This document shows, piece by piece, positions 1 to 64,000 of a stretch of 64,000 bases of DNA. Source of the stretch: Microbacteriaceae bacterium MWH-Ta3 (GTDB lineage Bacteria; Actinomycetota; Actinomycetes; Actinomycetales; Microbacteriaceae); contig QBKD01000001.1 of the NCBI GenBank assembly GCA_003053925.1, positions 1,178,001-1,242,000 on the forward strand, written 5' to 3'. The translations under genes were made by a program, and so were the position numbers. Under the pieces are notes generated by a model. That model saw nothing but the letters and a program-made list of their open reading frames with translations, was not told the origin of the DNA and made no database searches. Position 1 is the stretch's first letter; each line of letters starts with the position of its first letter.

Positions 1-543
1 CTCTTGGGCAAGAAGGATGGGCGTCGTTTCCTTCCCTTACTGACCACGATGTTCTTCCTCGTGTTGTTCCTCAACATCACGGGTATCGTCCCCGGCTTCA
101 ACATTGCGGGCACTTCCGTCATCGGAATCGCGCTTGTGCTTGCCGTGGCCTCTTACGTCGCGTTCATCTACGCCGGACTGCGCAAGCACCCCTGGGCATT
201 CATCCGCAACGCGCTTTTCCCACCGGGAGTTCCGCCGATGTTCTACATCGTGGTGACCCCGATTGAATTCGTGTCGACGTTCATCCTGCGTCCGGTCACG
301 CTGACCCTCCGTCTTCTCATGAACATGGTTGTCGGTCACCTTCTTCTTGTCCTCATGTTCAGCGGCACCCACTTCTTGTTCTTGGGCGCAACCGAATGGG
401 GAATCAAGGCTCTGGGAATTGGAACGCTTGCCTTCGGCATCGTGTTCTCGCTCTTCGAGATCCTGGTTGCAGTACTCCAGGCATACGTTTTCACCCTTTT
501 GACCGCCGTCTACCTCCAGCTCGCGCTGGCGGAAGAACACTAA
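1..543 (+). CDS. atpB: ATP synthase Fo subunit a (5' end outside window)
   Basis: Membrane stator subunit that forms the proton half-channels of F1Fo ATP synthase. The frame is open from base 1, so the N-terminal part is missing; about 180 residues remain of a protein that is usually 250-270. Five or so hydrophobic segments are visible. The family signature surrounding the essential arginine is present as LRLLMNMVVGH, and the C-terminal helix ending near LTAVYLQLALAEEH is intact. The TTG at base 4 is an internal leucine, not a start. It is the first visible gene of the atp operon, 39 bases before atpE. Confidence 0.97.
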   Translation, partial: LLGKKDGRRFLPLLTTMFFLVLFLNITGIVPGFNIAGTSVIGIALVLAVASYVAFIYAGLRKHPWAFIRNALFPPGVPPMFYIVVTPIEFVSTFILRPVTLTLRLLMNMVVGHLLLVLMFSGTHFLFLGATEWGIKALGIGTLAFGIVFSLFEILVAVLQAYVFTLLTAVYLQLALAEEH

Positions 544-804
<261 letters not shown>

Positions 805-815
805 GAAAGAATCCC

Positions 816-1367
816 ATGCTCAACGCACTCGTGTGGGCGTCGGAATCCACTGAACCGGCACCCAACCCGCTGATCCCAGCGGTGTACGACATTGTCTGGT
901 CGATCATTCCGTTCGCCATCGTTTTGGTCCTGTTCTGGAAGATCGTTCTTCCTCGCATGCAGGCCATGCTCGACGAGCGCGCCGAGAAGATCGAGGGCGG
1001 CATTGCGCTGGCCGAAAACGCTCAGGCGGAAGCCAAGGCGGCTCTGGACAGCTACAACCAGCTCTTGGCCGAAGCTCGTACCGAAGCCGCGGATATCCGC
1101 GACAAGGCACGTGCCGAGGGTGGCGTCATTCTGGCGGAACTGCGTGATCAGGCAGCAGCAGACGCTGCGGCTATCACCGCGAAGGCTCACGCTCAGATCG
1201 AAGCCGAGCGCCAGGCGGCCATTCAGTCGCTGCGCGCCGAGGTGGGCACTCTGGCACTCGACCTCGCAGGTCGTGTCATCGGAGAGCACGTTGCTGACGA
1301 CAAGAAGGCATCTGCACTCGTTGACCGCTACCTTTCCGAGCTCGAATCGACCGGGAAGAAGAAGTAA
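816..1367 (+). CDS. atpF: ATP synthase Fo subunit b
   Basis: Peripheral stalk subunit of 183 residues. One membrane helix lies at about residues 27-48 (WSIIPFAIVLVLFWKIVLP). It is followed by a long charged alanine-rich helix that would dimerise and reach F1. The N-terminal 25 residues are short and polar. The start is the first ATG after atpE, 11 bases downstream, with an AAGAAAG ribosome site. The stop codon directly abuts the atpH start codon, which suggests translational coupling. Confidence 0.96.
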   Translation: MLNALVWASESTEPAPNPLIPAVYDIVWSIIPFAIVLVLFWKIVLPRMQAMLDERAEKIEGGIALAENAQAEAKAALDSYNQLLAEARTEAADIRDKARAEGGVILAELRDQAAADAAAITAKAHAQIEAERQAAIQSLRAEVGTLALDLAGRVIGEHVADDKKASALVDRYLSELESTGKKK

Positions 1368-2150
1368 ATGGGCAGTGCAACACGTGTAGCGGTTGAGTCG
1401 GCTCGCGCCGTTCTCGCCGGCACGAAGGGTGTCAAGCACGCGACGGGTGTCGCAGTGCTCGAGGCTGGTCGTGTTATCGGTGACACCACCGCATTGCGTG
1501 CTGCTTTGGTCAACCCCGTTGCTACTGCAGAGGCAAAGCAGGCGCTCATCGCCTCGGTTTTCGCCAGTGCAGAAAAGACGGCGGTTGTTCTTCTTCAGGC
1601 CGTCGTCGCACACCGGTGGTCGAGCGCGAAGGACATGCTGGCCGGTATCGAAGAAATCGGTATCCGCGCCATCGCGTCGGCAGCGAAGTCGGGCACCGAG
1701 GCGGAACTCTTCGCGTTCGGTCGTGCCATCGCCGCGAACCCCGAGCTCGAGCTTGCTCTTGCCTCGAAGCGCGGTACCGCTTCTGCTCGTGCCGCTCTGG
1801 CATCATCCGTACTCGGATCGGCGTCGGACGCAACGGTTCAAATCGTGGCACACCTGGTGGCGCAGCCTCGCGGACGACGTCCTCGCGTGTTGATTAGCCA
1901 GGCTCAGGCCATAGTTGCCGACCAGTCGGGTCGCGGCGTCGCGACCGTCACGTCGGCAGCTGCGCTGTCCGCCAAGCAGGTTGACCGTATTGGTGCGGTT
2001 CTCTCCGCCCGTTATGGCCGCGATCACCACATCGATGTCATCGTTGACGACGCGCTTGTCGGCGGCCTGCACATCAACGTCGGAAACGACACCATTGACG
2101 CGAGCATCCGTTCGCGCCTTACCGAACTCTCCTCGAAACTAGCCAGCTAG
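1368..2150 (+). CDS. atpH: ATP synthase F1 subunit delta
   Basis: Stator protein of 260 residues that joins the b stalk to the top of F1. It is longer than the roughly 177-residue E. coli form, as is common in actinobacteria, and it is not fused to a b subunit as in Mycobacterium. The C-terminal portion, with VATVTSAAALSAKQVDRIGAVL and later VGGLHINVGNDTIDASI, is the recognisable OSCP/delta domain. There are no bases between the atpF stop and this ATG. Confidence 0.95.
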   Translation: MGSATRVAVESARAVLAGTKGVKHATGVAVLEAGRVIGDTTALRAALVNPVATAEAKQALIASVFASAEKTAVVLLQAVVAHRWSSAKDMLAGIEEIGIRAIASAAKSGTEAELFAFGRAIAANPELELALASKRGTASARAALASSVLGSASDATVQIVAHLVAQPRGRRPRVLISQAQAIVADQSGRGVATVTSAAALSAKQVDRIGAVLSARYGRDHHIDVIVDDALVGGLHINVGNDTIDASIRSRLTELSSKLAS

Positions 2151-2178
2151 CGCTGGCCACACCTAACTAGGGAAGAAC

Positions 2179-3819
2179 ATGGCTGAACTCACAATCAACC
2201 CGGACGAAATCCGCAAGGCGCTTGACGCGTTCGCGAAGTCGTACGAGCCGTCGAAGGCAAACGCGACCGAGGTCGGACACGTCGTAGACGCCGGTGACGG
2301 TATCGCACACGTCGAGGGTCTGCCCAGCGTTATGGCGAACGAGCTCATTCGTTTCGCCGATGGCACGCTGGGGCTGGCTCTCAACCTCGACGAAAACGAA
2401 ATCGGTGTCGTCGTTCTCGGTGAGTTCACCGGAATCGAAGCTGGCCAGGAAGTTTTCCGCACCGGTGAAGTTCTGTCGTCGCCCGTCGGCGATGGATTCC
2501 TTGGTCGTGTTGTCGACCCGCTGGGTAACCCCATCGACGGTCTGGGCGAGATCGTGGCCGAAGGCCGCCGCGCCCTCGAGCTTCAGGCTCCCGGCGTTAT
2601 GGCACGTAAGTCGGTTCACGAACCGATGCAGACCGGTATCAAGGCAATCGACGCCATGATTCCCGTGGGCCGTGGCCAGCGTCAGCTGATCATTGGTGAC
2701 CGCCAGACGGGTAAGACCGCCATCGCGATCGACACCATCATCAACCAGAAAGCCAACTGGGATTCGGGCGATGTCAACAAGCAGGTTCGCTGCATCTACG
2801 TGGCTATCGGCCAGAAGGGTTCGACCATTGCTGCGGTAAAGGGCGCACTCGAGGACGCCGGCGCCATGGAGTACACGACCATCGTCGCTGCTCCCGCATC
2901 GGACCCCGCAGGCTTCAAGTACCTTGCTCCCTACACCGGTTCGGCAATCGGCCAGCACTGGATGTACGGTGGCAAGCACGTCCTCATCATTTTCGATGAC
3001 CTGTCGAAGCAGGCCGAGGCCTACCGTGCCGTATCGCTACTGCTGCGCCGTCCGCCGGGACGTGAAGCGTACCCCGGTGACGTGTTCTACTTGCACTCGC
3101 GCCTCCTGGAGCGTTGCGCAAAGCTGTCGGACGAGCTCGGTGCCGGTTCGATGACGGGTCTTCCCATCATCGAGACCAAGGCAAACGACGTGTCGGCCTA
3201 CATCCCCACCAACGTGATCTCGATCACCGATGGCCAGATCTTCCTCCAGTCCGACCTGTTCAACGCCAACCAGCGTCCCGCTGTTGACGTGGGTATCTCG
3301 GTGTCGCGTGTTGGTGGTGACGCCCAGGTCAAGTCGATCAAGAAGGTTTCGGGTACCTTGAAGCTCGAACTGGCTCAGTACCGTTCGCTCGAGGCATTCG
3401 CAATGTTCGCCTCGGACCTCGATGCCGCCAGCCGCCGTCAGCTTGCACGTGGTGCACGTCTGACCGAGCTGCTGCGTCAGCCTCAGTACTCGCCATACCC
3501 CGTCGAAGAGCAGGTTGTGTCGATCTGGGCCGGTACCAAGGGCAAGCTTGACGAACTCGAGGTTTCGGATGTTCTGCGATTCGAAAAGGAGCTCCTCGAG
3601 CACCTGCGTCGCAACACCGACATCCTCGACACTTTGCGCACCAGCAACGTTCTTGACGACAAGACCGAGGCTTCGCTCGAGAAGGAAATCGACAAGTTCG
3701 CGAAGTCCTTCGTTGCGGGCGCTGCAGGTGGAGTCCACGCGGGAACCGAGGAGTTCGATGCTCTTCCCGCCGAGGACATCACGCAGGCCAAGGTTGTCAA
3801 AGAGCGCAAGCGCAAGTAA
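2179..3819 (+). CDS. atpA: ATP synthase F1 subunit alpha
   Basis: Non-catalytic nucleotide-binding subunit of the F1 hexamer, 546 residues, full length for the family. The P-loop GDRQTGKT is present near residue 175, followed by the conserved region around [33 protein letters not shown]. An N-terminal beta barrel, central nucleotide-binding domain and C-terminal helical bundle are all represented. A ribosome site (AGGGAAGAAC) precedes the ATG. Confidence 0.98.
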
Positions 3820-3844
3820 TTAGAAGTACGAGAGGAGGAGAACC

Positions 3845-4744
3845 ATGGGAGCGCAGCTTCGCATCTACAGGCAGAAAATCAAGTCTGCCCAGACGACGAA
3901 GAAGATCACGCGTGCAATGGAGCTCATCTCTGCCTCGCGTATTCAGAAGGCTCAGGCCCGTCTGTCGTCCGCCGCACCGTACACTCAGGCGCTCACGCGC
4001 GCTGTGTCTGCGGTTGCGACCGGTTCAAACGTGGACCACCCCCTGACCACCGAGGCGGCGAACATTCGTCGTGCGGCGGTTGTGGTGTTCACGTCGGACC
4101 GTGGTCTTGCGGGTGCGTTCTCGTCGCAGGTCATGCGCGAGACCGGTGAGCTGACTGAGCGCCTCACGCGCGAAGGCAAAGAGATCGTCTACTACCTCGT
4201 GGGTCGCAAGGCGGTGCAGTACTTTGCATTCCGTCAGCGTCACTCCGAGAAGCAGTGGATGGGTTCCAGCGATCGTCCCGAGGTCGAAACGGCCCAGGAA
4301 ATCGCTGCAGCACTCATTGAGCACTTCATGAAGGAGCACGACGAAGGCGGCGTGGACGAGATTCACCTTGTTCACAACCGTTTCGTCAACCTCGTGTCGC
4401 AGGTTCCGACCGTACTGCGTCTGTTGCCTCTCGAGGTCGTCGAGGCCGAGGAAGCGCCGGCATCGGCCGACGTTCTGCCGCTTTACGAATTCGAACCTCA
4501 CGGCTTCGAGGTACTCGACGCTCTGCTGCCCGTCTTCGTCGAAAACCGTGTGTTCGCCGCGATGCTGTCTTCAGCAGCAGCCGAGCACGCCGCACGTCAG
4601 AAGGCAATGAAGAGCGCGACGGACAACGCCGACAAGCTCATTCAGCAGTACACCCGCCTCGCGAACAACGCGCGTCAGGCAGAAATCACTCAGCAAATTT
4701 CCGAGATCGTCGGCGGCGCCGACGCCCTGGTCTCGGCGAAGTAA
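3845..4744 (+). CDS. atpG: ATP synthase F1 subunit gamma
   Basis: Central rotor shaft of 299 residues. The N-terminal helix begins [28 protein letters not shown], and the C-terminal helix contains the conserved tract ending [19 protein letters not shown]. The middle contains the Rossmann-like part with [19 protein letters not shown] strong ribosome site (AGAGGAGGAG) lies just before the ATG. Usual position between atpA and atpD. Confidence 0.98.
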
Positions 4745-6196
<1,452 letters not shown>

Positions 6197-6198
6197 CC

Positions 6199-6465
6199 AT
6201 GGCAGTTCTGACTGTTCGCGTCGTCGCGTCGGACCGTGAGGTTTGGGCCGGCGAAGCCAGCATGGTGGTTGCGCGCACCGTGGAAGGGCAGCTGGGTGTT
6301 ATGCCCGGTCACGAGCCGTTCCTCGGGCTGTTGGCAAACGAGGGCGAGGTGCGTATCCACACTGTGGAAAACGGCATCGTCACCGCTAACGCCGAGCGCG
6401 GTTTCCTGTCGGTCGAGCACGACACCGTCATGGTAGTCGCAAGCCAGGCGGCATTGGCCGAATAG
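6199..6465 (+). CDS. atpC: ATP synthase F1 subunit epsilon, short form
   Basis: Epsilon subunit of 88 residues made essentially only of the N-terminal beta sandwich (from AVLTVRVVASDREVWAGEA to the region around SVEHDTVMVVAS). The C-terminal two-helix domain, which inhibits ATP hydrolysis in longer homologues, is absent. Short forms are known in some actinobacteria. The ATG at 6199 is chosen over an upstream in-frame start inside atpD because GAAGGAAAAC gives a ribosome site. Its stop overlaps the yaaA start by one base. Confidence 0.95.
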   Translation: MAVLTVRVVASDREVWAGEASMVVARTVEGQLGVMPGHEPFLGLLANEGEVRIHTVENGIVTANAERGFLSVEHDTVMVVASQAALAE

Positions 6466-7202
6466 TGCTTCTTCTGCTTCCACCTTCGGAAACAAAGATT
6501 ATGGGCGGGGTGCCGGGTAAATCCGGTTACCCCGCCTTATCTTTTCCCGCTCTGGATCCCATCCGCGAGGCGCTGGCCGACGCTCTGGGTACGTTCTGCC
6601 GCACCGATCCGGATGCGGCCGTGCGGATGCTCAAGTTGGGGCCCAAGTCGCGCGACGAGGCGCTGCATAATCTGCAATTGGATTCCGGCGTTCTGTTGCC
6701 CGCCATGGAGCGATTCACCGGTGTGCTGTATGCGGAAACGGGTGCAGCAACATGGTCCGAGGATTCGCGCGACTGGTCTCACCGGCACATTGCCGTTCAT
6801 TCGGCACTGTGGGGGCTTGTGCGGGCGCAGGACGCGATTCCCGCCTACCGACTGTCGAACGATTCGCGACTCGCACAGCGGTCCATGAAGGCGTGGTGGG
6901 GCGATTCCATTAGCCACGCCCTCGCCCAGTGCGGTGCCCGATGGGTTCTGGATGCCCGCAGCGAGGGATATCGCGAGTTGGGCCCCGTACCGGACAGTCT
7001 TTCCAGTGATTACCTCGAAGTCGTCTCGCGTGATGGCGGTCGGGCGTTGAATCATTTCAACAAGAAACACAAGGGCGAGCTGGTTGCCCTGTTGGCTACA
7101 CAGCGGCCCAACATCAGCTCGCGCGACGACTTTGCCGCGTGGGCAACATCGCAGAGCCTCGATGTTCGACTCTCACCCGGCGTCGTCACCCTCGCGGTGT
7201 AA
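6465..7202 (+). CDS. yaaA: YaaA family peroxide-stress protein
   Basis: YaaA (DUF328) family protein of 245 residues. In E. coli this family lowers free iron and protects DNA during peroxide stress. Signature stretches are LLPPSETK at the N-terminus, AYRLSNDS in the middle and NHFNKKHKGE near the C-terminus. The GTG start overlaps the last base of the atpC stop codon, so it is probably translated as the last gene of the atp transcript. It converges on tag. Confidence 0.92.
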   Translation: MLLLLPPSETKIMGGVPGKSGYPALSFPALDPIREALADALGTFCRTDPDAAVRMLKLGPKSRDEALHNLQLDSGVLLPAMERFTGVLYAETGAATWSEDSRDWSHRHIAVHSALWGLVRAQDAIPAYRLSNDSRLAQRSMKAWWGDSISHALAQCGARWVLDARSEGYRELGPVPDSLSSDYLEVVSRDGGRALNHFNKKHKGELVALLATQRPNISSRDDFAAWATSQSLDVRLSPGVVTLAV

Positions 7203-7251
7203 GACGTCGACGCGACAATCGTGTACAGCACCCTTGGCGCCCGGCTGTGAG

Positions 7252-7842
7252 TTATGAAGCGCGCGCAACAAAGCAGTCCGCCACATGGTCGTTCACCACG
7301 CCGACGGCCTGCATATGCGCGTAGGCCGTTGTGGGGCCAACGAATCGAAATCCGCGAGCCTTCAGATCCTTCGCAAGAGCGATTGACTCGGGGGTGATTG
7401 CGGGAATATTGGCAAGCGTGCGGGGCTGTTCCGTTCGCGGGGCGGGGGCATGTGACCAGATCAGGTCGGACAGCGAGCCGGGCTCGGTCGTCATCATGCG
7501 GTGGACGATGGCGGCGTTGTGAATGGCGGCATCAATTTTTGCGCGATTGCGGATGATGCCGGCGTCGTTCATCAGCCGGTCGCGGTCGGCGTCGGTGAAT
7601 GCTGCAACCCGTGCCGCATCGAATTGAGCAAACGCGGTGCGGAAGCCCTCGCGCCGTTTCAGGATGGTAATCCACGACAATCCCGACTGGAATGCCTCGA
7701 GCGTAATTCGTTCGAACATTTCCTGATCGCCCGTGATAGGCCGGCCCCATTCGGCGTCGTGGTAGTCGCGGTACAGCTGATCGTTGGCGCACCATGCGCA
7801 TCGCGCACGGCCGTCCTCGCCCACCACAACCGAGATGGTCAT
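7252..7842 (-). CDS. tag: DNA-3-methyladenine glycosylase I
   Basis: Base-excision repair enzyme that removes 3-methyladenine, 196 residues. The N-terminal zinc region shows CAWC followed by YRDYHDAEWG. The C-terminal part has AYAHMQAVGVVNDHVADC with the matching His and Cys ligands. The start is the ATG at 7842; an open frame continues upstream but only across ogt. The ATG overlaps the ogt stop by four bases (ATGA), so the two repair genes are coupled. Confidence 0.95.
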   Translation of the reverse strand: MTISVVVGEDGRARCAWCANDQLYRDYHDAEWGRPITGDQEMFERITLEAFQSGLSWITILKRREGFRTAFAQFDAARVAAFTDADRDRLMNDAGIIRNRAKIDAAIHNAAIVHRMMTTEPGSLSDLIWSHAPAPRTEQPRTLANIPAITPESIALAKDLKARGFRFVGPTTAYAHMQAVGVVNDHVADCFVARAS

Positions 7843-8330
7843 CGGTGGTCGATGCCTTCCAGCTCTAGCAGCTGAACCTTCGTGGGGATGCCGTTGCCGC
7901 CGGAATAGCCTGTAATGCGACCGTCGCTCGCCAGAACGCGGTGGCACGGAATGATGAGGGGGATGGGGTTCGCGCCTACTGCGCCGCCCACCGCTCGGCC
8001 CGCGGTTGCACGACCCGTAGCGTGGCCGACCTCGCCATACGACCGCACGGCGCCGTAGGGAATAGCCGACAATTCGCGCCACACCGATTCCTGAAACTCG
8101 GTTCCGCTGGCCTTGACGGGAACCGTGAATTCGCGTAACTGACCCGCAAAGTATTCCCGAAGTTCGCGCACGGCCTGCTTCAGCACCGGTGATTCGTTCA
8201 CCGGCTCGTGCTCGTGGCGCAGGTGCCCGTCGTGTTCGATGTCCAGGCCAACGATTGCGCCATCCTGGGCAACGATTTCCAGCCGCCCGATGGGGGAGTC
8301 CATGCGAATGAGGGAATCAAATGTGGTCAT
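7839..8330 (-). CDS. ogt: methylated-DNA--protein-cysteine methyltransferase
   Basis: Suicide repair protein that takes alkyl groups from O6-alkylguanine onto its own cysteine, 163 residues. The active site PCHRV is present (Cys129), followed by the substrate-binding tail GRITGYSGG. There is no AraC-type Ada domain. The start ATG at 8330 lies six bases after a TACGCT hexamer, which suggests a leaderless mRNA covering ogt and tag. Confidence 0.96.
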   Translation of the reverse strand: MTTFDSLIRMDSPIGRLEIVAQDGAIVGLDIEHDGHLRHEHEPVNESPVLKQAVRELREYFAGQLREFTVPVKASGTEFQESVWRELSAIPYGAVRSYGEVGHATGRATAGRAVGGAVGANPIPLIIPCHRVLASDGRITGYSGGNGIPTKVQLLELEGIDHR

Positions 8331-8336
8331 GGTTCG

Positions 8337-8342
8337 AGCGTA
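8337..8342 (-). promoter_or_regulatory. -10 element of ogt-tag
   Basis: TACGCT read on the minus strand, six bases before the ogt ATG. This is the same spacing seen at many leaderless starts in the window. Confidence 0.45.
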
Positions 8343-8419
8343 CTCAGCACGAGCACGAAGTGGGATGTGGTCATGTGCCGTGTGGAAAATTGTTGTCGAT
8401 GCGGCGCGTGTGGACAACG

Positions 8420-9457
8420 TCAGTCCACAGTGGGCAGTGGCAGAAATTCGGCAGCATCAATGCCGAGCGCCGCATTCAATGACACCGCTTGCGCATTCAA
8501 CACATCGAGGTTATCGAGCATGACATTGAATTCGTCTACGAGCGTGTTGTAGCGCGTGCGTTGCGCCTCGATTGCCGTTTGGCGCGCCGTGAGCGCGTCG
8601 CGGGCCGCGACAAATGCCGAACGCGACGTGAATCCGCCCGGCGTGTTGGATTTCTCATTGAATGCGTCAATATCGGCATCCAGCTTCGCGCGATCCTTCG
8701 TGAACTGTGCAAGAACGGCCGTCAGGTTAGTTTCCGCCGCTTCAATTTCGGCCACGAGCTCGGCGATTTCGGTCGTAATGCTGTCAAAAATCCGTGCAGC
8801 ATTTGCCGCCAGAACAACCGCGCGCGAACGGTCATCGAAATATCGTGCGTAGACGGCCTCGAGCTCCTCGGGCAATGCCGACACCTCGGTTCCCAGCAGG
8901 GCAAAGAGCTCGGCGGTTCGCGTCGCGGCCTTGAGATCACCATAGGCCGCGAGCCTCGTCGTTATCTGATCGGTGGGCAGTGAGCGATAGGCCTCGTCCA
9001 CCAGCCGACCCACGCGGTCCTGTTCCGCCGAGTCAAGGCGCGCCCACACCGCGTGCAGCATTTCGTGTGCGGCGACGACGGGCTCGAGTGTGGTCAGCTG
9101 GTCGTCGGTGATATCCAGCAGGTGAATGGTGTCAGCTGATGGGTCGTAGCACCCCAGCACGGCGATACCCGATTCTTTGATGGGGCACGATTCGTCGAAA
9201 GTCTCGGGTGAATGCAAGACAGGTTTCGTGGCATACAGATAAAACCGACCGGCAGACGACATTCCCGCATCGACTGCATAGCCGTCCAGCGTCGCGGTCG
9301 GAATAGATTTCCCCACAACCAACCAGTCGCGCACCGCGCCTCGGTTGGCAACGGCGAAGCCCGCGAGGCCCAACACTGCTATCTGGGTCCCCAAAGCCAG
9401 CGCGGCAATGGCCACACCGACGCTGCGCCCCAGACCGGGCACCAGGAACTTTTTCAC
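8420..9457 (-). CDS. membrane-anchored HExxH protein with coiled coil
   Basis: Unrecognised 345-residue protein. Residues about 13-37 form one hydrophobic segment, so the rest probably faces outside. A zinc-protease-like motif HEMLH sits at residues 131-135 inside VVAAHEMLHAVW, followed by an acidic stretch that could give a third ligand. Residues about 215-320 are charged and alanine-rich with coiled-coil character. Cys91 and Cys103 could form a disulfide. The GTG start lies 16 bases downstream of the duplicated stop at 9474-9476. It could therefore be co-transcribed with the ATP-grasp gene, or with the FAD oxidoreductase gene before the cassette was inserted. Peptidase activity is inferred from the motif only. 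Confidence 0.75.
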   Translation of the reverse strand: MKKFLVPGLGRSVGVAIAALALGTQIAVLGLAGFAVANRGAVRDWLVVGKSIPTATLDGYAVDAGMSSAGRFYLYATKPVLHSPETFDESCPIKESGIAVLGCYDPSADTIHLLDITDDQLTTLEPVVAAHEMLHAVWARLDSAEQDRVGRLVDEAYRSLPTDQITTRLAAYGDLKAATRTAELFALLGTEVSALPEELEAVYARYFDDRSRAVVLAANAARIFDSITTEIAELVAEIEAAETNLTAVLAQFTKDRAKLDADIDAFNEKSNTPGGFTSRSAFVAARDALTARQTAIEAQRTRYNTLVDEFNVMLDNLDVLNAQAVSLNAALGIDAAEFLPLPTVD

Positions 9458-9472
9458 TGCTTCAGGTTAACT

Positions 9473-9496
9473 GCTAGTGCCCCGTGAGTGGCGCAA
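9473..9496. repeat. direct repeat, left copy (24 bp)
   Basis: A 24-base sequence (plus strand, beginning GCTAGTGCCCC and ending GTGGCGCAA) that occurs again without mismatch at 10758-10781. Read on the minus strand it encodes the last residues APLTGH and the stop codon of the ATP-grasp gene. Confidence 0.95.
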
Positions 9497-10460
9497 CGGT
9501 GGTTGACGGACTCAATACCGCGCCCCAAAATGAATTTAACAACAAGTCGTCTGTGTCCAGCCAACCAAATTGCCCGTTGGGATTGACCTCCAAAAACCAC
9601 AGTCCGTCGTCATCAAGGATGAAGTCCAAACGTCCGAAATGCAGACCAGCTAGCCGCATGAACTTTTCAATACGAGGCGTTTCAAGCGCTGTCTGAGCTG
9701 ACTCATATCGGCGCCATAGGGACTGATCGTCCGTATTGATTTCAACGCGCCAATCGGGCGAAGATTCAGATCTATTGAAGCTGCAAATGTAAAAATAAAG
9801 TTTGCCGTCAACGTAAACACATGTCACATCTTGACCACTAAGTCGAGGGGACTGCTGAAACCAAGGGAACACGGGATTGAGGTCCTGTGGTGCGACAACC
9901 GACGTGTACCAAATTGTGCCGTCAGCCAGCTGGCTTTCTTCCAGTGGTTTGACGACTACCGTGCTTTCGTTGACGCCCTTGGTCGTGTTGACGACTAATC
10001 GCGACTCCGGAATGCGTAAGCCAGCATCAATCGCGAGCTTCAATTGAAAGAGCTTGGGCAGTCGAATTTCGGCCCAGGGGTCGACAAGTTTGAGGAGTGA
10101 CTTTTGTGCGGCCCAGGCGCAGATGTGTCGGAAGATGCCGCGGAGTTGCCCGTGTAAGACGGGTGCTTCCGCGGCATCGCCGGCAGCGATGCTCTGCAAT
10201 GTTGGCTTTCGTTCAAGAACGAAGGGTCGATCGCGGGAATATATTGACCGACCTGTAGGGTCAGTGATCTGAAAATCGTTCGGTCCTACCGAAATTTCGT
10301 ATTCATCCCAAAGGTCGAAGTTGAAACGGAACAGATTTGTTCCGAACTTGGCAGAAGTTTCAGCCATTCGATCGGCAGTACCATCGCGAGCTGATGTCAA
10401 CACCAGCAGAGACTGTCTTTCGAAAATGTTAATCCCAGCGCGAATCTGTGGGCCGTCCAT
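9474..10460 (-). CDS. ATP-grasp ligase of graspetide (RiPP) type
   Basis: Protein of about 328 residues resembling ATP-grasp RiPP maturases, which join side chains of a precursor peptide through ester or amide bonds. The N-terminal part begins with a strand-turn LLVLTSARDGTADRM, typical of the pre-ATP-grasp domain. The ATP-grasp part shows VVVKPLEE (Lys171), the Arg-x-Asp pair of GRLDF, and a metal-binding tail FLEVNPNGQ (Glu291, Asn293). The start is uncertain: ATG 10460 lacks a ribosome site and lies inside the precursor gene, while TTG 10469 and GTG 10403 are alternatives. GC is visibly lower than in neighbours. The last residues APLTGH duplicate the end of the adjacent FAD oxidoreductase. 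Confidence 0.85.
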   Translation of the reverse strand: MDGPQIRAGINIFERQSLLVLTSARDGTADRMAETSAKFGTNLFRFNFDLWDEYEISVGPNDFQITDPTGRSIYSRDRPFVLERKPTLQSIAAGDAAEAPVLHGQLRGIFRHICAWAAQKSLLKLVDPWAEIRLPKLFQLKLAIDAGLRIPESRLVVNTTKGVNESTVVVKPLEESQLADGTIWYTSVVAPQDLNPVFPWFQQSPRLSGQDVTCVYVDGKLYFYICSFNRSESSPDWRVEINTDDQSLWRRYESAQTALETPRIEKFMRLAGLHFGRLDFILDDDGLWFLEVNPNGQFGWLDTDDLLLNSFWGAVLSPSTTVAPLTGH

Positions 10461-10584
10461 TGCCGTCAAAAGTTTGCTTCGTCAATTCCGAGCGAAAATC
10501 GCCGGTCTGAGTCATGTGATCGTACTTTACGGGTGCCGCTGATTTAATTGGTGGTACTGCGCTAATGGTCGTAACGTTCACCAT
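10429..10584 (-). CDS. candidate graspetide precursor peptide (51 aa)
   Basis: Short gene directly upstream of, and overlapping, the ATP-grasp gene. The leader-like half contains PVKYDHMTQTGDF. The C-terminal half has Thr35, Lys36, Thr38, Asp40, Thr46, Asp47, Ser48 and Asp51 around a turn-like GNGRP, and ends WD. Hydroxyl/amine donors ahead of acidic acceptors are what ATP-grasp ligases of omega-ester peptides use. An AGAGG ribosome site at 10593-10597 sits eight bases before the ATG. Small Thr/Asp-tailed peptides next to such ligases are known in actinobacteria, usually with a methyltransferase; none is present here. The core and cross-links are inferred. Confidence 0.75.
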   Translation of the reverse strand: MVNVTTISAVPPIKSAAPVKYDHMTQTGDFRSELTKQTFDGNGRPTDSRWD

Positions 10585-10687
10585 TTTGTTTGCCTCTGCT
10601 TTCATCAATGGATTCGAAAAATTTCTTTTTCAGTTCGTCGTCGGCATCATCTTCAAAATCGACGCCTTCTATTGGTTGTGTATCCAC
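10562..10687 (-). CDS. acidic 41-residue peptide, first gene of graspetide cassette
   Basis: Unrecognised small gene with a GTG start. The product is strongly charged: an acidic run DFEDDADDE, then LKKKFFESIDESRG, then a polar tail ending YDH. It has no signal peptide or membrane segment. An in-frame stop lies just upstream (10697-10699), so it cannot be longer. The GTG is six bases after a TAGCGT hexamer, matching the leaderless pattern of this genome and explaining the missing ribosome site. Its last 23 bases overlap the precursor gene, suggesting coupling. It could be an accessory or immunity peptide or a second substrate; nothing in the sequence decides. Confidence 0.55.
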   Translation of the reverse strand: MDTQPIEGVDFEDDADDELKKKFFESIDESRGKQNGERYDH

Positions 10688-10693
10688 AACATC

Positions 10694-10723
10694 ACGCTAT
10701 AACGGGGGGGGGGGCAATGTCAA
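10694..10723 (-). promoter_or_regulatory. promoter of graspetide cassette with poly-C spacer
   Basis: Minus strand: TTGACA at 10723-10718, then an 18-base spacer containing eleven consecutive cytosines, then TAGCGT at 10699-10694, then six bases to the GTG start. The alternative -10 TATAGC would give a 16-base spacer. Slippage of the C tract would change the -35/-10 distance and hence promoter strength. Confidence 0.65.
10704..10714. repeat. homopolymer of 11 G (plus strand)
   Basis: Eleven consecutive G on the plus strand, the longest mononucleotide run I noticed in the window. It lies wholly within the spacer of the cassette promoter and not in any coding frame I support. Confidence 0.95.
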
Positions 10724-10757
10724 GCCATAACGCGATAAATGCGCAAATATTTTTGAA

Positions 10758-10781
10758 GCTAGTGCCCCGTGAGTGGCGCAA
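10758..10781. repeat. direct repeat, right copy (24 bp)
   Basis: Perfect copy of 9473-9496. On the minus strand it forms the final codons (APLTGH) and stop of the FAD oxidoreductase gene. The two copies bracket the ATP-grasp cassette, about 1.29 kb from copy to copy. Confidence 0.95.
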
Positions 10782-12114
10782 GCAGCTTCGCGATGATCGA
10801 CGGCCGGCCTGTCGCGGCTTCCTCGGCATCCGCCGCGGTCATCCCCACGAGGCCCGCATTCGCTCCGATAAATCGCAGGGGCTCGAATTCCCAGTCGGGG
10901 GACCGATGGCCCACCCAGGGAAGCGTCGTCAAGTGCGAGTCGGTACCCGTGATCAGGTCGGCCAGGGTGCGCCCCGCGAGGTTCGTCGTCGTCAGGCCAT
11001 CGCCCACGTATCCGCCCGCGCTGCCGATTCCGGTCGCCGGATCGAGTGCCACATGCGCGTGCCAGTCCCGCGGCACACCCAGCGGTCCGCCCCATCGATG
11101 GGTGATATCCAGTTTTCCGGCCTGCGGGAACATCTCGGACAGTGTGCGTTCCAGGTGGCCGAACACGGTGTCGCTGCGGTCGTATTCGGGCTTGATGGTT
11201 GACCCCAGGTGATACCTCGCCCCACGCCCACCGAAGGCGAAACGGTTGTCGGCGGTGCGCTGACCATAAATAATGAGGTTGCGGCCATCGCTAAACGTAT
11301 GACCATGCTGTAGGCCGATATCGTCCCAGACAGAATCGGGCAGAGGCGCAGTGGCAATCATCAGCGAATACAGCGGCAGGATGCGGCGGTGCGTTTGCTT
11401 AATCGATGCGCCATAGCCTTCGGTCGCATTGATGATGTACTTCGCGGTGACTGCGCCACGCGCCGTTGTCACGCGGCCCGAAACCCAGGACAGCACCTCG
11501 GTGTTGTCGTAAATTGTCGCACCACGCGCCTCGATCACCCGGGCAAGGCCCTGCACCAACTTGGCGGGGTGAACGCGCGCGCAATCGTGGGTGAAGGTTG
11601 CGCCACGGGCATTCGAGGCGCGAACATGGTCGCCCTCGACCCACTCCAGGTGGTCAATCCCCAGCGCCTGGGCCTCGGCGACCTCGGCTCGGAGCATTTT
11701 TTCCTGCAACGCGGTGCGGGCATAAATCAGGGTTCCAACGCGTGCAAAATCGCAGTCGATTCCCTCGGCTTCGACAACGCGACCAATCTCGCCGATCGAT
11801 TCGACCATGGCGTCGCGAAGGCCGCGCGCCCGGTCAACTCCGTAGCGCTCGATCAGTGATGCGGTCGACTGCGGGAAGAGGGCACTCGCCCAGCCGCCGT
11901 TTCGACCCGAGGCACCAAAGCCCACGGTGTGCTTCTCGAGCAACGCGACACGCAACGAGGGGTCGCGTTTCAGCAGATAGTACGCGGTCCAGATACCCGT
12001 AAGGCCGGCGCCCACGATAGCGACATCCACCACAGTGTCGCCATCAAGCGCCGGCCTCGGGCTAACCGATACCGGAACCGTGTCGTTCCATAACGAGACG
12101 GTCGGCCTGCTCAT
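10759..12114 (-). CDS. FAD-dependent amine/amino-acid oxidoreductase (PuuB-like)
   Basis: DAO-fold flavoprotein of 451 residues. The FAD-binding Rossmann motif is VAIVGAGLTGIWTAYYLL near residue 31. The family stretches GFGASGRNGGW and, near the C-terminus, GSAGGYVGDGLTTTNLAGRTLADL are present. It resembles gamma-glutamylputrescine oxidase and glycine oxidase relatives. The gene abuts the aminotransferase gene (start codon directly after its stop), so a role in polyamine or amino-acid catabolism is likely. The exact substrate is not known. Its last 22 bases belong to the 24-bp repeat shared with the ATP-grasp gene. Confidence 0.85.
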   Translation of the reverse strand: MSRPTVSLWNDTVPVSVSPRPALDGDTVVDVAIVGAGLTGIWTAYYLLKRDPSLRVALLEKHTVGFGASGRNGGWASALFPQSTASLIERYGVDRARGLRDAMVESIGEIGRVVEAEGIDCDFARVGTLIYARTALQEKMLRAEVAEAQALGIDHLEWVEGDHVRASNARGATFTHDCARVHPAKLVQGLARVIEARGATIYDNTEVLSWVSGRVTTARGAVTAKYIINATEGYGASIKQTHRRILPLYSLMIATAPLPDSVWDDIGLQHGHTFSDGRNLIIYGQRTADNRFAFGGRGARYHLGSTIKPEYDRSDTVFGHLERTLSEMFPQAGKLDITHRWGGPLGVPRDWHAHVALDPATGIGSAGGYVGDGLTTTNLAGRTLADLITGTDSHLTTLPWVGHRSPDWEFEPLRFIGANAGLVGMTAADAEEAATGRPSIIAKLLAPLTGH

Positions 12115-13515
12115 TTAGAGCAGCTTGGTTGCTTCAGTGAGCACACCACGGAGGATCTGCTCAATTTCGTCAAACTCCGACTGGCCAATGGTCAGCGGGG
12201 GAGCAAGCTGAATGACGGGGTCTCCACGGTCGTCGGCGCGGCAGTACAGCCCGGCGTTGTAGAGAGCCTTAGACAGGAAGCCACGCAGCAAGCGCTCGGA
12301 TTCCACGTCGTCGAAGGTTGCCTTCGTCGTGCGGTCCTTGACCAGCTCGATGCCATAGAAGTAACCGGCGCCACGCACGTCACCGACGATTTCGATGTCC
12401 TTAAGCTTGTCCAGCGTTGCCTTGAACGCGGGTGCGTTGGTGCGCACGTTCTCGTTCAGCTTCTCTTCCTCGAAGATGTCGAGGTTGGCCATGGCAACGG
12501 CCGCCGACACGGGGTGACCCGCGAAGGTGTAGCCGTGGGGGAACGAGACGGTTCCGTGCTTGAAGGGTTCGTAGATGCGGTCGCTAATGATCGTGGCACC
12601 GATGGGTGAGTAACCCGAGGTCATTGCCTTGGCGCAGGTGATCATGTCGGGTACGAAGTCGTACGCGTTGCAGGCAAACATTTCACCGATGCGGCCGAAG
12701 GCGCAAATGACCTCGTCCGATACCAGCAGGACATCGTGCTTGTCGCAGATCTCGCGAACGCGCTTGAAGTAGTTCTCCTGGGGAGGGAAGCAACCACCGG
12801 CATTCTGAACGGGCTCGAGGAATACGGCGGCCACGGTCTCGGGGCCTTCCATCTCGATCATGCGTTCGATCGAGTCTGCGGCCCACAGGCCGAATTCTTC
12901 CTCGGTCTCGCCCATGAAGCCCTGTTCTTGCGCACGGTAGAAGTTCGTGTTGGGAACGTGGTGCGTTCCGGGCACGAGGGGCTCGAACATCTGCTTCATC
13001 ACGGGGAGGCCGGTGATGGCCAGAGCGCCTTGAGGCGTTCCGTGGTACGCGATATTACGCGAGATGGTCTTGGTCTTCATGGGCTTGCCCTGAAGCTTCC
13101 AGTACTGCTTGGCCAGCTTGAACGCGGTTTCAACGGCCTCGCCACCACCGGTCGAGAAGAACACGCGGTTCAGATCGCCGGGTGCATACGAAGCGAGGCG
13201 GTCGGCCAGCTCGATAGCGGCGGGGTGTGCGTAGCCCCAGATGGGGAAGAACGCCAGTTCGCGAGCCTGCTTCGCTGCAACCTCGGCGAGCTTTTCGCGG
13301 CCGTGACCGGCGTTGACAACGAACAAGCCCGAAAGGCCGTCGATGTACTTCTTGCCCTGGATATCAAAGATGTGGTGTCCTTCACCGCGGGCGATGATGG
13401 GGACGCCGTGACCGGCTTCCATGCCGGACTGGCGGGCAAAGTGCATCCAAAGGTGGTCCTTTGCCATTTCTTGCAGGCGCGCTTCTTCACCGGTGAATTT
13501 GGTGGTTTCGGCCAT
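12115..13515 (-). CDS. class III aminotransferase (putrescine/diamine type)
   Basis: PLP-dependent aminotransferase of 466 residues. The cofactor-binding region contains FSTGGGEAVETAFKLAKQYW and SDEVICAFGR, and the Schiff-base lysine lies in CAKAMTSGYSPIG. It is similar to the omega-amino acid/putrescine-pyruvate group (SpuC/YgjG relatives). The neighbouring aminobutyraldehyde dehydrogenase fits a putrescine to 4-aminobutanal step. A ribosome site (AGGAGCTGATACC) precedes the ATG. Confidence 0.9.
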   Translation of the reverse strand: MAETTKFTGEEARLQEMAKDHLWMHFARQSGMEAGHGVPIIARGEGHHIFDIQGKKYIDGLSGLFVVNAGHGREKLAEVAAKQARELAFFPIWGYAHPAAIELADRLASYAPGDLNRVFFSTGGGEAVETAFKLAKQYWKLQGKPMKTKTISRNIAYHGTPQGALAITGLPVMKQMFEPLVPGTHHVPNTNFYRAQEQGFMGETEEEFGLWAADSIERMIEMEGPETVAAVFLEPVQNAGGCFPPQENYFKRVREICDKHDVLLVSDEVICAFGRIGEMFACNAYDFVPDMITCAKAMTSGYSPIGATIISDRIYEPFKHGTVSFPHGYTFAGHPVSAAVAMANLDIFEEEKLNENVRTNAPAFKATLDKLKDIEIVGDVRGAGYFYGIELVKDRTTKATFDDVESERLLRGFLSKALYNAGLYCRADDRGDPVIQLAPPLTIGQSEFDEIEQILRGVLTEATKLL

Positions 13516-13542
13516 GAGGTATCAGCTCCTGTTGAGGGGCCC

Positions 13543-14010
13543 TTAGCGGGTTCCCCAGTTGTAGTGTTGTTTCTTCAGTTGCAGGTACATGAACACTTCG
13601 GTTTCCACAACGCCCTCGACGGTACGAATCTGTCCGTTAAGAAGGTTGAGCAAATCGTCATCGTCTTCGCACACGACTTCGGCAAGGATGTCGAAACCGC
13701 CCGCAGTAAGGACGACATATTCCACGGCCGGGATTTCTCCCAGCTTGTCTGCAACTGCACGCGCATCGCCGACGGTGCGAATGCCGATCATTGCCTGGCG
13801 GAAGAATCCCAATTGCATGGGGTCCGTCACGGCCACAATCTGCATTACGCCACTGTCGGTGAGTTTCTGCACGCGTTGGCGCACCGCAGCCTCGCTGAGT
13901 TCGACTGCGCGGCCAATGTCGGAGTACGACTTTCGGCCGTCAGCCTGCAGTTGTTCGATGATTGCCTTCGAGACATCATCGAGTACTACAGCTCGGTTGG
14001 GGTTTGCCAT
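13543..14010 (-). CDS. Lrp/AsnC family transcriptional regulator
   Basis: Regulator of 155 residues. An N-terminal winged helix-turn-helix (residues about 10-60, IIEQLQADGRKSYSDIGRAVELSEAAVRQRVQKLTDSG) is followed by an AsnC/RAM ligand-binding domain ending near TEVFMYLQLKKQHYNWG. The start is ATG 14010; upstream in-frame codons lie in the regulatory region. CAGAAT six bases before the ATG and TTGCCT 17 bases further up make a good leaderless promoter. It is divergent from the aldehyde dehydrogenase and likely controls both sides. Confidence 0.92.
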   Translation of the reverse strand: MANPNRAVVLDDVSKAIIEQLQADGRKSYSDIGRAVELSEAAVRQRVQKLTDSGVMQIVAVTDPMQLGFFRQAMIGIRTVGDARAVADKLGEIPAVEYVVLTAGGFDILAEVVCEDDDDLLNLLNGQIRTVEGVVETEVFMYLQLKKQHYNWGTR

Positions 14011-14016
14011 GTGGCG

Positions 14017-14045
14017 ATTCTGGCAGGTTATTTTCACAAAGGCAA
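14017..14045 (-). promoter_or_regulatory. promoter of the Lrp-type regulator
   Basis: Minus strand TTGCCT, 17-base spacer, CAGAAT at 14022-14017, then six bases to the ATG. Likely leaderless. Confidence 0.55.
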
Positions 14046-14050
14046 GCGAT

Positions 14051-14113
14051 TTCGAAGCAATTTTGGAAAAATGCTGTCGAAATTCGAAGAAAAAGTGGTG
14101 GAAACTTTCGAAG
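14051..14113. promoter_or_regulatory. three TTCGAAG boxes in the divergent intergenic region
   Basis: TTCGAAG occurs at 14051-14057, 14083-14089 and 14107-14113, all in the 123-base gap between the Lrp-type regulator and the aldehyde dehydrogenase. The TTCGAA core is palindromic. They are candidate operator half-sites for the adjacent regulator. Confidence 0.4.
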
Positions 14114-14133
14114 CGTGTGATTAGTGTTGTGTT

Positions 14134-15567
14134 ATGACTCAGAAAACCCTTCGCAACTACATCAATGGTGAGTATGTTGACAGCCGTGGCACTGACGCCA
14201 TCGACCTCGTTAACCCCGTCACCGGCGATGTCTATGCGCAATCACCAGTATCCACCGCCGCCGATGTCGACGCCGCCTACCAGGCTGCGGGAACTGCATT
14301 CGAAGAGTGGGGTGAATCGACGCCCTCCGAGCGCCAGCTGGCGCTGTGGCGTATCGCCGATGAAATCGAGAAGCGCGCCGATGACTTCGCCGCCCTCGAG
14401 ATCGAGGACACCGGTAAGCCCGAAGCATTCGTTGTCAGCGAGGAAATCCTCGTCGGTGTCGACCAGATTCGATTCTTCGCGGGTGCGGCACGTAACCTCG
14501 AGGGTCGTGCGACTGCCGAATACATGAAGGACCACACCTCGAGCATCCGCCGCGAGCCCATCGGTGTCGTCGGTCAGGTGACACCCTGGAACTACCCGCT
14601 CATGATGGCGTTCTGGAAGTTCGCGCCCGCAATCGCCGCGGGTAACACTACGGTTCTCAAGCCCTCGGATACTACTCCGCAGTCGACGCTGTTGTTGGCC
14701 GAGGTCTGTCAGCAGTTCCTGCCCAAGGGCGTTGTGAACGTTGTCGTCGGTGACCGCACCACGGGTGCCGCCATGACCGAGCACAAGATCCCGCAGATGG
14801 TGTCCATCACCGGATCGGTTCGCGCCGGTATGGAGGTTGCACGTTCGGCCTCGTTCGACGTCAAGCGCGTTCACCTCGAGCTGGGTGGCAAGGCCCCCGT
14901 CATCGTGTTCGACGATGCCGACATCGCGCGTGCGGTTGAAGGTATCGCAGTTGCAGGCTACTTCAACGCCGGCCAGGACTGCACCGCGGCAACGCGCGTT
15001 CTCGTTCACGAAAACATTCACGACGAGTTCGTCGCCGCAATGGCTGCGTACGTGCGTGACAATGTCGCCACGGGTGCGCCCACGGAAGACGTGCTCTTCG
15101 GGCCTGTCAACAACATCAACCAGTTTGATCGCGTGCTGGGAATCCTCAACGACCTTCCCGACAACGCAAACATCGAGGTGGGTGGCTCGCGTCAGGGTGA
15201 TTCGGGCTTCTTCATCCAGCCCACGCTGGTGTCCGGCCTGAAGCAGACCGACTGGGTGATCCAGAACGAAATCTTTGGACCGGTCATCACGGTTCAGAAG
15301 TTCTCGAGCGAAGCCGAGGCGCTGATGTGGTCGAACGATGTCGAGTATGGTCTGGCATCGTCGGTGTGGACCAAGGACCACGGCCGCGCACTGCGTTTCG
15401 CCAAGCACCTGGACTTCGGAGCGGTGTGGATCAACACCCACATCCCGATCGTCGCCGAAATGCCCCACGGTGGATTCAAGCACTCAGGTTATGGCAAGGA
15501 CCTCTCGGCCTATGGCTTCGAGGACTACACCCGCATCAAGCACGTGATGTCATACATCGGCGAGTAG
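14134..15567 (+). CDS. patD: gamma-aminobutyraldehyde dehydrogenase
   Basis: NAD-dependent aldehyde dehydrogenase of 477 residues, oxidising 4-aminobutanal to GABA. The cofactor region [26 protein letters not shown] is present. The catalytic Glu lies in LELGGKAP and the nucleophilic Cys in [11 protein letters not shown]. The sequence fits the PatD/Prr group better than general betaine aldehyde dehydrogenases. No ribosome site precedes the ATG; TAGTGT six bases upstream suggests a leaderless mRNA. It sits opposite the regulator and near the aminotransferase and polyamine transporter. Confidence 0.92.
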
Positions 15568-15582
15568 TTTCTCGCATCCGCA

Positions 15583-15625
15583 CCGTGGGCCGCTCCTGTA
15601 TTCACAGGGGCGGCCCACGGCGTTT
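15583..15625 (+). terminator. intrinsic terminator after patD
   Basis: A 17-base stem (15583-15599 with 15604-15620, one G-U pair) is followed by CGTTTT. Confidence 0.85.
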
Positions 15626-15684
15626 TGTGCACAGATAGTGCGAGGCCTCCGTCATCGGTAACGGCGAAATGGTGTTCTAGCGGA

Positions 15685-17262
15685 GTGAATGTCGACCGTG
15701 CGCCGCGGCCACCCGTAATTGCCCCGCTGCGGCCTGTGCCGTGGGTAGGTCTTGCGGGCCCACTTGTCTTGTCGCTGGCCTTATTTATGTTTCTGAGGTC
15801 GCCCTATGTCCTCATTGGTGCGGTGATGGGGCCAGCCTTGGTTCTTGCTAATTGGTGGGATGGGCGACGACGTGACCGTCGGGAACAGTCACGTCGTGAC
15901 CGTGACTATCGACGCGATCTGGTGCTGTGGGCCGCCGATGCTGAAGAACGAGACCGGAGGATCGTTGCCAAGCGCCATCGTGCCCATCCGGGAATACATG
16001 TCGCCGTCGCTCAAGCGGGCTGGGTGCCGGGCCTGAATCGTCAGACGATAATCCGCCTGGGCACGGTCCTCGAGTCATCAGCCGACACGGGAATTGTTCG
16101 GCGCGTGCCATGGTGCGAAGACATAAGCGGGGGAATCGCCGTCTTGGGTTCGGGGCCCGCGGCACACCGAATGTGGCGTGCGGCCGAGGCAGGGATTACG
16201 GCACAGTTCGGGCTGCCGATGGGGAGTGGGGCAGGCGCCGACTCGACGCGCGATGCTTCGGCCACGGCCGTCAGCACCCTGTTGTGGGAAGGGTCGATCA
16301 GCCTGACCAATGACCCCACCGCCTCGGTAAACCTGATCATCCACTGCACCGGCGACTCGGTCGTTTCGGTGTATCGCCCGGGCGACATTCCGCACGACGG
16401 CACCTGGCGGGTCGACGACGTGAGTGCCGACGACGTCGCCGCAGTCCGCGCTCGATGTGCGCCCCGCGCGGGAGAGGTTCAGGCATGGCGTGATCGGCCC
16501 GCGCATGACGCGGGGATTGCCTACGATTCCGCCGGCGAAATAGCTGTTTCGTTGAACGACGCCGACCCGCATGCACTCGTCGTGGGTCGCACGGGAAGTG
16601 GAAAAAGCGAAGTCATCGTTGCCATTGTCGCGGCGCTCGCCGCTACGTATTCCCCGGGGCGGTGGGGCTGCATCATGTTTGATTTCAAGGGCGGAGCAAC
16701 GGCACGACGCGTCGCGGAACTTCCGCACGTGTGGGCCGTGGCGTCGGATTTGGATGTGACGACCGCAACAGAACTACTGTCGCTGGTCGCAGCAGAAATT
16801 ATCCGGCGCGAGCGCGTGGTGGAATCGGAAAATGTATCCACAATGAGCGAGACCGAATCGCCTGAACGGCTTGTCATCGTAATTGACGAGTTTCAGGCAT
16901 TCTGTGCACAGTTGCCCGGTGCCGCCGACGTCATCACGGATATTGCACGACGCGGGCGGTCGCTGGGTCTGCACCTTGTTGTGTCTACGCAAAACCCTGC
17001 AGGAGTTGTGCGTGACGCACTGAATTCGAATATCACGACCCGCGTCTGCGCGCCCATGGTGTCAAGCCACGACGTGTCCTTTGTGTTGGGCGTTTCGGGC
17101 ACGCCTATGCCCGCAGTGGGTCAGGCAGCGATTCGCACGGCAGACGGTGTCGTGCGTATGGGTACCGTTCGGCGTGTTACGGATTCCGATATCGAGGAAA
17201 TCGCGGCGCGATACGCGGGGCACAAAAATAGGTGCCCCGTTCCGAAGAACGGGGCACCGTGA
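15685..17262 (+). CDS. orphan FtsK/SpoIIIE-type ATPase
   Basis: Membrane ATPase of about 525 residues. Two hydrophobic segments lie near residues 20-65. A long variable region follows, then an FtsK/SpoIIIE (HerA-FtsK) motor with Walker A GRTGSGKS near residue 300 and Walker B LVIVIDEF near 396. The single motor domain and N-terminal anchor resemble EccC/EssC-like proteins rather than the chromosomal translocase FtsK, which is larger and carries a gamma domain. No WXG100 substrate or other type VII component is nearby, so the role is open. The GTG at 15685 is preferred over GTG 15625 because it starts after the patD terminator; the start is uncertain. Confidence 0.75.
   Translation: MNVDRAPRPPVIAPLRPVPWVGLAGPLVLSLALFMFLRSPYVLIGAVMGPALVLANWWDGRRRDRREQSRRDRDYRRDLVLWAADAEERDRRIVAKRHRAHPGIHVAVAQAGWVPGLNRQTIIRLGTVLESSADTGIVRRVPWCEDISGGIAVLGSGPAAHRMWRAAEAGITAQFGLPMGSGAGADSTRDASATAVSTLLWEGSISLTNDPTASVNLIIHCTGDSVVSVYRPGDIPHDGTWRVDDVSADDVAAVRARCAPRAGEVQAWRDRPAHDAGIAYDSAGEIAVSLNDADPHALVVGRTGSGKSEVIVAIVAALAATYSPGRWGCIMFDFKGGATARRVAELPHVWAVASDLDVTTATELLSLVAAEIIRRERVVESENVSTMSETESPERLVIVIDEFQAFCAQLPGAADVITDIARRGRSLGLHLVVSTQNPAGVVRDALNSNITTRVCAPMVSSHDVSFVLGVSGTPMPAVGQAAIRTADGVVRMGTVRRVTDSDIEEIAARYAGHKNRCPVPKNGAP
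17231..17258. terminator. stem-loop between the FtsK-like gene and ald
   Basis: A perfect 12-base stem (17231-17242 with 17247-17258) and a CGAA loop, at the very 3' end of the FtsK-like coding sequence. It probably serves the convergent genes in both directions; there is no U tract. Confidence 0.6.
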
Positions 17263-17281
17263 AGGGGGTCGACGTCGTCGG

Positions 17282-18397
17282 TTAGACGAGTACGCTGTCG
17301 AGCGACACCGATTCGATGCCGTTTGCCGTACCCACGGCGGCGTTGGTCAGCAGGCCGTCGTGCGTGTTCAAGCCCAGCGCAAGAGCGCCGTCTGACTTTA
17401 GGGCGTCCTTCCAGCCCTTCGACGCCAACGCGCGTACGTACGGTGCGGTGGCGTTCGTGAGGGCGTAGGTCGACGTTGCGGGGACTGCACCGGGCATGTT
17501 CGCAACGCAGTAGAACACCGAGTTGTGCACGGTGAACGTGGGGTCGGCGTGAGTCGTTGCGTGAGTGTCCTCGAAGCAGCCACCCTGGTCAACAGCGATG
17601 TCGACGAGAACCGAACCGGGCTTCATGCGGCTCACGATGTCGTTGGTGATGAGCTTCGGGGCCTTTGCGCCGGGGATGAGTACCGAACCGATAAGCAGAT
17701 CGGCCTGTACGGCCGCCTTCTCGATCTCGTAGGCGTTGGATGCGATGGTCTTGATGCGGCCGGAGTACAGCGCATCGAGTTCACGCAAGCGCTGGATGTT
17801 GGTGTCCAGAACCGTGACTTCGGCGCCCAGACCGACAGCGACCTGAACGGCGCTTGTGCCAGCAACACCGCCACCGAGAACAACGACGTTCGCGGGGTGA
17901 GTTCCGGGAACGCCGGGAACCAGCAGGCCCTTGCCGCCGTTCGGACGCAGCATTGCGTTCGCGCCAACGATTGCCGACAGGCGGCCCGCAACCTCGGACA
18001 TGGGAGCCAAGAGGGGGAGAGCTCGGCTGGGAAGCTGAACGGTCTCGTACGCAATGGCAGTGACCTTGGCCTTCAGCAGCGCGTGCGTGAGTTCGGGCTC
18101 GGCAGCGAGGTGCAGGTAGGTGAACAACACCATTCCCTCACGGAAGTACTGGTATTCGCTCTCGATGGGTTCTTTGACCTTGAGCAACAATTCGGCGATA
18201 TCCCAGGTGGATTTCGCGTCGGGAAGGATGGTTGCGCCTTGTGCCGAGTAGTCGGCGTCGGTGATACCCGAGCCCTCGCCCGCGCCAGCCTGCACGAATA
18301 CGTCGTGTCCAGCCAGCGTGAGGTCCTTGACACCCGCGGGGGTGATGGCAACACGGAATTCGTTGTTCTTGATTTCAGCGGGGATTGCGATCCGCAT
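17282..18397 (-). CDS. ald: alanine dehydrogenase
   Basis: NAD-dependent L-alanine dehydrogenase of 371 residues, converting alanine to pyruvate and ammonium. The N-terminal region has IPAEIKNNEFRVAITPAGV with the pyruvate-binding Arg. Catalytic Lys and His regions follow (LLKVKEP, FTYLHLA). The nucleotide-binding motif is VVLGGGVAGTSAVQVAVGLGA. A ribosome site (AGGAGAGATACC) precedes the ATG. It is divergent from the polyamine-binding protein gene across a 234-base regulatory gap. Confidence 0.97.
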   Translation of the reverse strand: MRIAIPAEIKNNEFRVAITPAGVKDLTLAGHDVFVQAGAGEGSGITDADYSAQGATILPDAKSTWDIAELLLKVKEPIESEYQYFREGMVLFTYLHLAAEPELTHALLKAKVTAIAYETVQLPSRALPLLAPMSEVAGRLSAIVGANAMLRPNGGKGLLVPGVPGTHPANVVVLGGGVAGTSAVQVAVGLGAEVTVLDTNIQRLRELDALYSGRIKTIASNAYEIEKAAVQADLLIGSVLIPGAKAPKLITNDIVSRMKPGSVLVDIAVDQGGCFEDTHATTHADPTFTVHNSVFYCVANMPGAVPATSTYALTNATAPYVRALASKGWKDALKSDGALALGLNTHDGLLTNAAVGTANGIESVSLDSVLV

Positions 18398-18470
18398 GGT
18401 ATCTCTCCTGTGAGTAAACGAGAAGGCGCCAGAGAGCAGCTTCGTTGGTAATTATCGCGAATCGCCGCGA

Positions 18471-18485
18471 ATTTCGCAATGAAAT
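18471..18485. promoter_or_regulatory. Lrp-like palindrome between ald and potD
   Basis: The 15-base inverted repeat ATTTC-GCAAT-GAAAT lies in the AT-rich divergent gap 18398-18631. Its size and form suit an Lrp/AldR-type operator for ald. Confidence 0.4.
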
Positions 18486-18554
18486 CACGAAAATACTGCG
18501 GAATCCGTGTGCAAATGTATCAATCGTGTAAAAAATCGCGGGCAAATGTAGGGA

Positions 18555-18584
18555 TTTACAGCGGAATGTGTAATTATCTAGTTA
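18555..18584 (+). promoter_or_regulatory. putative promoter of the potDABC operon
   Basis: TTTACA at 18555-18560 and TAGTTA at 18579-18584, 18 bases apart, about 48 bases before the potD ATG. Confidence 0.35.
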
Positions 18585-18631
18585 GCGCCGCGGCGTGACA
18601 ATGATGTCCTGAAAAGTAGGAGAGCAGCCCC

Positions 18632-19834
18632 ATGGTCCGTAATCTTCCCGAAGACCCGATCGTTCGCGAACTGGTTCAGCACGCACGCAAGGCCGCGATG
18701 TCGCGCCGCGCTCTGATTGGTGGAGCCGTCGGTACTGCCTCAGTTTTGTCTCTTGCCGCATGTGCGCCGGGATCGACCGAGCTGGTTCCCGCCGAAGACA
18801 TTTCGGCAACGGACAAGACGGTGAAGTGGGCCAACTGGCCGCTGTACCTCGATGAGGACGACGCGGGAAACCACCCCACTCTGGATGCGTTCACCGCAGC
18901 CACCGGAATTGCCGCCGAGTACCTCGTCGATGTCGACGACAACAACTCGTACTACGCCAAGGTCAAGGACCAGCTGGCGCTGGGCCAGGACATCGGGGCA
19001 GACACCGTGTGCCTCACGGAATGGATGGCCTCGCGGCTCATTCGCCGCGGTTACACGCAAAAGTTCGATTTGGCCAACATGCCCAACCACGCAAACCTGG
19101 TGGACACGCTCAAGAACCCCGACTTCGACCCTGGTCGCGCGCAGTCGCTGCCGTGGCAGGGTGGTTTTGCGGGAATCGCATATAACACCGAAAAGATTCC
19201 CAACGGTGTCAATAGCGTCGACGAACTGTGGACGTCGGACCTCAAGGGCCGTGTCACCGTCCTGTCCGAGATGCGCGACACGCTGGGCGTCATCATGCTT
19301 GCTCAGGGTGCCGACATCACCTCGTTCACCTCGGATGACTTCTACGCCGCAATGGACGTGCTCGAGGCGCAGGTCGGAAGCGGCCAGATTCGTAACGTCA
19401 AGGGCAACTCGTACTCGGAAGACCTCGTCAGTGAAGATGCATTGGCCGCCATCGGGTGGTCGGGCGACATCACCCTGCTGAACTACGAGGCGGGCTACGA
19501 GAAGTGGAAGTTCGTTATCCCCGAGTCGGGAGCAACGTTCTGGAATGACTCGTTCATCATCCCCATCGGTAGCGCCCACAAGACGAACGCCGAAACCCTT
19601 ATCAACTACTACTACGACCCCGCGGTCGCCGCCGAGGTCGCAGCCTGGGTGAACTACGTCACTCCAGTGAAGGGTGCGTACGACGAAGCCATCAAGATTG
19701 ATCCCGAACTGGCCAACAACAAGTTGATCTTCCCGGACGACGAGACGCTGTCGTCGGTTCATGTCTTCCGCACCTTGACCGACGCCGAAGAGAACGAATT
19801 CCAGGCCGCCTTCCAGGCTGTGCTGCTCGGCTAA
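18632..19834 (+). CDS. potD: polyamine ABC transporter substrate-binding lipoprotein
   Basis: Extracellular binding protein of 400 residues for spermidine/putrescine. The long N-terminal region (NLPEDPIVRELVQHARKAAMSRRAL) is typical of actinobacterial homologues and justifies the first ATG. It is followed by a hydrophobic stretch and the lipobox LAAC with Cys44. The mature part begins with KWANWPLYLD and contains WQGGFAGIAYN, as in PotD relatives. GGAGAG upstream serves as ribosome site. First gene of the potDABC operon. Confidence 0.92.
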   Translation: MVRNLPEDPIVRELVQHARKAAMSRRALIGGAVGTASVLSLAACAPGSTELVPAEDISATDKTVKWANWPLYLDEDDAGNHPTLDAFTAATGIAAEYLVDVDDNNSYYAKVKDQLALGQDIGADTVCLTEWMASRLIRRGYTQKFDLANMPNHANLVDTLKNPDFDPGRAQSLPWQGGFAGIAYNTEKIPNGVNSVDELWTSDLKGRVTVLSEMRDTLGVIMLAQGADITSFTSDDFYAAMDVLEAQVGSGQIRNVKGNSYSEDLVSEDALAAIGWSGDITLLNYEAGYEKWKFVIPESGATFWNDSFIIPIGSAHKTNAETLINYYYDPAVAAEVAAWVNYVTPVKGAYDEAIKIDPELANNKLIFPDDETLSSVHVFRTLTDAEENEFQAAFQAVLLG

Positions 19835-19849
19835 TTCCAGGAGAACACT

Positions 19850-21013
19850 GTGGCTAACGAACCTTCGGGTCGTGGCTTCGCGCAATCTGGCGCGGACCTC
19901 GAACTTGTACATGTAACCAAATCGTTCCCGGGCTTCACCGCCGTTGACGACCTCAGCCTCACGATCCCCGCAGGGTCATTCTTTGCCCTGCTGGGGCCAT
20001 CGGGTTGTGGCAAGACGACGACACTTCGTCTGATTGCGGGACTGGAAGAGCCCACGGCCGGAAAAATTTTGGTGGGCGGCAAAGACATCACGAATACCAA
20101 GGCCTATCAGCGGCCCGTGAACACGGTGTTCCAGTCCTATGCGCTTTTCCCTCACATGACGATTCTTGAAAACGTCGCCTTTGGTTTGAAGCGTCGCAAG
20201 ATTGCCGAACCGCTGAAGCTCGCACACGAGGCGCTCGCCCTCGTAGAACTTGACCACCTCGCGCAGCGCAAGCCGCAGCAGCTCTCGGGTGGACAGCAGC
20301 AGCGTGTTGCGTTAGCTCGTGCCGTCGTGAACCGCCCCGCACTCTTGCTCCTGGATGAGCCACTCGGTGCGCTCGACCTCAAGTTGCGTCGACAGATGCA
20401 GATCGAGCTCAAGGCGATCCAGTCCGAGGTGGGACTCACGTTCCTCCACGTGACTCACGACCAGGAAGAAGCCATGACCATGGCCGATACCGTAGCGGTA
20501 ATGAACAAGGGCAAGATCGAGCAGATGGGTGCACCTGCGGAACTCTATGAACTTCCGCACACTCGCTTCGTTGCAACCTTCTTGGGCCAATCGAACCTAT
20601 TCGATGGCCAGGTCACGGGCACCGAAGGAGACACCTTGGTTGTTAGCGTTCCCGGTGCCACACTGCACGTTTCCGCTGCACGATCGCAGGTTTCGGCAGG
20701 CGCAATCACCGTCGGTGTGCGTCCCGAGAAGCTCGAGATTCACCGCGAGAGCCCGAAGGCGGCCGGCCGCCAGGTCGTTGGCCCCGGTCGTGTTATCGAC
20801 ACCTCGTTCGCTGGTGTGTCCACTCAGTACGTGGTGACCGTCCCGGAACTCGGCGACATCACGGTGTTCGAGCAGAACGATGGCGACATCGTGGCCGTTG
20901 GTGAAGAAGTGTGGCTGTCGTGGTCGATTGGTCACGCTTTCGGTCTGCCCATCGAGGCGCCGTTCGACGAAACCGATCTCTCGACGCGCGCGTTGGCGAC
21001 AGCCGTTCAGTAG
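19850..21013 (+). CDS. potA: polyamine ABC transporter ATP-binding protein
   Basis: Energising subunit of 387 residues. Walker A is GPSGCGKT near residue 45, the signature LSGGQQQR, and Walker B LLLLDEPLGALD, followed by the H-loop VTHDQEEAM. The C-terminal TOBE domain includes VTVGVRPEKLEIH-like sequence (ITVGVRPEKLEI). The GTG start is supported by CAGGAGAAC and lies 15 bases after potD. Confidence 0.95.
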   Translation: MANEPSGRGFAQSGADLELVHVTKSFPGFTAVDDLSLTIPAGSFFALLGPSGCGKTTTLRLIAGLEEPTAGKILVGGKDITNTKAYQRPVNTVFQSYALFPHMTILENVAFGLKRRKIAEPLKLAHEALALVELDHLAQRKPQQLSGGQQQRVALARAVVNRPALLLLDEPLGALDLKLRRQMQIELKAIQSEVGLTFLHVTHDQEEAMTMADTVAVMNKGKIEQMGAPAELYELPHTRFVATFLGQSNLFDGQVTGTEGDTLVVSVPGATLHVSAARSQVSAGAITVGVRPEKLEIHRESPKAAGRQVVGPGRVIDTSFAGVSTQYVVTVPELGDITVFEQNDGDIVAVGEEVWLSWSIGHAFGLPIEAPFDETDLSTRALATAVQ

Positions 21014-21021
21014 GCACCGAC

Positions 21022-21942
21022 ATGGCAATTGGAGCTTTTTCCCACGGACCGAGCGGCGTCACAACTGACGCTACGGTTCAGCGCAGTAGCCGCATCGCGT
21101 GGTTGCTGCTTCTGCCCGGCATCGCCTACCTGATTCTGTTCTTCCTGGTGCCGTTGGCCTCGTTGGTCATGACGTCGTTCCAGGAGACGATCCCCGGCGG
21201 TTTCATTGGCGAGTACCAGAACGCCTTCCGCTGGGAGAACTATGTCGAGGTACTTGGGCTCTACGGCGAGCACACGATGCGCTCGTTCCTTTATGCGGCA
21301 ACCGCGACGATCATCGCCCTGATTATCGGTTATCCGCTGGCCTACTTCATTGGTGTCAAGCTGCGCCGCTTCCCGCTGCTGCAGTCGCTCGCGTTGGTGC
21401 TCGTCATTGCGCCGTTCTTCATCTCGTTCCTGCTGCGCACGCTTGCGTGGAAGCAAATTCTTGCCGATGAGGGTTTTGTCGTCGCCACGATGAAGACGCT
21501 GCAGCTTTTGCCGGACGATGCACACATCACGGGAACGGCCATTTCGGTTGTTTTCGGTTTGGCATACAACTTCATTCCATTCATGACGCTGCCGCTGTAC
21601 ACGACGCTCGAGCGCTTGGACCTTCGTTTGGTCGAGGCCGGTAGCGACCTCTATGCGAACCCCTTCACAACCTTCGTCAAGGTCACGGTGCCGTTGACGA
21701 TGCCCGGAATCATCTCGGGTACGTTGCTGACGTTCATTCCTGCCGCGGGTGACTATGTAAATGCAAGCGCGAACTTCCTGGGTTCCACCTCGACGGCCAT
21801 GATCGGAAACGTCATCGAGTCAAACTTCTTGGTGCTGCAAAACTTCCCGCACGCCGCCTCGATGAGCCTGATTCTGATGTCGGCGATCCTCGTGCTGGTG
21901 GCAACGTACGTGAAGAAGAGTGGAACGGAGGATCTGCTGTGA
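21022..21942 (+). CDS. potB: polyamine ABC transporter permease 1
   Basis: Inner-membrane permease of 306 residues with about six hydrophobic segments. The EAA-type loop is EAGSDLYANPFTTFVKVTVPLTMPGI. The ATG at 21022, shortly after potA, is chosen; longer open frames upstream would overlap potA deeply. It ends in a GTGA overlap with potC, which indicates coupled translation. Confidence 0.94.
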   Translation: MAIGAFSHGPSGVTTDATVQRSSRIAWLLLLPGIAYLILFFLVPLASLVMTSFQETIPGGFIGEYQNAFRWENYVEVLGLYGEHTMRSFLYAATATIIALIIGYPLAYFIGVKLRRFPLLQSLALVLVIAPFFISFLLRTLAWKQILADEGFVVATMKTLQLLPDDAHITGTAISVVFGLAYNFIPFMTLPLYTTLERLDLRLVEAGSDLYANPFTTFVKVTVPLTMPGIISGTLLTFIPAAGDYVNASANFLGSTSTAMIGNVIESNFLVLQNFPHAASMSLILMSAILVLVATYVKKSGTEDLL

Positions 21943-22733
21943 AACTCGGAAAGTGGCTTCTGCCGACCTATGCAATCCTGGCGCTGGTGTACCTGCTGGT
22001 TCCCATCGTGTACACCATTGCGTTTTCGTTCAATGATTCACAGCGCACCAACATTATTTGGAATGGTTTCACCTGGAACAACTGGTTGACGGTGTGCGAG
22101 GCACAGGGCGTTTGTGAAGCGTTTGGAAATTCAATTTTCATCGCCTCAATCTCCACCCTCGTCGCGACGGTATTGGGAACCGCAATTTCCATCGCTTTGG
22201 TTCGCTACCGTTTCAAGTTCCGTTCAGCAATGACTCTGTTGCTGTTCATGCCCATGGCGACGCCCGAAGTTGTGCTGGGTGCCGGCCTCGCTTCGCAGTT
22301 CTTGGCCGCGGGCATGCCCAAGGGAATCACCACCGTGATTCTTGCGCACATCATGTTCTGCATCTCGTTTGTCGTGGTGACAGTGCGTGCTCGTGTGGCC
22401 AGCCTGGATCCCAAGTTGGAAGAGGCGGGGCGCGACCTGTACGGATCGCCCTCGCAGGTGTGGTGGCGCATTACGTTCCCATTGCTGCTGCCCGGTATCG
22501 TGGCCGCCGCATTGCTGTCGTTCGCGCTGTCGTTTGACGACTTCATCATCACGAACTTCAACCGTGGCGCCGTCGATACGTTCCCGTCCTACGTGTACAC
22601 GGCAGCGGCTCGTGGAATCCCTGCCGAGGCCAACGTCATTGCCTCGGGTGTGTTCCTGCTGGCGATTGCCATGGTACTGGTGGCGCAAATTGGTGGGGCA
22701 ATCCGGCGGAAGAAGCTGGGCATCACGACGTAA
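21939..22733 (+). CDS. potC: polyamine ABC transporter permease 2
   Basis: Second permease of 264 residues with six predicted helices. The coupling loop reads EEAGRDLYGSPSQVWWRITFPLLLPGI. The GTG start overlaps the potB stop by four bases. It ends the operon and is followed by a terminator shared with the convergent asparaginase gene. Confidence 0.94.
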   Translation: MKLGKWLLPTYAILALVYLLVPIVYTIAFSFNDSQRTNIIWNGFTWNNWLTVCEAQGVCEAFGNSIFIASISTLVATVLGTAISIALVRYRFKFRSAMTLLLFMPMATPEVVLGAGLASQFLAAGMPKGITTVILAHIMFCISFVVVTVRARVASLDPKLEEAGRDLYGSPSQVWWRITFPLLLPGIVAAALLSFALSFDDFIITNFNRGAVDTFPSYVYTAAARGIPAEANVIASGVFLLAIAMVLVAQIGGAIRRKKLGITT

Positions 22734-22747
22734 GTCACGCTGCTGTT

Positions 22748-22782
22748 CAACTGCCGCTCATCCGCTGGATGGGCGGCAGTTG
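22748..22782. terminator. bidirectional terminator between potC and the asparaginase gene
   Basis: A 16-base stem, 22748-22763 with 22767-22782, with one wobble pair, between convergent genes. Confidence 0.75.
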
Positions 22783-22791
22783 TCGTTGGGC

Positions 22792-23757
22792 CTAGATCTG
22801 GACGGTCAACGAGCCGACAATGGCGTCGCCGCCGGTGATGGGGTCGGCAAGCTCGGAAATCAGCGCCTCGGCCTGTGCTTCGGTAATTTCGCCGTGACGC
22901 GCAAGCAACGTCAGTGCCACCGCGGTGGTGGGGCGTTGCGAGCCGTCCAGGCATTTCACCGCGACCGCGACCCCCGACGGCATACCGACGACAACGACCC
23001 CCTCGGCGCCGAGTTTGGCAAGCGCGCCCAGAGATTCGATGACGCGCGTATTGTCGCGCCCCTCGCCGTCGATTCCCCACGGGTTCGCGAGAACCGCGTC
23101 GAAGAGCCGTTGTGCGGCAGGATCCGTATTGCCCGTCACTCGGGCGATGCCCGTGGCCAGCGCCGTGAGGCTCATGCCATACAGCGGTGCGCCACAACCA
23201 TCGACGGCCGGCCACAGTTCGGTTGCGCCCATGAATTCTTCGACGGTGGCGCGAATCCGCTGCTGCAGCGGGTGCGCGGGATCCAGGTAGGTGGCGGTAT
23301 CCCAGCCATTCGTGACGCATGCGCGCAGAAACGCGGCGTGCTTTCCCGAACAGTTCATGGTGATACGCGCGGCAGCCTGTCCCTCGGCGATACGTTCCGC
23401 CTTTTCCGAATAGCCCAGTGGCCATTGAGGGGGACACCCCAGGTCGTCGGCAGACAGGTGGTCGTGTGCCAACATGCCGTCGACTACATCCGTGTGACGG
23501 TGCGAACCGCAATGGCTCGCCGTGGCCAGTACCAGTTCGGCACCCGCAAGATCGGCACCCGCGCGCAGCGCAGCTATTGCCTGAAAGGGCTTGAGTGTGG
23601 ATCGAGGGAAAATCGTTGCGGCAGTGTCGCCATGCGACGCAATGACCGTTCCGTCCGCACGAACGACAACGGCAGCGCCGATGTGACGTGATTCAACCAG
23701 ACCGTTGCGGTCGATTGACGCCAGTTCGACGCTGCCGTTGACAGTGAGCGCGTGCAT
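22792..23757 (-). CDS. L-asparaginase II family protein
   Basis: Protein of 321 residues of the Rhizobium-type asparaginase II family (distinct from the bacterial type I/II amidohydrolases). Characteristic stretches are RSTLKPFQAIA (Ser-x-x-Lys), SHCGSHRHTDVV, NCSGKHAAFLRAC (second Ser-x-x-Lys with Cys) and VDGCGAPLYGMSL. The expected reaction is asparagine to aspartate plus ammonia. The ATG overlaps the gabT stop by one base, so the two form an operon. Confidence 0.88.
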   Translation of the reverse strand: MHALTVNGSVELASIDRNGLVESRHIGAAVVVRADGTVIASHGDTAATIFPRSTLKPFQAIAALRAGADLAGAELVLATASHCGSHRHTDVVDGMLAHDHLSADDLGCPPQWPLGYSEKAERIAEGQAAARITMNCSGKHAAFLRACVTNGWDTATYLDPAHPLQQRIRATVEEFMGATELWPAVDGCGAPLYGMSLTALATGIARVTGNTDPAAQRLFDAVLANPWGIDGEGRDNTRVIESLGALAKLGAEGVVVVGMPSGVAVAVKCLDGSQRPTTAVALTLLARHGEITEAQAEALISELADPITGGDAIVGSLTVQI

Positions 23758-25088
23758 TACAGCGAGGACAGCGCCTCGTCGATAACGGCTACGGCGTCCA
23801 GAAGCAGTTCGTCCGACGTGACGACCGCGGGCAGGAAGCGCAGCACGTTTCCGTAGGTGCCCGCCGACAGCAAAAGCAGACCCTTCTTGATTGCATAGGC
23901 CGTGATGTGGGGAACCACGTCGGCGCGAGGCGTGTCGGTTCCCGGCTCGGTGAATTCGACGGCGAGCATTGCGCCCACTCCACGAACCTCGCCGATGACG
24001 GGGTGCTTCTTCTGTAGTTCCAGAAGTGCGCCCTTCAGCGTCTTCTCGACGCGCTTGGCTTCGGCCATGAGGTCGCGCTTCTCGATCTCCTCGAACACGG
24101 CAACCGCAGCGGCCGCAGCCATGGGGTTACCACCGAAGGTTCCGCCCAAGCCACCCGCGTGCGAGGCGTCCATGATTTCGGCGCGGCCCGTGACACCGGC
24201 GATGGGGAAACCGCCCGCGATGCCCTTGGCGCTCGTGACGAGGTCGGGAACAATACCGAAGTGCGACGAGGCGAAGTAGTTACCGGTGCGCATGATGCCC
24301 GACTGGACCTCGTCCGACACGTACACAATGCCGTTCTCGTTACACCACTTCACCAACGCGGGCAGGAAGCCGTCGGCCGGGACGATGAAGCCGCCTTCGC
24401 CCTGAATGGGTTCAACAACGAGGCAGGCGAGATCCTGGGCGCCGACCTTCTTTTCGAGGTACGAAATGGTGCGTGCCGCGGCCTCTTCGCCCGACAGTCC
24501 GTCGTGGAACGGGTACGAGTTTGGCGCGTGGTGGATGTCGCCAGCGAACGGGCCGAAGCCCAACTTGTAGGGCATTGCCTTGAAGTTCATAGCCATGGTG
24601 AGGTTCGTGCGACCGTGGTACCCGTGGTCGAGTACAGCGACACCCGAGCGGCCTGTGTACTTACGCGCGATCTTGACGGCGTTTTCAACGGCCTCGGCGC
24701 CCGAGTTCACCAGGACGGTCTTCTTGGCGAAGTCGCCGGGGGTGTGCTGGGCCAGCAGCTCACACACGCGTACATAGGATTCATAGCCCGCGACGGTGAA
24801 TAGCGTGTGGGTTACGGCACGGGCCTGAGCGGCAGCGGCTTCGATGACGGCGTCGTCGGAGTGGCCGATGGTCATGACGCCAATTCCACCGCCCATGTCG
24901 ACGATGTGGTTGCCATCGACGTCGACCATGATGGCGCCCTTTGCGCGGTCAATGTAGATGGGGTAGGTGGCAGAAACGCCACCCGAAACGACGGCCTGAC
25001 GGCGTGCATGAAGTGCCAGCGACTTGGGGCCAGGGATTTCAGTGACGACGATGCGCTCTTGAGCGACTGATGAGACGGCGGTGTTCAT
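23757..25088 (-). CDS. gabT: 4-aminobutyrate aminotransferase
   Basis: Class III PLP aminotransferase of 443 residues that converts GABA to succinate semialdehyde. Cofactor sites appear as VNSGAEAVENAVKIARKYTGR, SDEVQSGIMRTG and the lysine in TSAKGIAGGFPIAGVTGR. It would follow the patD reaction. TAAACT lies exactly six bases before the ATG, so a leaderless transcript starting here and covering the asparaginase gene is likely. Confidence 0.93.
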   Translation of the reverse strand: MNTAVSSVAQERIVVTEIPGPKSLALHARRQAVVSGGVSATYPIYIDRAKGAIMVDVDGNHIVDMGGGIGVMTIGHSDDAVIEAAAAQARAVTHTLFTVAGYESYVRVCELLAQHTPGDFAKKTVLVNSGAEAVENAVKIARKYTGRSGVAVLDHGYHGRTNLTMAMNFKAMPYKLGFGPFAGDIHHAPNSYPFHDGLSGEEAAARTISYLEKKVGAQDLACLVVEPIQGEGGFIVPADGFLPALVKWCNENGIVYVSDEVQSGIMRTGNYFASSHFGIVPDLVTSAKGIAGGFPIAGVTGRAEIMDASHAGGLGGTFGGNPMAAAAAVAVFEEIEKRDLMAEAKRVEKTLKGALLELQKKHPVIGEVRGVGAMLAVEFTEPGTDTPRADVVPHITAYAIKKGLLLLSAGTYGNVLRFLPAVVTSDELLLDAVAVIDEALSSL

Positions 25089-25094
25089 GCCACC

Positions 25095-25100
25095 AGTTTA
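25095..25100 (-). promoter_or_regulatory. -10 element of gabT
   Basis: TAAACT on the minus strand, six bases before the gabT ATG; leaderless pattern. Confidence 0.5.
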
Positions 25101-25139
25101 GTTGTGTCCGAACGATTATTACCTCAGAATTGAGGTCTT

Positions 25140-25601
25140 ATGAGTCACACTTTCGCGATTTCCCTGGAGTGGCAGCCGAACCGTCGCTTTCCCGACGCTG
25201 CGCTGGCGGAATATTCGCGCGAGGGGGTGATGACCGCAACTGGTCACGACCCTGTTTCGGTGTCTGCTGCGGGCGGTTTTGGTGGTGATATCGCCCGCTG
25301 GAATCCCGAAGAGCTGGTGATAGGCGCATTATCTCAATGCCACATGTTGTCGTTCCTGTGGGTAGCGCGCGACGAGGGCGTGGCCATCCTCGATTATCGC
25401 GACGATGCCCAGGGATCCATGGAGATGCGAGGCGGCACGGGCGCCATGACTCAGGTGACGCTGCGGCCTCACGTTGTGGTGGCGTCGACGTCCGATGCCG
25501 ACCGTGTCGAGGCGCTGCACGAGCGCGCTGCGGGAATGTGCATTATTCGAGCCAGCGTGAACTTCCCCGTCGAATTAGAATCTGGCGTTTCAGTTCGATA
25601 G
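25140..25601 (+). CDS. OsmC family protein
   Basis: Protein of 153 residues of the OsmC/Ohr fold, thiol-dependent enzymes that reduce organic hydroperoxides. The two family cysteines lie in GALSQCHMLSFL and AAGMCIIRASVNFPVELE. GAGG precedes the ATG by four bases. Divergent from gabT. The specific subfamily (Ohr or OsmC or YhfA-like) is not certain. Confidence 0.85.
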   Translation: MSHTFAISLEWQPNRRFPDAALAEYSREGVMTATGHDPVSVSAAGGFGGDIARWNPEELVIGALSQCHMLSFLWVARDEGVAILDYRDDAQGSMEMRGGTGAMTQVTLRPHVVVASTSDADRVEALHERAAGMCIIRASVNFPVELESGVSVR

Positions 25602-25652
25602 TCGCACGTACACTTAAATCTGTTCACCTTCGTGCGTATAAAAAGGACCATA

Positions 25653-26600
25653 ATGACCCGCATTTCTGTTGCCGCCTTGGCAACTGTCTCGTTCGTAGCG
25701 CTGTCGGCGCTGACCGGCTGCTCGGCCGCTGTAGGCGAGAACTGTGCGCCCGATGGTGCCGCATCGAAGGGCATTACCGTTTCGCCCGAGTTGGGCACCG
25801 AGCCCACCGTGGAATTTGGTGACCCGTTGACTGTCTCGTCGACGGAACGCACCGTCGTGACCGCGGGTTCGGGCGATGTTGTCGATTCCGGTGACACCGT
25901 CAAGATGCACTTCGCGCTGTACAACGGCACGACCGGTGACTACATCGAGGCCTCGAACTTCCTCGAAGGCGGCGAAACCGCATTCCCCGTTGACACGGCT
26001 GCCACTCAGTTCGTCGGAATCGCCAAGGTTTTGAACTGCACCACCGTGGGCTCGCGCGTGGTTGGCGTCATCCCCAATGCCGAGGGCTTCGGCGAGTCCG
26101 CAGTTGACGCGGGACTCGGTGCCGAGGATGTACTCGTCATCGTTGCCGATGTGGTCTCGATTGTCCCCGCGCCTCTGGCCGAGGCCACGGGCGAAGTTGT
26201 CGCTCCGGTCGATGGTTTCCCCGCCGTGGAATACGTTGACGGCACGGTCACGGTCGATGTGGACACTGCTGCTGTACCAACCGAATTTGCTCTCGAGACA
26301 CTCATCAAGGGTGCGGGTGAGGTTGTTGCCGATGGCGCAACCGTCGTTGTCAACTACCACGGTGTCAACATGAACACCGGAGTGGTCTTCGACTCCAGCT
26401 TTGACCGCGGTACTCCTGCCACCTTCAATGTGAACCAGGTTATCCAGGGCTTCCACGATGCAATCGTGGGTCAGACGATCGGCTCGCGCGTTGTCGTGAT
26501 CATCCCCGCGGACCTGGGCTACGGTGACGAGGGATCGGGCGACCTCATCGCCGGCGGCGACACTCTGCTGTTCGTCGTCGACATTCTGGGACTTTCCTAA
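25653..26600 (+). CDS. FKBP-type peptidyl-prolyl isomerase lipoprotein
   Basis: Secreted lipoprotein of 315 residues. The signal peptide ends in the lipobox LTGC (Cys23). Two FKBP-like domains follow: residues about 60-165 (DSGDTVKMHFALYNGTTG) and about 215-315 (DGATVVVNYHGVNMNTGVVFDSSFDRG, then GDEGSGDLIAGGDTLLFVVDIL). The second matches the canonical FKBP better. The ATG at 25653 follows AAAAGGACC; an upstream in-frame GTG is less likely. It probably assists folding of exported proteins. Confidence 0.88.
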   Translation: MTRISVAALATVSFVALSALTGCSAAVGENCAPDGAASKGITVSPELGTEPTVEFGDPLTVSSTERTVVTAGSGDVVDSGDTVKMHFALYNGTTGDYIEASNFLEGGETAFPVDTAATQFVGIAKVLNCTTVGSRVVGVIPNAEGFGESAVDAGLGAEDVLVIVADVVSIVPAPLAEATGEVVAPVDGFPAVEYVDGTVTVDVDTAAVPTEFALETLIKGAGEVVADGATVVVNYHGVNMNTGVVFDSSFDRGTPATFNVNQVIQGFHDAIVGQTIGSRVVVIIPADLGYGDEGSGDLIAGGDTLLFVVDILGLS

Positions 26601-26623
26601 ACACCGAGGTCGTCGGTCGTTCG

Positions 26624-26629
26624 TACAAT
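26624..26629 (+). promoter_or_regulatory. -10 element of ligA
   Basis: TACAAT six bases before the ligA ATG; no ribosome site, leaderless pattern. Confidence 0.55.
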
Positions 26630-26632
26630 TGA

Positions 26633-29367
<2,735 letters not shown>

Positions 29368-29456
29368 GTCTCCATTGTGCGCCTGCTGCGGCACCAGCGC
29401 CACACGTCGCTCCAATTCCGCTCGATAGAATTAGGCGACCGAAAGTACGGAGAAGC

Positions 29457-29756
29457 ATGCCCGAGATTACTGAGGAGACGGTGTCGCACCTTGCGAACCT
29501 CGCCCGAATTGCTCTGACCCCTGACGAAATCGCAAAGCTGACGGGGGAATTGTCCGCAATTGTTCACGCCGTCGAAGCGGTGAACCAGGTGGCGACTCCG
29601 GATGTTCCCGCAACCTCGCACCCCATTCCCATGGAGAACGTGTGGCGCGATGATGTTGTCGCCGATCAGCTGACAACCGAACAGGCTCTGGCCGGTGCAC
29701 CCGACCACGACGGTTCGCGCTTCCGTGTCACCGCGATTTTGGGGGAGGAGCACTAA
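29457..29756 (+). CDS. gatC: Asp-tRNA(Asn)/Glu-tRNA(Gln) amidotransferase subunit C
   Basis: Small subunit of 99 residues that stabilises the GatAB complex. It begins [25 protein letters not shown] and has the [18 protein letters not shown] belt region. An ACGGAGAAG ribosome site precedes the ATG. A TAGAAT hexamer about 25 bases upstream is a likely -10 element. The stop overlaps the gatA start by one base. Confidence 0.96.
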
Positions 29757-31276
29757 TGGCCGATCTCATCCACATGTCTGCCGCGGAACTGTCGTCAGCT
29801 CTGGCGGCACGTGAGGTCTCGAGCGTCGAGGTCACGACCGCACATCTGGCACAAATTGATGCGATTGATGGCAATTTGGGTGCATTCCTGCACGTCAATG
29901 CCAATGCGCTTGCGGTGGCCGAAGAGGTCGATGCCGCGCGCGCTGCGGGCGAGCCTCTGCACGCTCTTGCGGGTGTCCCCGTGGCCGTCAAGGACGTTCT
30001 GTGCACGTTGGACATGCCCTCCACCGCCGGTTCCAAGATTCTGGAAGGCTGGATTCCCCCCTACGACGCGACCCCCGTGCGTAAGCTGCGCGAGGCACGC
30101 ATGATTCTGTTGGGCAAGACCAACATGGACGAATTCGCCATGGGGTCGTCGACCGAGCATTCCGCTTATGGAATCACGCGCAACCCGTGGGATGGCGACC
30201 GCATTCCCGGTGGCTCTGGTGGCGGTTCTGCGGCAGCTGTCGGCGCCTACGAGGCGCCGCTGGCCCTGGGTTCGGACACCGGCGGGTCGATTCGCCAGCC
30301 CGCATCGGTGACGGGCACCGTGGGTGTTAAGCCCACCTACGGCGGCGTCAGCCGTTACGGCGCGATTGCGCTTGCCTCGTCGCTCGACCAGATTGGGCCT
30401 GTGTCGCGAACCGTTCTGGATTCTGCCCTCCTGCACGATGTGATCGGTGGTTACGATCACCACGATTCGACGAGCATTCCCACCCCGTGGGCATCCTTCA
30501 CCGACGCGGCTCGTCGTGGCGCCGCCAGTGGGTCGTTGGCTGGAGTTCGAGTGGGTGTCATCAAGGAGCTCGATAGCGAGGGCTTCCAGCCCGGCGTGCG
30601 CGCACAATTCCACGCGACTCTCGAGATGCTGGCGGCACACGGCGCCGAAATCGTCGAGGTGAGTGCGCCCAATTTCGATTACGCCGTTTCGGCGTACTAC
30701 CTGATTCTGCCTGCCGAGGCATCAAGCAACCTTGCGAAGTTCGACTCGGTGCGATTCGGCCTGCGCGTGACACCCGAGGGAACACCCACGGTCGAGAGCG
30801 TCATGAGCGCAACCCGCGAAGCCGGATTCGGCGACGAGGTCAAGCGCCGCATCATTCTGGGAACCTACGCGTTGTCAGCCGGTTATTACGACGCCTACTA
30901 CGGTTCGGCCCAGAAGGTGCGCACGCTCATTCAGCGCGATTTCGCCGCGGCATTCGATCAGGCCGATGTGTTGGTGAGCCCCACGGCTCCGACCACGGCG
31001 TGGAAGCTGGGGGAGAAACTCGATGATCCGCTTGCGATGTGGCTGTCGGACATTACGACAATTCCCGCGAACCTCGCTGGTATCCCGGGCATGAGCATCC
31101 CCATGGGGCTTGCCGCCGAAGACAACCTGCCGACGGGCCTGCAGATCATGGCGCCCGCTCATGCGGACGCCCGACTGTACGAAATCGGTGCAACCATCGA
31201 GGCGCTGTTGGACGCCCAGCGCGGCGCACCGTTCCACACACTGAACCCCCACTTCTCGGCAGGAGGAAACCGCTAA
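29756..31276 (+). CDS. gatA: Asp-tRNA(Asn)/Glu-tRNA(Gln) amidotransferase subunit A
   Basis: Amidase subunit of 506 residues that releases ammonia from glutamine for transamidation of mischarged tRNA. The catalytic triad can be read directly: Lys79 in PVAVKDVL, Ser154 in GGSGGGS and Ser178 in GSDTGGSIR. It overlaps both gatC and gatB by one base. The presence of GatCAB implies that Gln-tRNA, and perhaps Asn-tRNA, is made indirectly. Confidence 0.98.
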
Positions 31277-32778
31277 TGGCGAAAGACGCTCTGCTGGATT
31301 TCGATAAGGCTCTGGAAATCTTCGAACCCGTCATTGGTCTCGAGGTACACATCGAACTATCGACGAAGACCAAGATGTTCTCGTCCGCACCGAACATCTT
31401 TGGCGACGACCCGAACACCGCCATCACGCCCGTCTGCCTGGGTCTGCCCGGCAGCCTTCCCGTGGTCAACAAGGAGGCCGTGCGGTACTCAATTTCGCTG
31501 GGCCTCGCTTTGGGCTGCGAGATCGCCGAAACGTGCCGTTTTGCACGCAAGAACTACTTCTATCCCGACCTCGCGAAGAACTACCAAATCTCGCAGTATG
31601 ACGAACCGATTGCATTTGACGGCGAACTCGAGGTCGAGCTGGACAACGGCGACATCATCACCGTTCCCATCGAGCGTGCTCATATGGAAGAGGATGCGGG
31701 AAAGCTCACCCACGTGGGTGGTTCAACCGGTCGTATCCAGGGAGCGGAATACTCGCTGGTGGATTACAACCGTGCGGGTGTGCCCCTCGTGGAAATCGTC
31801 ACCCGACCGATATTCGGTACCGAACATCGTGCCGGCGAGGTCGCGCGTGCATATGTGTCGACGATTCGCGACATTGTGCGTGCGCTCGGCATTTCCGAGG
31901 CTCGCATGGAGCGCGGAAATCTGCGATGCGACGCCAATGTATCGTTGCGCCTGCGTGGCGCCGAGAAGTTGGGCACGCGCACCGAAACGAAGAACGTGAA
32001 TTCGCTGCGGTCGATTGAACGCGCGATTCGATACGAAATTCAGCGCCAGGCCGCAATCCTCGAGAAGGGTGGCATCATCACCCAGGAAACCCGACACTGG
32101 CACGAGGACACCGGCACGACGTCGCCTGGTCGCCCCAAGAGTGATGCCGACGACTACCGCTATTTCCCGGAGCCCGATCTGCTTCCGATTCGCACCACTC
32201 GCGAAACGGTCGAGGAACTGCGCGCGCTTCTGCCCGAGCCTCCTGCCGCGCAACGCCGCCGCTTGAAGGCCGAATGGGGTTTCACCGACCTGGATTTCCA
32301 GGCCATCGTCAATGCCGGTCTGCTGGTCGAGGTTCGCGAAACCATCGAGGCGGGCGCACAGCCCCAGGCAGCACGCAAGTGGTGGATGGGTGAAGTCAGC
32401 CGCACTGCGAATGAACGCGGCGTCGAGCCCTCGACGCTGGTGACTCCCGAACAGGTCGCCGATCTGCAGTCGGTTATCGATGAAGGAATCGTGAACGACA
32501 AGTTGGCCCGCGAGGTTCTTGTGGGCCTGATGGCGGGCGAAGGTTCGGCTCGTGAAATCATCGAGGCTCGCGGCCTGGCCGTTGTTTCGGACGATACGGC
32601 GCTGATTGCCGCAATCGACGACGCCTTGTTGTCGCAGCCCGATGTGCTCGAGAAGATTCGCGAGGGCAAGGTTCAGGCTGCGGGTGCGGTGATTGGTGCC
32701 GTCATGAAGGCCATGGGCGGAAAGGCCGATGCGGCTCGCGTGCGCGAGCTTGTTATCGAACGCGCCGCCGCCGTCTAG
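31276..32778 (+). CDS. gatB: Asp-tRNA(Asn)/Glu-tRNA(Gln) amidotransferase subunit B
   Basis: Kinase/amidotransferase subunit of 500 residues that activates the misacylated tRNA. It begins with [20 protein letters not shown]. The zinc-binding and catalytic cradle regions are recognisable, as is the signature [10 protein letters not shown]-like stretch ([16 protein letters not shown]). The C-terminal YqeY-like tail domain ends in [25 protein letters not shown]. The ATG at 31276 overlaps the gatA stop; a far longer upstream frame lies within gatA and is rejected. Confidence 0.98.
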
Positions 32779-32852
32779 GGCCCAATATTGCGAAGTGTTG
32801 CGCTGCGTGACGCGGTGTGACGAGACCACTTTGTGGTGCCGTCATGCGCACG

Positions 32853-32858
32853 TAACGT
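32853..32858 (+). promoter_or_regulatory. -10 element of the OsmC-like gene at 32866
   Basis: TAACGT seven bases before the ATG; leaderless pattern. Confidence 0.45.
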
Positions 32859-32865
32859 ATCTTTC

Positions 32866-33408
32866 ATGACTACTTCACTCACCGACATCCTTGATGGAAC
32901 TGACCGCGCAGAGCGCCTTGGTGCAGCTGCTACCGCTTGGAAGGAACGCGTTGACGCGGATCCGGCCAGTGCATACCTGACCTACCGTGCCACGGGTGTG
33001 GGCGTGGGCTCGGTCGCGTCGGAAATCACCGTGGGCAAGCATAAGTTTGTCGTCGACGAGCCTGCGGCGCTGGCCGGCGATGATGTTGCCGCAAGCCCCG
33101 TCGAGTACGCGCTGGGTGCGTTGATTTCGTGCCAGATCGTCGTGTACCGACTGTACGCATTCGCGTTGGGTATCCAAGTTGATGACATCAACATTGTGTC
33201 CACAGCGCACCTCGACGCTCGCAAGCTCTTCGGATTCGACGAATCGGTACGCGCAGGTTTCACCGATGTTCACTTCGACGTGACGGTAACCGGACCCGAA
33301 TCGCAGGAGCGTTACGAAGAACTTCAGGCAGCGGTCGATGCACACTGCCCGGTTTTGGATCTGTTCCAGAACGCGACGCCCGTTACCGCAGCGATTCGTA
33401 AGGGCTAA
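32866..33408 (+). CDS. OsmC family protein
   Basis: Second OsmC-fold protein, 180 residues, not closely similar to the one at 25140. The first family cysteine lies in ALGALISCQIVVYRLYAFALGI and the second in AVDAHCPVLDLFQNATPV. It has an N-terminal extension of about 40 residues. This version resembles the OsmC/YhfA-like redox group rather than Ohr. The ATG at 32866 follows a TAACGT hexamer by seven bases and has no ribosome site. Confidence 0.85.
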   Translation: MTTSLTDILDGTDRAERLGAAATAWKERVDADPASAYLTYRATGVGVGSVASEITVGKHKFVVDEPAALAGDDVAASPVEYALGALISCQIVVYRLYAFALGIQVDDINIVSTAHLDARKLFGFDESVRAGFTDVHFDVTVTGPESQERYEELQAAVDAHCPVLDLFQNATPVTAAIRKG

Positions 33409-33429
33409 TCGTCGGGTAACAATCAGACT

Positions 33430-33461
33430 CATGGCGCACTCCTGTGGGGGAGTGCGCCATG
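33430..33461. terminator. stem-loop terminator after the OsmC-like gene
   Basis: A perfect 13-base stem, 33430-33442 with 33449-33461, followed by TGACTTTTG. Confidence 0.75.
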
Positions 33462-33515
33462 TGACTTTTGACTCATAAATTAAGTTTTGTGGCGCAATCG
33501 CGAATGCTCGCCCAG

Positions 33516-33521
33516 TAGAAT
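33516..33521 (+). promoter_or_regulatory. -10 element of the small membrane protein gene
   Basis: TAGAAT seven bases before the ATG at 33529; leaderless pattern. Confidence 0.55.
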
Positions 33522-33528
33522 TAGAGCC

Positions 33529-33702
33529 ATGAACATCCTTGCCAAAATCGCGTCGTTTGCGCTCTTCGTTGGTTCGTTCCCGGTCATGGGACTCGCGTTT
33601 CGCGTACCCGGCTGGGAAGCCGTCATTTTCGGTGGCGCCGTGCTCATGGCCTGCGTTGCGTGGATGATTCCGCTGTACCTGCTGCCGAAGTACGGCAAGT
33701 AA
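33529..33702 (+). CDS. small two-helix membrane protein
   Basis: Unrecognised 57-residue protein. It has two hydrophobic segments (about residues 3-22 and 31-50) joined by a short RVPGW turn, and ends in the basic tail PKYGK. A leaderless -10 hexamer before the ATG and a strong terminator after the stop mark it as an independent gene. No function can be assigned. Confidence 0.7.
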   Translation: MNILAKIASFALFVGSFPVMGLAFRVPGWEAVIFGGAVLMACVAWMIPLYLLPKYGK

Positions 33703-33715
33703 CAGACTTAAACAT

Positions 33716-33747
33716 AAAGGCCGCCACTCTTTCGAGTGGCGGCCTTT
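33716..33747. terminator. bidirectional terminator between the small membrane protein gene and cspA
   Basis: A perfect 13-base stem, 33716-33728 with 33735-33747, flanked by A and T runs on both sides. Confidence 0.9.
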
Positions 33748-33760
33748 AGTGCTTCGCTAC

Positions 33761-33964
33761 TTAGAGCGCACGAATGTGTGCAGCCTGGGGGCCCTTGTCG
33801 CCCTGGGCGACCTCGAACTCCACACGCTGGTTCTCGGCGAGTGAACGGAAGCCGTCCGACTCGATCGACGAGTAGTGCGCGAACAGGTCAGCGCCTCCCT
33901 CGTCGGGGGTGATGAAGCCGTAGCCCTTTTCGTTGTTGAACCATTTCACGACACCAGTTGCCAT
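33761..33964 (-). CDS. cspA: cold-shock protein
   Basis: Single-strand RNA/DNA-binding protein of 67 residues. RNP1 is KGYGFIT and RNP2 is DLFAHYS, with the starting ATGVVKWFN of the family. It lacks the insert seen in longer actinobacterial forms. A long untranslated leader (about 130 bases from a possible TATACA at 34104-34109) precedes the ATG, as in other cold-shock genes. Confidence 0.97.
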
Positions 33965-34109
33965 GGGGTACTCCTTTGGTAATGCTTGAACCGACCATCG
34001 ATCCTTGCAGTCGGTGACAATCAGGTTCGGCACGGGCCGGGAGTGACATCCAACTTCTTCTCTGACACTAGCGCACATTTGAGCTTTTGCACCCCGATGC
34101 AGTTGTATA
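33965..34109 (-). promoter_or_regulatory. cspA promoter and long 5' leader
   Basis: A TATACA hexamer on the minus strand at 34109-34104 would start a leader of about 130 bases before the cspA ATG. No other gene is seen in this gap. Long leaders are usual for cold-shock mRNAs and can act as temperature-responsive structures; a specific fold was not computed. Confidence 0.4.
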
Positions 34110-34184
34110 GACCGACAAACGTTACAAACCCGTGAGAGTTGGGGTGGCGCTGTTAGTCTTATCAGCGTCCCCGAAAGGTCACTC

Positions 34185-34991
34185 GTGAAAACTGTTTCGA
34201 TCGTCATTCCTGCCTATAACGAGGAAGACACCATTCGCACCTGCTTGCTTGCCGCATTGGCGCAGACCGTGCCCGCTCACGAAATTATTGTCGTCAACAA
34301 CATGTCCACCGATGCCACCGTGGACATCGTGCGAGAACTGCAGGCGGCAAACCCCGATGCACCACTTGTGCTTATCGAGCAGTCTGCCGCCCAGGGAATC
34401 ACTCCCACGCGTAACGCTGGTTTTGATGCTGCAACGGGCGACGTCATTGGTCGTATCGACTCGGATTCGGCCATCGAGCCCAACTGGGTCGAGGAAGTAG
34501 CGAAGTCCTACGCGGATGACAGCGTCGCCGCAACCACCGGCCCGGTGCTGTACTACGACATGCCGTTCCGCCGGTTCGGACTCATCGCCGACGACACCCT
34601 GCGCCGCGCGATGTTCAAACTGACCGACGACTACCAGTTCCTGTTTGGCACGAATATGGCCATTCGCCGGGACGTGTGGGAAGCCGTCCGCGACGAAACG
34701 TGCATGGACGAAGAGAACCTCATGCACGAAGATCTGGATCTTGCCGTGCACGTCAATGACGCGGGATACACGATTTCGTATGTGCCCACCATGGTGGCGG
34801 GCATGAGCGCGCGCCGGATGGACGACAGCCCCACCGATTTTGCCGCATATGCAAAGCGAATCGAGACTACGTACAATCACCATGGAGTGCGCTCGCGTGC
34901 GCTGATGATTCCACGCTGGGCGTACCTTGCAATCTATCCCTTGGTGAAAGGCATGCGCTGGGGAGTGCGCGCCGCAAACGCCGTTCGCTAG
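34185..34991 (+). CDS. glycosyltransferase family 2
   Basis: GT-A fold enzyme of 268 residues. It starts [22 protein letters not shown] and has the metal-binding DXD-like sequence IDSDSAIEP. The rest gives [19 protein letters not shown], a typical ED acceptor motif. No clear membrane segments, so it is probably cytosolic or membrane-associated, transferring a sugar to a lipid or surface polymer. GTG start with a GAAAGG ribosome site. It ends in a 4-base overlap with the convergent response-regulator gene. Confidence 0.88.
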
Positions 34992-35635
34992 GACTTTTTG
35001 GGCATCCACTCGGTGGCGAACAGGGCCGCCTGAGTGCGTCGCTGCATTCCGAGCTTGGACAGAATTCCGCTGACGTAGTTCTTGACGGTTTTTTCCGCAA
35101 GGTACAGGCGACCGGCAATCTCGCGGTTTGACAGCCCTTCGGCAACCAACGCCAGGATGTCCATTTCGCGGGGAGTGAGGTCGTCCAGCGGGTTCGCGGC
35201 GTCTAAGGCCTCGCGCACTCGACGCATGGCGCCATCAACGGTGACGGGATCCATGATGTTCTCGCCCACTGCTGCCGTGCGAATGGCCTCGATGATTCCC
35301 GAGGCGCGCACTTCCTTGCGCAGATAGCCGTTCGCTCCCGCAAGCATCGCCGCCAGCACCGCGTCATCGTCGTCGTACGAGGTCAGGATGAGGCATCCGA
35401 TGCCCGGGTTCTCGCTCTTGACATCGCGACACACATCCATGCCGCGTCCATCCGGCAGACGGGCGTCCAGCAGGGCCACGCGTGCGCCGCTGGCCACGAT
35501 CAGGTGCGCGGCGTTTTCAGCAACTCCCGCTTCGCCCACCACATGCATGTCGGGCTCTTGGTCAATCAGGTTTGCCACACCACGGCGCACGATCTCGTGA
35601 TCGTCCAGCAGGAATACGCCAATCTTTGTGCTCAT
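34988..35635 (-). CDS. NarL/DevR-type response regulator
   Basis: Two-component regulator of 215 residues. The receiver domain has the acidic pocket LLDDHE and phospho-acceptor Asp57 in LLDARLPDG. The C-terminal LuxR-type helix-turn-helix reads LTPREMDILALVAEGLSNREIAGRLYLAEKTVKNYVSGILSKLGM. It is most like the DevR/DosR group. It overlaps its sensor kinase gene by four bases. Confidence 0.93.
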   Translation of the reverse strand: MSTKIGVFLLDDHEIVRRGVANLIDQEPDMHVVGEAGVAENAAHLIVASGARVALLDARLPDGRGMDVCRDVKSENPGIGCLILTSYDDDDAVLAAMLAGANGYLRKEVRASGIIEAIRTAAVGENIMDPVTVDGAMRRVREALDAANPLDDLTPREMDILALVAEGLSNREIAGRLYLAEKTVKNYVSGILSKLGMQRRTQAALFATEWMPKKS

Positions 35636-37266
35636 TGCTCTCCTTGAGGAATGTCCCAGGTGATGAATGTTCCCTGGGGTTTATTCGCGGTGATGGTGCA
35701 GATGCCGCCAGAATTTTCTGCGCGTGCAGCGAGGTTTGCCAGGCCGCTGCGGCGCGTCGTGTCGCCCAAGCCATCGCCATCGTCAGACACTTCAACGCGG
35801 ATCCGCGACGGTGACACGCGCACGGCAACCGCGGCATGCTGGGCATTGGCGTGTCGGACGATGTTGGCGATGGTTTCGCGCAGCACCGCCTCGATGTCGC
35901 TCTGGTGATCGCTGCCCACCAGGGAATCGATGGGGCCTTCGAACTCCACACGATAATCGATTCCGTGTTCGCCCAGCAGTTGACGAACCATGGTGTGAAT
36001 TCGCGCGCGAAAACTGGTGTTCCCCGGCAGCGAGGGCTGGGACAAATTGAAAATCGTGTTGCGAATTTTGCGAATCGTCGTGTCGATCTCGTCCACCTGC
36101 TGTGACAGCCGCGACGCAATATCGGGCGAGGCGCGGCCCACGACACCATCAATTGACAGGCCGATGGCGAACAGGCTCTGAATAATGTGGTCATGCAAAT
36201 CACGCGCGATACGTTCACGTTCTTCCGTCAGCGTCAGGCGCTGCTCGTTGTGACGCGACAGCGCAAGTTCCCGCGACGACGCGATGATGCGCGCATACGA
36301 GGCCAGCATGGCGCGCTCGGCATCGACAAAGGGCAGACCGTTGTGGGGTCGAACCGCAACGAGCGAACCGATCACGGAACCGTGTGCATTAAGGAACGGA
36401 ACGGCGATGACGGGGTCTGGTGTCATCGCGGAAATTGATTCTTCAATGGCCGCAACATCGAGTTCGTCGGCACGCATCAACATGCGACCCGCATCGCGCA
36501 TGATGTCGCGAATTTCGTCCGTCGCCGTGCCACTCTCTGCCAGCGCCACCGTTTGCGCATCAACGACATATTGCGTTACGACGACCGCGCACTGCATGAT
36601 GTCGGCCACCTCTGACACGACAGAATCGAAGTCGGCGGCGGATAACGAGCCCTCCAGTACGTTACGTGAATTAGCGACGGCGTGTTCACTGAGGGCGCTC
36701 GTCATTTGTTCCCACTGGAATTTTCGTGCGTTCGCAATCGCGCCACCGGCGATGTGCGCCAGTGCGACGATAACTGCCTCGTCGAGGTCGGTAAAACCGC
36801 CGCGCGCACTTTCGGTGAGGTACAGGTTTCCGTATACGACGCCGTCGATGTAAATCGGCACGCCGAGGAACGAGTGCATCGCGGGGTGGTGCTGGGGCAG
36901 GCCCGATGCCGCGGCATCGCTGCTGAGGTCGGCGAACCGCATCGCGTGTTGTTCGGCAACGACAGCACCTAACACGCCTTTGCCCACGGGCAACGCGCCA
37001 ATCGCCTCGATCTCGGTTGCCGTCATTCCCACATGGATGAAGCGTTCAAACACGCCTGCGGGCGAAAGCACGCCGATTGCCCCGTACTTCGCGCCCGTCA
37101 GCCGCCGGCCAATGTCCGCAATTGTGCGCAGCGCGGACTCCAGCGTGAGTTCTTCACTGACGGCGCTCCCCGCGGAAATAAGCGTGGAAACAAGGGCTAC
37201 CGCCTCGTCTTTCTCGAGCTGGTCGAGAACCGACTCGACTAACTGAGAAACCTCGTCGGCCAGCAT
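35632..37266 (-). CDS. GAF-domain sensor histidine kinase (DevS-like)
   Basis: Soluble sensor kinase of 544 residues without membrane segments. Two GAF domains (about 45-182 and 205-340) precede a HisKA_3 dimerisation helix with phospho-acceptor His358 in ARDLHDHIIQSLF, then a HATPase domain (RETIANIVRHANAQHA, DDGDGLGDTTRRSGLANL). The GAF1 stretch GLPQHHPAMHSFLGVPI resembles DevS/DosT relatives, where GAF1 binds heme; whether heme is bound here is not shown. Upstream partner of the response regulator. Confidence 0.9.
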   Translation of the reverse strand: MLADEVSQLVESVLDQLEKDEAVALVSTLISAGSAVSEELTLESALRTIADIGRRLTGAKYGAIGVLSPAGVFERFIHVGMTATEIEAIGALPVGKGVLGAVVAEQHAMRFADLSSDAAASGLPQHHPAMHSFLGVPIYIDGVVYGNLYLTESARGGFTDLDEAVIVALAHIAGGAIANARKFQWEQMTSALSEHAVANSRNVLEGSLSAADFDSVVSEVADIMQCAVVVTQYVVDAQTVALAESGTATDEIRDIMRDAGRMLMRADELDVAAIEESISAMTPDPVIAVPFLNAHGSVIGSLVAVRPHNGLPFVDAERAMLASYARIIASSRELALSRHNEQRLTLTEERERIARDLHDHIIQSLFAIGLSIDGVVGRASPDIASRLSQQVDEIDTTIRKIRNTIFNLSQPSLPGNTSFRARIHTMVRQLLGEHGIDYRVEFEGPIDSLVGSDHQSDIEAVLRETIANIVRHANAQHAAVAVRVSPSRIRVEVSDDGDGLGDTTRRSGLANLAARAENSGGICTITANKPQGTFITWDIPQGEQ

Positions 37267-37269
37267 GGG

Positions 37270-38067
37270 CTAGTTCTGTGTGGTGGATTCCGCGTCGTCG
37301 CCGGGCAACGTCGAGCGCAGGTGAACCGGCTCGATGTCGTGCTGCAGACGCTTTTCCTTGCGCTTCTTTTCGAGGATGTTCAGCGTCTCTACCGCTACGG
37401 CAAAGACCATGGGTCCGTAGATGAACGCCTTGTCCACGTGAACGTCGAATCCTTCGGCGATCAGCATGGCGCCAATCAACAGGAGGAAGCCGAGAGCCAG
37501 CATCTTGATCGTGGGGTGGCGTTCGACCAGTCGGCTGATGGAGCCCGACAGGAAGAGCATGACGATGACAGCAATAACGACGGCGGCGATCATGACGGGA
37601 AGGTCATCTGACATGCCCACGGCAGTGATCACACTGTCGAGCGAGAAGACGATGTCGAGCAACATGATCTGAACGATCGTGGCGGCGAAGGTCGCCGTCA
37701 CAGCACCCTTACCGCCTGCTGCGTGCTCGACGCCCTCGAGACGTTCGTGGATTTCGGAAACGGCCTTGTACACCAGGAACAGTCCACCGCCGATCATGAT
37801 GAGGTCGCGACCGCTGAAACCGAATGAACCGATCTGGAACAGGTCGCTGGTCAGCGACACAATCCAGGCGGCGGCGGCCAGCAGAGCAATGCGCATAATC
37901 AACGCGGCGGCGAGGCCCACCAGTCGGGCCTTCTCGCGCTGGTGTTCGGGAAGCTTGCCCGCGAGGATCGAAATGAAGATGACGTTGTCGATTCCCAAGA
38001 CAATTTCCAGCACCGTCAGGGTGAGGAATGCGAGCCAGACATCGGGGTTCGTAAGAAGTTCGACCAT
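37270..38067 (-). CDS. TerC family integral membrane protein
   Basis: Membrane protein of 265 residues with about seven helices. Acidic residues lie in the first helix region (TVLEIVLGIDNVIFISIL) and in LDIVFSLDSVITAVGM, as in TerC/Alx/YkoY proteins, which are linked to manganese export and tellurite resistance. The C-terminal tail is charged. The ATG is seven bases after TAGAAT, so no leader with a manganese riboswitch is present. Confidence 0.9.
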   Translation of the reverse strand: MVELLTNPDVWLAFLTLTVLEIVLGIDNVIFISILAGKLPEHQREKARLVGLAAALIMRIALLAAAAWIVSLTSDLFQIGSFGFSGRDLIMIGGGLFLVYKAVSEIHERLEGVEHAAGGKGAVTATFAATIVQIMLLDIVFSLDSVITAVGMSDDLPVMIAAVVIAVIVMLFLSGSISRLVERHPTIKMLALGFLLLIGAMLIAEGFDVHVDKAFIYGPMVFAVAVETLNILEKKRKEKRLQHDIEPVHLRSTLPGDDAESTTQN

Positions 38068-38074
38068 GATACTT

Positions 38075-38080
38075 ATTCTA
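38075..38080 (-). promoter_or_regulatory. -10 element of terC
   Basis: TAGAAT on the minus strand, seven bases before the ATG; leaderless pattern. Confidence 0.5.
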
Positions 38081-38101
38081 GGGTCGCCGCGGTAGGCTGA
38101 G

Positions 38102-38188
38102 GACTACCACGGGAGCCCACAAGGGCTGAGAGGAAGCACACGCTTCGACCGTCGAACCTGATTCGGGTCATGCCGACGAAGGAAGGTC
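38102..38188 (+). ncRNA. TPP riboswitch
   Basis: THI-element with the conserved CTGAGAGG near 38126 and ACCTGATTCGGGTCATGCC followed by GACGAAGGAAGG near 38156-38186. It precedes ykoEDC. Thiamine pyrophosphate binding would repress the transporter genes. A downstream hairpin covers the ykoE ribosome site. Confidence 0.93.
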
Positions 38189-38198
38189 TCTCTAACCC

Positions 38199-38220
38199 GT
38201 GCACTTCACGAAAGGTGCAC
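38199..38220 (+). promoter_or_regulatory. hairpin sequestering the ykoE ribosome site
   Basis: GTGCAC at 38199-38204 can pair with GTGCAC at 38215-38220. The pairing would mask the AAAGG ribosome site at 38211-38215. This is the likely expression platform of the riboswitch, acting on translation. Confidence 0.55.
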
Positions 38221-38223
38221 ATC

Positions 38224-38808
38224 ATGTCCTCATCCACATCATTTACCCTGTCGCCCTGGCGCACGGTGGATATCCTCGTCGCCACCGTCGTCGCGGTTGC
38301 CGCCGGCGTTCTGTTTGTCCTCTGGGGGCAGGCCTATGTGCCGCTGAGCGGCGCTCTGACGCTCGTACTACCGGGGTCTGAAGCGCTACTGGACGGCGGT
38401 TGGCTGGTTGGCGGAATGCTCGTTGCGCTGATCGTGCGCAAGCCGGGCGCTGCTTTCGCCGGCGAAATGATTGCCGCGGTGGTTTCGGTGGCCATCGGAA
38501 ACGCGTGGGGCGGTGCGGCTCTGCTGCTGGGTCTTGCGCAGGGTCTTGCTCTTGAAGCGGGCTTCGCCGCTGGTCGTTACCGCCGCTACGGCTGGGGTAT
38601 CGTCGCACTCGCGGGCGTTCTGGCGGGCACGGTACAGGGCACTCTCGAGGTGCTGAATTGGTACGCCGGCGCAACGACCGCATTCACCACCGTCTACATT
38701 GCCTCCGCGGCCATCTCGGGTGTTGTCCTCGCGGGCGGATTCTCGATCCTTGTTGTGCGTGGTCTTTCACGGACAGGAGTACTGCGCACGTTCGGGCACG
38801 CCGCCTAA
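38224..38808 (+). CDS. ykoE: thiamine/HMP transport substrate-binding membrane component YkoE
   Basis: ECF-type S-component of 194 residues with about five hydrophobic segments. It is recognisable by FTLSPWRTVDILVATVVAVAAGVLF and EVLNWYAGATTAFTTVYIASAAISGVVLAGG. It would bind a thiamine precursor such as HMP. The ATG lies after the riboswitch, and a longer upstream frame that runs through the riboswitch is rejected. First gene of ykoEDC. Confidence 0.93.
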   Translation: MSSSTSFTLSPWRTVDILVATVVAVAAGVLFVLWGQAYVPLSGALTLVLPGSEALLDGGWLVGGMLVALIVRKPGAAFAGEMIAAVVSVAIGNAWGGAALLLGLAQGLALEAGFAAGRYRRYGWGIVALAGVLAGTVQGTLEVLNWYAGATTAFTTVYIASAAISGVVLAGGFSILVVRGLSRTGVLRTFGHAA

Positions 38809-38834
38809 ATGACAGCTATCTCAGCGCTCCGCTC

Positions 38835-40220
38835 ATGACTCGTTCACTAGTTCACGCCGATTCCTGGGGTTGGACCTTTGCTGACGCCGACGATGCGACC
38901 ATCCGCGATGTGTCCTTCACCATTACGGCCGGCGAACGAGTCCTGATAACCGGGCCCAGTGGCGGGGGCAAGTCAACGCTTGTTCGCGCCATTGCGGGAA
39001 TCGACGCGGCAGAGTTGGGCACCAGCACGGGTTCGTTTGTTCGTGCCCCACAAACGGTGGGTTTCGTGGGGCAGGAACCCGACGAGCAGATTCTGTTTCC
39101 CACCGTTGCAGAGGACATTGGATTTGTTGCGGAAACCGCGGTCGGAACCGCGGCAGAGGTCGCGCCTCGTGTTCAACACGCCATGATGACGGTGGGTCTC
39201 ACAATGGACGGAAACCGGGGCACGGCGGCATTGTCGGGGGGCGAGAAGCAGAGGGTTGCCATCGCGGCGGCGCTCGCGGGTTCGCCTGATGTGTTGGTGA
39301 TGGACGAGCCCACGGCGGGCCTCGATGTGCCGAATGCCCGTCGTGTTCGTGACGCAGTGCTGCACGCAATTGCGTCACGTGAGGTGGCGCTGGTGATGGT
39401 GGAACATCGACTCGACGAGTGGCGTGATGTCATGGACCGCATTGTTGTGGTCGTCGACGGTCGCATCGTTGCGGACGGGCCGATTACCGAGGTGCTGTCC
39501 TCGCGCGCCGACGAATTACGCGCTTGGGGAGTGCAAGTCCCGGCGTCGGCACCCGAGCCCGCCGAGCCCGCGGGTTCCGAATCAGCCGGCGGGGCCGCAA
39601 ACTCACGTGAAGAGCCGCGCGACATTGTTCTGCGATCGACCCACGTGACAGCGTCGCGGGGTGCCCTCGGTCGGCATATTGCCGTTCCCGATATCGAGGT
39701 TCGGGCCGGTGACTGCGTTGCCGTGATGGGTGCGACGGGCAGCGGCAAGACTGCCGCACTACGCGTGTGGGGTGGGCTCGCTGCGCCGCGTGCGGGCAGT
39801 GTTCAGGTGGCGTCCTTGCATCGACCACCGCATCGAACACGGCCGCGCCACCTCGCAGCCGCGGTGTCCTCAATGTTGCAGAATCCTGCCTATGGGTTTA
39901 TTCATCGCCGCGTAGCGGACGAAGCGCCGGCAGAGCTGCTCGCGGCGCTCGGGCTGTCACACGTGGCTGACCACCATCCGCACAGCCTCAGCGGCGGCGA
40001 GCGCCGCCGGCTCGGAGTGGCAATTGCTCTGGCTGGCACACCGCGCGTGGTGCTGCTGGACGAACCGACATTTGGCCAAGATCCGCATTCGGTGTTCGCG
40101 CTGGTTACAGTACTGCGCGACTATGTCTGTCGTGGCGGCGCCGTGGTGATTGCCACACATGACGAGCACCTGGTGGCGTCGTTAGGCGCTCGGGTCGTGC
40201 AGATGGGTCCCGTCTCATGA
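38835..40220 (+). CDS. ykoD: ECF transporter double ATPase YkoD
   Basis: ABC protein of 461 residues with two ATPase domains. The first has Walker A GPSGGGKST and signature LSGGEKQR. The second has GATGSGKTAA and LSGGERRRLG with Walker B VVLLDEPTFGQ. A linker of about 60 residues rich in Ala/Glu separates them. It energises the thiamine-precursor ECF transporter. The stop overlaps ykoC by four bases. Confidence 0.93.
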   Translation: MTRSLVHADSWGWTFADADDATIRDVSFTITAGERVLITGPSGGGKSTLVRAIAGIDAAELGTSTGSFVRAPQTVGFVGQEPDEQILFPTVAEDIGFVAETAVGTAAEVAPRVQHAMMTVGLTMDGNRGTAALSGGEKQRVAIAAALAGSPDVLVMDEPTAGLDVPNARRVRDAVLHAIASREVALVMVEHRLDEWRDVMDRIVVVVDGRIVADGPITEVLSSRADELRAWGVQVPASAPEPAEPAGSESAGGAANSREEPRDIVLRSTHVTASRGALGRHIAVPDIEVRAGDCVAVMGATGSGKTAALRVWGGLAAPRAGSVQVASLHRPPHRTRPRHLAAAVSSMLQNPAYGFIHRRVADEAPAELLAALGLSHVADHHPHSLSGGERRRLGVAIALAGTPRVVLLDEPTFGQDPHSVFALVTVLRDYVCRGGAVVIATHDEHLVASLGARVVQMGPVS

Positions 40221-40954
40221 AGCGCGCGCATCCTGTGGTGTTAGTCGGAATCATGATGATTCCGGCTGTGGTGTTGTTGCTGACGATCGACGTGTGGACA
40301 CCGGTGCTGATTGGCGTTCCCCTCACCGCCCTCATCGCTGTGACAAACGGCCGCCATACGCCCGTCTTTTCGTGGCGACCCGTCGCGGTGATGGTTGTGG
40401 TGTCTGCCGGTGGTGCTTTCGCCATCAATGCCGTCTATGGCATGCCATCTGGTGCGGCGGTGTGGGAGTGGGGATACTTTCACGTCACCGAGGGCTCGTT
40501 GCAGGTAGCGCTGGCCATGTCACTGCGCGTGTGTGCAATCGCCGTGCCCGCGATTCTGGTGACGCGGCGACTGGACTTTTCGGCTTTCGCTGCGTGGTGT
40601 GCGGTGTCGCGTGTTGCGCCGTACCGGTTCGTCATCGCGTTGCTCATAGGTATTCGCTTGGTGCCGGTTATTGCGGCCGACGTATCCGAAACGATTTCCG
40701 CTCGCCGTGCCCGAGGCGTGGGGTCGCCGCCATTGGCGCTGGCGATGACCGTTCTCGTTGTGGCCATCCGTCGCGCGATTCGTATGAGCGACATTGCAGA
40801 AATTCGCGGCTTTGCCCGCGCCGATCGCGTATGGTCGCGTTTTGTGCCACTGCGCGCATGGGATTATGGGGTGATGTTCCTGGCGCTTGTCATCACGGCC
40901 GCAGCCGTTGCGGTGTCCGTTGCGTTCGGCCACTGGGATGTGCTGCGTGCCTGA
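40217..40954 (+). CDS. ykoC: ECF transporter transmembrane component YkoC
   Basis: T-component of 245 residues. Hydrophobic N-terminal half with about four helices. The coupling region contains the Ala-Arg-Gly type motif SARRARGVGSPP and later MSDIAEIRGFARADRVWSRF, both typical of EcfT. ATGA overlap with ykoD and overlap with the following kinase gene show a tightly packed operon. Confidence 0.92.
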   Translation: MKRAHPVVLVGIMMIPAVVLLLTIDVWTPVLIGVPLTALIAVTNGRHTPVFSWRPVAVMVVVSAGGAFAINAVYGMPSGAAVWEWGYFHVTEGSLQVALAMSLRVCAIAVPAILVTRRLDFSAFAAWCAVSRVAPYRFVIALLIGIRLVPVIAADVSETISARRARGVGSPPLALAMTVLVVAIRRAIRMSDIAEIRGFARADRVWSRFVPLRAWDYGVMFLALVITAAAVAVSVAFGHWDVLRA

Positions 40955-41522
40955 CGTTCAACTGGTCCTGATTGATGGTCGAAGTGGCGCCGGCAAGACC
41001 GACCTCGCGAATCGACTGGGCGAGCTGTGGGGTGCCCCCGTGGTTCACCTCGACGATGCGTACCCCGGTTGGGACGGGCTCGAGGCGGGTCGCGATACCA
41101 TCATCGCGGGTGTTGTTGTGCCACTGTCGCAGGGTCTCGCTGGCGAGTATCGACGCTGGAACTGGCCGGAAAATGACTACGGTGATGTGGTTTCCGTGCC
41201 GGTCGCACCCATTGTCATTATCGAGGGCTGCGGCATTGCGTGCCGCGCGACGGCCGAAATCGCCGACCTGATTCTGTGGGTGGAATGCGCGGACGATATT
41301 CGGCGCATGCGGGCGGTCGAGCGCGACGGTTCAACGACGGCGGAGAACTTCGATCGGTGGGCCGCCCAGGAATTGGCGGTCATGAATCGTGAATTCCCGC
41401 AGGCTCTGGCGGATGAAATTATTTACACCGACCAACGCGACGACGAGCTCGACGGTGTTGCCGCAACGATTGGCGGAAAAATAATGGGCCCAACCGAAGC
41501 TGGACCCGAGTGGGGTGGCTAA
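40938..41522 (+). CDS. P-loop kinase, uridine-kinase-like
   Basis: Protein of about 194 residues with a Walker A motif IDGRSGAGKTDLANRL and the acidic HLDDAYPGWDGLE after it, as in uridine/phosphoribulokinase-like enzymes. A lid region DIRRMRAVERDG is also seen. Substrate unknown; its position at the end of ykoEDC might hint at a thiamine or nucleoside step, but this is a guess. The ATG at 40938 and GTG at 40947 both lie inside the ykoC end. Its last 12 bases overlap the 3' end of tRNA-His on the opposite strand. Confidence 0.75.
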   Translation: MCCVPDVQLVLIDGRSGAGKTDLANRLGELWGAPVVHLDDAYPGWDGLEAGRDTIIAGVVVPLSQGLAGEYRRWNWPENDYGDVVSVPVAPIVIIEGCGIACRATAEIADLILWVECADDIRRMRAVERDGSTTAENFDRWAAQELAVMNREFPQALADEIIYTDQRDDELDGVAATIGGKIMGPTEAGPEWGG

Positions 41523-41587
41523 CGGGGCTCGAACCCGCGACCTTCCGGACCACAACCGGATGCTCTACCAACTGAGCTATAGCCACC
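41511..41587 (-). tRNA. tRNA-His (GTG)
   Basis: The cloverleaf can be folded by eye: acceptor GTGGCTA/TAGCCAC, D arm GCTCAGTTGGTAGAGC, anticodon loop TTGTGGT with anticodon GTG, T arm GGGTTCGAGCCCC. The extra 5' G (G-1) opposite C73, diagnostic for tRNA-His, is present. CCA is encoded at 41513-41511. Confidence 0.96.
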
Positions 41588-41616
41588 ACGTGCGAAAAAC
41601 GCAACATCTCATTGTA

Positions 41617-42237
41617 TTACACAGTTGACGTCCATTTATCCACTGCTGCCGCGGCATATTCTTTCGCCTCGGCGCTTGTGGGCCCAACACCGTCGCGGAA
41701 AACAGCGGTGCGATAGTAATCCAGTTCCCGAATCGACTCGCGAATGTCGGCAAGGGCCCGATGACCGCCGTTTTTCTCGGGGCTCTGGAAGTACGCGCGG
41801 GGGAACCAGCGTCGTGCCAGTTCCTTGATGCTCGACACATCGATAGACCGGTAGTGAACGAATTCGTCCACCAGCGGCAAATATTTGTGGATAAACATGC
41901 GGTCGGTCCCGATGGAATTGCCGCCAACGACTGCGGTGCGGGGGAGTGACACGAAACGCTGAATGTAGGCGAGGATCTGCTGCTGTGCCTCGTTCAGCTC
42001 GACACCATCGGCGAGCTCGGTGATCAGTCCGCTGGAGGTATGCATGGCGGTGACAAAGTCGTTCATGTTCTGCAGCGCGCGGTCCGATGGCGCAATGACA
42101 ATCTGGAATCCCGCATCCAGAGGCTTCAGTTCGTAGTCCGTGATAATCACTGCTACTTCGACCAGCTCGTCGATTTCGGGGTCGAGTCCCGTCATCTCGC
42201 AGTCAATCCAAACAATTCGGTCGTCAGCAATGCTCAT
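41617..42237 (-). CDS. orn: oligoribonuclease
   Basis: 3'-5' exoribonuclease of 206 residues that degrades short RNAs, including pGpG. DEDD motifs: Asp12 and Glu14 in IDCEMTGL, then GNSIGTDRMFIHKYLP and HRALADIRESI. The ATG lies six bases after TAGGGT, so the mRNA is probably leaderless. Confidence 0.97.
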   Translation of the reverse strand: MSIADDRIVWIDCEMTGLDPEIDELVEVAVIITDYELKPLDAGFQIVIAPSDRALQNMNDFVTAMHTSSGLITELADGVELNEAQQQILAYIQRFVSLPRTAVVGGNSIGTDRMFIHKYLPLVDEFVHYRSIDVSSIKELARRWFPRAYFQSPEKNGGHRALADIRESIRELDYYRTAVFRDGVGPTSAEAKEYAAAAVDKWTSTV

Positions 42238-42243
42238 TGGACA

Positions 42244-42249
42244 ACCCTA
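42244..42249 (-). promoter_or_regulatory. -10 element of orn
   Basis: TAGGGT on the minus strand, six bases before the ATG; leaderless pattern. Confidence 0.45.
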
Positions 42250-42274
42250 ACGCGGTTAGAGAGGGTCAACAAAA

Positions 42275-42300
42275 GGCGGGCCCGGTTTCCCGAGCCCGCC
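42275..42300 (-). terminator. terminator after the SDR gene
   Basis: GC-rich stem, 42275-42285 with 42290-42300, one mismatch, with T run (AAAA on the plus strand) on the downstream side for minus-strand transcription. Confidence 0.65.
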
Positions 42301-42314
42301 GTCGAAGGGGGAAC

Positions 42315-43130
42315 TTAGCCCAGCAGAGACGCCATCTGCTTGTAAATCAGTGCGGCGGCCCGTTCCGGCATCAGGCGAATGAGGCGGTCCATGAGGCGCG
42401 CGTCCGAACCAATGAAGACGTGGTACGACTTCTTTTCGATACCGTCGGCGATCATCTGACCGGCGACGACGGGCGACGTCATCTTAAACTTAGGCCCCGC
42501 GCCCTCGGCCATCTTCTTGGCTTCATCGGCCGTGACCACGCCCGAATTCACGGAGATGTTTGTCGAGATCGCGCCGGGGAAAATCGTGGTGACGCCAACA
42601 GAGGTTCCCTGGAGTTCGGAATGCAGGCCCTCGGTGAGCAAGCGAACGCCCGCCTTTGTTGCGCCATAAATGGTTTGGCCGGGGACGGGTGCATACCCTC
42701 CCATGCTCGACACGTTGGCGATGTGGGCCTCGGGTCGAGTGAGGAAGATGGGCAGGAAGGTTTTCACGAGGTTGATGGGGCCCCAAAGGTTGACATCGAT
42801 GACGCGCTCGATTTCGGTGAAATCCAAGTCATTGACACGCTTGAACTTGTGAATGATTCCCGCAACGTTCACCAGGGCGTCGACCTGACCGTGTGCGGCG
42901 ATCACGGCCTCGGGCAGTGCTGCGACGGCCTTGCGGTCAGCAATGTTGACAACGTGGCTGGAAATTTGTGCGCCGTTCTCACCCGCAAGGGCAATGGTTT
43001 CGGCAATCCCCGCTTCGTTCATGTCAACAGCAGCAACACGGGCCCCGCGTCGAACTAATTCGAGAACAGTTTCGCGCCCAATTCCCGCACCGCCACCAGT
43101 GACGACGAGTACTTTTCCTGAAACCTGCAT
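42315..43130 (-). CDS. short-chain dehydrogenase/reductase
   Basis: Classical SDR of 271 residues. The cofactor motif is VTGGGAGIGRETV, NVAGI follows, then the catalytic Ser-Tyr-Lys with YGATKAGV. VDMNEAG after the second strand suggests an NAD-type pocket. A GGAGG ribosome site precedes the ATG at 43130; upstream in-frame codons are rejected. The substrate is unknown. Confidence 0.9.
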   Translation of the reverse strand: MQVSGKVLVVTGGGAGIGRETVLELVRRGARVAAVDMNEAGIAETIALAGENGAQISSHVVNIADRKAVAALPEAVIAAHGQVDALVNVAGIIHKFKRVNDLDFTEIERVIDVNLWGPINLVKTFLPIFLTRPEAHIANVSSMGGYAPVPGQTIYGATKAGVRLLTEGLHSELQGTSVGVTTIFPGAISTNISVNSGVVTADEAKKMAEGAGPKFKMTSPVVAGQMIADGIEKKSYHVFIGSDARLMDRLIRLMPERAAALIYKQMASLLG

Positions 43131-43247
43131 GATGTCCTCCTGACAATGGGCGAGCCTCGGTGCTCTAGTGCCAATGTAACACTCCGTGCCGTCTGCGCCT
43201 ATGCGACTTAGTGCCCTTGTCTGGCGACCCGCCAACAGCGCGCGCGA

Positions 43248-43253
43248 TAGCCT
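43248..43253 (+). promoter_or_regulatory. -10 element of the MFS gene at 43260
   Basis: TAGCCT six bases before the ATG; leaderless pattern. Confidence 0.45.
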
Positions 43254-43259
43254 TAACTG

Positions 43260-44477
43260 ATGACGCTTTCCAGTCCCACTCGGCAACGTGAATTACAGAG
43301 GTCGCTGCTCGTTGCCTTTCTGATGCACGGCATTATTTCGGCTGTCCAAATCCCACGAGTACCGGACATCATCGACCAAATTGGTGTCACATTCGCGCAG
43401 TGGGGTGTCATTGTCGGCTTCCTCGCTCTGGGCTCGGCCGCGGGCCTGGGATCGGCGCATTGGCTCGTCACCCGCTTGGGCGGTAATCGGCTGGCAATTG
43501 GGGCGTTCATCGCGTTTTCTGTGCTGACCGCAACCATCGGCTTCATCCAGAACCCCATCATCTACTTCATCGTTGCATTTGCCACGGCATTTTGTATGTC
43601 CACTTTCACCATTTCGGTGAACGCCCAGTCCGTCGTGGCGCAGAATTTTGCGGGCAAGATTATCTTGGGTCGGTTTCACGCGGCATGGTCGATTGGTGCC
43701 GCGGTATCAGCGGCGGCGTCGGGTTTCCTCACGCCCATTTTGGACATCCGCGTGCACTTCGTGGTGTTCGCCGCCGTCAGTTTGACGATATTCCTCCTGT
43801 GGGGCACGGCGCTCTTGAACAAGGCAGAGGGCGTCGACGCCGATGACCATTCCGACACTGCTCGTGTGCCGTGGCGTCGCATGCCGAAACGCGTCTATCT
43901 GCTGGCTGCCGGACTCTTTGTGGGGGTTTTCCCCGAGGCGGCGATGATTGACTGGAGTGCAATTTTGACCCGAGACGGGTTGGGGCTTCATGTGGCTACT
44001 CGGTCAATTCCGTACGCGGCGTTCGCGGCAGCAATGATCGCGGGCCGGCTCCTGATTACCTCGTTCACTCGCCGTATGCATTTCAGCACGCTGGCCTCGG
44101 TCGGCGCGCTGATCTCGGGTGTATCTGTTGGAATCAGCATTATCGTGGGGCCGCAACTTATCGATTCCAACGAATTTGTCGGGGTGCTCGTGGTCTCGGT
44201 TCTGTGGGGCATCGCGGGCTTCGGCACTGGTGCCGTCGTTCCCTCGATTTTCTCGGCGGTAAACACGGTCCCGGGGATGTCGACGGCGGATGTCATGGCT
44301 CGGATGAGCCTGGTCGAAATGGGCATGATTGCGTTGGCCAAAATCGGGATGGGTGCTGTGGCTCAAGGAATCGGCATTACGTACGCTTTCTGGATTGTGG
44401 TCGCCGCGTGGTTCGCCGTCGCCGTAATTAGTTGGTACATCGCGAAACTACCTGTGGCACAACGCCCTAATCGTTGA
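43260..44477 (+). CDS. MFS transporter
   Basis: Major facilitator of 405 residues with about 12 hydrophobic segments and a central loop around KAEGVDADDHSDTARVPWRRMPKRV. It resembles the group with FHAAWSIGAAVSAAASGFL after helix 5, often annotated as sugar or drug exporters. Substrate unknown. The 3' end overlaps the convergent putA by 11 bases. Confidence 0.88.
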   Translation: MTLSSPTRQRELQRSLLVAFLMHGIISAVQIPRVPDIIDQIGVTFAQWGVIVGFLALGSAAGLGSAHWLVTRLGGNRLAIGAFIAFSVLTATIGFIQNPIIYFIVAFATAFCMSTFTISVNAQSVVAQNFAGKIILGRFHAAWSIGAAVSAAASGFLTPILDIRVHFVVFAAVSLTIFLLWGTALLNKAEGVDADDHSDTARVPWRRMPKRVYLLAAGLFVGVFPEAAMIDWSAILTRDGLGLHVATRSIPYAAFAAAMIAGRLLITSFTRRMHFSTLASVGALISGVSVGISIIVGPQLIDSNEFVGVLVVSVLWGIAGFGTGAVVPSIFSAVNTVPGMSTADVMARMSLVEMGMIALAKIGMGAVAQGIGITYAFWIVVAAWFAVAVISWYIAKLPVAQRPNR

Positions 44478-47400
44478 GTGGCAAGAGCCCCGACACTTCG
44501 TTCAACATGGGCAGCGAATTGCCGAAACGGTGGGCTGTGACCGACACGGCCTGTTCGCGGTAGAAGGGCAGCAACTCGATGCGGCCGGATTCCGTCACGG
44601 GTCCGTCGTAGAGGGCAATTGTGGGATCGGCGAACGGCGAACCGTGGGTAAGTTCCGGCGAGGACCCGATCCAGCGAATGCGAATGTCGTGGTGATGAGA
44701 CGCCCACACCGCGAACTCTGCCGCGGTTTCGTATCGCACGGACACCATGTCCGAATCGTGTAACGCGCCGGCAGCGGTAGCCACGGCGTGGTTTGTGGGG
44801 TCAATCACGAATGTTGCGTCGAAAATGTAGTGCGCAAGGATCACCATGCGCCAGAATTCGTAGGTCGTTGCATCGGCGTCGAATCGCACCACAGTGGGAG
44901 CTGGCAGATATCGGAAGACATTGATTTCTGACGCCAGGCCCGTCACATCCGCGTTGCGGTAATACTGTGACGGCGTTGTCGCATCGGATGCGGCGGCACG
45001 CTTCAACGATGCGTAATCGGTGGCGGTCACGTGGTGCCGTGCGATGTCGAGCATCGCATCGACATCGGGGTGGCGGTGCGAATTCCGCGCGGTAGCTCGC
45101 ACCGTGGCTTTCGCGGGTTCCCAGCGTCCCAGGCCCAGTAGATAGTTGGGTCCGCCAGCCTTGGCGCCAGGCCCAATTGCGGAACGCTTCCAGCCGCCGA
45201 ACGGCTGCCTCTGCACGATGGCCCCAGTGATTCCTCGATTCACGTACAGGTTTCCGGCCTCGACCAAGGACAGCCAGTGAGTGATTTCACGGGGATCCAG
45301 CGAATGAATGCCCGCGGTCAGTCCGTAATCCACGGCATTTTGCAGTTCGATGGCATCGTCCAGTGTTGCCGCGGTCATGATGGACAGGATCGGGCCGAAG
45401 TATTCGACCATGTGTGAAGGCGCACCCGGTGCAACGTGATCGCGAATTCCTGGTGACCACAGTCGGCCACTGTCATCAAGCTTTCGAGGCTGAACCAGCC
45501 ACTTCTCGTGGCCGTCCAGTTCAGTCAATCCCCGCAACAATTTGCCCGACGCGGGCTCGATAATGGGGCCAATTTTAGCCAGGGGATTGTGCGGATAGTC
45601 GACCGGCATGGATTCGACGGCGTCGACGAGCTGTCGGCGGAATCGGTCGGAGCGCGAAACGCTGCCCACCAAAATCACAACTGAGGCCGCCGAACACTTC
45701 TGCCCAGCATGGCCGAAAGCGGAATACGCAACGTCTTTTGCCGCAAGGTCAATATCGGCCGACGGCGTCACAATGATGGAATTCTTTCCGCTCGTTTCCG
45801 CCAATAGCGGCAAATCGGGTCGGAACTCTCGGAACAGGCGTGCGGTTTCGTATCCGCCGGTCAGTATCAGACGGTCGATGCGAGGGTCGGAAATGAACTG
45901 CTGGCCCAGTTCCGCTTCGGACAGTTGGATCGAATGAAGTGCGGATTTGGGGACCCCCGCCTTCCACATCAGGCTGGCAAGATAGGCGCCGCAACGTGCA
46001 GCTTGCCCCGCGGGCTTGAAGATAACGGCAGAACCCGTTGCTAGTGCGGCCAAAGCACTTCCCGCGGGAATGGCGATGGGGAAGTTCCACGGCGGAGTGA
46101 CCGCCGTGACACGGGCCGGAATGAAAGTGGCGCCATCGACGGCTTCGAGTTCTAGCGCTTGCTGGGCATAATAATGCGCAAAGTCGATGGCCTCGGAAAT
46201 TTCGGGATCCGCCTGATCGACGGTCTTTCCCGTTTCGTGCGCGGCGATTTCGATGAGTTCGGCGCGATGTGCTTCCAACATGTCGCCCACTCGGTGCAGA
46301 ATTTCGGCGCGTTCAGCAGCAGAACGAGCCGCCCAGGTGGTTCCGCCCTTCTGTGCCTTGGCGACAATGGCGGACAAATCCGTTTCCGAGTGAACCCAGG
46401 CCGATTCAACCTCGCGAATCCCTAGGGTGCTGTTCTCGCTACGGGCCATGATGTCGTAGGCCCACCGGCGGTTCGCATCGATGGCCGGATCGGTGTCGGC
46501 GCTGTTGTGGAAGTCATTCACGTGAGCAGTCGACCGCTGTGTGCGATCTTGAACGCGATGCGGCAGGGGAATTGTCGAATCAAGTGCCGCGAGGCTTGCG
46601 CTGAAGCGGTGCTGTTCGCGGGCAAAGAAGTTGGGGTCGTCCAGCTGGAATACGGCCGACATGAAGTTATCGCTGCTCGCGCCCTCTTCCAAGCGCCGAA
46701 TCAAGTAGGCGATTGCCACATCAAACTCTGTGGGGTGAACGACGGGCGTGTACAGCAGCAGGCCACCGGTGGTGCGGCGCACAGCCTCGGCCTGCGCCTG
46801 CGCCATGCCCAACAGCATTTCGATTTCGATGCCATGGGACGCGCCTCGGTGTTCGGCAAGTTTCCAGGCGAACGCGATATCGAACAGATTGTGGCCCGCG
46901 ACACCAATGCGAACATTGCCCACGTGCTCGGGTGTCACGGCGTAGTTCAGCACGCGCTTGTAATTGGTGTCGGCATCCTGTTTGGAGTGCACCGTGGCCA
47001 GCGGCCAGTCATGAATATCGGCGTCGACCTGCTCCATGGGAAGGTTCGCGCCCTTCACCACGCGCACCTTAATGTCGGCGCCGCCACGTGCTCGGCGTGC
47101 AGCCGACCATTCCTGCAGGCGAATCATGGCGCCCAAGGCGTCGGGTAGATAGGCCTGCAGCACAATTCCACCCGACAGGTTATGGAACTCGGGCATGTCC
47201 AAGATTGAGGTGAACACCGCAATCGTCAGATCGAGGTCGCGGTATTCCTCCATGTCGAGGTTGATGAACTTCGGGTGTTCCGCTGTCGCAGCAATTCGGT
47301 ACAGCGGAATCAGAGATTCCGCGATGTCCGCGACGGCTTCATCGAATGCCCACGGCGAGTGCGGCGCCACGGCGGAAGACACCTTGATTGACACATAATT

Positions 47401-47937
47401 GACGTCGTCACGTTCCAGAAGTCGCGCTGTGCCAGCAAGTCGCTTGGCGGCCTCGGCTTTACCCAACACTGATTCGCCCAGCAGGTTGATATTCAGTTCA
47501 GCGCCACCCGCACGAAGGTGGGCCAGTGCCTGCCCGAGCCGGGCATCGGTGGCGTCAATGACGAGGTGGCTCACCATTGAACGCAGCACCCGGCGCGCAA
47601 GGGGAATGACAATCCACGGGAAAATCTGGCCAGCAAATGCACCGACGTGGATTGCCGCGCGTAAGAAGCCGGGCAGGAAGCTTGGGATTATTCCCGTGAG
47701 TGCGCCGAGGTTACGCGCTGCCACGCGCACGTCTTCGGGGCGCACTACGCCATCGACAAAACCTACGGCGAAGGCCAGGCCATTGTCGTCTTGCAGCAAC
47801 CCTGCCAGCCTCTGCGACGCAACCGACGCCGGAATAGTGCGGGACTCTGCGAGCCACTCACGCACCTGCTCTATGGCCAACGCCTCGAGTTCATCGCGGT
47901 TTTCCAGTGGGGGAATGACAGGCGTATGTGCGGCCAT
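44467..47937 (-). CDS. putA: bifunctional proline dehydrogenase / L-glutamate gamma-semialdehyde dehydrogenase
   Basis: Two-step proline oxidation enzyme of 1156 residues. The N-terminal half (about 100-430) is the FAD-containing proline dehydrogenase barrel, with YVSIKVSSAVAPHSPWAFDEAV, FINLDMEEYRDLDLTIAVF and KVRVVKGANLPMEQVDA. The middle (about 500-980) is the aldehyde dehydrogenase, with the catalytic Glu in LAETSGKNS near residue 713 and the Cys in GHAGQKCSAAS near 747. There is no N-terminal DNA-binding domain, so it is not self-regulating like E. coli PutA. An AGGAGCACC ribosome site precedes the ATG. Confidence 0.96.
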   Translation of the reverse strand: MAAHTPVIPPLENRDELEALAIEQVREWLAESRTIPASVASQRLAGLLQDDNGLAFAVGFVDGVVRPEDVRVAARNLGALTGIIPSFLPGFLRAAIHVGAFAGQIFPWIVIPLARRVLRSMVSHLVIDATDARLGQALAHLRAGGAELNINLLGESVLGKAEAAKRLAGTARLLERDDVNYVSIKVSSAVAPHSPWAFDEAVADIAESLIPLYRIAATAEHPKFINLDMEEYRDLDLTIAVFTSILDMPEFHNLSGGIVLQAYLPDALGAMIRLQEWSAARRARGGADIKVRVVKGANLPMEQVDADIHDWPLATVHSKQDADTNYKRVLNYAVTPEHVGNVRIGVAGHNLFDIAFAWKLAEHRGASHGIEIEMLLGMAQAQAEAVRRTTGGLLLYTPVVHPTEFDVAIAYLIRRLEEGASSDNFMSAVFQLDDPNFFAREQHRFSASLAALDSTIPLPHRVQDRTQRSTAHVNDFHNSADTDPAIDANRRWAYDIMARSENSTLGIREVESAWVHSETDLSAIVAKAQKGGTTWAARSAAERAEILHRVGDMLEAHRAELIEIAAHETGKTVDQADPEISEAIDFAHYYAQQALELEAVDGATFIPARVTAVTPPWNFPIAIPAGSALAALATGSAVIFKPAGQAARCGAYLASLMWKAGVPKSALHSIQLSEAELGQQFISDPRIDRLILTGGYETARLFREFRPDLPLLAETSGKNSIIVTPSADIDLAAKDVAYSAFGHAGQKCSAASVVILVGSVSRSDRFRRQLVDAVESMPVDYPHNPLAKIGPIIEPASGKLLRGLTELDGHEKWLVQPRKLDDSGRLWSPGIRDHVAPGAPSHMVEYFGPILSIMTAATLDDAIELQNAVDYGLTAGIHSLDPREITHWLSLVEAGNLYVNRGITGAIVQRQPFGGWKRSAIGPGAKAGGPNYLLGLGRWEPAKATVRATARNSHRHPDVDAMLDIARHHVTATDYASLKRAAASDATTPSQYYRNADVTGLASEINVFRYLPAPTVVRFDADATTYEFWRMVILAHYIFDATFVIDPTNHAVATAAGALHDSDMVSVRYETAAEFAVWASHHHDIRIRWIGSSPELTHGSPFADPTIALYDGPVTESGRIELLPFYREQAVSVTAHRFGNSLPMLNEVSGLLPLND

Positions 47938-48034
47938 GTGCAGGTGCTCCTCAACGGTGAGTAACAGGTGTGACTCGACTCTACGGCACCGCGTTTTCGC
48001 ACGCGACAGGAGATGGGAAGTCCATCAGTACCCC

Positions 48035-48040
48035 TAGGCT
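48035..48040 (+). promoter_or_regulatory. -10 element of the methyltransferase gene
   Basis: TAGGCT six bases before the ATG at 48047; leaderless pattern. Confidence 0.5.
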
Positions 48041-48046
48041 CGTCAC

Positions 48047-48655
48047 ATGGATGCACAGGAGTGGGACGAACGCTATCGGGCGTCGGAAACGGTGTGGAGT
48101 ATCGAGCCCAACCAGTTTGTCGTGGAATATCTGCGCGATCTGCGCCCCGGAACGATGCTGGATATCGCGGGCGGTGAGGGCCGTAATGCGCTGTGGTTTG
48201 CGCGCCGTGGGTGGGCCGTCGAGGTCGTGGAATTTTCGGCCGCCGCACTGGCAAAATTTGATGACCGCGCGGAATTTGATCGCGTAAAGGATCGTTGCGT
48301 GTCCACCCTTGCGGATGTGACCGAGGACTATCACGCACTGGTGGCTCCGGCGAATCTCGCGGTCATGGCCTACTTGCAAATACCTGCGGAACCATTGGCT
48401 CGCGCAATTGCGGTTGCCGCCACAAAGCTTCGCGAGGGGGGAACGTTCTTTGGCGTGTGGCATGCCCGCGAGAATCTGGAACACGGGTGGGGTGGACCAC
48501 GCGAAGCATCGGTGTTGCCCACGATGGATGAACTCCGAGGCGCGGCTACTGCCGCGGGGCTCACCGTGGTGACGTTGGAGCAGCGTGAACGCGTCGTTGC
48601 GACGCCCGACGGTGATCGCGTCGCGCGCGACGTCGTTTTGCTCGCCACGCGCTAA
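48047..48655 (+). CDS. class I SAM-dependent methyltransferase
   Basis: Methyltransferase of 202 residues, similar to the TehB/thiopurine-like group. It begins WDERYRASETVWSIEPNQFVVEYL, and the SAM-binding motif I is LDIAGGEGRNALWFARRGW. Motif II acidic residues are in VEVVEFSAAAL. The methyl acceptor is not known. Divergent from putA across 109 bases. Confidence 0.85.
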   Translation: MDAQEWDERYRASETVWSIEPNQFVVEYLRDLRPGTMLDIAGGEGRNALWFARRGWAVEVVEFSAAALAKFDDRAEFDRVKDRCVSTLADVTEDYHALVAPANLAVMAYLQIPAEPLARAIAVAATKLREGGTFFGVWHARENLEHGWGGPREASVLPTMDELRGAATAAGLTVVTLEQRERVVATPDGDRVARDVVLLATR

Positions 48656-48705
48656 CGGGCGTAGTCTGAGCGCACCACAACTTAACACTCAATTCGGAGG
48701 TCATC

Positions 48706-49752
48706 ATGAACACGTCTTCTGCTTTAAAAGTTCTGGTGTGGTGCGCAATCGTCACGACTCTGTCAATTTCGGGTGTGGCGCTGGGTCTGGGAAGCGGCGT
48801 TTTGTCGTTGCGCGTGGATGGCATCAACGGAGCTGTGGGCGCCCCCGGTAGTAACGGCATCAACGGCACAGACGGCAGTGCGGGAGAGCCCGGTGCCGAT
48901 GGCGCCCCGGGTGCGGACGGATCAAACGGCCTGAATGGATCCAATGGTGCCGACGGAACCGACGGTGCACCGGGTGCAAACGGTCTTGACGGTCTTGACG
49001 GGCTAGACGGACTCGACGGAGCAGCAGGCGCTGAGGGCGCCCAAGGTCCCACGGGTGTTGTTAGCGCCTCGCCTCCGTTGATGTACGACATGACGGGTCA
49101 AAGCCTCAGCCTGGACCTCGATAACTTTAGTCACCTCGCGGGATTCGGCTACCTTCAGTTCGACACCAATTCGAACGCCACCAATGCGCCGGGCCGCATG
49201 ACCTGGAACGACGAGGACGGCACCGTCGACTTGCAGCTGAAGGACGGTTTGGTCACGCTGCAGGTGGGTCAAGAAAACGTTCAACGTGTCCGCAACTCGA
49301 ACGGTGGAACCTTACTTGACGGGCGTGCTGTGCGCGTGAATGGATCGGCGCTCGGCCGTATCACCGTCGAATATGGCGACTACACATCGCCTTTGCTGAC
49401 GACCTCGGTCATTGGAATTCTCACGGAAGACATTGCTTCGGGTTCCGAAGGTTATGTCACCACATATGGGCTTGTCCGCAACCTGGACACGTCAGCATGG
49501 GCGGCGGGATCGATTCTGTATCTTGCGGCGGCCGGTCAACTAACTGATGTGTACCCGGAAAACGGTCACGTTGTGGAGCTGGGATATGTCGTCTCGTCAC
49601 ACGCAACAACCGGTTCGATTTTCGTGAACCCGCGCCAAAGTCTCGATCCCATCATTGGAAGCCCCTGTGTGGTTCCAGGTCAGGTGGGTAGTGGCGTATA
49701 TGGCTGGCACAACCTGGCCGGTGCCCGCTGGATCATTGTGTGCGACTACTAA
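48706..49752 (+). CDS. collagen-like surface protein with phage-tail-like C-terminal domain
   Basis: Protein of 348 residues in three parts. Residues about 8-33 are hydrophobic (signal anchor). Residues 39-117 are 26 Gly-x-y triplets, rich in GAD, GAP and four consecutive GLD units. Residues about 120-348 form a beta-rich domain with MTWNDEDGTVDLQLKDGLVTLQVGQE and VIGILTEDIASGSEGYVTTYGLVRNLDTSAW. The last part resembles domains of phage virion and tail-fibre proteins. A strong ribosome site (CGGAGGTC) is present. Probably a trimeric, surface-exposed fibre; the receptor or partner is unknown. No sortase motif. Confidence 0.8.
   Translation: MNTSSALKVLVWCAIVTTLSISGVALGLGSGVLSLRVDGINGAVGAPGSNGINGTDGSAGEPGADGAPGADGSNGLNGSNGADGTDGAPGANGLDGLDGLDGLDGAAGAEGAQGPTGVVSASPPLMYDMTGQSLSLDLDNFSHLAGFGYLQFDTNSNATNAPGRMTWNDEDGTVDLQLKDGLVTLQVGQENVQRVRNSNGGTLLDGRAVRVNGSALGRITVEYGDYTSPLLTTSVIGILTEDIASGSEGYVTTYGLVRNLDTSAWAAGSILYLAAAGQLTDVYPENGHVVELGYVVSSHATTGSIFVNPRQSLDPIIGSPCVVPGQVGSGVYGWHNLAGARWIIVCDY
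48820..49056 (+). repeat. Gly-x-y (collagen-like) triplet repeat
   Basis: Twenty-six consecutive triplets beginning with glycine; 48982-49017 are four nine-base units that each encode Gly-Leu-Asp. Such tracts can expand or contract in register. Confidence 0.9.
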
Positions 49753-49768
49753 CGCGAGTTAACGAACG

Positions 49769-49802
49769 GTGGGGCTGGTGCGACGAAACGCATCAGCCCC
49801 AC
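49769..49802. terminator. bidirectional terminator between the collagen-like gene and argG
   Basis: A stem with GTGGGGCTG pairing to CAGCCCCAC and an inner TGCG/CGCA pairing, 49769-49802. Between convergent genes. Confidence 0.8.
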
Positions 49803-49819
49803 AGTTGTAAATCGGGGTA

Positions 49820-51205
<1,386 letters not shown>

Positions 51206-51248
51206 TTAGGCTGGTTACCTATCGTCACATCGCGGTGAAAGGCACTTA

Positions 51249-52454
51249 ATGTCACAGTCCTTGGAACGTTCCACAACATCGAAAGCGCATCGTGCATGGT
51301 TCATCACGGTTTTCGTATTGTTCTTTGGCCGCGGCCTCATGTACACCGCTTGGGCAACGCGCGGACCCGACATTCGGGATTACCTGGGAGTGTCGCTGGG
51401 CGAAATGGGCATACTCGCGATGTTTTTCGCGGCGGGTGCCATTGCGGGCGTGATTGTGGCAGGCCCCATCATCAATCGCTGGGGTTCCCGACTGGTTGCC
51501 GTTACATCGTTTGTGGCCATGCCCATCTTCTTGGCTGCCATGGTTCTTGTGGCGTCAACGGGAAATACCGGTCTGACTATGTCATTGGCAATTTTGTTCG
51601 GTGTGCCTTTTGGCGCGGGTGATTTTGTATCGAACGTCGAGGCGGGGAACCTTGATCGCGCATCGACCAAGAGTCGCATGCCCATGCTGCACGGCGGCTA
51701 TTCCATTGGCGTTCTGCTGGGTGCGGCGGCCACCGGTGGGCTAATTAAGGCTGGCGTGGGAACTGTGGAACACCTTGTCGGTGTCTCGATTATCTTTGGC
51801 GCAATCACCGTCTGGCGTGCCGTGACCTTGCCCAGGGACAACGGCAAGTTGGCTCATCACCTCGATGCAACGGTCGAGGCCCCAGTGGCAAAGCCTCGGA
51901 TCAATGTTCCACGTATCGTCAAGATCTCACTTATTGCGTTCATCTTCGTGCTGGCCGAGGGCGCCGCATCAATATTCATTCCGTTGGCACTTGTCGACGC
52001 CGGTCGTACCAGCGCCGAGGCTGCCTTCACCTACACCTTGTTCTCGCTGGGAATGGCTGTTATGCGCGTAATTGGCGGCTGGATAGTTGATCGCATTGGT
52101 CGCATTCGTGTCGTGGCATATTCGTCACTCGTTGCTGCTGCGGGCATTGCGATGTTCGTGTTTACGCCCTCATTACCACTTGAAAACTTCGCCGCTGTTT
52201 TGTGGGGAGCGGGAAATTCCTTGGCAATCGCGATGACTGTATCGGCGGTCACGGACAACCCTGCGACATCGAACCGATTGCAGAGTATTTTGTGGACGTT
52301 TGTCTACGTGGCGAATCTGGGGGTCGGGCCGCTGCTGGGTGGTATTGCCAACATCACCGGCATTTTCGTGGCATTCTGGCTGCCCGTTGCGTTCATGATT
52401 GTGGCGACGTTCTTGAGTCGCGAACTCAAACGCGATCCCGATCTGCCCAACTAG
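51249..52454 (+). CDS. MFS transporter
   Basis: Major facilitator of 401 residues with about 12 hydrophobic segments. After helix 2 the loop contains GPIINRWGSRL; later, VDRIGRIRV follows helix 8. It is related to, but distinct from, the MFS protein at 43260; both show an HxxxSxG-type stretch in helix 5 (HGGYSIGVLLGAAATGG). A GAAAGG ribosome site precedes the ATG. Substrate unknown. Confidence 0.88.
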   Translation: MSQSLERSTTSKAHRAWFITVFVLFFGRGLMYTAWATRGPDIRDYLGVSLGEMGILAMFFAAGAIAGVIVAGPIINRWGSRLVAVTSFVAMPIFLAAMVLVASTGNTGLTMSLAILFGVPFGAGDFVSNVEAGNLDRASTKSRMPMLHGGYSIGVLLGAAATGGLIKAGVGTVEHLVGVSIIFGAITVWRAVTLPRDNGKLAHHLDATVEAPVAKPRINVPRIVKISLIAFIFVLAEGAASIFIPLALVDAGRTSAEAAFTYTLFSLGMAVMRVIGGWIVDRIGRIRVVAYSSLVAAAGIAMFVFTPSLPLENFAAVLWGAGNSLAIAMTVSAVTDNPATSNRLQSILWTFVYVANLGVGPLLGGIANITGIFVAFWLPVAFMIVATFLSRELKRDPDLPN

Positions 52455-52464
52455 TCGGTTAACG

Positions 52465-52498
52465 ACGTGTGGCCCAGGCGAATGCCTGGGCCACACGT
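52465..52498. terminator. bidirectional terminator between the MFS gene and the surface-protein gene
   Basis: A perfect 15-base stem, 52465-52479 with 52484-52498, with a GAAT loop. Confidence 0.9.
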
Positions 52499-52509
52499 TT
52501 ATGGTGAAA

Positions 52510-53604
52510 CTATGCGCACTGCGAACGACGACGTGCCACGACAGTCAGTGCGCCGGCAGCAATAGCCACCAGAGCAATTGCGCCTGCACCAGCAACCAGA
52601 CCCTGGTCTGCGCCGGTCTCGGCGAGTTCGGGTTCTTCAGCAGCTGCGGGGGTCCAGTTCAGGACAGCATCGCGGTTTTCGATGCCGGCGTACACAACAT
52701 CGGTTCCCGACTGCAGCGAGGAGTCAGCCCAGGCGAGCTGAGCTGCAGCCCAGGTGCCGGTCTGCCACGAGTTGTAGTCACCGATTGCGGTGGTCTCGGG
52801 GTCGAAGTGGAATACCTTGTTCAGCACAACAATTTCGACAGTCTCACCAGGGGCGATGGAGGGGAGTTCGTAGTAGCTGTACTGCTCGTCGCCACCGTTA
52901 CCGATACCGCCCGATACAAATCCATCGGTCACGTTGTTCGATTGCGGTACTGCCGCGCCGGCCGAGCCGAAAGCGTAGACCGTAACAGGCGAGTTCTCAT
53001 TTTGCAGGCGGTCGTCAGTTACAGCGAAGTAGTCATCGGCGGTCAACTCTGTGGCGGGCACCGTTCCATAGTTTGCGGCGAAGTCATCGAGGCCGCTGGT
53101 GGTTGAACCCGATACCGAAGTCTCTTCATCGAAGTAGGAGTCCCAGTAAATGCTGACAACCTGACCAACAAGAGGATCTGCAGCGGTGTTGGTGACGATA
53201 ATCCGCTTGCGAACGGTTTGACCATCGGCATAGAAGCGCATCTCTGTGCGTGCCTCGTACGCTCCGTCACCGTTGTCGATGCTCACGGGGTCACAGGTCA
53301 AGATGATGTCGCCCGAGCCGTCGGTGGCCTCCGTCAGGTCTGCTGGGTCCGAGCAACCGACCGGGGTGCTGGGGTCGGTGCCGTTGCTCACGAGGTCGAC
53401 AGTCGCGTAATAATCCCATGAACCATACAGGCTGAGGTCATCGTTCCAAACATCGTTTTCGGCTCCGTAGAGGCTTGCTTCGGTGAACTCTGACCAGGTC
53501 CAGAAGGCCGAACCGGTGCCGACGAAAATATCTTCACCCGTGTGTGGTGCAGCCAGTGCGGGTGCGGCTGTTGCGGCAAGAAGCGCCGACCGAAGGTCTC
53601 GCCG
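52510..53604 (-). pseudogene. sortase-type surface protein lacking its 5' end
   Basis: The open frame of about 364 codons runs from an in-frame TAG at 53605-53607. The first codons encode what looks like the second half of a signal peptide (SALLAATAAPALAA), then a mature domain starting HTGEDIFVGTG. The C-terminus has LAETG, a hydrophobic helix and the basic tail ARRRSQCA, the usual cell-wall sorting signal. No ATG, GTG or TTG lies in the frame before the middle of the domain (first GTG at 53391). The start and promoter are therefore missing. Either the gene was broken here or the assembly is wrong. Confidence 0.75.
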
Positions 53605-53699
53605 CTACTGGCGTGGACACAGGCATCATCGGATTCGCAGCAGCAGCGCTGATCGCCGCTGGTGGAATCGCTTTCGTCGCTCGTCGTCGTAACGCGTAA
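53580..53699 (+). pseudogene. C-terminal fragment of a second sortase-type surface protein
   Basis: On the plus strand the last 39 codons of another surface protein are present: EAPTEG, then the sorting motif LAATG, a hydrophobic helix (GIIGFAAAALIAAGGIAFV) and the basic tail ARRRNA before the stop. Nothing of the extracellular domain remains. The fragment starts exactly where the opposite-strand signal peptide is cut, and its own terminator is retained. Confidence 0.7.
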
Positions 53700-53716
53700 T
53701 CTGCTTTACTGCATTG

Positions 53717-53747
53717 TGTGCCGGTCGCCTTCGGGTGGCCGGCACAC
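53717..53747 (+). terminator. terminator after the surface-protein fragment
   Basis: GTGTGCCGG at 53717-53725 pairs with CCGGCACAC at 53739-53747. Confidence 0.7.
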
Positions 53748-53804
53748 GGCGTTAAGTGGGTCGAGGCGCGGCAGCCGCGTGACTCGGATACCCTAGAAAC
53801 ATCA

Positions 53805-53877
53805 GCCCTCGTAGCTCAGCGGATAGAGCAGGAGCCTTCTAATCTCTTGGTCGCAGGTTCGATTCCTGTCGAGGGCA
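53805..53877 (+). tRNA. tRNA-Arg (TCT)
   Basis: Acceptor GCCCTCG/CGAGGGC with discriminator A, D arm GCTCAGCGGATAGAGC, anticodon loop CTTCTAA with anticodon TCT, T arm GCAGGTTCGATTCCTGT. The C31-T39 position of the anticodon stem is mismatched. CCA is not encoded. Confidence 0.92.
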
Positions 53878-53946
53878 CAGGCGTTTTGCCGTCGGTTCTG
53901 GCATTTCTCCTAACGGAGCATAATCGATCGGCATTCCCAGAGTGCA

Positions 53947-53959
53947 GTTGTGTCACAAC
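53947..53959. promoter_or_regulatory. 13-bp palindrome downstream of tRNA-Arg
   Basis: GTTGTG-T-CACAAC in the otherwise featureless gap 53878-54034. Possible protein-binding site; the role is unknown. Confidence 0.25.
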
Positions 53960-54034
53960 CACAGGTGCAGGACCACATCAACCTTCACGAATCAGCGCCA
54001 TTCGTCGTCGTTCAGCCGCGGGAGAAGTGCGCGG

Positions 54035-54571
54035 CTAGTCTGATTTTTCCGGGTTACGTGCCACACGCACGAGAACCTCGTTGCGGCGCAGGAACGGCGG
54101 CATGAACGGTGGGTTGTACACGGCACTGAACACGGGCCCATCGGGCAGTAAAGACATGGTGGACACCGCGGCGAGTAGCTTGGCGCTCATGGCGGCGAAC
54201 TTCTCGCCGTTCCACGCACCCGAGTACACCAAAGCCGCGAATCTGCCCGCTGGCACCATTTTCAGTGTGATGGCCGAACTAATCGGAAAGGGAATATCGC
54301 CCTCAGCAACGTCGCGGGGAACCACAAACGATACGAGCCAGCCCAAATCCGACGGCACCTGCTGAACGGGGGCCGTCATCGCAATCTTTTGCCCCGCGGA
54401 ATTATCGCCACTGATGTACCGAAACAGTGACCCAAAAGCCCTATTCGAGGCATCGTTGAGGTCACTGGTACGATCGACCCGGCACTCGGCGATCCAATAC
54501 GGTTCATAATCCCGCACCTCGATGCCGTTCCGTGAATCCACGGTTCGATACACGGGTTTTTCGATTGCCAT
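54035..54571 (-). CDS. SOUL family heme-binding protein
   Basis: Protein of 178 residues with a single SOUL/HBP domain. Recognisable parts are EVRDYEPYWIAEC, AFGSLFRYISGDN, IAMTAPV and the C-terminal YNPPFMPPFLRRNEVLV. Eukaryotic members bind heme; the bacterial role is unclear. TAGGCT lies six bases before the ATG, and it overlaps the stop codon of the upstream gene. Confidence 0.88.
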   Translation of the reverse strand: MAIEKPVYRTVDSRNGIEVRDYEPYWIAECRVDRTSDLNDASNRAFGSLFRYISGDNSAGQKIAMTAPVQQVPSDLGWLVSFVVPRDVAEGDIPFPISSAITLKMVPAGRFAALVYSGAWNGEKFAAMSAKLLAAVSTMSLLPDGPVFSAVYNPPFMPPFLRRNEVLVRVARNPEKSD

Positions 54572-54577
54572 AGATTG

Positions 54578-54583
54578 AGCCTA
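54578..54583 (-). promoter_or_regulatory. -10 element of the SOUL gene
   Basis: TAGGCT on the minus strand, six bases before the ATG. The TAG of this hexamer is also the stop of the upstream membrane-protein gene. Confidence 0.4.
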
Positions 54584-54883
54584 GTTGGGTGGTTCGTCAC
54601 CGGTACGGTGTGGCCGCGATCGAAGAATTAGGCCCGTTACGAGTATTGCCAACGACACCAGCCAGAGAGATGAGCTCATAGCAATGCCGGATGCCGCTGT
54701 CGCCAGTGACTGTGCGGGGGATTGAGTTGCACTGACATTCGGGCCAAAAATCATGGAGTAGGCGCCAAGCGTCTGAAATGTTGACATGAAACCAGTCAGC
54801 GTAAAAAAGCCCAAGCCGATTGAGCCTGTCCAAATAGCGATTTTTCCACGTGGCTGGGGTGACGTTGTATCGGGTTCGCTCAT
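54581..54883 (-). CDS. small two-helix membrane protein
   Basis: Unrecognised 100-residue protein with two hydrophobic segments (about residues 16-36 and 68-88) and charged ends. The start ATG at 54883 follows TACTGT by six bases, as at other leaderless genes. It lies just upstream of the SOUL gene. No function can be assigned. Confidence 0.6.
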   Translation of the reverse strand: MSEPDTTSPQPRGKIAIWTGSIGLGFFTLTGFMSTFQTLGAYSMIFGPNVSATQSPAQSLATAASGIAMSSSLWLVSLAILVTGLILRSRPHRTGDEPPN

Positions 54884-54889
54884 GCCGTC

Positions 54890-54895
54890 ACAGTA
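54890..54895 (-). promoter_or_regulatory. -10 element of the small membrane-protein gene at 54883
   Basis: TACTGT on the minus strand, six bases before the ATG; leaderless pattern. Confidence 0.4.
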
Positions 54896-54975
54896 CAGAC
54901 CAAACGAACCACAGTAAACAATGCTGCGCTGCATGTGCGCTACATCCGAGGCGGCAAAGCCCCAGATTGAGCCTT

Positions 54976-56400
54976 TTAGCGAAGCGAGTCCAGCAACCGC
55001 TTCACCGAGGTCATCGCCCCGCCCAGTACGGCGGGTATGCCGCCGCCGGGATGCACCGATGCACCTACGCGCCACAGCCACGGCGTCAATGGGCTGTTGT
55101 ACAGCGGGGTATGGAAGGGGCCGCCCTGCCACAGGTGGCGAGTGGCGCCATACAGCGATCCCGCGTCGGCGCCGAAGGCCGAGAAATACTGCGGGTCCAG
55201 GATGGTGTGGCCCACAATGCGGTCGGCAATCGAGCCGTCCAGTTCCATCACGCGGCTGATGCGCGCCATTTCGGCCTGCACGAACGGGTGGTCAATCGTG
55301 TATCGCTGGCCGTCGGCAGGCGCGGTCAGCAGGACGGCGGCAGTGGCCTTGTCGTTGGGATAAATGTGGCCGGGCTTGTAATAGTTCAAGAACGCCATGG
55401 TCTGTTCGGGAAGCTCGCGGCGGTCCAGTGACCGATGAAGGTCGCGCGGACTATCGGGCATAATCACCGAATGGGTCACCACGTGGTCGGGCAGCGGGTC
55501 GGACAACGCCGTGAACACGGCGATACCCGAACACGAGGCGCGGCGCGCGGCCGGCGCACGCCGCCCCAGCAGGCGATTCAGTACCTGGGCATCGGTGGCT
55601 CCCACCACCACGTCGGCGGGGTAGTCCCGTGCTGCAGTCGATACGGTGCCGCGCGCGATTCGGGTAACCGGCGCGCCCGTCACGATTGTGGCGCCCGCCT
55701 CGGTTGCCAGACGCGCCAGCGCCAGCGGTATCTCATACACACCGCCCGTGGGCACGAAGATGCCGTCGCGCGCCATCACTGCCGGCATCGACGCATAGAG
55801 AGCGAGGGTGCGCGCCGGCGAAATTCCCGCGTTCAGCGTATGAATCGCAATGACCTCGCGCAGATCCTCGGGCATCCAGCGCAGGCCGTTGATGAATGAC
55901 TGCGCGGATAACCGAATGCCGTATCGGCTGGTGAGTGCAGTGACGGCGGGAAGAATTCCCGCATCAAACGGGTCGGCGGTCAGCAGACGCGTGATGGCAG
56001 GGCCCAGGCCGCCGTGCTGCGCCTCGAATCGCGTCCAGGCATCGTGCCATTCGTGGCCGGGTTCAACGGGCAAGTTTGCGGCGGTGCCGCGGAAGAAGTA
56101 GCGGCCCACCTCGGGAAGTCGCTCGAGGCGCAATCCCGCGATGTCGCGCGCCGAACCCGCAGCGCCCGCAGCACCCAGGTCGTCGTAGCGGTCGAACAGT
56201 TCGTCCAGCACGCCGGGAAAGGTCACGAGCGAAGGGCCAGTGTCAATTCGCTGGCCCGCAACCTCGATTCGACGGGACTTGCCGCCGATCCAGTCATTGC
56301 CCTCGAGGACCGTCACGCGGTGTCCGGCACGCGCCAGCAGCGCGGCGGCAGTCAGGCCGCCCAGGCCCGCGCCCACGACAACGATGTTTTTCGCGGCCAT
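54976..56400 (-). CDS. crtI: phytoene desaturase (CrtI/CrtD family)
   Basis: Carotenoid desaturase of 474 residues. The FAD motif is VVVGAGLGGLTAAALLARAGHRVTVLEGN, followed by GGKSRRIEVAGQRIDTGPSLVTFP. The C-terminal family signature VGASVHPGGGIPAVLGGAM is present. The start ATG is the first codon after the ubiA-like gene and overlaps its stop by one base. It may desaturate phytoene to lycopene or act on later C50 intermediates. The partner genes crtE and crtB are not in the window. Confidence 0.88.
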   Translation of the reverse strand: MAAKNIVVVGAGLGGLTAAALLARAGHRVTVLEGNDWIGGKSRRIEVAGQRIDTGPSLVTFPGVLDELFDRYDDLGAAGAAGSARDIAGLRLERLPEVGRYFFRGTAANLPVEPGHEWHDAWTRFEAQHGGLGPAITRLLTADPFDAGILPAVTALTSRYGIRLSAQSFINGLRWMPEDLREVIAIHTLNAGISPARTLALYASMPAVMARDGIFVPTGGVYEIPLALARLATEAGATIVTGAPVTRIARGTVSTAARDYPADVVVGATDAQVLNRLLGRRAPAARRASCSGIAVFTALSDPLPDHVVTHSVIMPDSPRDLHRSLDRRELPEQTMAFLNYYKPGHIYPNDKATAAVLLTAPADGQRYTIDHPFVQAEMARISRVMELDGSIADRIVGHTILDPQYFSAFGADAGSLYGATRHLWQGGPFHTPLYNSPLTPWLWRVGASVHPGGGIPAVLGGAMTSVKRLLDSLR

Positions 56401-57239
56401 TACAGCAGCCCCAGGACTACTCCGCCAACCAGTTGTACGCCAGCCACCGACCCCACCACATAGGGGTAGGCCACCGAATACTTGTAGACGCGCTTCGCGT
56501 TCACGGTGGTGTTGTCCTGAACGATTAACCAGACCAGCCACGCCGCGTACACGGCGTTCGCGATTGCAAGCGGAATGTTGACGAACGCAAACAGAACGGT
56601 GGACACAATCCACCAGAAGCTGACCCATACCAACGAACCGCGAGCGCCCAGGTGCACGGCGGTGGTGCGGATGCCGGCCTCGGAGTCTTCATCGATGTCC
56701 TGAATGGCGTCATAGGTGTGCTTCGCTAGGCTCCAGGCCATCAGTGCGAAGACGGCCCACCACCAGGGCTCGGCGCCCAGTGCCAGCGGCACGAACGCCA
56801 GCGGGAACGCATAGTCGGCATTGCTGATCGAATCGAGGTAGGGGCGGCCCTTGAATCGCAGCGGCGGTGCCGAATAAAAGAGGAAGAACAGGCTGTAGGC
56901 CCACATCCAGAGGTTGGCCTCGAGCGAATAGTTGAGGCCGAAGTACACAAGGAACGGCACGTTGGAAACCACAACGCCCCACGCGATCCACGGCACCTCG
57001 TGCGGGTGAATCTTCGCGCCGCCATAACCGCCCTTGCGGATGTTCAGATTATCGGTCTCTTGGTCGAATATGTCGTTAATGCCGTAAATCAAGAGGTTGA
57101 ACGGCAGCGTGACCCACATCAGCATCCAGATGATGTCCCACGACCACAGGGTGCCGGTAATCCACAGCGCCACCATGGTGGTGCCAATCGTGTTGATCCA
57201 CAGAACGGGACGGGAAATGGTTATCAGCCGAAGGATCAC
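56400..57239 (-). CDS. crtEb: UbiA-type prenyltransferase, lycopene elongase-like
   Basis: Membrane prenyltransferase of 279 residues with about eight helices. The Asp-rich motifs are NDIFDQETD, followed by NIRKGGYGGAK as in CrtEb/LyeJ lycopene elongases, and YDAIQDIDEDSEAG. It is expected to add C5 units to lycopene for C50 carotenoids, although other UbiA roles are possible. The GTG start lies six bases after TAGAGT (leaderless). First gene of the crt pair. Confidence 0.8.
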   Translation of the reverse strand: MILRLITISRPVLWINTIGTTMVALWITGTLWSWDIIWMLMWVTLPFNLLIYGINDIFDQETDNLNIRKGGYGGAKIHPHEVPWIAWGVVVSNVPFLVYFGLNYSLEANLWMWAYSLFFLFYSAPPLRFKGRPYLDSISNADYAFPLAFVPLALGAEPWWWAVFALMAWSLAKHTYDAIQDIDEDSEAGIRTTAVHLGARGSLVWVSFWWIVSTVLFAFVNIPLAIANAVYAAWLVWLIVQDNTTVNAKRVYKYSVAYPYVVGSVAGVQLVGGVVLGLL

Positions 57240-57245
57240 ACTGTC

Positions 57246-57251
57246 ACTCTA
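57246..57251 (-). promoter_or_regulatory. -10 element of the carotenoid pair
   Basis: TAGAGT on the minus strand, six bases before the GTG start at 57239; leaderless pattern. Confidence 0.45.
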
Positions 57252-57287
57252 TCCGCGAACACTGGGTGCGCGGGGCGCTGACGCGCA

Positions 57288-57293
57288 TAGAAT
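57288..57293 (+). promoter_or_regulatory. -10 element of the decarboxylase gene
   Basis: TAGAAT, 24 bases before the GTG start. It would give an mRNA with a short leader that includes AAAGGAG at 57305-57311. Confidence 0.5.
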
Positions 57294-57316
57294 CGTTTGC
57301 GTACAAAGGAGTATGC

Positions 57317-58714
57317 GTGTCTACGAAGAAGCCCGTCATTCTGTCCGACATTCTGCCCGGTGTCGTTTCCGGAATTAACGACATCAAGGCCACCTACGGC
57401 GAATGGGATGTTCACGAATCCCAGCATGCCGACCCCGCTCGGGTGGCCGAGGTGCTCTCGGAACTTACTGAGCGCCTGGACAACAACTTTCCGTTCTTCC
57501 ACCCGCAATATGCGGGCCAAATGCTCAAGCCGCCGCACCCCGTGGCAATGGCGGCCTACACCGCCACGATGATGATCAACCCCAACAATCATTCGATTGA
57601 TGGCGGTAAGGCAACCACGCTGATGGAGCGCGAGGTGCTGGACCAACTTGTGGCGATGTTTGGGTATTCCGAGAAATACCTGGGCCACCTGACCTGGAGC
57701 GGGACGACCGCAAACCTCGAGGCGCTGTGGGTGGGCCGCGAGGTCAACCCGGGCAAGGCCATCGCGCACAGCAAAGATTCGCACTACACGCATTCGCGTA
57801 TGGGCGAGGTCCTGAATGTTCCGACCATTTCAATTGCGACAGAGGCGGACGGCCGCATGTCACTCGACGCACTCGAGGTCGAACTGAAGACCGGGCGTAT
57901 CGGAACGGTTGTTGTCACCCTCGGCACAACGGGCCTCGGTGCCGTGGACCCGCTGGCCGACATCATTCCGCTTGCGCGCCAGTATGGGGCTCGGGTTCAC
58001 GTAGACACGGCATATGGCGGATTCTTTAGCCTGATCCCTGATGAACTCTCGCCCGAAACGGCACGGCACTACGCGGCGATAGCGCACTCGGATTCCGTCG
58101 TGGTGGATCCCCACAAGCACGGCCTGCAGCCCTATGGGTGTGGCGCGGTGTTGTTCAACGACCAGTCCATCATCGAGTATTACAAGCACGATTCGCCGTA
58201 TACCTACTTCGCCAGCACTGACCGACACTTCGGCGAGATTCAGCTGGAATGCTCGCGCGCGGGTGCATCGGCGGCAGCTCTGTGGGCAACGCTGAAGGTC
58301 TTCCCGCTCACCCGCGATGGGCTGGGTGCCATCATCGCACCGGGCCGTCGTGCCGCCCGCCTGTGGCACGAACTGATTAGCGAATCCGATGTGCTGCAGC
58401 CGTATCAGCAGCCCGAATTGGACATCATTACCTACCTGCCGCGGGTTGAATCCATGAGCGCACTGGATCACGTGTCGCACGCGATCTTCGAGATGGCGGC
58501 CGATACCACGAGGCCTCAGCAAACGCACCTGGCGACTTATGTAGTGACGCCCGACCAACTTGCGGCGCGCGGCATGGAGCTTGAACGCGATGCGCCCAGC
58601 GGGCGAATCATGCGCAGCGTTTTGATGAAGCCCGAACATGAAGTGCTGATTCCCGAAATGCACCACCACGTGTCGATGTGGTCGCGCCGAGCAATGGAGC
58701 GCTACGGCTTTTAG
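57317..58714 (+). CDS. PLP-dependent group II decarboxylase
   Basis: Decarboxylase of about 465 residues. The PLP lysine is in VVVDPHKHGLQPYGCG near residue 266, and the cofactor site includes TWSGTTANLEAL and HVDTAYGGFF. It belongs to the family of glutamate, aspartate, tyrosine and diaminobutyrate decarboxylases; the substrate cannot be fixed by eye. The GTG start follows AAAGGAG with five bases between. It stands alone and is divergent from the carotenoid pair. Confidence 0.85.
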   Translation: MSTKKPVILSDILPGVVSGINDIKATYGEWDVHESQHADPARVAEVLSELTERLDNNFPFFHPQYAGQMLKPPHPVAMAAYTATMMINPNNHSIDGGKATTLMEREVLDQLVAMFGYSEKYLGHLTWSGTTANLEALWVGREVNPGKAIAHSKDSHYTHSRMGEVLNVPTISIATEADGRMSLDALEVELKTGRIGTVVVTLGTTGLGAVDPLADIIPLARQYGARVHVDTAYGGFFSLIPDELSPETARHYAAIAHSDSVVVDPHKHGLQPYGCGAVLFNDQSIIEYYKHDSPYTYFASTDRHFGEIQLECSRAGASAAALWATLKVFPLTRDGLGAIIAPGRRAARLWHELISESDVLQPYQQPELDIITYLPRVESMSALDHVSHAIFEMAADTTRPQQTHLATYVVTPDQLAARGMELERDAPSGRIMRSVLMKPEHEVLIPEMHHHVSMWSRRAMERYGF

Positions 58715-58766
58715 CCCCCGACCGTCGCGTAGGTTAGAGGTAGTGAACCGCACAAGAGGAGCGCAC

Positions 58767-59177
58767 ATGACCGAGTCGACTGTTGACCGCCGCACGGTTT
58801 TGGCGGCATCCGGTGTGGCCGCGGTTGGTGTGGCAACGGTGTTGGCCGGATGCACCAACGGGGCGGCACCGGCGGGATCTGACTCGGCAACACCCATCGC
58901 GACACTCACCGACATCGAGGTAGGTGCCAGCCGAAACTATAGGGTCAACGGCACAGACCTGGTCATCACACGGCTGGATGACAGTTCGGTGGCGGCGTTC
59001 GACGCGACGTGTACGCACGAAGGCTGTTTGACTGGCCCACGCAACGGCGTCATTTTGTGTGATTGCCACGGCGGCGAATTCGACACCCACACTGGCGAGG
59101 CGCTGGCTGGTCCGGTATCCGAGCCTCTCGCCTCGATTCCCGTCGTAGTGCGCGACGGCAACATTTTCTTCGCCTAA
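58767..59177 (+). CDS. Rieske [2Fe-2S] lipoprotein
   Basis: Exported protein of 136 residues. The N-terminus has DRRTVLAASGVAAVG and lipobox LAGC, possibly with Tat-type export. The Rieske motifs CTHEGC and CDCHGG give the four ligands of the cluster. It resembles the Rieske domains of ubiquinol-oxidising complexes but without an anchor helix, so it is probably an extracytoplasmic electron carrier. A GAGGAG ribosome site precedes the ATG. Confidence 0.9.
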   Translation: MTESTVDRRTVLAASGVAAVGVATVLAGCTNGAAPAGSDSATPIATLTDIEVGASRNYRVNGTDLVITRLDDSSVAAFDATCTHEGCLTGPRNGVILCDCHGGEFDTHTGEALAGPVSEPLASIPVVVRDGNIFFA

Positions 59178-59198
59178 AGACGACTGTTCGGGCTGACG

Positions 59199-61595
59199 AT
59201 GACGATTCCGATTGCGGGGCTGTCTGCATCTGACGTGGCACAGCGGATTGCTGCGGGCCAGACGAACGTGCACGATCGCAGCACCAGTCGGCGCCTGTGG
59301 CACATCGTGCGGTCGAACGTCTTCACGCTGTTCAACGGTGTCGTGGGTGGCGCGTTCATCGTGCTACTGGCGCTAGGGGAATGGAAAGACGCGCTGTTCG
59401 GCTTCGCGATGGTCGCCAACGTACTCATCGGGATCATTCAGGAATACCGCTCGAAGCGCACCCTGGACCGGCTGGTGATGGTCAGCCAGCCCAACGCCCG
59501 TGTGCTGCGCGACGGAGTGGTGTCCGAAATCGCGGTGGACGATGTGGTGTTAGACGACGTGCTGGTTCTTATGCCCGGCGACCAGCTGGTTGCCGATGCC
59601 GTGGTGCTGGACAGCGCGGGCTTGGAACTTGACGAGTCACTTCTGACGGGCGAATCGGAACCCGTCGACAAGGCGCCGGGGGATACCCTGCTGGCTGGCT
59701 CGTCCGTCACTGCCGGCACGGCCCGTGCACGTGCCTTCCGGGTGGGCGATGCCTCCTATGCGAACACCATTGCGGTCGAGGCGCGACAATTCTCGCTCGT
59801 GGCCTCGGAACTTCGTGGCGCCTTGAACACGGTCATCCGCTGGATCTCGTGGGCACTGGTGCCCCTGACCGCAATCATCGCGAACGGGCAAATGCAGGCG
59901 GTAGGCGGCTGGGCCACCGCCCTGGAATCCGGTGAGTGGCGCCGCGCATTGGTGGGTGCTGTCGCCAGCGTGATTGGCATGGTTCCCCAGGGGTTGGTAC
60001 TGATCACGAGCATTGCGTTTGCCGTTGCCGCAGCGAAGCTGGCTGCGCGCAAGGTTCTGGTGCAGGAACTTCCCGCGGTCGAGGGCTTGGCGCGCGTCGA
60101 TGTGGTGTGCTTCGACAAAACGGGAACGCTCACCATGGGTGACACGGAATTTCACGATGCGGTCCTGGTGGGCGAGGTGCCGGCCGGCGCGGTGACCTGG
60201 ATCGACGCCCTGGGGCACTTTGGCCACGACGACACCGCAAACGCGACGGCGAAAAGCCTTGCAGCGGCATTCACGCCATCCCCGACGGTCCAGGTGCTCT
60301 CGCGCGTGGCGTTTTCGTCGGTGCGAAAATGGTCAGCCTGTGTCCTTGTCGATAGCGACAGCCAGCCGGGCACCTGGTACCTCGGTGCGCCTGAAATGCT
60401 CTTAAATGGCAACACACCCGGTCACCGCGAGGCGCTCGCCGCGGCGGATGAACTGGCAAGTTCGGGGTTGCGCACACTCGTGTTGGCGCATGCACAGGGG
60501 ATAGGCGCGGAGGACGGCACACTGCCCTCGGCCATCGTCCCGGTTGCCGTTGTCACCTTCACCGAAAAGCTGCGCTTCGACGCAGCCGAAACTCTGCGCT
60601 ATTTCGCGGAACAGGGTGTCTCGGTGCGCATCATCTCGGGAGACAATCCCGCGACGGTCGCATTCTTGGCGCACGAGGCGGGGCTGGTGTTCGATGGCGA
60701 CGGAATCGATTCGCGTGGGCTGCCCACCGACATCGAGGCGCTCGCCGAGGCCCTGCACAATCACACCGTCTTTGGGCGTGTAACGCCGGAGCAAAAACGT
60801 GACATGGTGGTGGCGTTGCAGCATCGCGGCCACGTCGTGGCCATGACCGGTGACGGCGTCAACGATGCGTTAGCGCTGAAGAAGGCCGACCTCGGTATTG
60901 CGATGGGCACCGGATCTGCGGCCACGAAGGCCGTCGCACGAGTTGTCCTGCTGGACAACAGGTTCGCCTCGTTGCCCGAAATCGTGGGGGAAGGCCGCCG
61001 CGTGATTGCCAACGTCGAACGTGTGTCGCGGCTGTTCCTGACCAAAACATCGTGGGCCATGACCACCGCCTTGGTGTTTGGTATTGCACTATGGGCATTC
61101 CCGTTCCTGCCCCGCCAATTGTCCGCCGTGGACGGCTTCGCCATCGGGATTCCCGCCTTCGCACTGGCGCTGTTGCCCAACGCTCGGCGCTATGTTCCCG
61201 GATTCCTTGCGCGGTCGCTGGCGTTCTGCATTCCCGCCGGTGTCATCGTGGGCGGCGGAATTGTGGCGGTCAATGTCCTCGCGCGGTCCCAACCTGGATG
61301 GGATGTGGCGTCCGCACAGACTGCCACTTCGTTGGTAATCGCGTTGACGGGCCTCTGGGTGTTGACGGAACTTGCACGCCCGCTTGACCGCTGGCGCATC
61401 GCCATCGTGGCCGCCATGTATGCGATGGCGTGGGGCACGTTCACGATCCCGTTGGTGGCGGATTTCTTCGAATTCGTGCCGCTGGATGCGTCACAGTGGA
61501 CCGCGGTTGGCGCAGTTTCTGCGAGTGCGATTGTTCTTATCGAGGTTGTCAACCAGGTTGTTGCGCGTCGATGGGCCGCGACGCCCGCCCGATAG
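59199..61595 (+). CDS. ctpE: cation-transporting P-type ATPase (CtpE-like)
   Basis: P-type ATPase of 798 residues with about ten membrane helices. The phosphorylation site is CFDKTGTLTMGD (Asp near 306), the actuator motif LTGESEPVD, and the hinge MTGDGVNDALALKKADLGIAMG. The helix-4 sequence SVIGMVPQGLVLITSIAFAVAAAKL resembles mycobacterial CtpE, which imports calcium. The metal is inferred from similarity only. It is located right after the Rieske gene. Confidence 0.87.
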   Translation: MTIPIAGLSASDVAQRIAAGQTNVHDRSTSRRLWHIVRSNVFTLFNGVVGGAFIVLLALGEWKDALFGFAMVANVLIGIIQEYRSKRTLDRLVMVSQPNARVLRDGVVSEIAVDDVVLDDVLVLMPGDQLVADAVVLDSAGLELDESLLTGESEPVDKAPGDTLLAGSSVTAGTARARAFRVGDASYANTIAVEARQFSLVASELRGALNTVIRWISWALVPLTAIIANGQMQAVGGWATALESGEWRRALVGAVASVIGMVPQGLVLITSIAFAVAAAKLAARKVLVQELPAVEGLARVDVVCFDKTGTLTMGDTEFHDAVLVGEVPAGAVTWIDALGHFGHDDTANATAKSLAAAFTPSPTVQVLSRVAFSSVRKWSACVLVDSDSQPGTWYLGAPEMLLNGNTPGHREALAAADELASSGLRTLVLAHAQGIGAEDGTLPSAIVPVAVVTFTEKLRFDAAETLRYFAEQGVSVRIISGDNPATVAFLAHEAGLVFDGDGIDSRGLPTDIEALAEALHNHTVFGRVTPEQKRDMVVALQHRGHVVAMTGDGVNDALALKKADLGIAMGTGSAATKAVARVVLLDNRFASLPEIVGEGRRVIANVERVSRLFLTKTSWAMTTALVFGIALWAFPFLPRQLSAVDGFAIGIPAFALALLPNARRYVPGFLARSLAFCIPAGVIVGGGIVAVNVLARSQPGWDVASAQTATSLVIALTGLWVLTELARPLDRWRIAIVAAMYAMAWGTFTIPLVADFFEFVPLDASQWTAVGAVSASAIVLIEVVNQVVARRWAATPAR

Positions 61596-61598
61596 CAT
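61593..61598 (+). promoter_or_regulatory. -10 element of yjdM
   Basis: TAGCAT at the 3' end of the P-type ATPase gene, six bases before the yjdM ATG; leaderless pattern. Confidence 0.45.
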
Positions 61599-61604
61599 GG
61601 TGGC

Positions 61605-61955
61605 ATGGACGAAACGTTGCCTCCTTGCCCACTGTGTTCCAGCATTTACACCTACGAGATGGGCGCCCTGTTGGTGTGTCCCGAGTGCGCGCACGAGTGG
61701 ACTGCCGATGACGCGGCAGCGGCGGCAGAAGCCTCGGTTATCAAAGATTCCGTAGGAAACGCGCTTGCCGATGGTGACACCGTGACCATCGCAAAGGACC
61801 TGAAGGTCAAGGGCAGCGCCACCTCGATCAAGGTTGGCACCAAGGTGCGCAACATCCGTTTGGTCGATGGCCCAGACGGCCACGACATCGATGCCAAGGT
61901 CGATGGCTTCGGCCAGATTTTCCTGAAGTCCAGTGTGGTGAAGAAGGTTCTGTAA
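61605..61955 (+). CDS. yjdM: zinc-ribbon YjdM/PhnA family protein
   Basis: Small protein of 116 residues. The N-terminal zinc ribbon is CPLCSSIYTYEMGALLVCPECAHEW, and the C-terminal SH3-like part begins with DSVGNALADGDTVTIAKDLKVKG. The family is often called alkylphosphonate utilisation protein, but a direct role has not been shown. It ends two bases before the convergent capC-like gene. Confidence 0.9.
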   Translation: MDETLPPCPLCSSIYTYEMGALLVCPECAHEWTADDAAAAAEASVIKDSVGNALADGDTVTIAKDLKVKGSATSIKVGTKVRNIRLVDGPDGHDIDAKVDGFGQIFLKSSVVKKVL

Positions 61956-61957
61956 CC

Positions 61958-63073
61958 CTATTTCGCGGGGGTGGGTGGCATCACCGGATAGGTAATTCCC
62001 GCCTGTCGTGCGGCCGTCCAACCCTTGCGTAATTCGCGAATACCGGGAATAAAGAGGACTGCGATAGCAGCAAAAATTGCCGTGTAATAGACGGGTTGCA
62101 GCGAGGTTTCAGCCTGAGTCACCAGACTCGTTCCGGCGACGGCGAGGAATACCATCGCTGAACCGCCCAAAGCCTTGGGTATTCCCATTCTCGTGCCCTC
62201 AAGAATCATCAGGGGAATCACGATAAGGGGCTCGAGGGCGTAGCCCTCGGGAATTGCGGCGCCGCCCCACCCGAATAGTGTGGCCCAAAAAAGCCCAAAC
62301 CAGGACACGATCCCGCCCACGATAAAAATCGTGTACATCTGCTGACGTGGAGTGAGTGCCATCCGCGGCGTAATTTTGCGGAAAATCAGCGTGCCTATCA
62401 AGGCGAAAGCAATCATGATCGCCAGGGACTCGGCGGTAGCAATCTCGAAAAGGAACAAGGTTCCAATGATTCCGGCCGAACCCACGCCCAGGCTCAGACG
62501 TGCGGCGGCAGCCAGCAAGATGCAGACGATAATCAGCACAGGATCGTGGCCCGTGAACATGGGCGGGATTACATCACTGCCCAACTGGAAGTATCCGCTG
62601 TTTTCAAGCCAAAGACGCAGCGGGATGAGTATTGCCAGCGTAATCGTGACAATCGCGGCGATGGCCCCCATGACCTTCACCCATCCTTCGCGCACAACAT
62701 CGTATGCCGTCAGGCCATTTGTGACGTATAGCCCGGCCGTCAAGAGCATCGTCATTCCGCCGAAAACATCCATTGCGCCTAACGAATAGAGCGTGCCATG
62801 AACAATGGCGGGCACGAGTATTCCGACGAAGAACATCCACTTTCGAGGCAAGGGCAGCACGCGTCCCACCGCGTAAATTGACGCCCAGCCGATAAAGGTC
62901 AAGGCAAGCCATGCGGCGACATCGACGTAATCACCGATGAGGAGTAGATAGGCCAGGTAGCTTCCTGTTATTGCGCCGCCCGAGACCATTCGGAAGCGTT
63001 CATAGAACAGTGCGGTGATCACCATTCCGAGAATGAATGCACCACGTGCCATCTCAATGTACGGATCAAGCAC
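61958..63073 (-). CDS. capC: PgsC/CapC-like poly-gamma-glutamate synthesis membrane protein (double length)
   Basis: Membrane protein of 371 residues with about ten helices. The first half resembles PgsC (GAFILGMVITALFYERF followed by GGAITGSYLAYLLL), and a second, similar domain appears in the C-terminal half (IMIAFALIGTLIFRKITPRMALTPRQQM). Common PgsC is about 150 residues, so this looks like an internal duplication. It would work with CapB in ATP-driven ligation of glutamate to a surface polymer. It overlaps the capB stop by a few bases. Confidence 0.72.
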   Translation of the reverse strand: MLDPYIEMARGAFILGMVITALFYERFRMVSGGAITGSYLAYLLLIGDYVDVAAWLALTFIGWASIYAVGRVLPLPRKWMFFVGILVPAIVHGTLYSLGAMDVFGGMTMLLTAGLYVTNGLTAYDVVREGWVKVMGAIAAIVTITLAILIPLRLWLENSGYFQLGSDVIPPMFTGHDPVLIIVCILLAAAARLSLGVGSAGIIGTLFLFEIATAESLAIMIAFALIGTLIFRKITPRMALTPRQQMYTIFIVGGIVSWFGLFWATLFGWGGAAIPEGYALEPLIVIPLMILEGTRMGIPKALGGSAMVFLAVAGTSLVTQAETSLQPVYYTAIFAAIAVLFIPGIRELRKGWTAARQAGITYPVMPPTPAK

Positions 63074-64000
63074 GTCGCACTCCCTTCACGGGGTCCAGAA
63101 TCAATGTTTCGCCGTGTTCTTCGAGCATTGCGCGCAACGCATCGGCAGTGCCGTTGTGCACGTTTTCCAGTAATACAAGCGTGGGAATTCCTACCGAGAC
63201 GTCGGTTTCTTCGTGCAGAATTGACCCGAGTTCCGTGGGCGACGATGCCAACCAGGTGGACAATCCATAAATCGTGGCATCAGTGGAACTCGCCTCGGCA
63301 TGCCCGCGTGCTACCCAGCTGCGCAGCGTTCCTGTCACGAACGCCACTGGCGCGGCGCTTGTTCGGATGGCATGCACAAACGACAACGATCGTAGTGGGC
63401 GGTCCCAGCGATTAACAATGACGGGAATGAGGTTGGGGCTGAAATTTCGGATTCCTGAGGCATCGATGGCTTCCGCCGCAGATTGAGGGTCGTTGGCTCC
63501 GCCCAAATCGATGACGGCAAATTCGCGCGTGCGATCGGGGTATTCCGTGGGTGGCCAGATATGGATGGTCGCGGCCTCGGGCTCACGGCTGGCGGCACGC
63601 ATTCCCGCTTTCGCGTTCGCCGCAAGAACGCCGTAATGCCGGGCGACGCGCGTTGCAATGGCAATATTGACGGGATGGTGACCCAGAATTGCGGCGGCGG
63701 CTTTGGGCACCGTGACAAACTCAATGTCGATTCCCGCAGCCTCGCAATAGTGTTCATAGGCCAGGCGAATAGCCGGTTGCGTGATTGCCGTGATGATCAA
63801 GGCGGGACGCCCTACGGAATGCAGAATGTTCAGGGCAATCTCAAGTTCAGTGTGCCCCTCTTCTTCGAGGTGGTCCAGTCGAATCGTCGGAATAACGACA
63901 ACATCCGCCTTGACTAACTGATTTTGCACGAGATCGATGAGTGCAGGCGTGACCGCCATGCATTCAAAAACGGAAATCTCGGCGTCTTGCTGTGATGCGC
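63066..64000 (-). CDS. capB: PgsB/CapB-like poly-gamma-glutamate ligase (5' end outside window)
   Basis: C-terminal 311 residues of a Mur-ligase-like amide ligase. The family landmarks are FECMAVTPALIDLVQ, TIRLDHLEEEG, GMRAASREPEA and GGANDPQSAAE, as in PgsB/CapB. The frame runs through the window end, and the ATG at 63959 is internal. The ATP-binding P-loop would lie upstream and cannot be seen. Co-oriented and overlapping with capC. Confidence 0.72.
   Translation of the reverse strand, partial: ASQQDAEISVFECMAVTPALIDLVQNQLVKADVVVIPTIRLDHLEEEGHTELEIALNILHSVGRPALIITAITQPAIRLAYEHYCEAAGIDIEFVTVPKAAAAILGHHPVNIAIATRVARHYGVLAANAKAGMRAASREPEAATIHIWPPTEYPDRTREFAVIDLGGANDPQSAAEAIDASGIRNFSPNLIPVIVNRWDRPLRSLSFVHAIRTSAAPVAFVTGTLRSWVARGHAEASSTDATIYGLSTWLASSPTELGSILHEETDVSVGIPTLVLLENVHNGTADALRAMLEEHGETLILDPVKGVRRA

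Follow-up and report, generated by a model that had tools for sequence, protein, structure and literature searches.

The window analysed here, a 64-kb stretch of DNA from a small, streamlined actinobacterium, in all probability carries a horizontally acquired graspetide (RiPP) cassette. Its precursor peptide would dock through a leader and receive about two C-terminal ester rings, and the cassette would have entered a DAO-family gene at its 3' end, with a 24-bp duplication. We consider it very likely that the gene pair forms a graspetide operon belonging to an uncurated branch. This reading is carried by the family and fold of the enzyme, by a precursor gene that is linked to it and conserved with it, by candidate ring residues that are likewise conserved, and by an insertion with empty sites in relatives. 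The graspetide assignment had been made in the original prediction, and is supported overall since both the placement of the ligase and the conservation of the precursor hold.

Organization of the locus

Checking of open reading frames and their translations gave three frames of 41, 51 and 328 codons on the minus strand, each overlapping the next, as the original prediction had described (with about 328 codons for the longest). These frames and the genes that bound them on either side are as follows.

8420-9457: uncharacterised gene
9474-10460, minus strand: graspetide synthetase (ATP-grasp macrocyclase), 328 aa from an ATG start; 331 codons from TTG at 10469
10429-10584, minus strand: graspetide precursor gene, 51 aa, ATG start
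10562-10687, minus strand: acidic frame, 41 codons, GTG start
10759-12114, minus strand: DAO-family (FAD-dependent oxidoreductase) gene

The AGAGG proposed as the ribosome site of the 51-residue peptide is located 8 nt before its ATG. The start of the synthetase overlaps the end of the precursor by 32 nt, its ATG at 10460 lying within the end of the 51-codon frame, and this arrangement fits translational coupling. No dedicated protease or transporter was found beside the window ligase, a C39 peptidase was not found across the genome, and in those clade loci that were searched with Pfam no common accessory gene was detected beside the ligase. The minimal layout had been regarded as unusual. This does not hold, as the clade described below typically has it, though its SAR11 member (L001:6941-8629) carries an ABC transporter directly downstream, beginning 8 nt after the ligase. 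The layout is also not new in itself because groups consisting of a synthetase and a precursor only have already been reported (PMC13097080).

The original prediction counted two overlapping tiny genes. Both frames exist and the 51-aa one is supported, but a counterpart of the 41-codon frame was sought in all fetched loci and none was found; we thus rejected it as a conserved component of the system. In the likely transcript this acidic frame comes first, and 23 nt of it overlap the start of the precursor. Such a position could befit either another precursor or a partner protein needed by the synthetase, and partner-dependent synthetases such as rosaritide MirC exist (PMC13097080). Either role is nevertheless improbable for a peptide that has no counterpart in any fetched relative, no leader motif and no Ser/Thr-rich tail. 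Possibly the frame serves translational coupling, as a leaderless frame placed upstream.

Family and fold of the synthetase

In NCBIfam, each of the four models for RiPP ATP-grasp enzymes matches the ligase, the best being TIGR04187 (2.5e-18), and the RimK and D-Ala ligase models give only chance-level scores. The ligase stays far below every curated subfamily cut-off, with 66.3 bits versus 350 for TIGR04187 (GRASP_SAV_5884), and 60.1 and 33.2 bits versus 425 and 475 for the microviridin equivalogs TIGR04185 and TIGR04184 (MvdC/MvdD). The members of the clade alignment (11 of 11) behave in the same manner with NCBIfam. A Pfam search of the ligase gave no match. When the clade profile was compared with solved structures, AMdnB, MdnB, CdnC, MdnC and PruB (an MvdD-like ligase) were retrieved with E values of 8e-28 to 3e-17. 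The AlphaFold2 model of the ligase has a mean pLDDT of 72 and a pTM of 0.73, most of the central region (159-208) being poor and of low confidence. Searched with Foldseek, this model returned solved graspetide macrocyclases at ranks 1 to 31, including leader or precursor complexes, with RimK and synapsin at lower ranks. Lys174, Asp282, Glu294 and Asn296 are invariant across the clade.

A scan of species genomes yielded 17 loci. A maximum-likelihood tree was built with the window ligase, its relatives, and actinobacterial and other RiPP-type ligases. The window falls in a 12-row clade (support 100/100) apart from the sampled actinobacterial ligases. Sequence and predicted fold identify the ligase as an ATP-grasp macrocyclase of the graspetide type: profiles, tree, model and fold search agree on the type, and the ATP-grasp RiPP maturase named in the original prediction is where the NCBIfam profiles, the tree and Foldseek all place it. 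A grouping with small-metabolite ATP-grasp enzymes, which would have contradicted that prediction, did not occur, the ligase grouping with RiPP macrocyclases. It is extremely unlikely that we are dealing with a RimK-like or small-metabolite ATP-grasp enzyme that adds amino acids to a protein or metabolite, next to incidental small frames. RimK and synapsin do share the ATP-grasp fold and appear lower in the fold search, but the RimK model scores 10.7 bits against a cut-off of 143.4, the top 31 structural matches are all graspetide macrocyclases, and a motif-bearing small peptide precedes the ligase gene in every relative with upstream DNA.

Among known systems, the actinobacterial synthetases of TIGR04187 are of the same enzyme type and give the best curated match of both the ligase and its clade. 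A Streptomyces-type SAV_5884 affiliation, as suggested by this match, is ruled out by the cut-off and by the separate position in the tree. The microviridin macrocyclases MdnB/MdnC and AMdnB and the chryseoviridin enzyme CdnC share the fold and catalytic elements of the window ligase. However, identity to them is about 20%, neither a second ligase nor an acetyltransferase is present, and the core pattern differs. In microviridin-type systems Thr/Ser residues act as donors and Asp residues as acceptors close to the C-terminus of the precursor, as predicted for the window peptide, but the PFFARFL leader of microviridin precursors is absent from it.

The precursor peptide

The 51-aa peptide (MVNVTTISAVPPIKSAAPVKYDHMTQTGDFRSELTKQTFDGNGRPTDSRWD) has a leader with Y21-D-H-M-T-Q26 and a core of approximately residues 32-51; Thr35, Thr38, Asp40, Asp47, Asp51 and GNGRP are present as had been listed. 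A small frame of 64-84 aa lies immediately before the ligase in the relatives with DNA upstream (11/11), so the 51-residue frame is conserved beside the ligase, a point that the original prediction had proposed to check. The leader motif Y[DN]xxxQ occurs in 12 of 12 upstream peptides, the window's included. Outside the clade it was found upstream of the ligase at only 1 of 29 loci in the same scan, a count that may be too low as the scan depends on a recognised ligase motif. We infer that the motif serves in binding the synthetase.

The window tail QTFDGNGRPTDSRWD aligns with the tail QTFDSNGKPSDARSDNTD of the peptide from a Myxococcales MAG (L002), with a BLASTP E value of 1e-6 for the pair and none of 5000 shuffles as good, and with the tail QTYGYSGYPNDSRGDNWD of the SAR11 peptide (L001), for which 2 of 5000 shuffles were as good. 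These three loci, and only these, have the common pattern [ST]xQT[FY]x3GxPxD[SA]RxD, in which Ser/Thr35, Thr38, Asp47 and Asp51 are kept. Because the pattern is common to the three peptides, Thr35 and Thr38 are the likely donors, and Asp47 and Asp51 the likely acceptors, of the predicted rings. The Thr/Asp tail proposed originally is conserved at these four positions (Thr35 being Ser in relatives), whereas Asp40, which is Gly in L001, is ruled out as a conserved ring residue. The alphaproteobacterial tails differ (e.g. NCNTATIQT...DQVHDCGFD), yet contain Thr and Asp. The cores therefore diverge while the leader motif stays, as described for other graspetide branches (PMC8939145). It is this conservation, in the shuffle tests and in the 12 of 12 leader motifs, and not the length of the open reading frame, that places the 51-aa frame beyond chance. 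Thus, the ligase is accompanied by an adjacent conserved precursor with a leader motif and with conserved Ser/Thr donors and Asp acceptors.

Distribution of the clade

Besides the window, the 12-row clade comprises L001, from a genome labelled Pelagibacter ubique (SAR11), L002, seven alphaproteobacterial loci, one from Akkermansia (L010) and a phage contig (L067). The window and L001 are joined at 100/97. As these sister taxa belong to different phyla, the tree indicates horizontal transfer. The window ligase was sought in 98 relatives, 14 of them of the same genus and some with incomplete genomes, and was absent. Among 397 genomes of the window's phylum we otherwise found only distant ligases and no further close member, and in the SAR11 order the system is present in 1 of 397 genomes, again with no further close member. 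The system is therefore rare and scattered. Searches of plasmid and phage records gave distant ligases only, and no plasmid matched the precursor. Since relatives of the pair occur in bacteria that are unrelated to one another and also in a single phage fragment, it resembles a small mobile production unit for a cross-linked peptide, whose general type is known but whose branch is uncurated.

On the IMG/VR phage contig (L067:382-1895), a related precursor and synthetase have a head-tail adaptor gene on one side and, on the other, head genes that appear to lack their first part. That this cassette interrupts a portal gene was considered, but has no supporting PHROG match. The L001 set is flanked by genes that we take by eye to be lipoamide dehydrogenase-like on one side and helicase-like (priA-type) on the other. 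In two alphaproteobacterial genomes the ligase is joined, at a distance of about 5 kb and on the other strand, by another, only distantly related ATP-grasp ligase of RiPP type (G495:C465:13940-14488 and G499:C26:10195-10749).

Insertion site and probable foreign origin

Evidence for an insertion, which is new relative to the original prediction, comes from a direct repeat of 24 bp, identical in both copies, on either side of the cassette.

10758-10781, minus strand: repeat copy 1, 3' end of the DAO-family gene (TTGCGCCACTCACGGGGCACTAGC)
9497-10757, minus strand: inserted cassette between the repeats, 49.9% GC
9473-9496, minus strand: repeat copy 2, supplying the 3' end of the ligase gene and its stop; host sequence resumes beyond, as in relatives

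The repeat spans the last bases and the stop codon of both genes, which therefore end in the same sequence: the final residues of the ligase, APLTGH, and its stop codon derive from the duplicated repeat and match those of the DAO gene. No third copy was found in the 1.56-Mb genome with up to 3 mismatches allowed. Eleven same-genus loci present an empty site, in which the next gene starts about 20 nt after the DAO gene. Their junctions read like ...CTTGCGCCACTCACGGGGCACTAGCCAATAGCCTGAA..., a layout that corresponds to the outer flanks of the window meeting at one repeat copy. The GC content of the insert (49.9%) is 4.6 standard deviations lower than the mean of equal windows (60.4%, sd 2.3), and its GC3 is below that of the neighbouring genes. 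The cassette is very likely a foreign insert. The sequences show an insertion with target duplication, recent enough that the two copies still match exactly, although among congeners these bases have already changed.

The length of the repeat and its position at a gene 3' end resemble integrase attachment sites. Direct repeats and an empty site in relatives are thus both present, as for an integrative element, but an integrase or transposase of its own is not: the 1.26-kb insert has space for the listed frames only, and no integrase or integrase relic was found in it. No comparable repeats were found flanking the cassettes of eight relatives. If site-specific excision is active, the excised circle would have the ligase end joined via one 24-bp copy to TTCAAAAATATTTGCGC.

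An insertion at this site could also have replaced the natural C-terminus of the ligase, leaving a pair that is no longer functional and persists as a decaying passenger. The C-terminus indeed runs into the duplicated repeat, the genome has no C39 protease and no transporter beside the cassette, and relatives lack the cassette. We judge this very improbable, as both frames are intact and every clade-invariant residue of the ligase is retained. Moreover, C-terminal tails of different length occur among the relatives, and any loss may thus have been small.

Candidate promoter and C run

10696-10723, minus strand: candidate promoter, TTGACA (10723-10718), 16-nt spacer, TATAGC (10701-10696), proposed from resemblance to the consensus only

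TATAGC ends 8 nt upstream of the GTG that starts the 41-codon frame; a general promoter scan did not list this pair of elements. Within the spacer lies a run of 11 C (10704-10714, minus strand), the sole homopolymer of at least 8 in the 64-kb window and the sole C or G run of at least 10 in the genome, though for a genome of that size a base-composition model would itself permit a small number of them. In Neisseria and some other bacteria, runs of this type within the spacer of a promoter bring about phase variation, and by analogy the run here is a possible phase switch, a hypothesis drawn from one assembled sequence. A more elaborate proposal is doubtful: a mobile, self-contained and phase-variable two-gene cassette, in which the C run would switch the promoter spacer length, and which would move among distant planktonic bacteria and phages via site-specific insertion at gene 3' ends, borrowing the stop codon of the host gene.

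Proposed product and significance

In the proposed mechanism, recombination within the 3' end of the DAO-family gene would have brought in the cassette and duplicated 24 bp. The 51-aa precursor would be made and its Y[DN]xxxQ leader would dock on the adjacent synthetase. This enzyme would use ATP to phosphorylate side-chain carboxylates, most likely those of Asp47 and Asp51, and the hydroxyls of Thr38 and Thr35 would attack the activated carboxylates. About two ester rings are predicted at the peptide C-terminus because the tail pattern provides two hydroxyl groups as donors and two carboxylates as acceptors; this prediction from the sequence extends to the linkages and their number, but not to which donor joins which acceptor. 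Host enzymes would later remove the leader and export the peptide, which could be used in competition or signalling or as a protease inhibitor.

The novelty of the branch may be limited mainly by possible membership among the 43 graspetide groups of PMC13097080. RODEO groups 27, 28 and 35 of that study have a two-gene layout of synthetase and precursor like that of the window, and one of them may already include the window clade. The system adds an uncurated branch to the graspetides, one that has a leader motif of its own and a compact core with two predicted rings. Its host is a small, streamlined actinobacterium, and streamlined aquatic bacteria are seldom credited with such products. The clean empty sites in congeners make the gain of the cassette, and possibly its function, directly testable, and a minimal two-gene system would be handy for the study or engineering of peptide macrocyclization.
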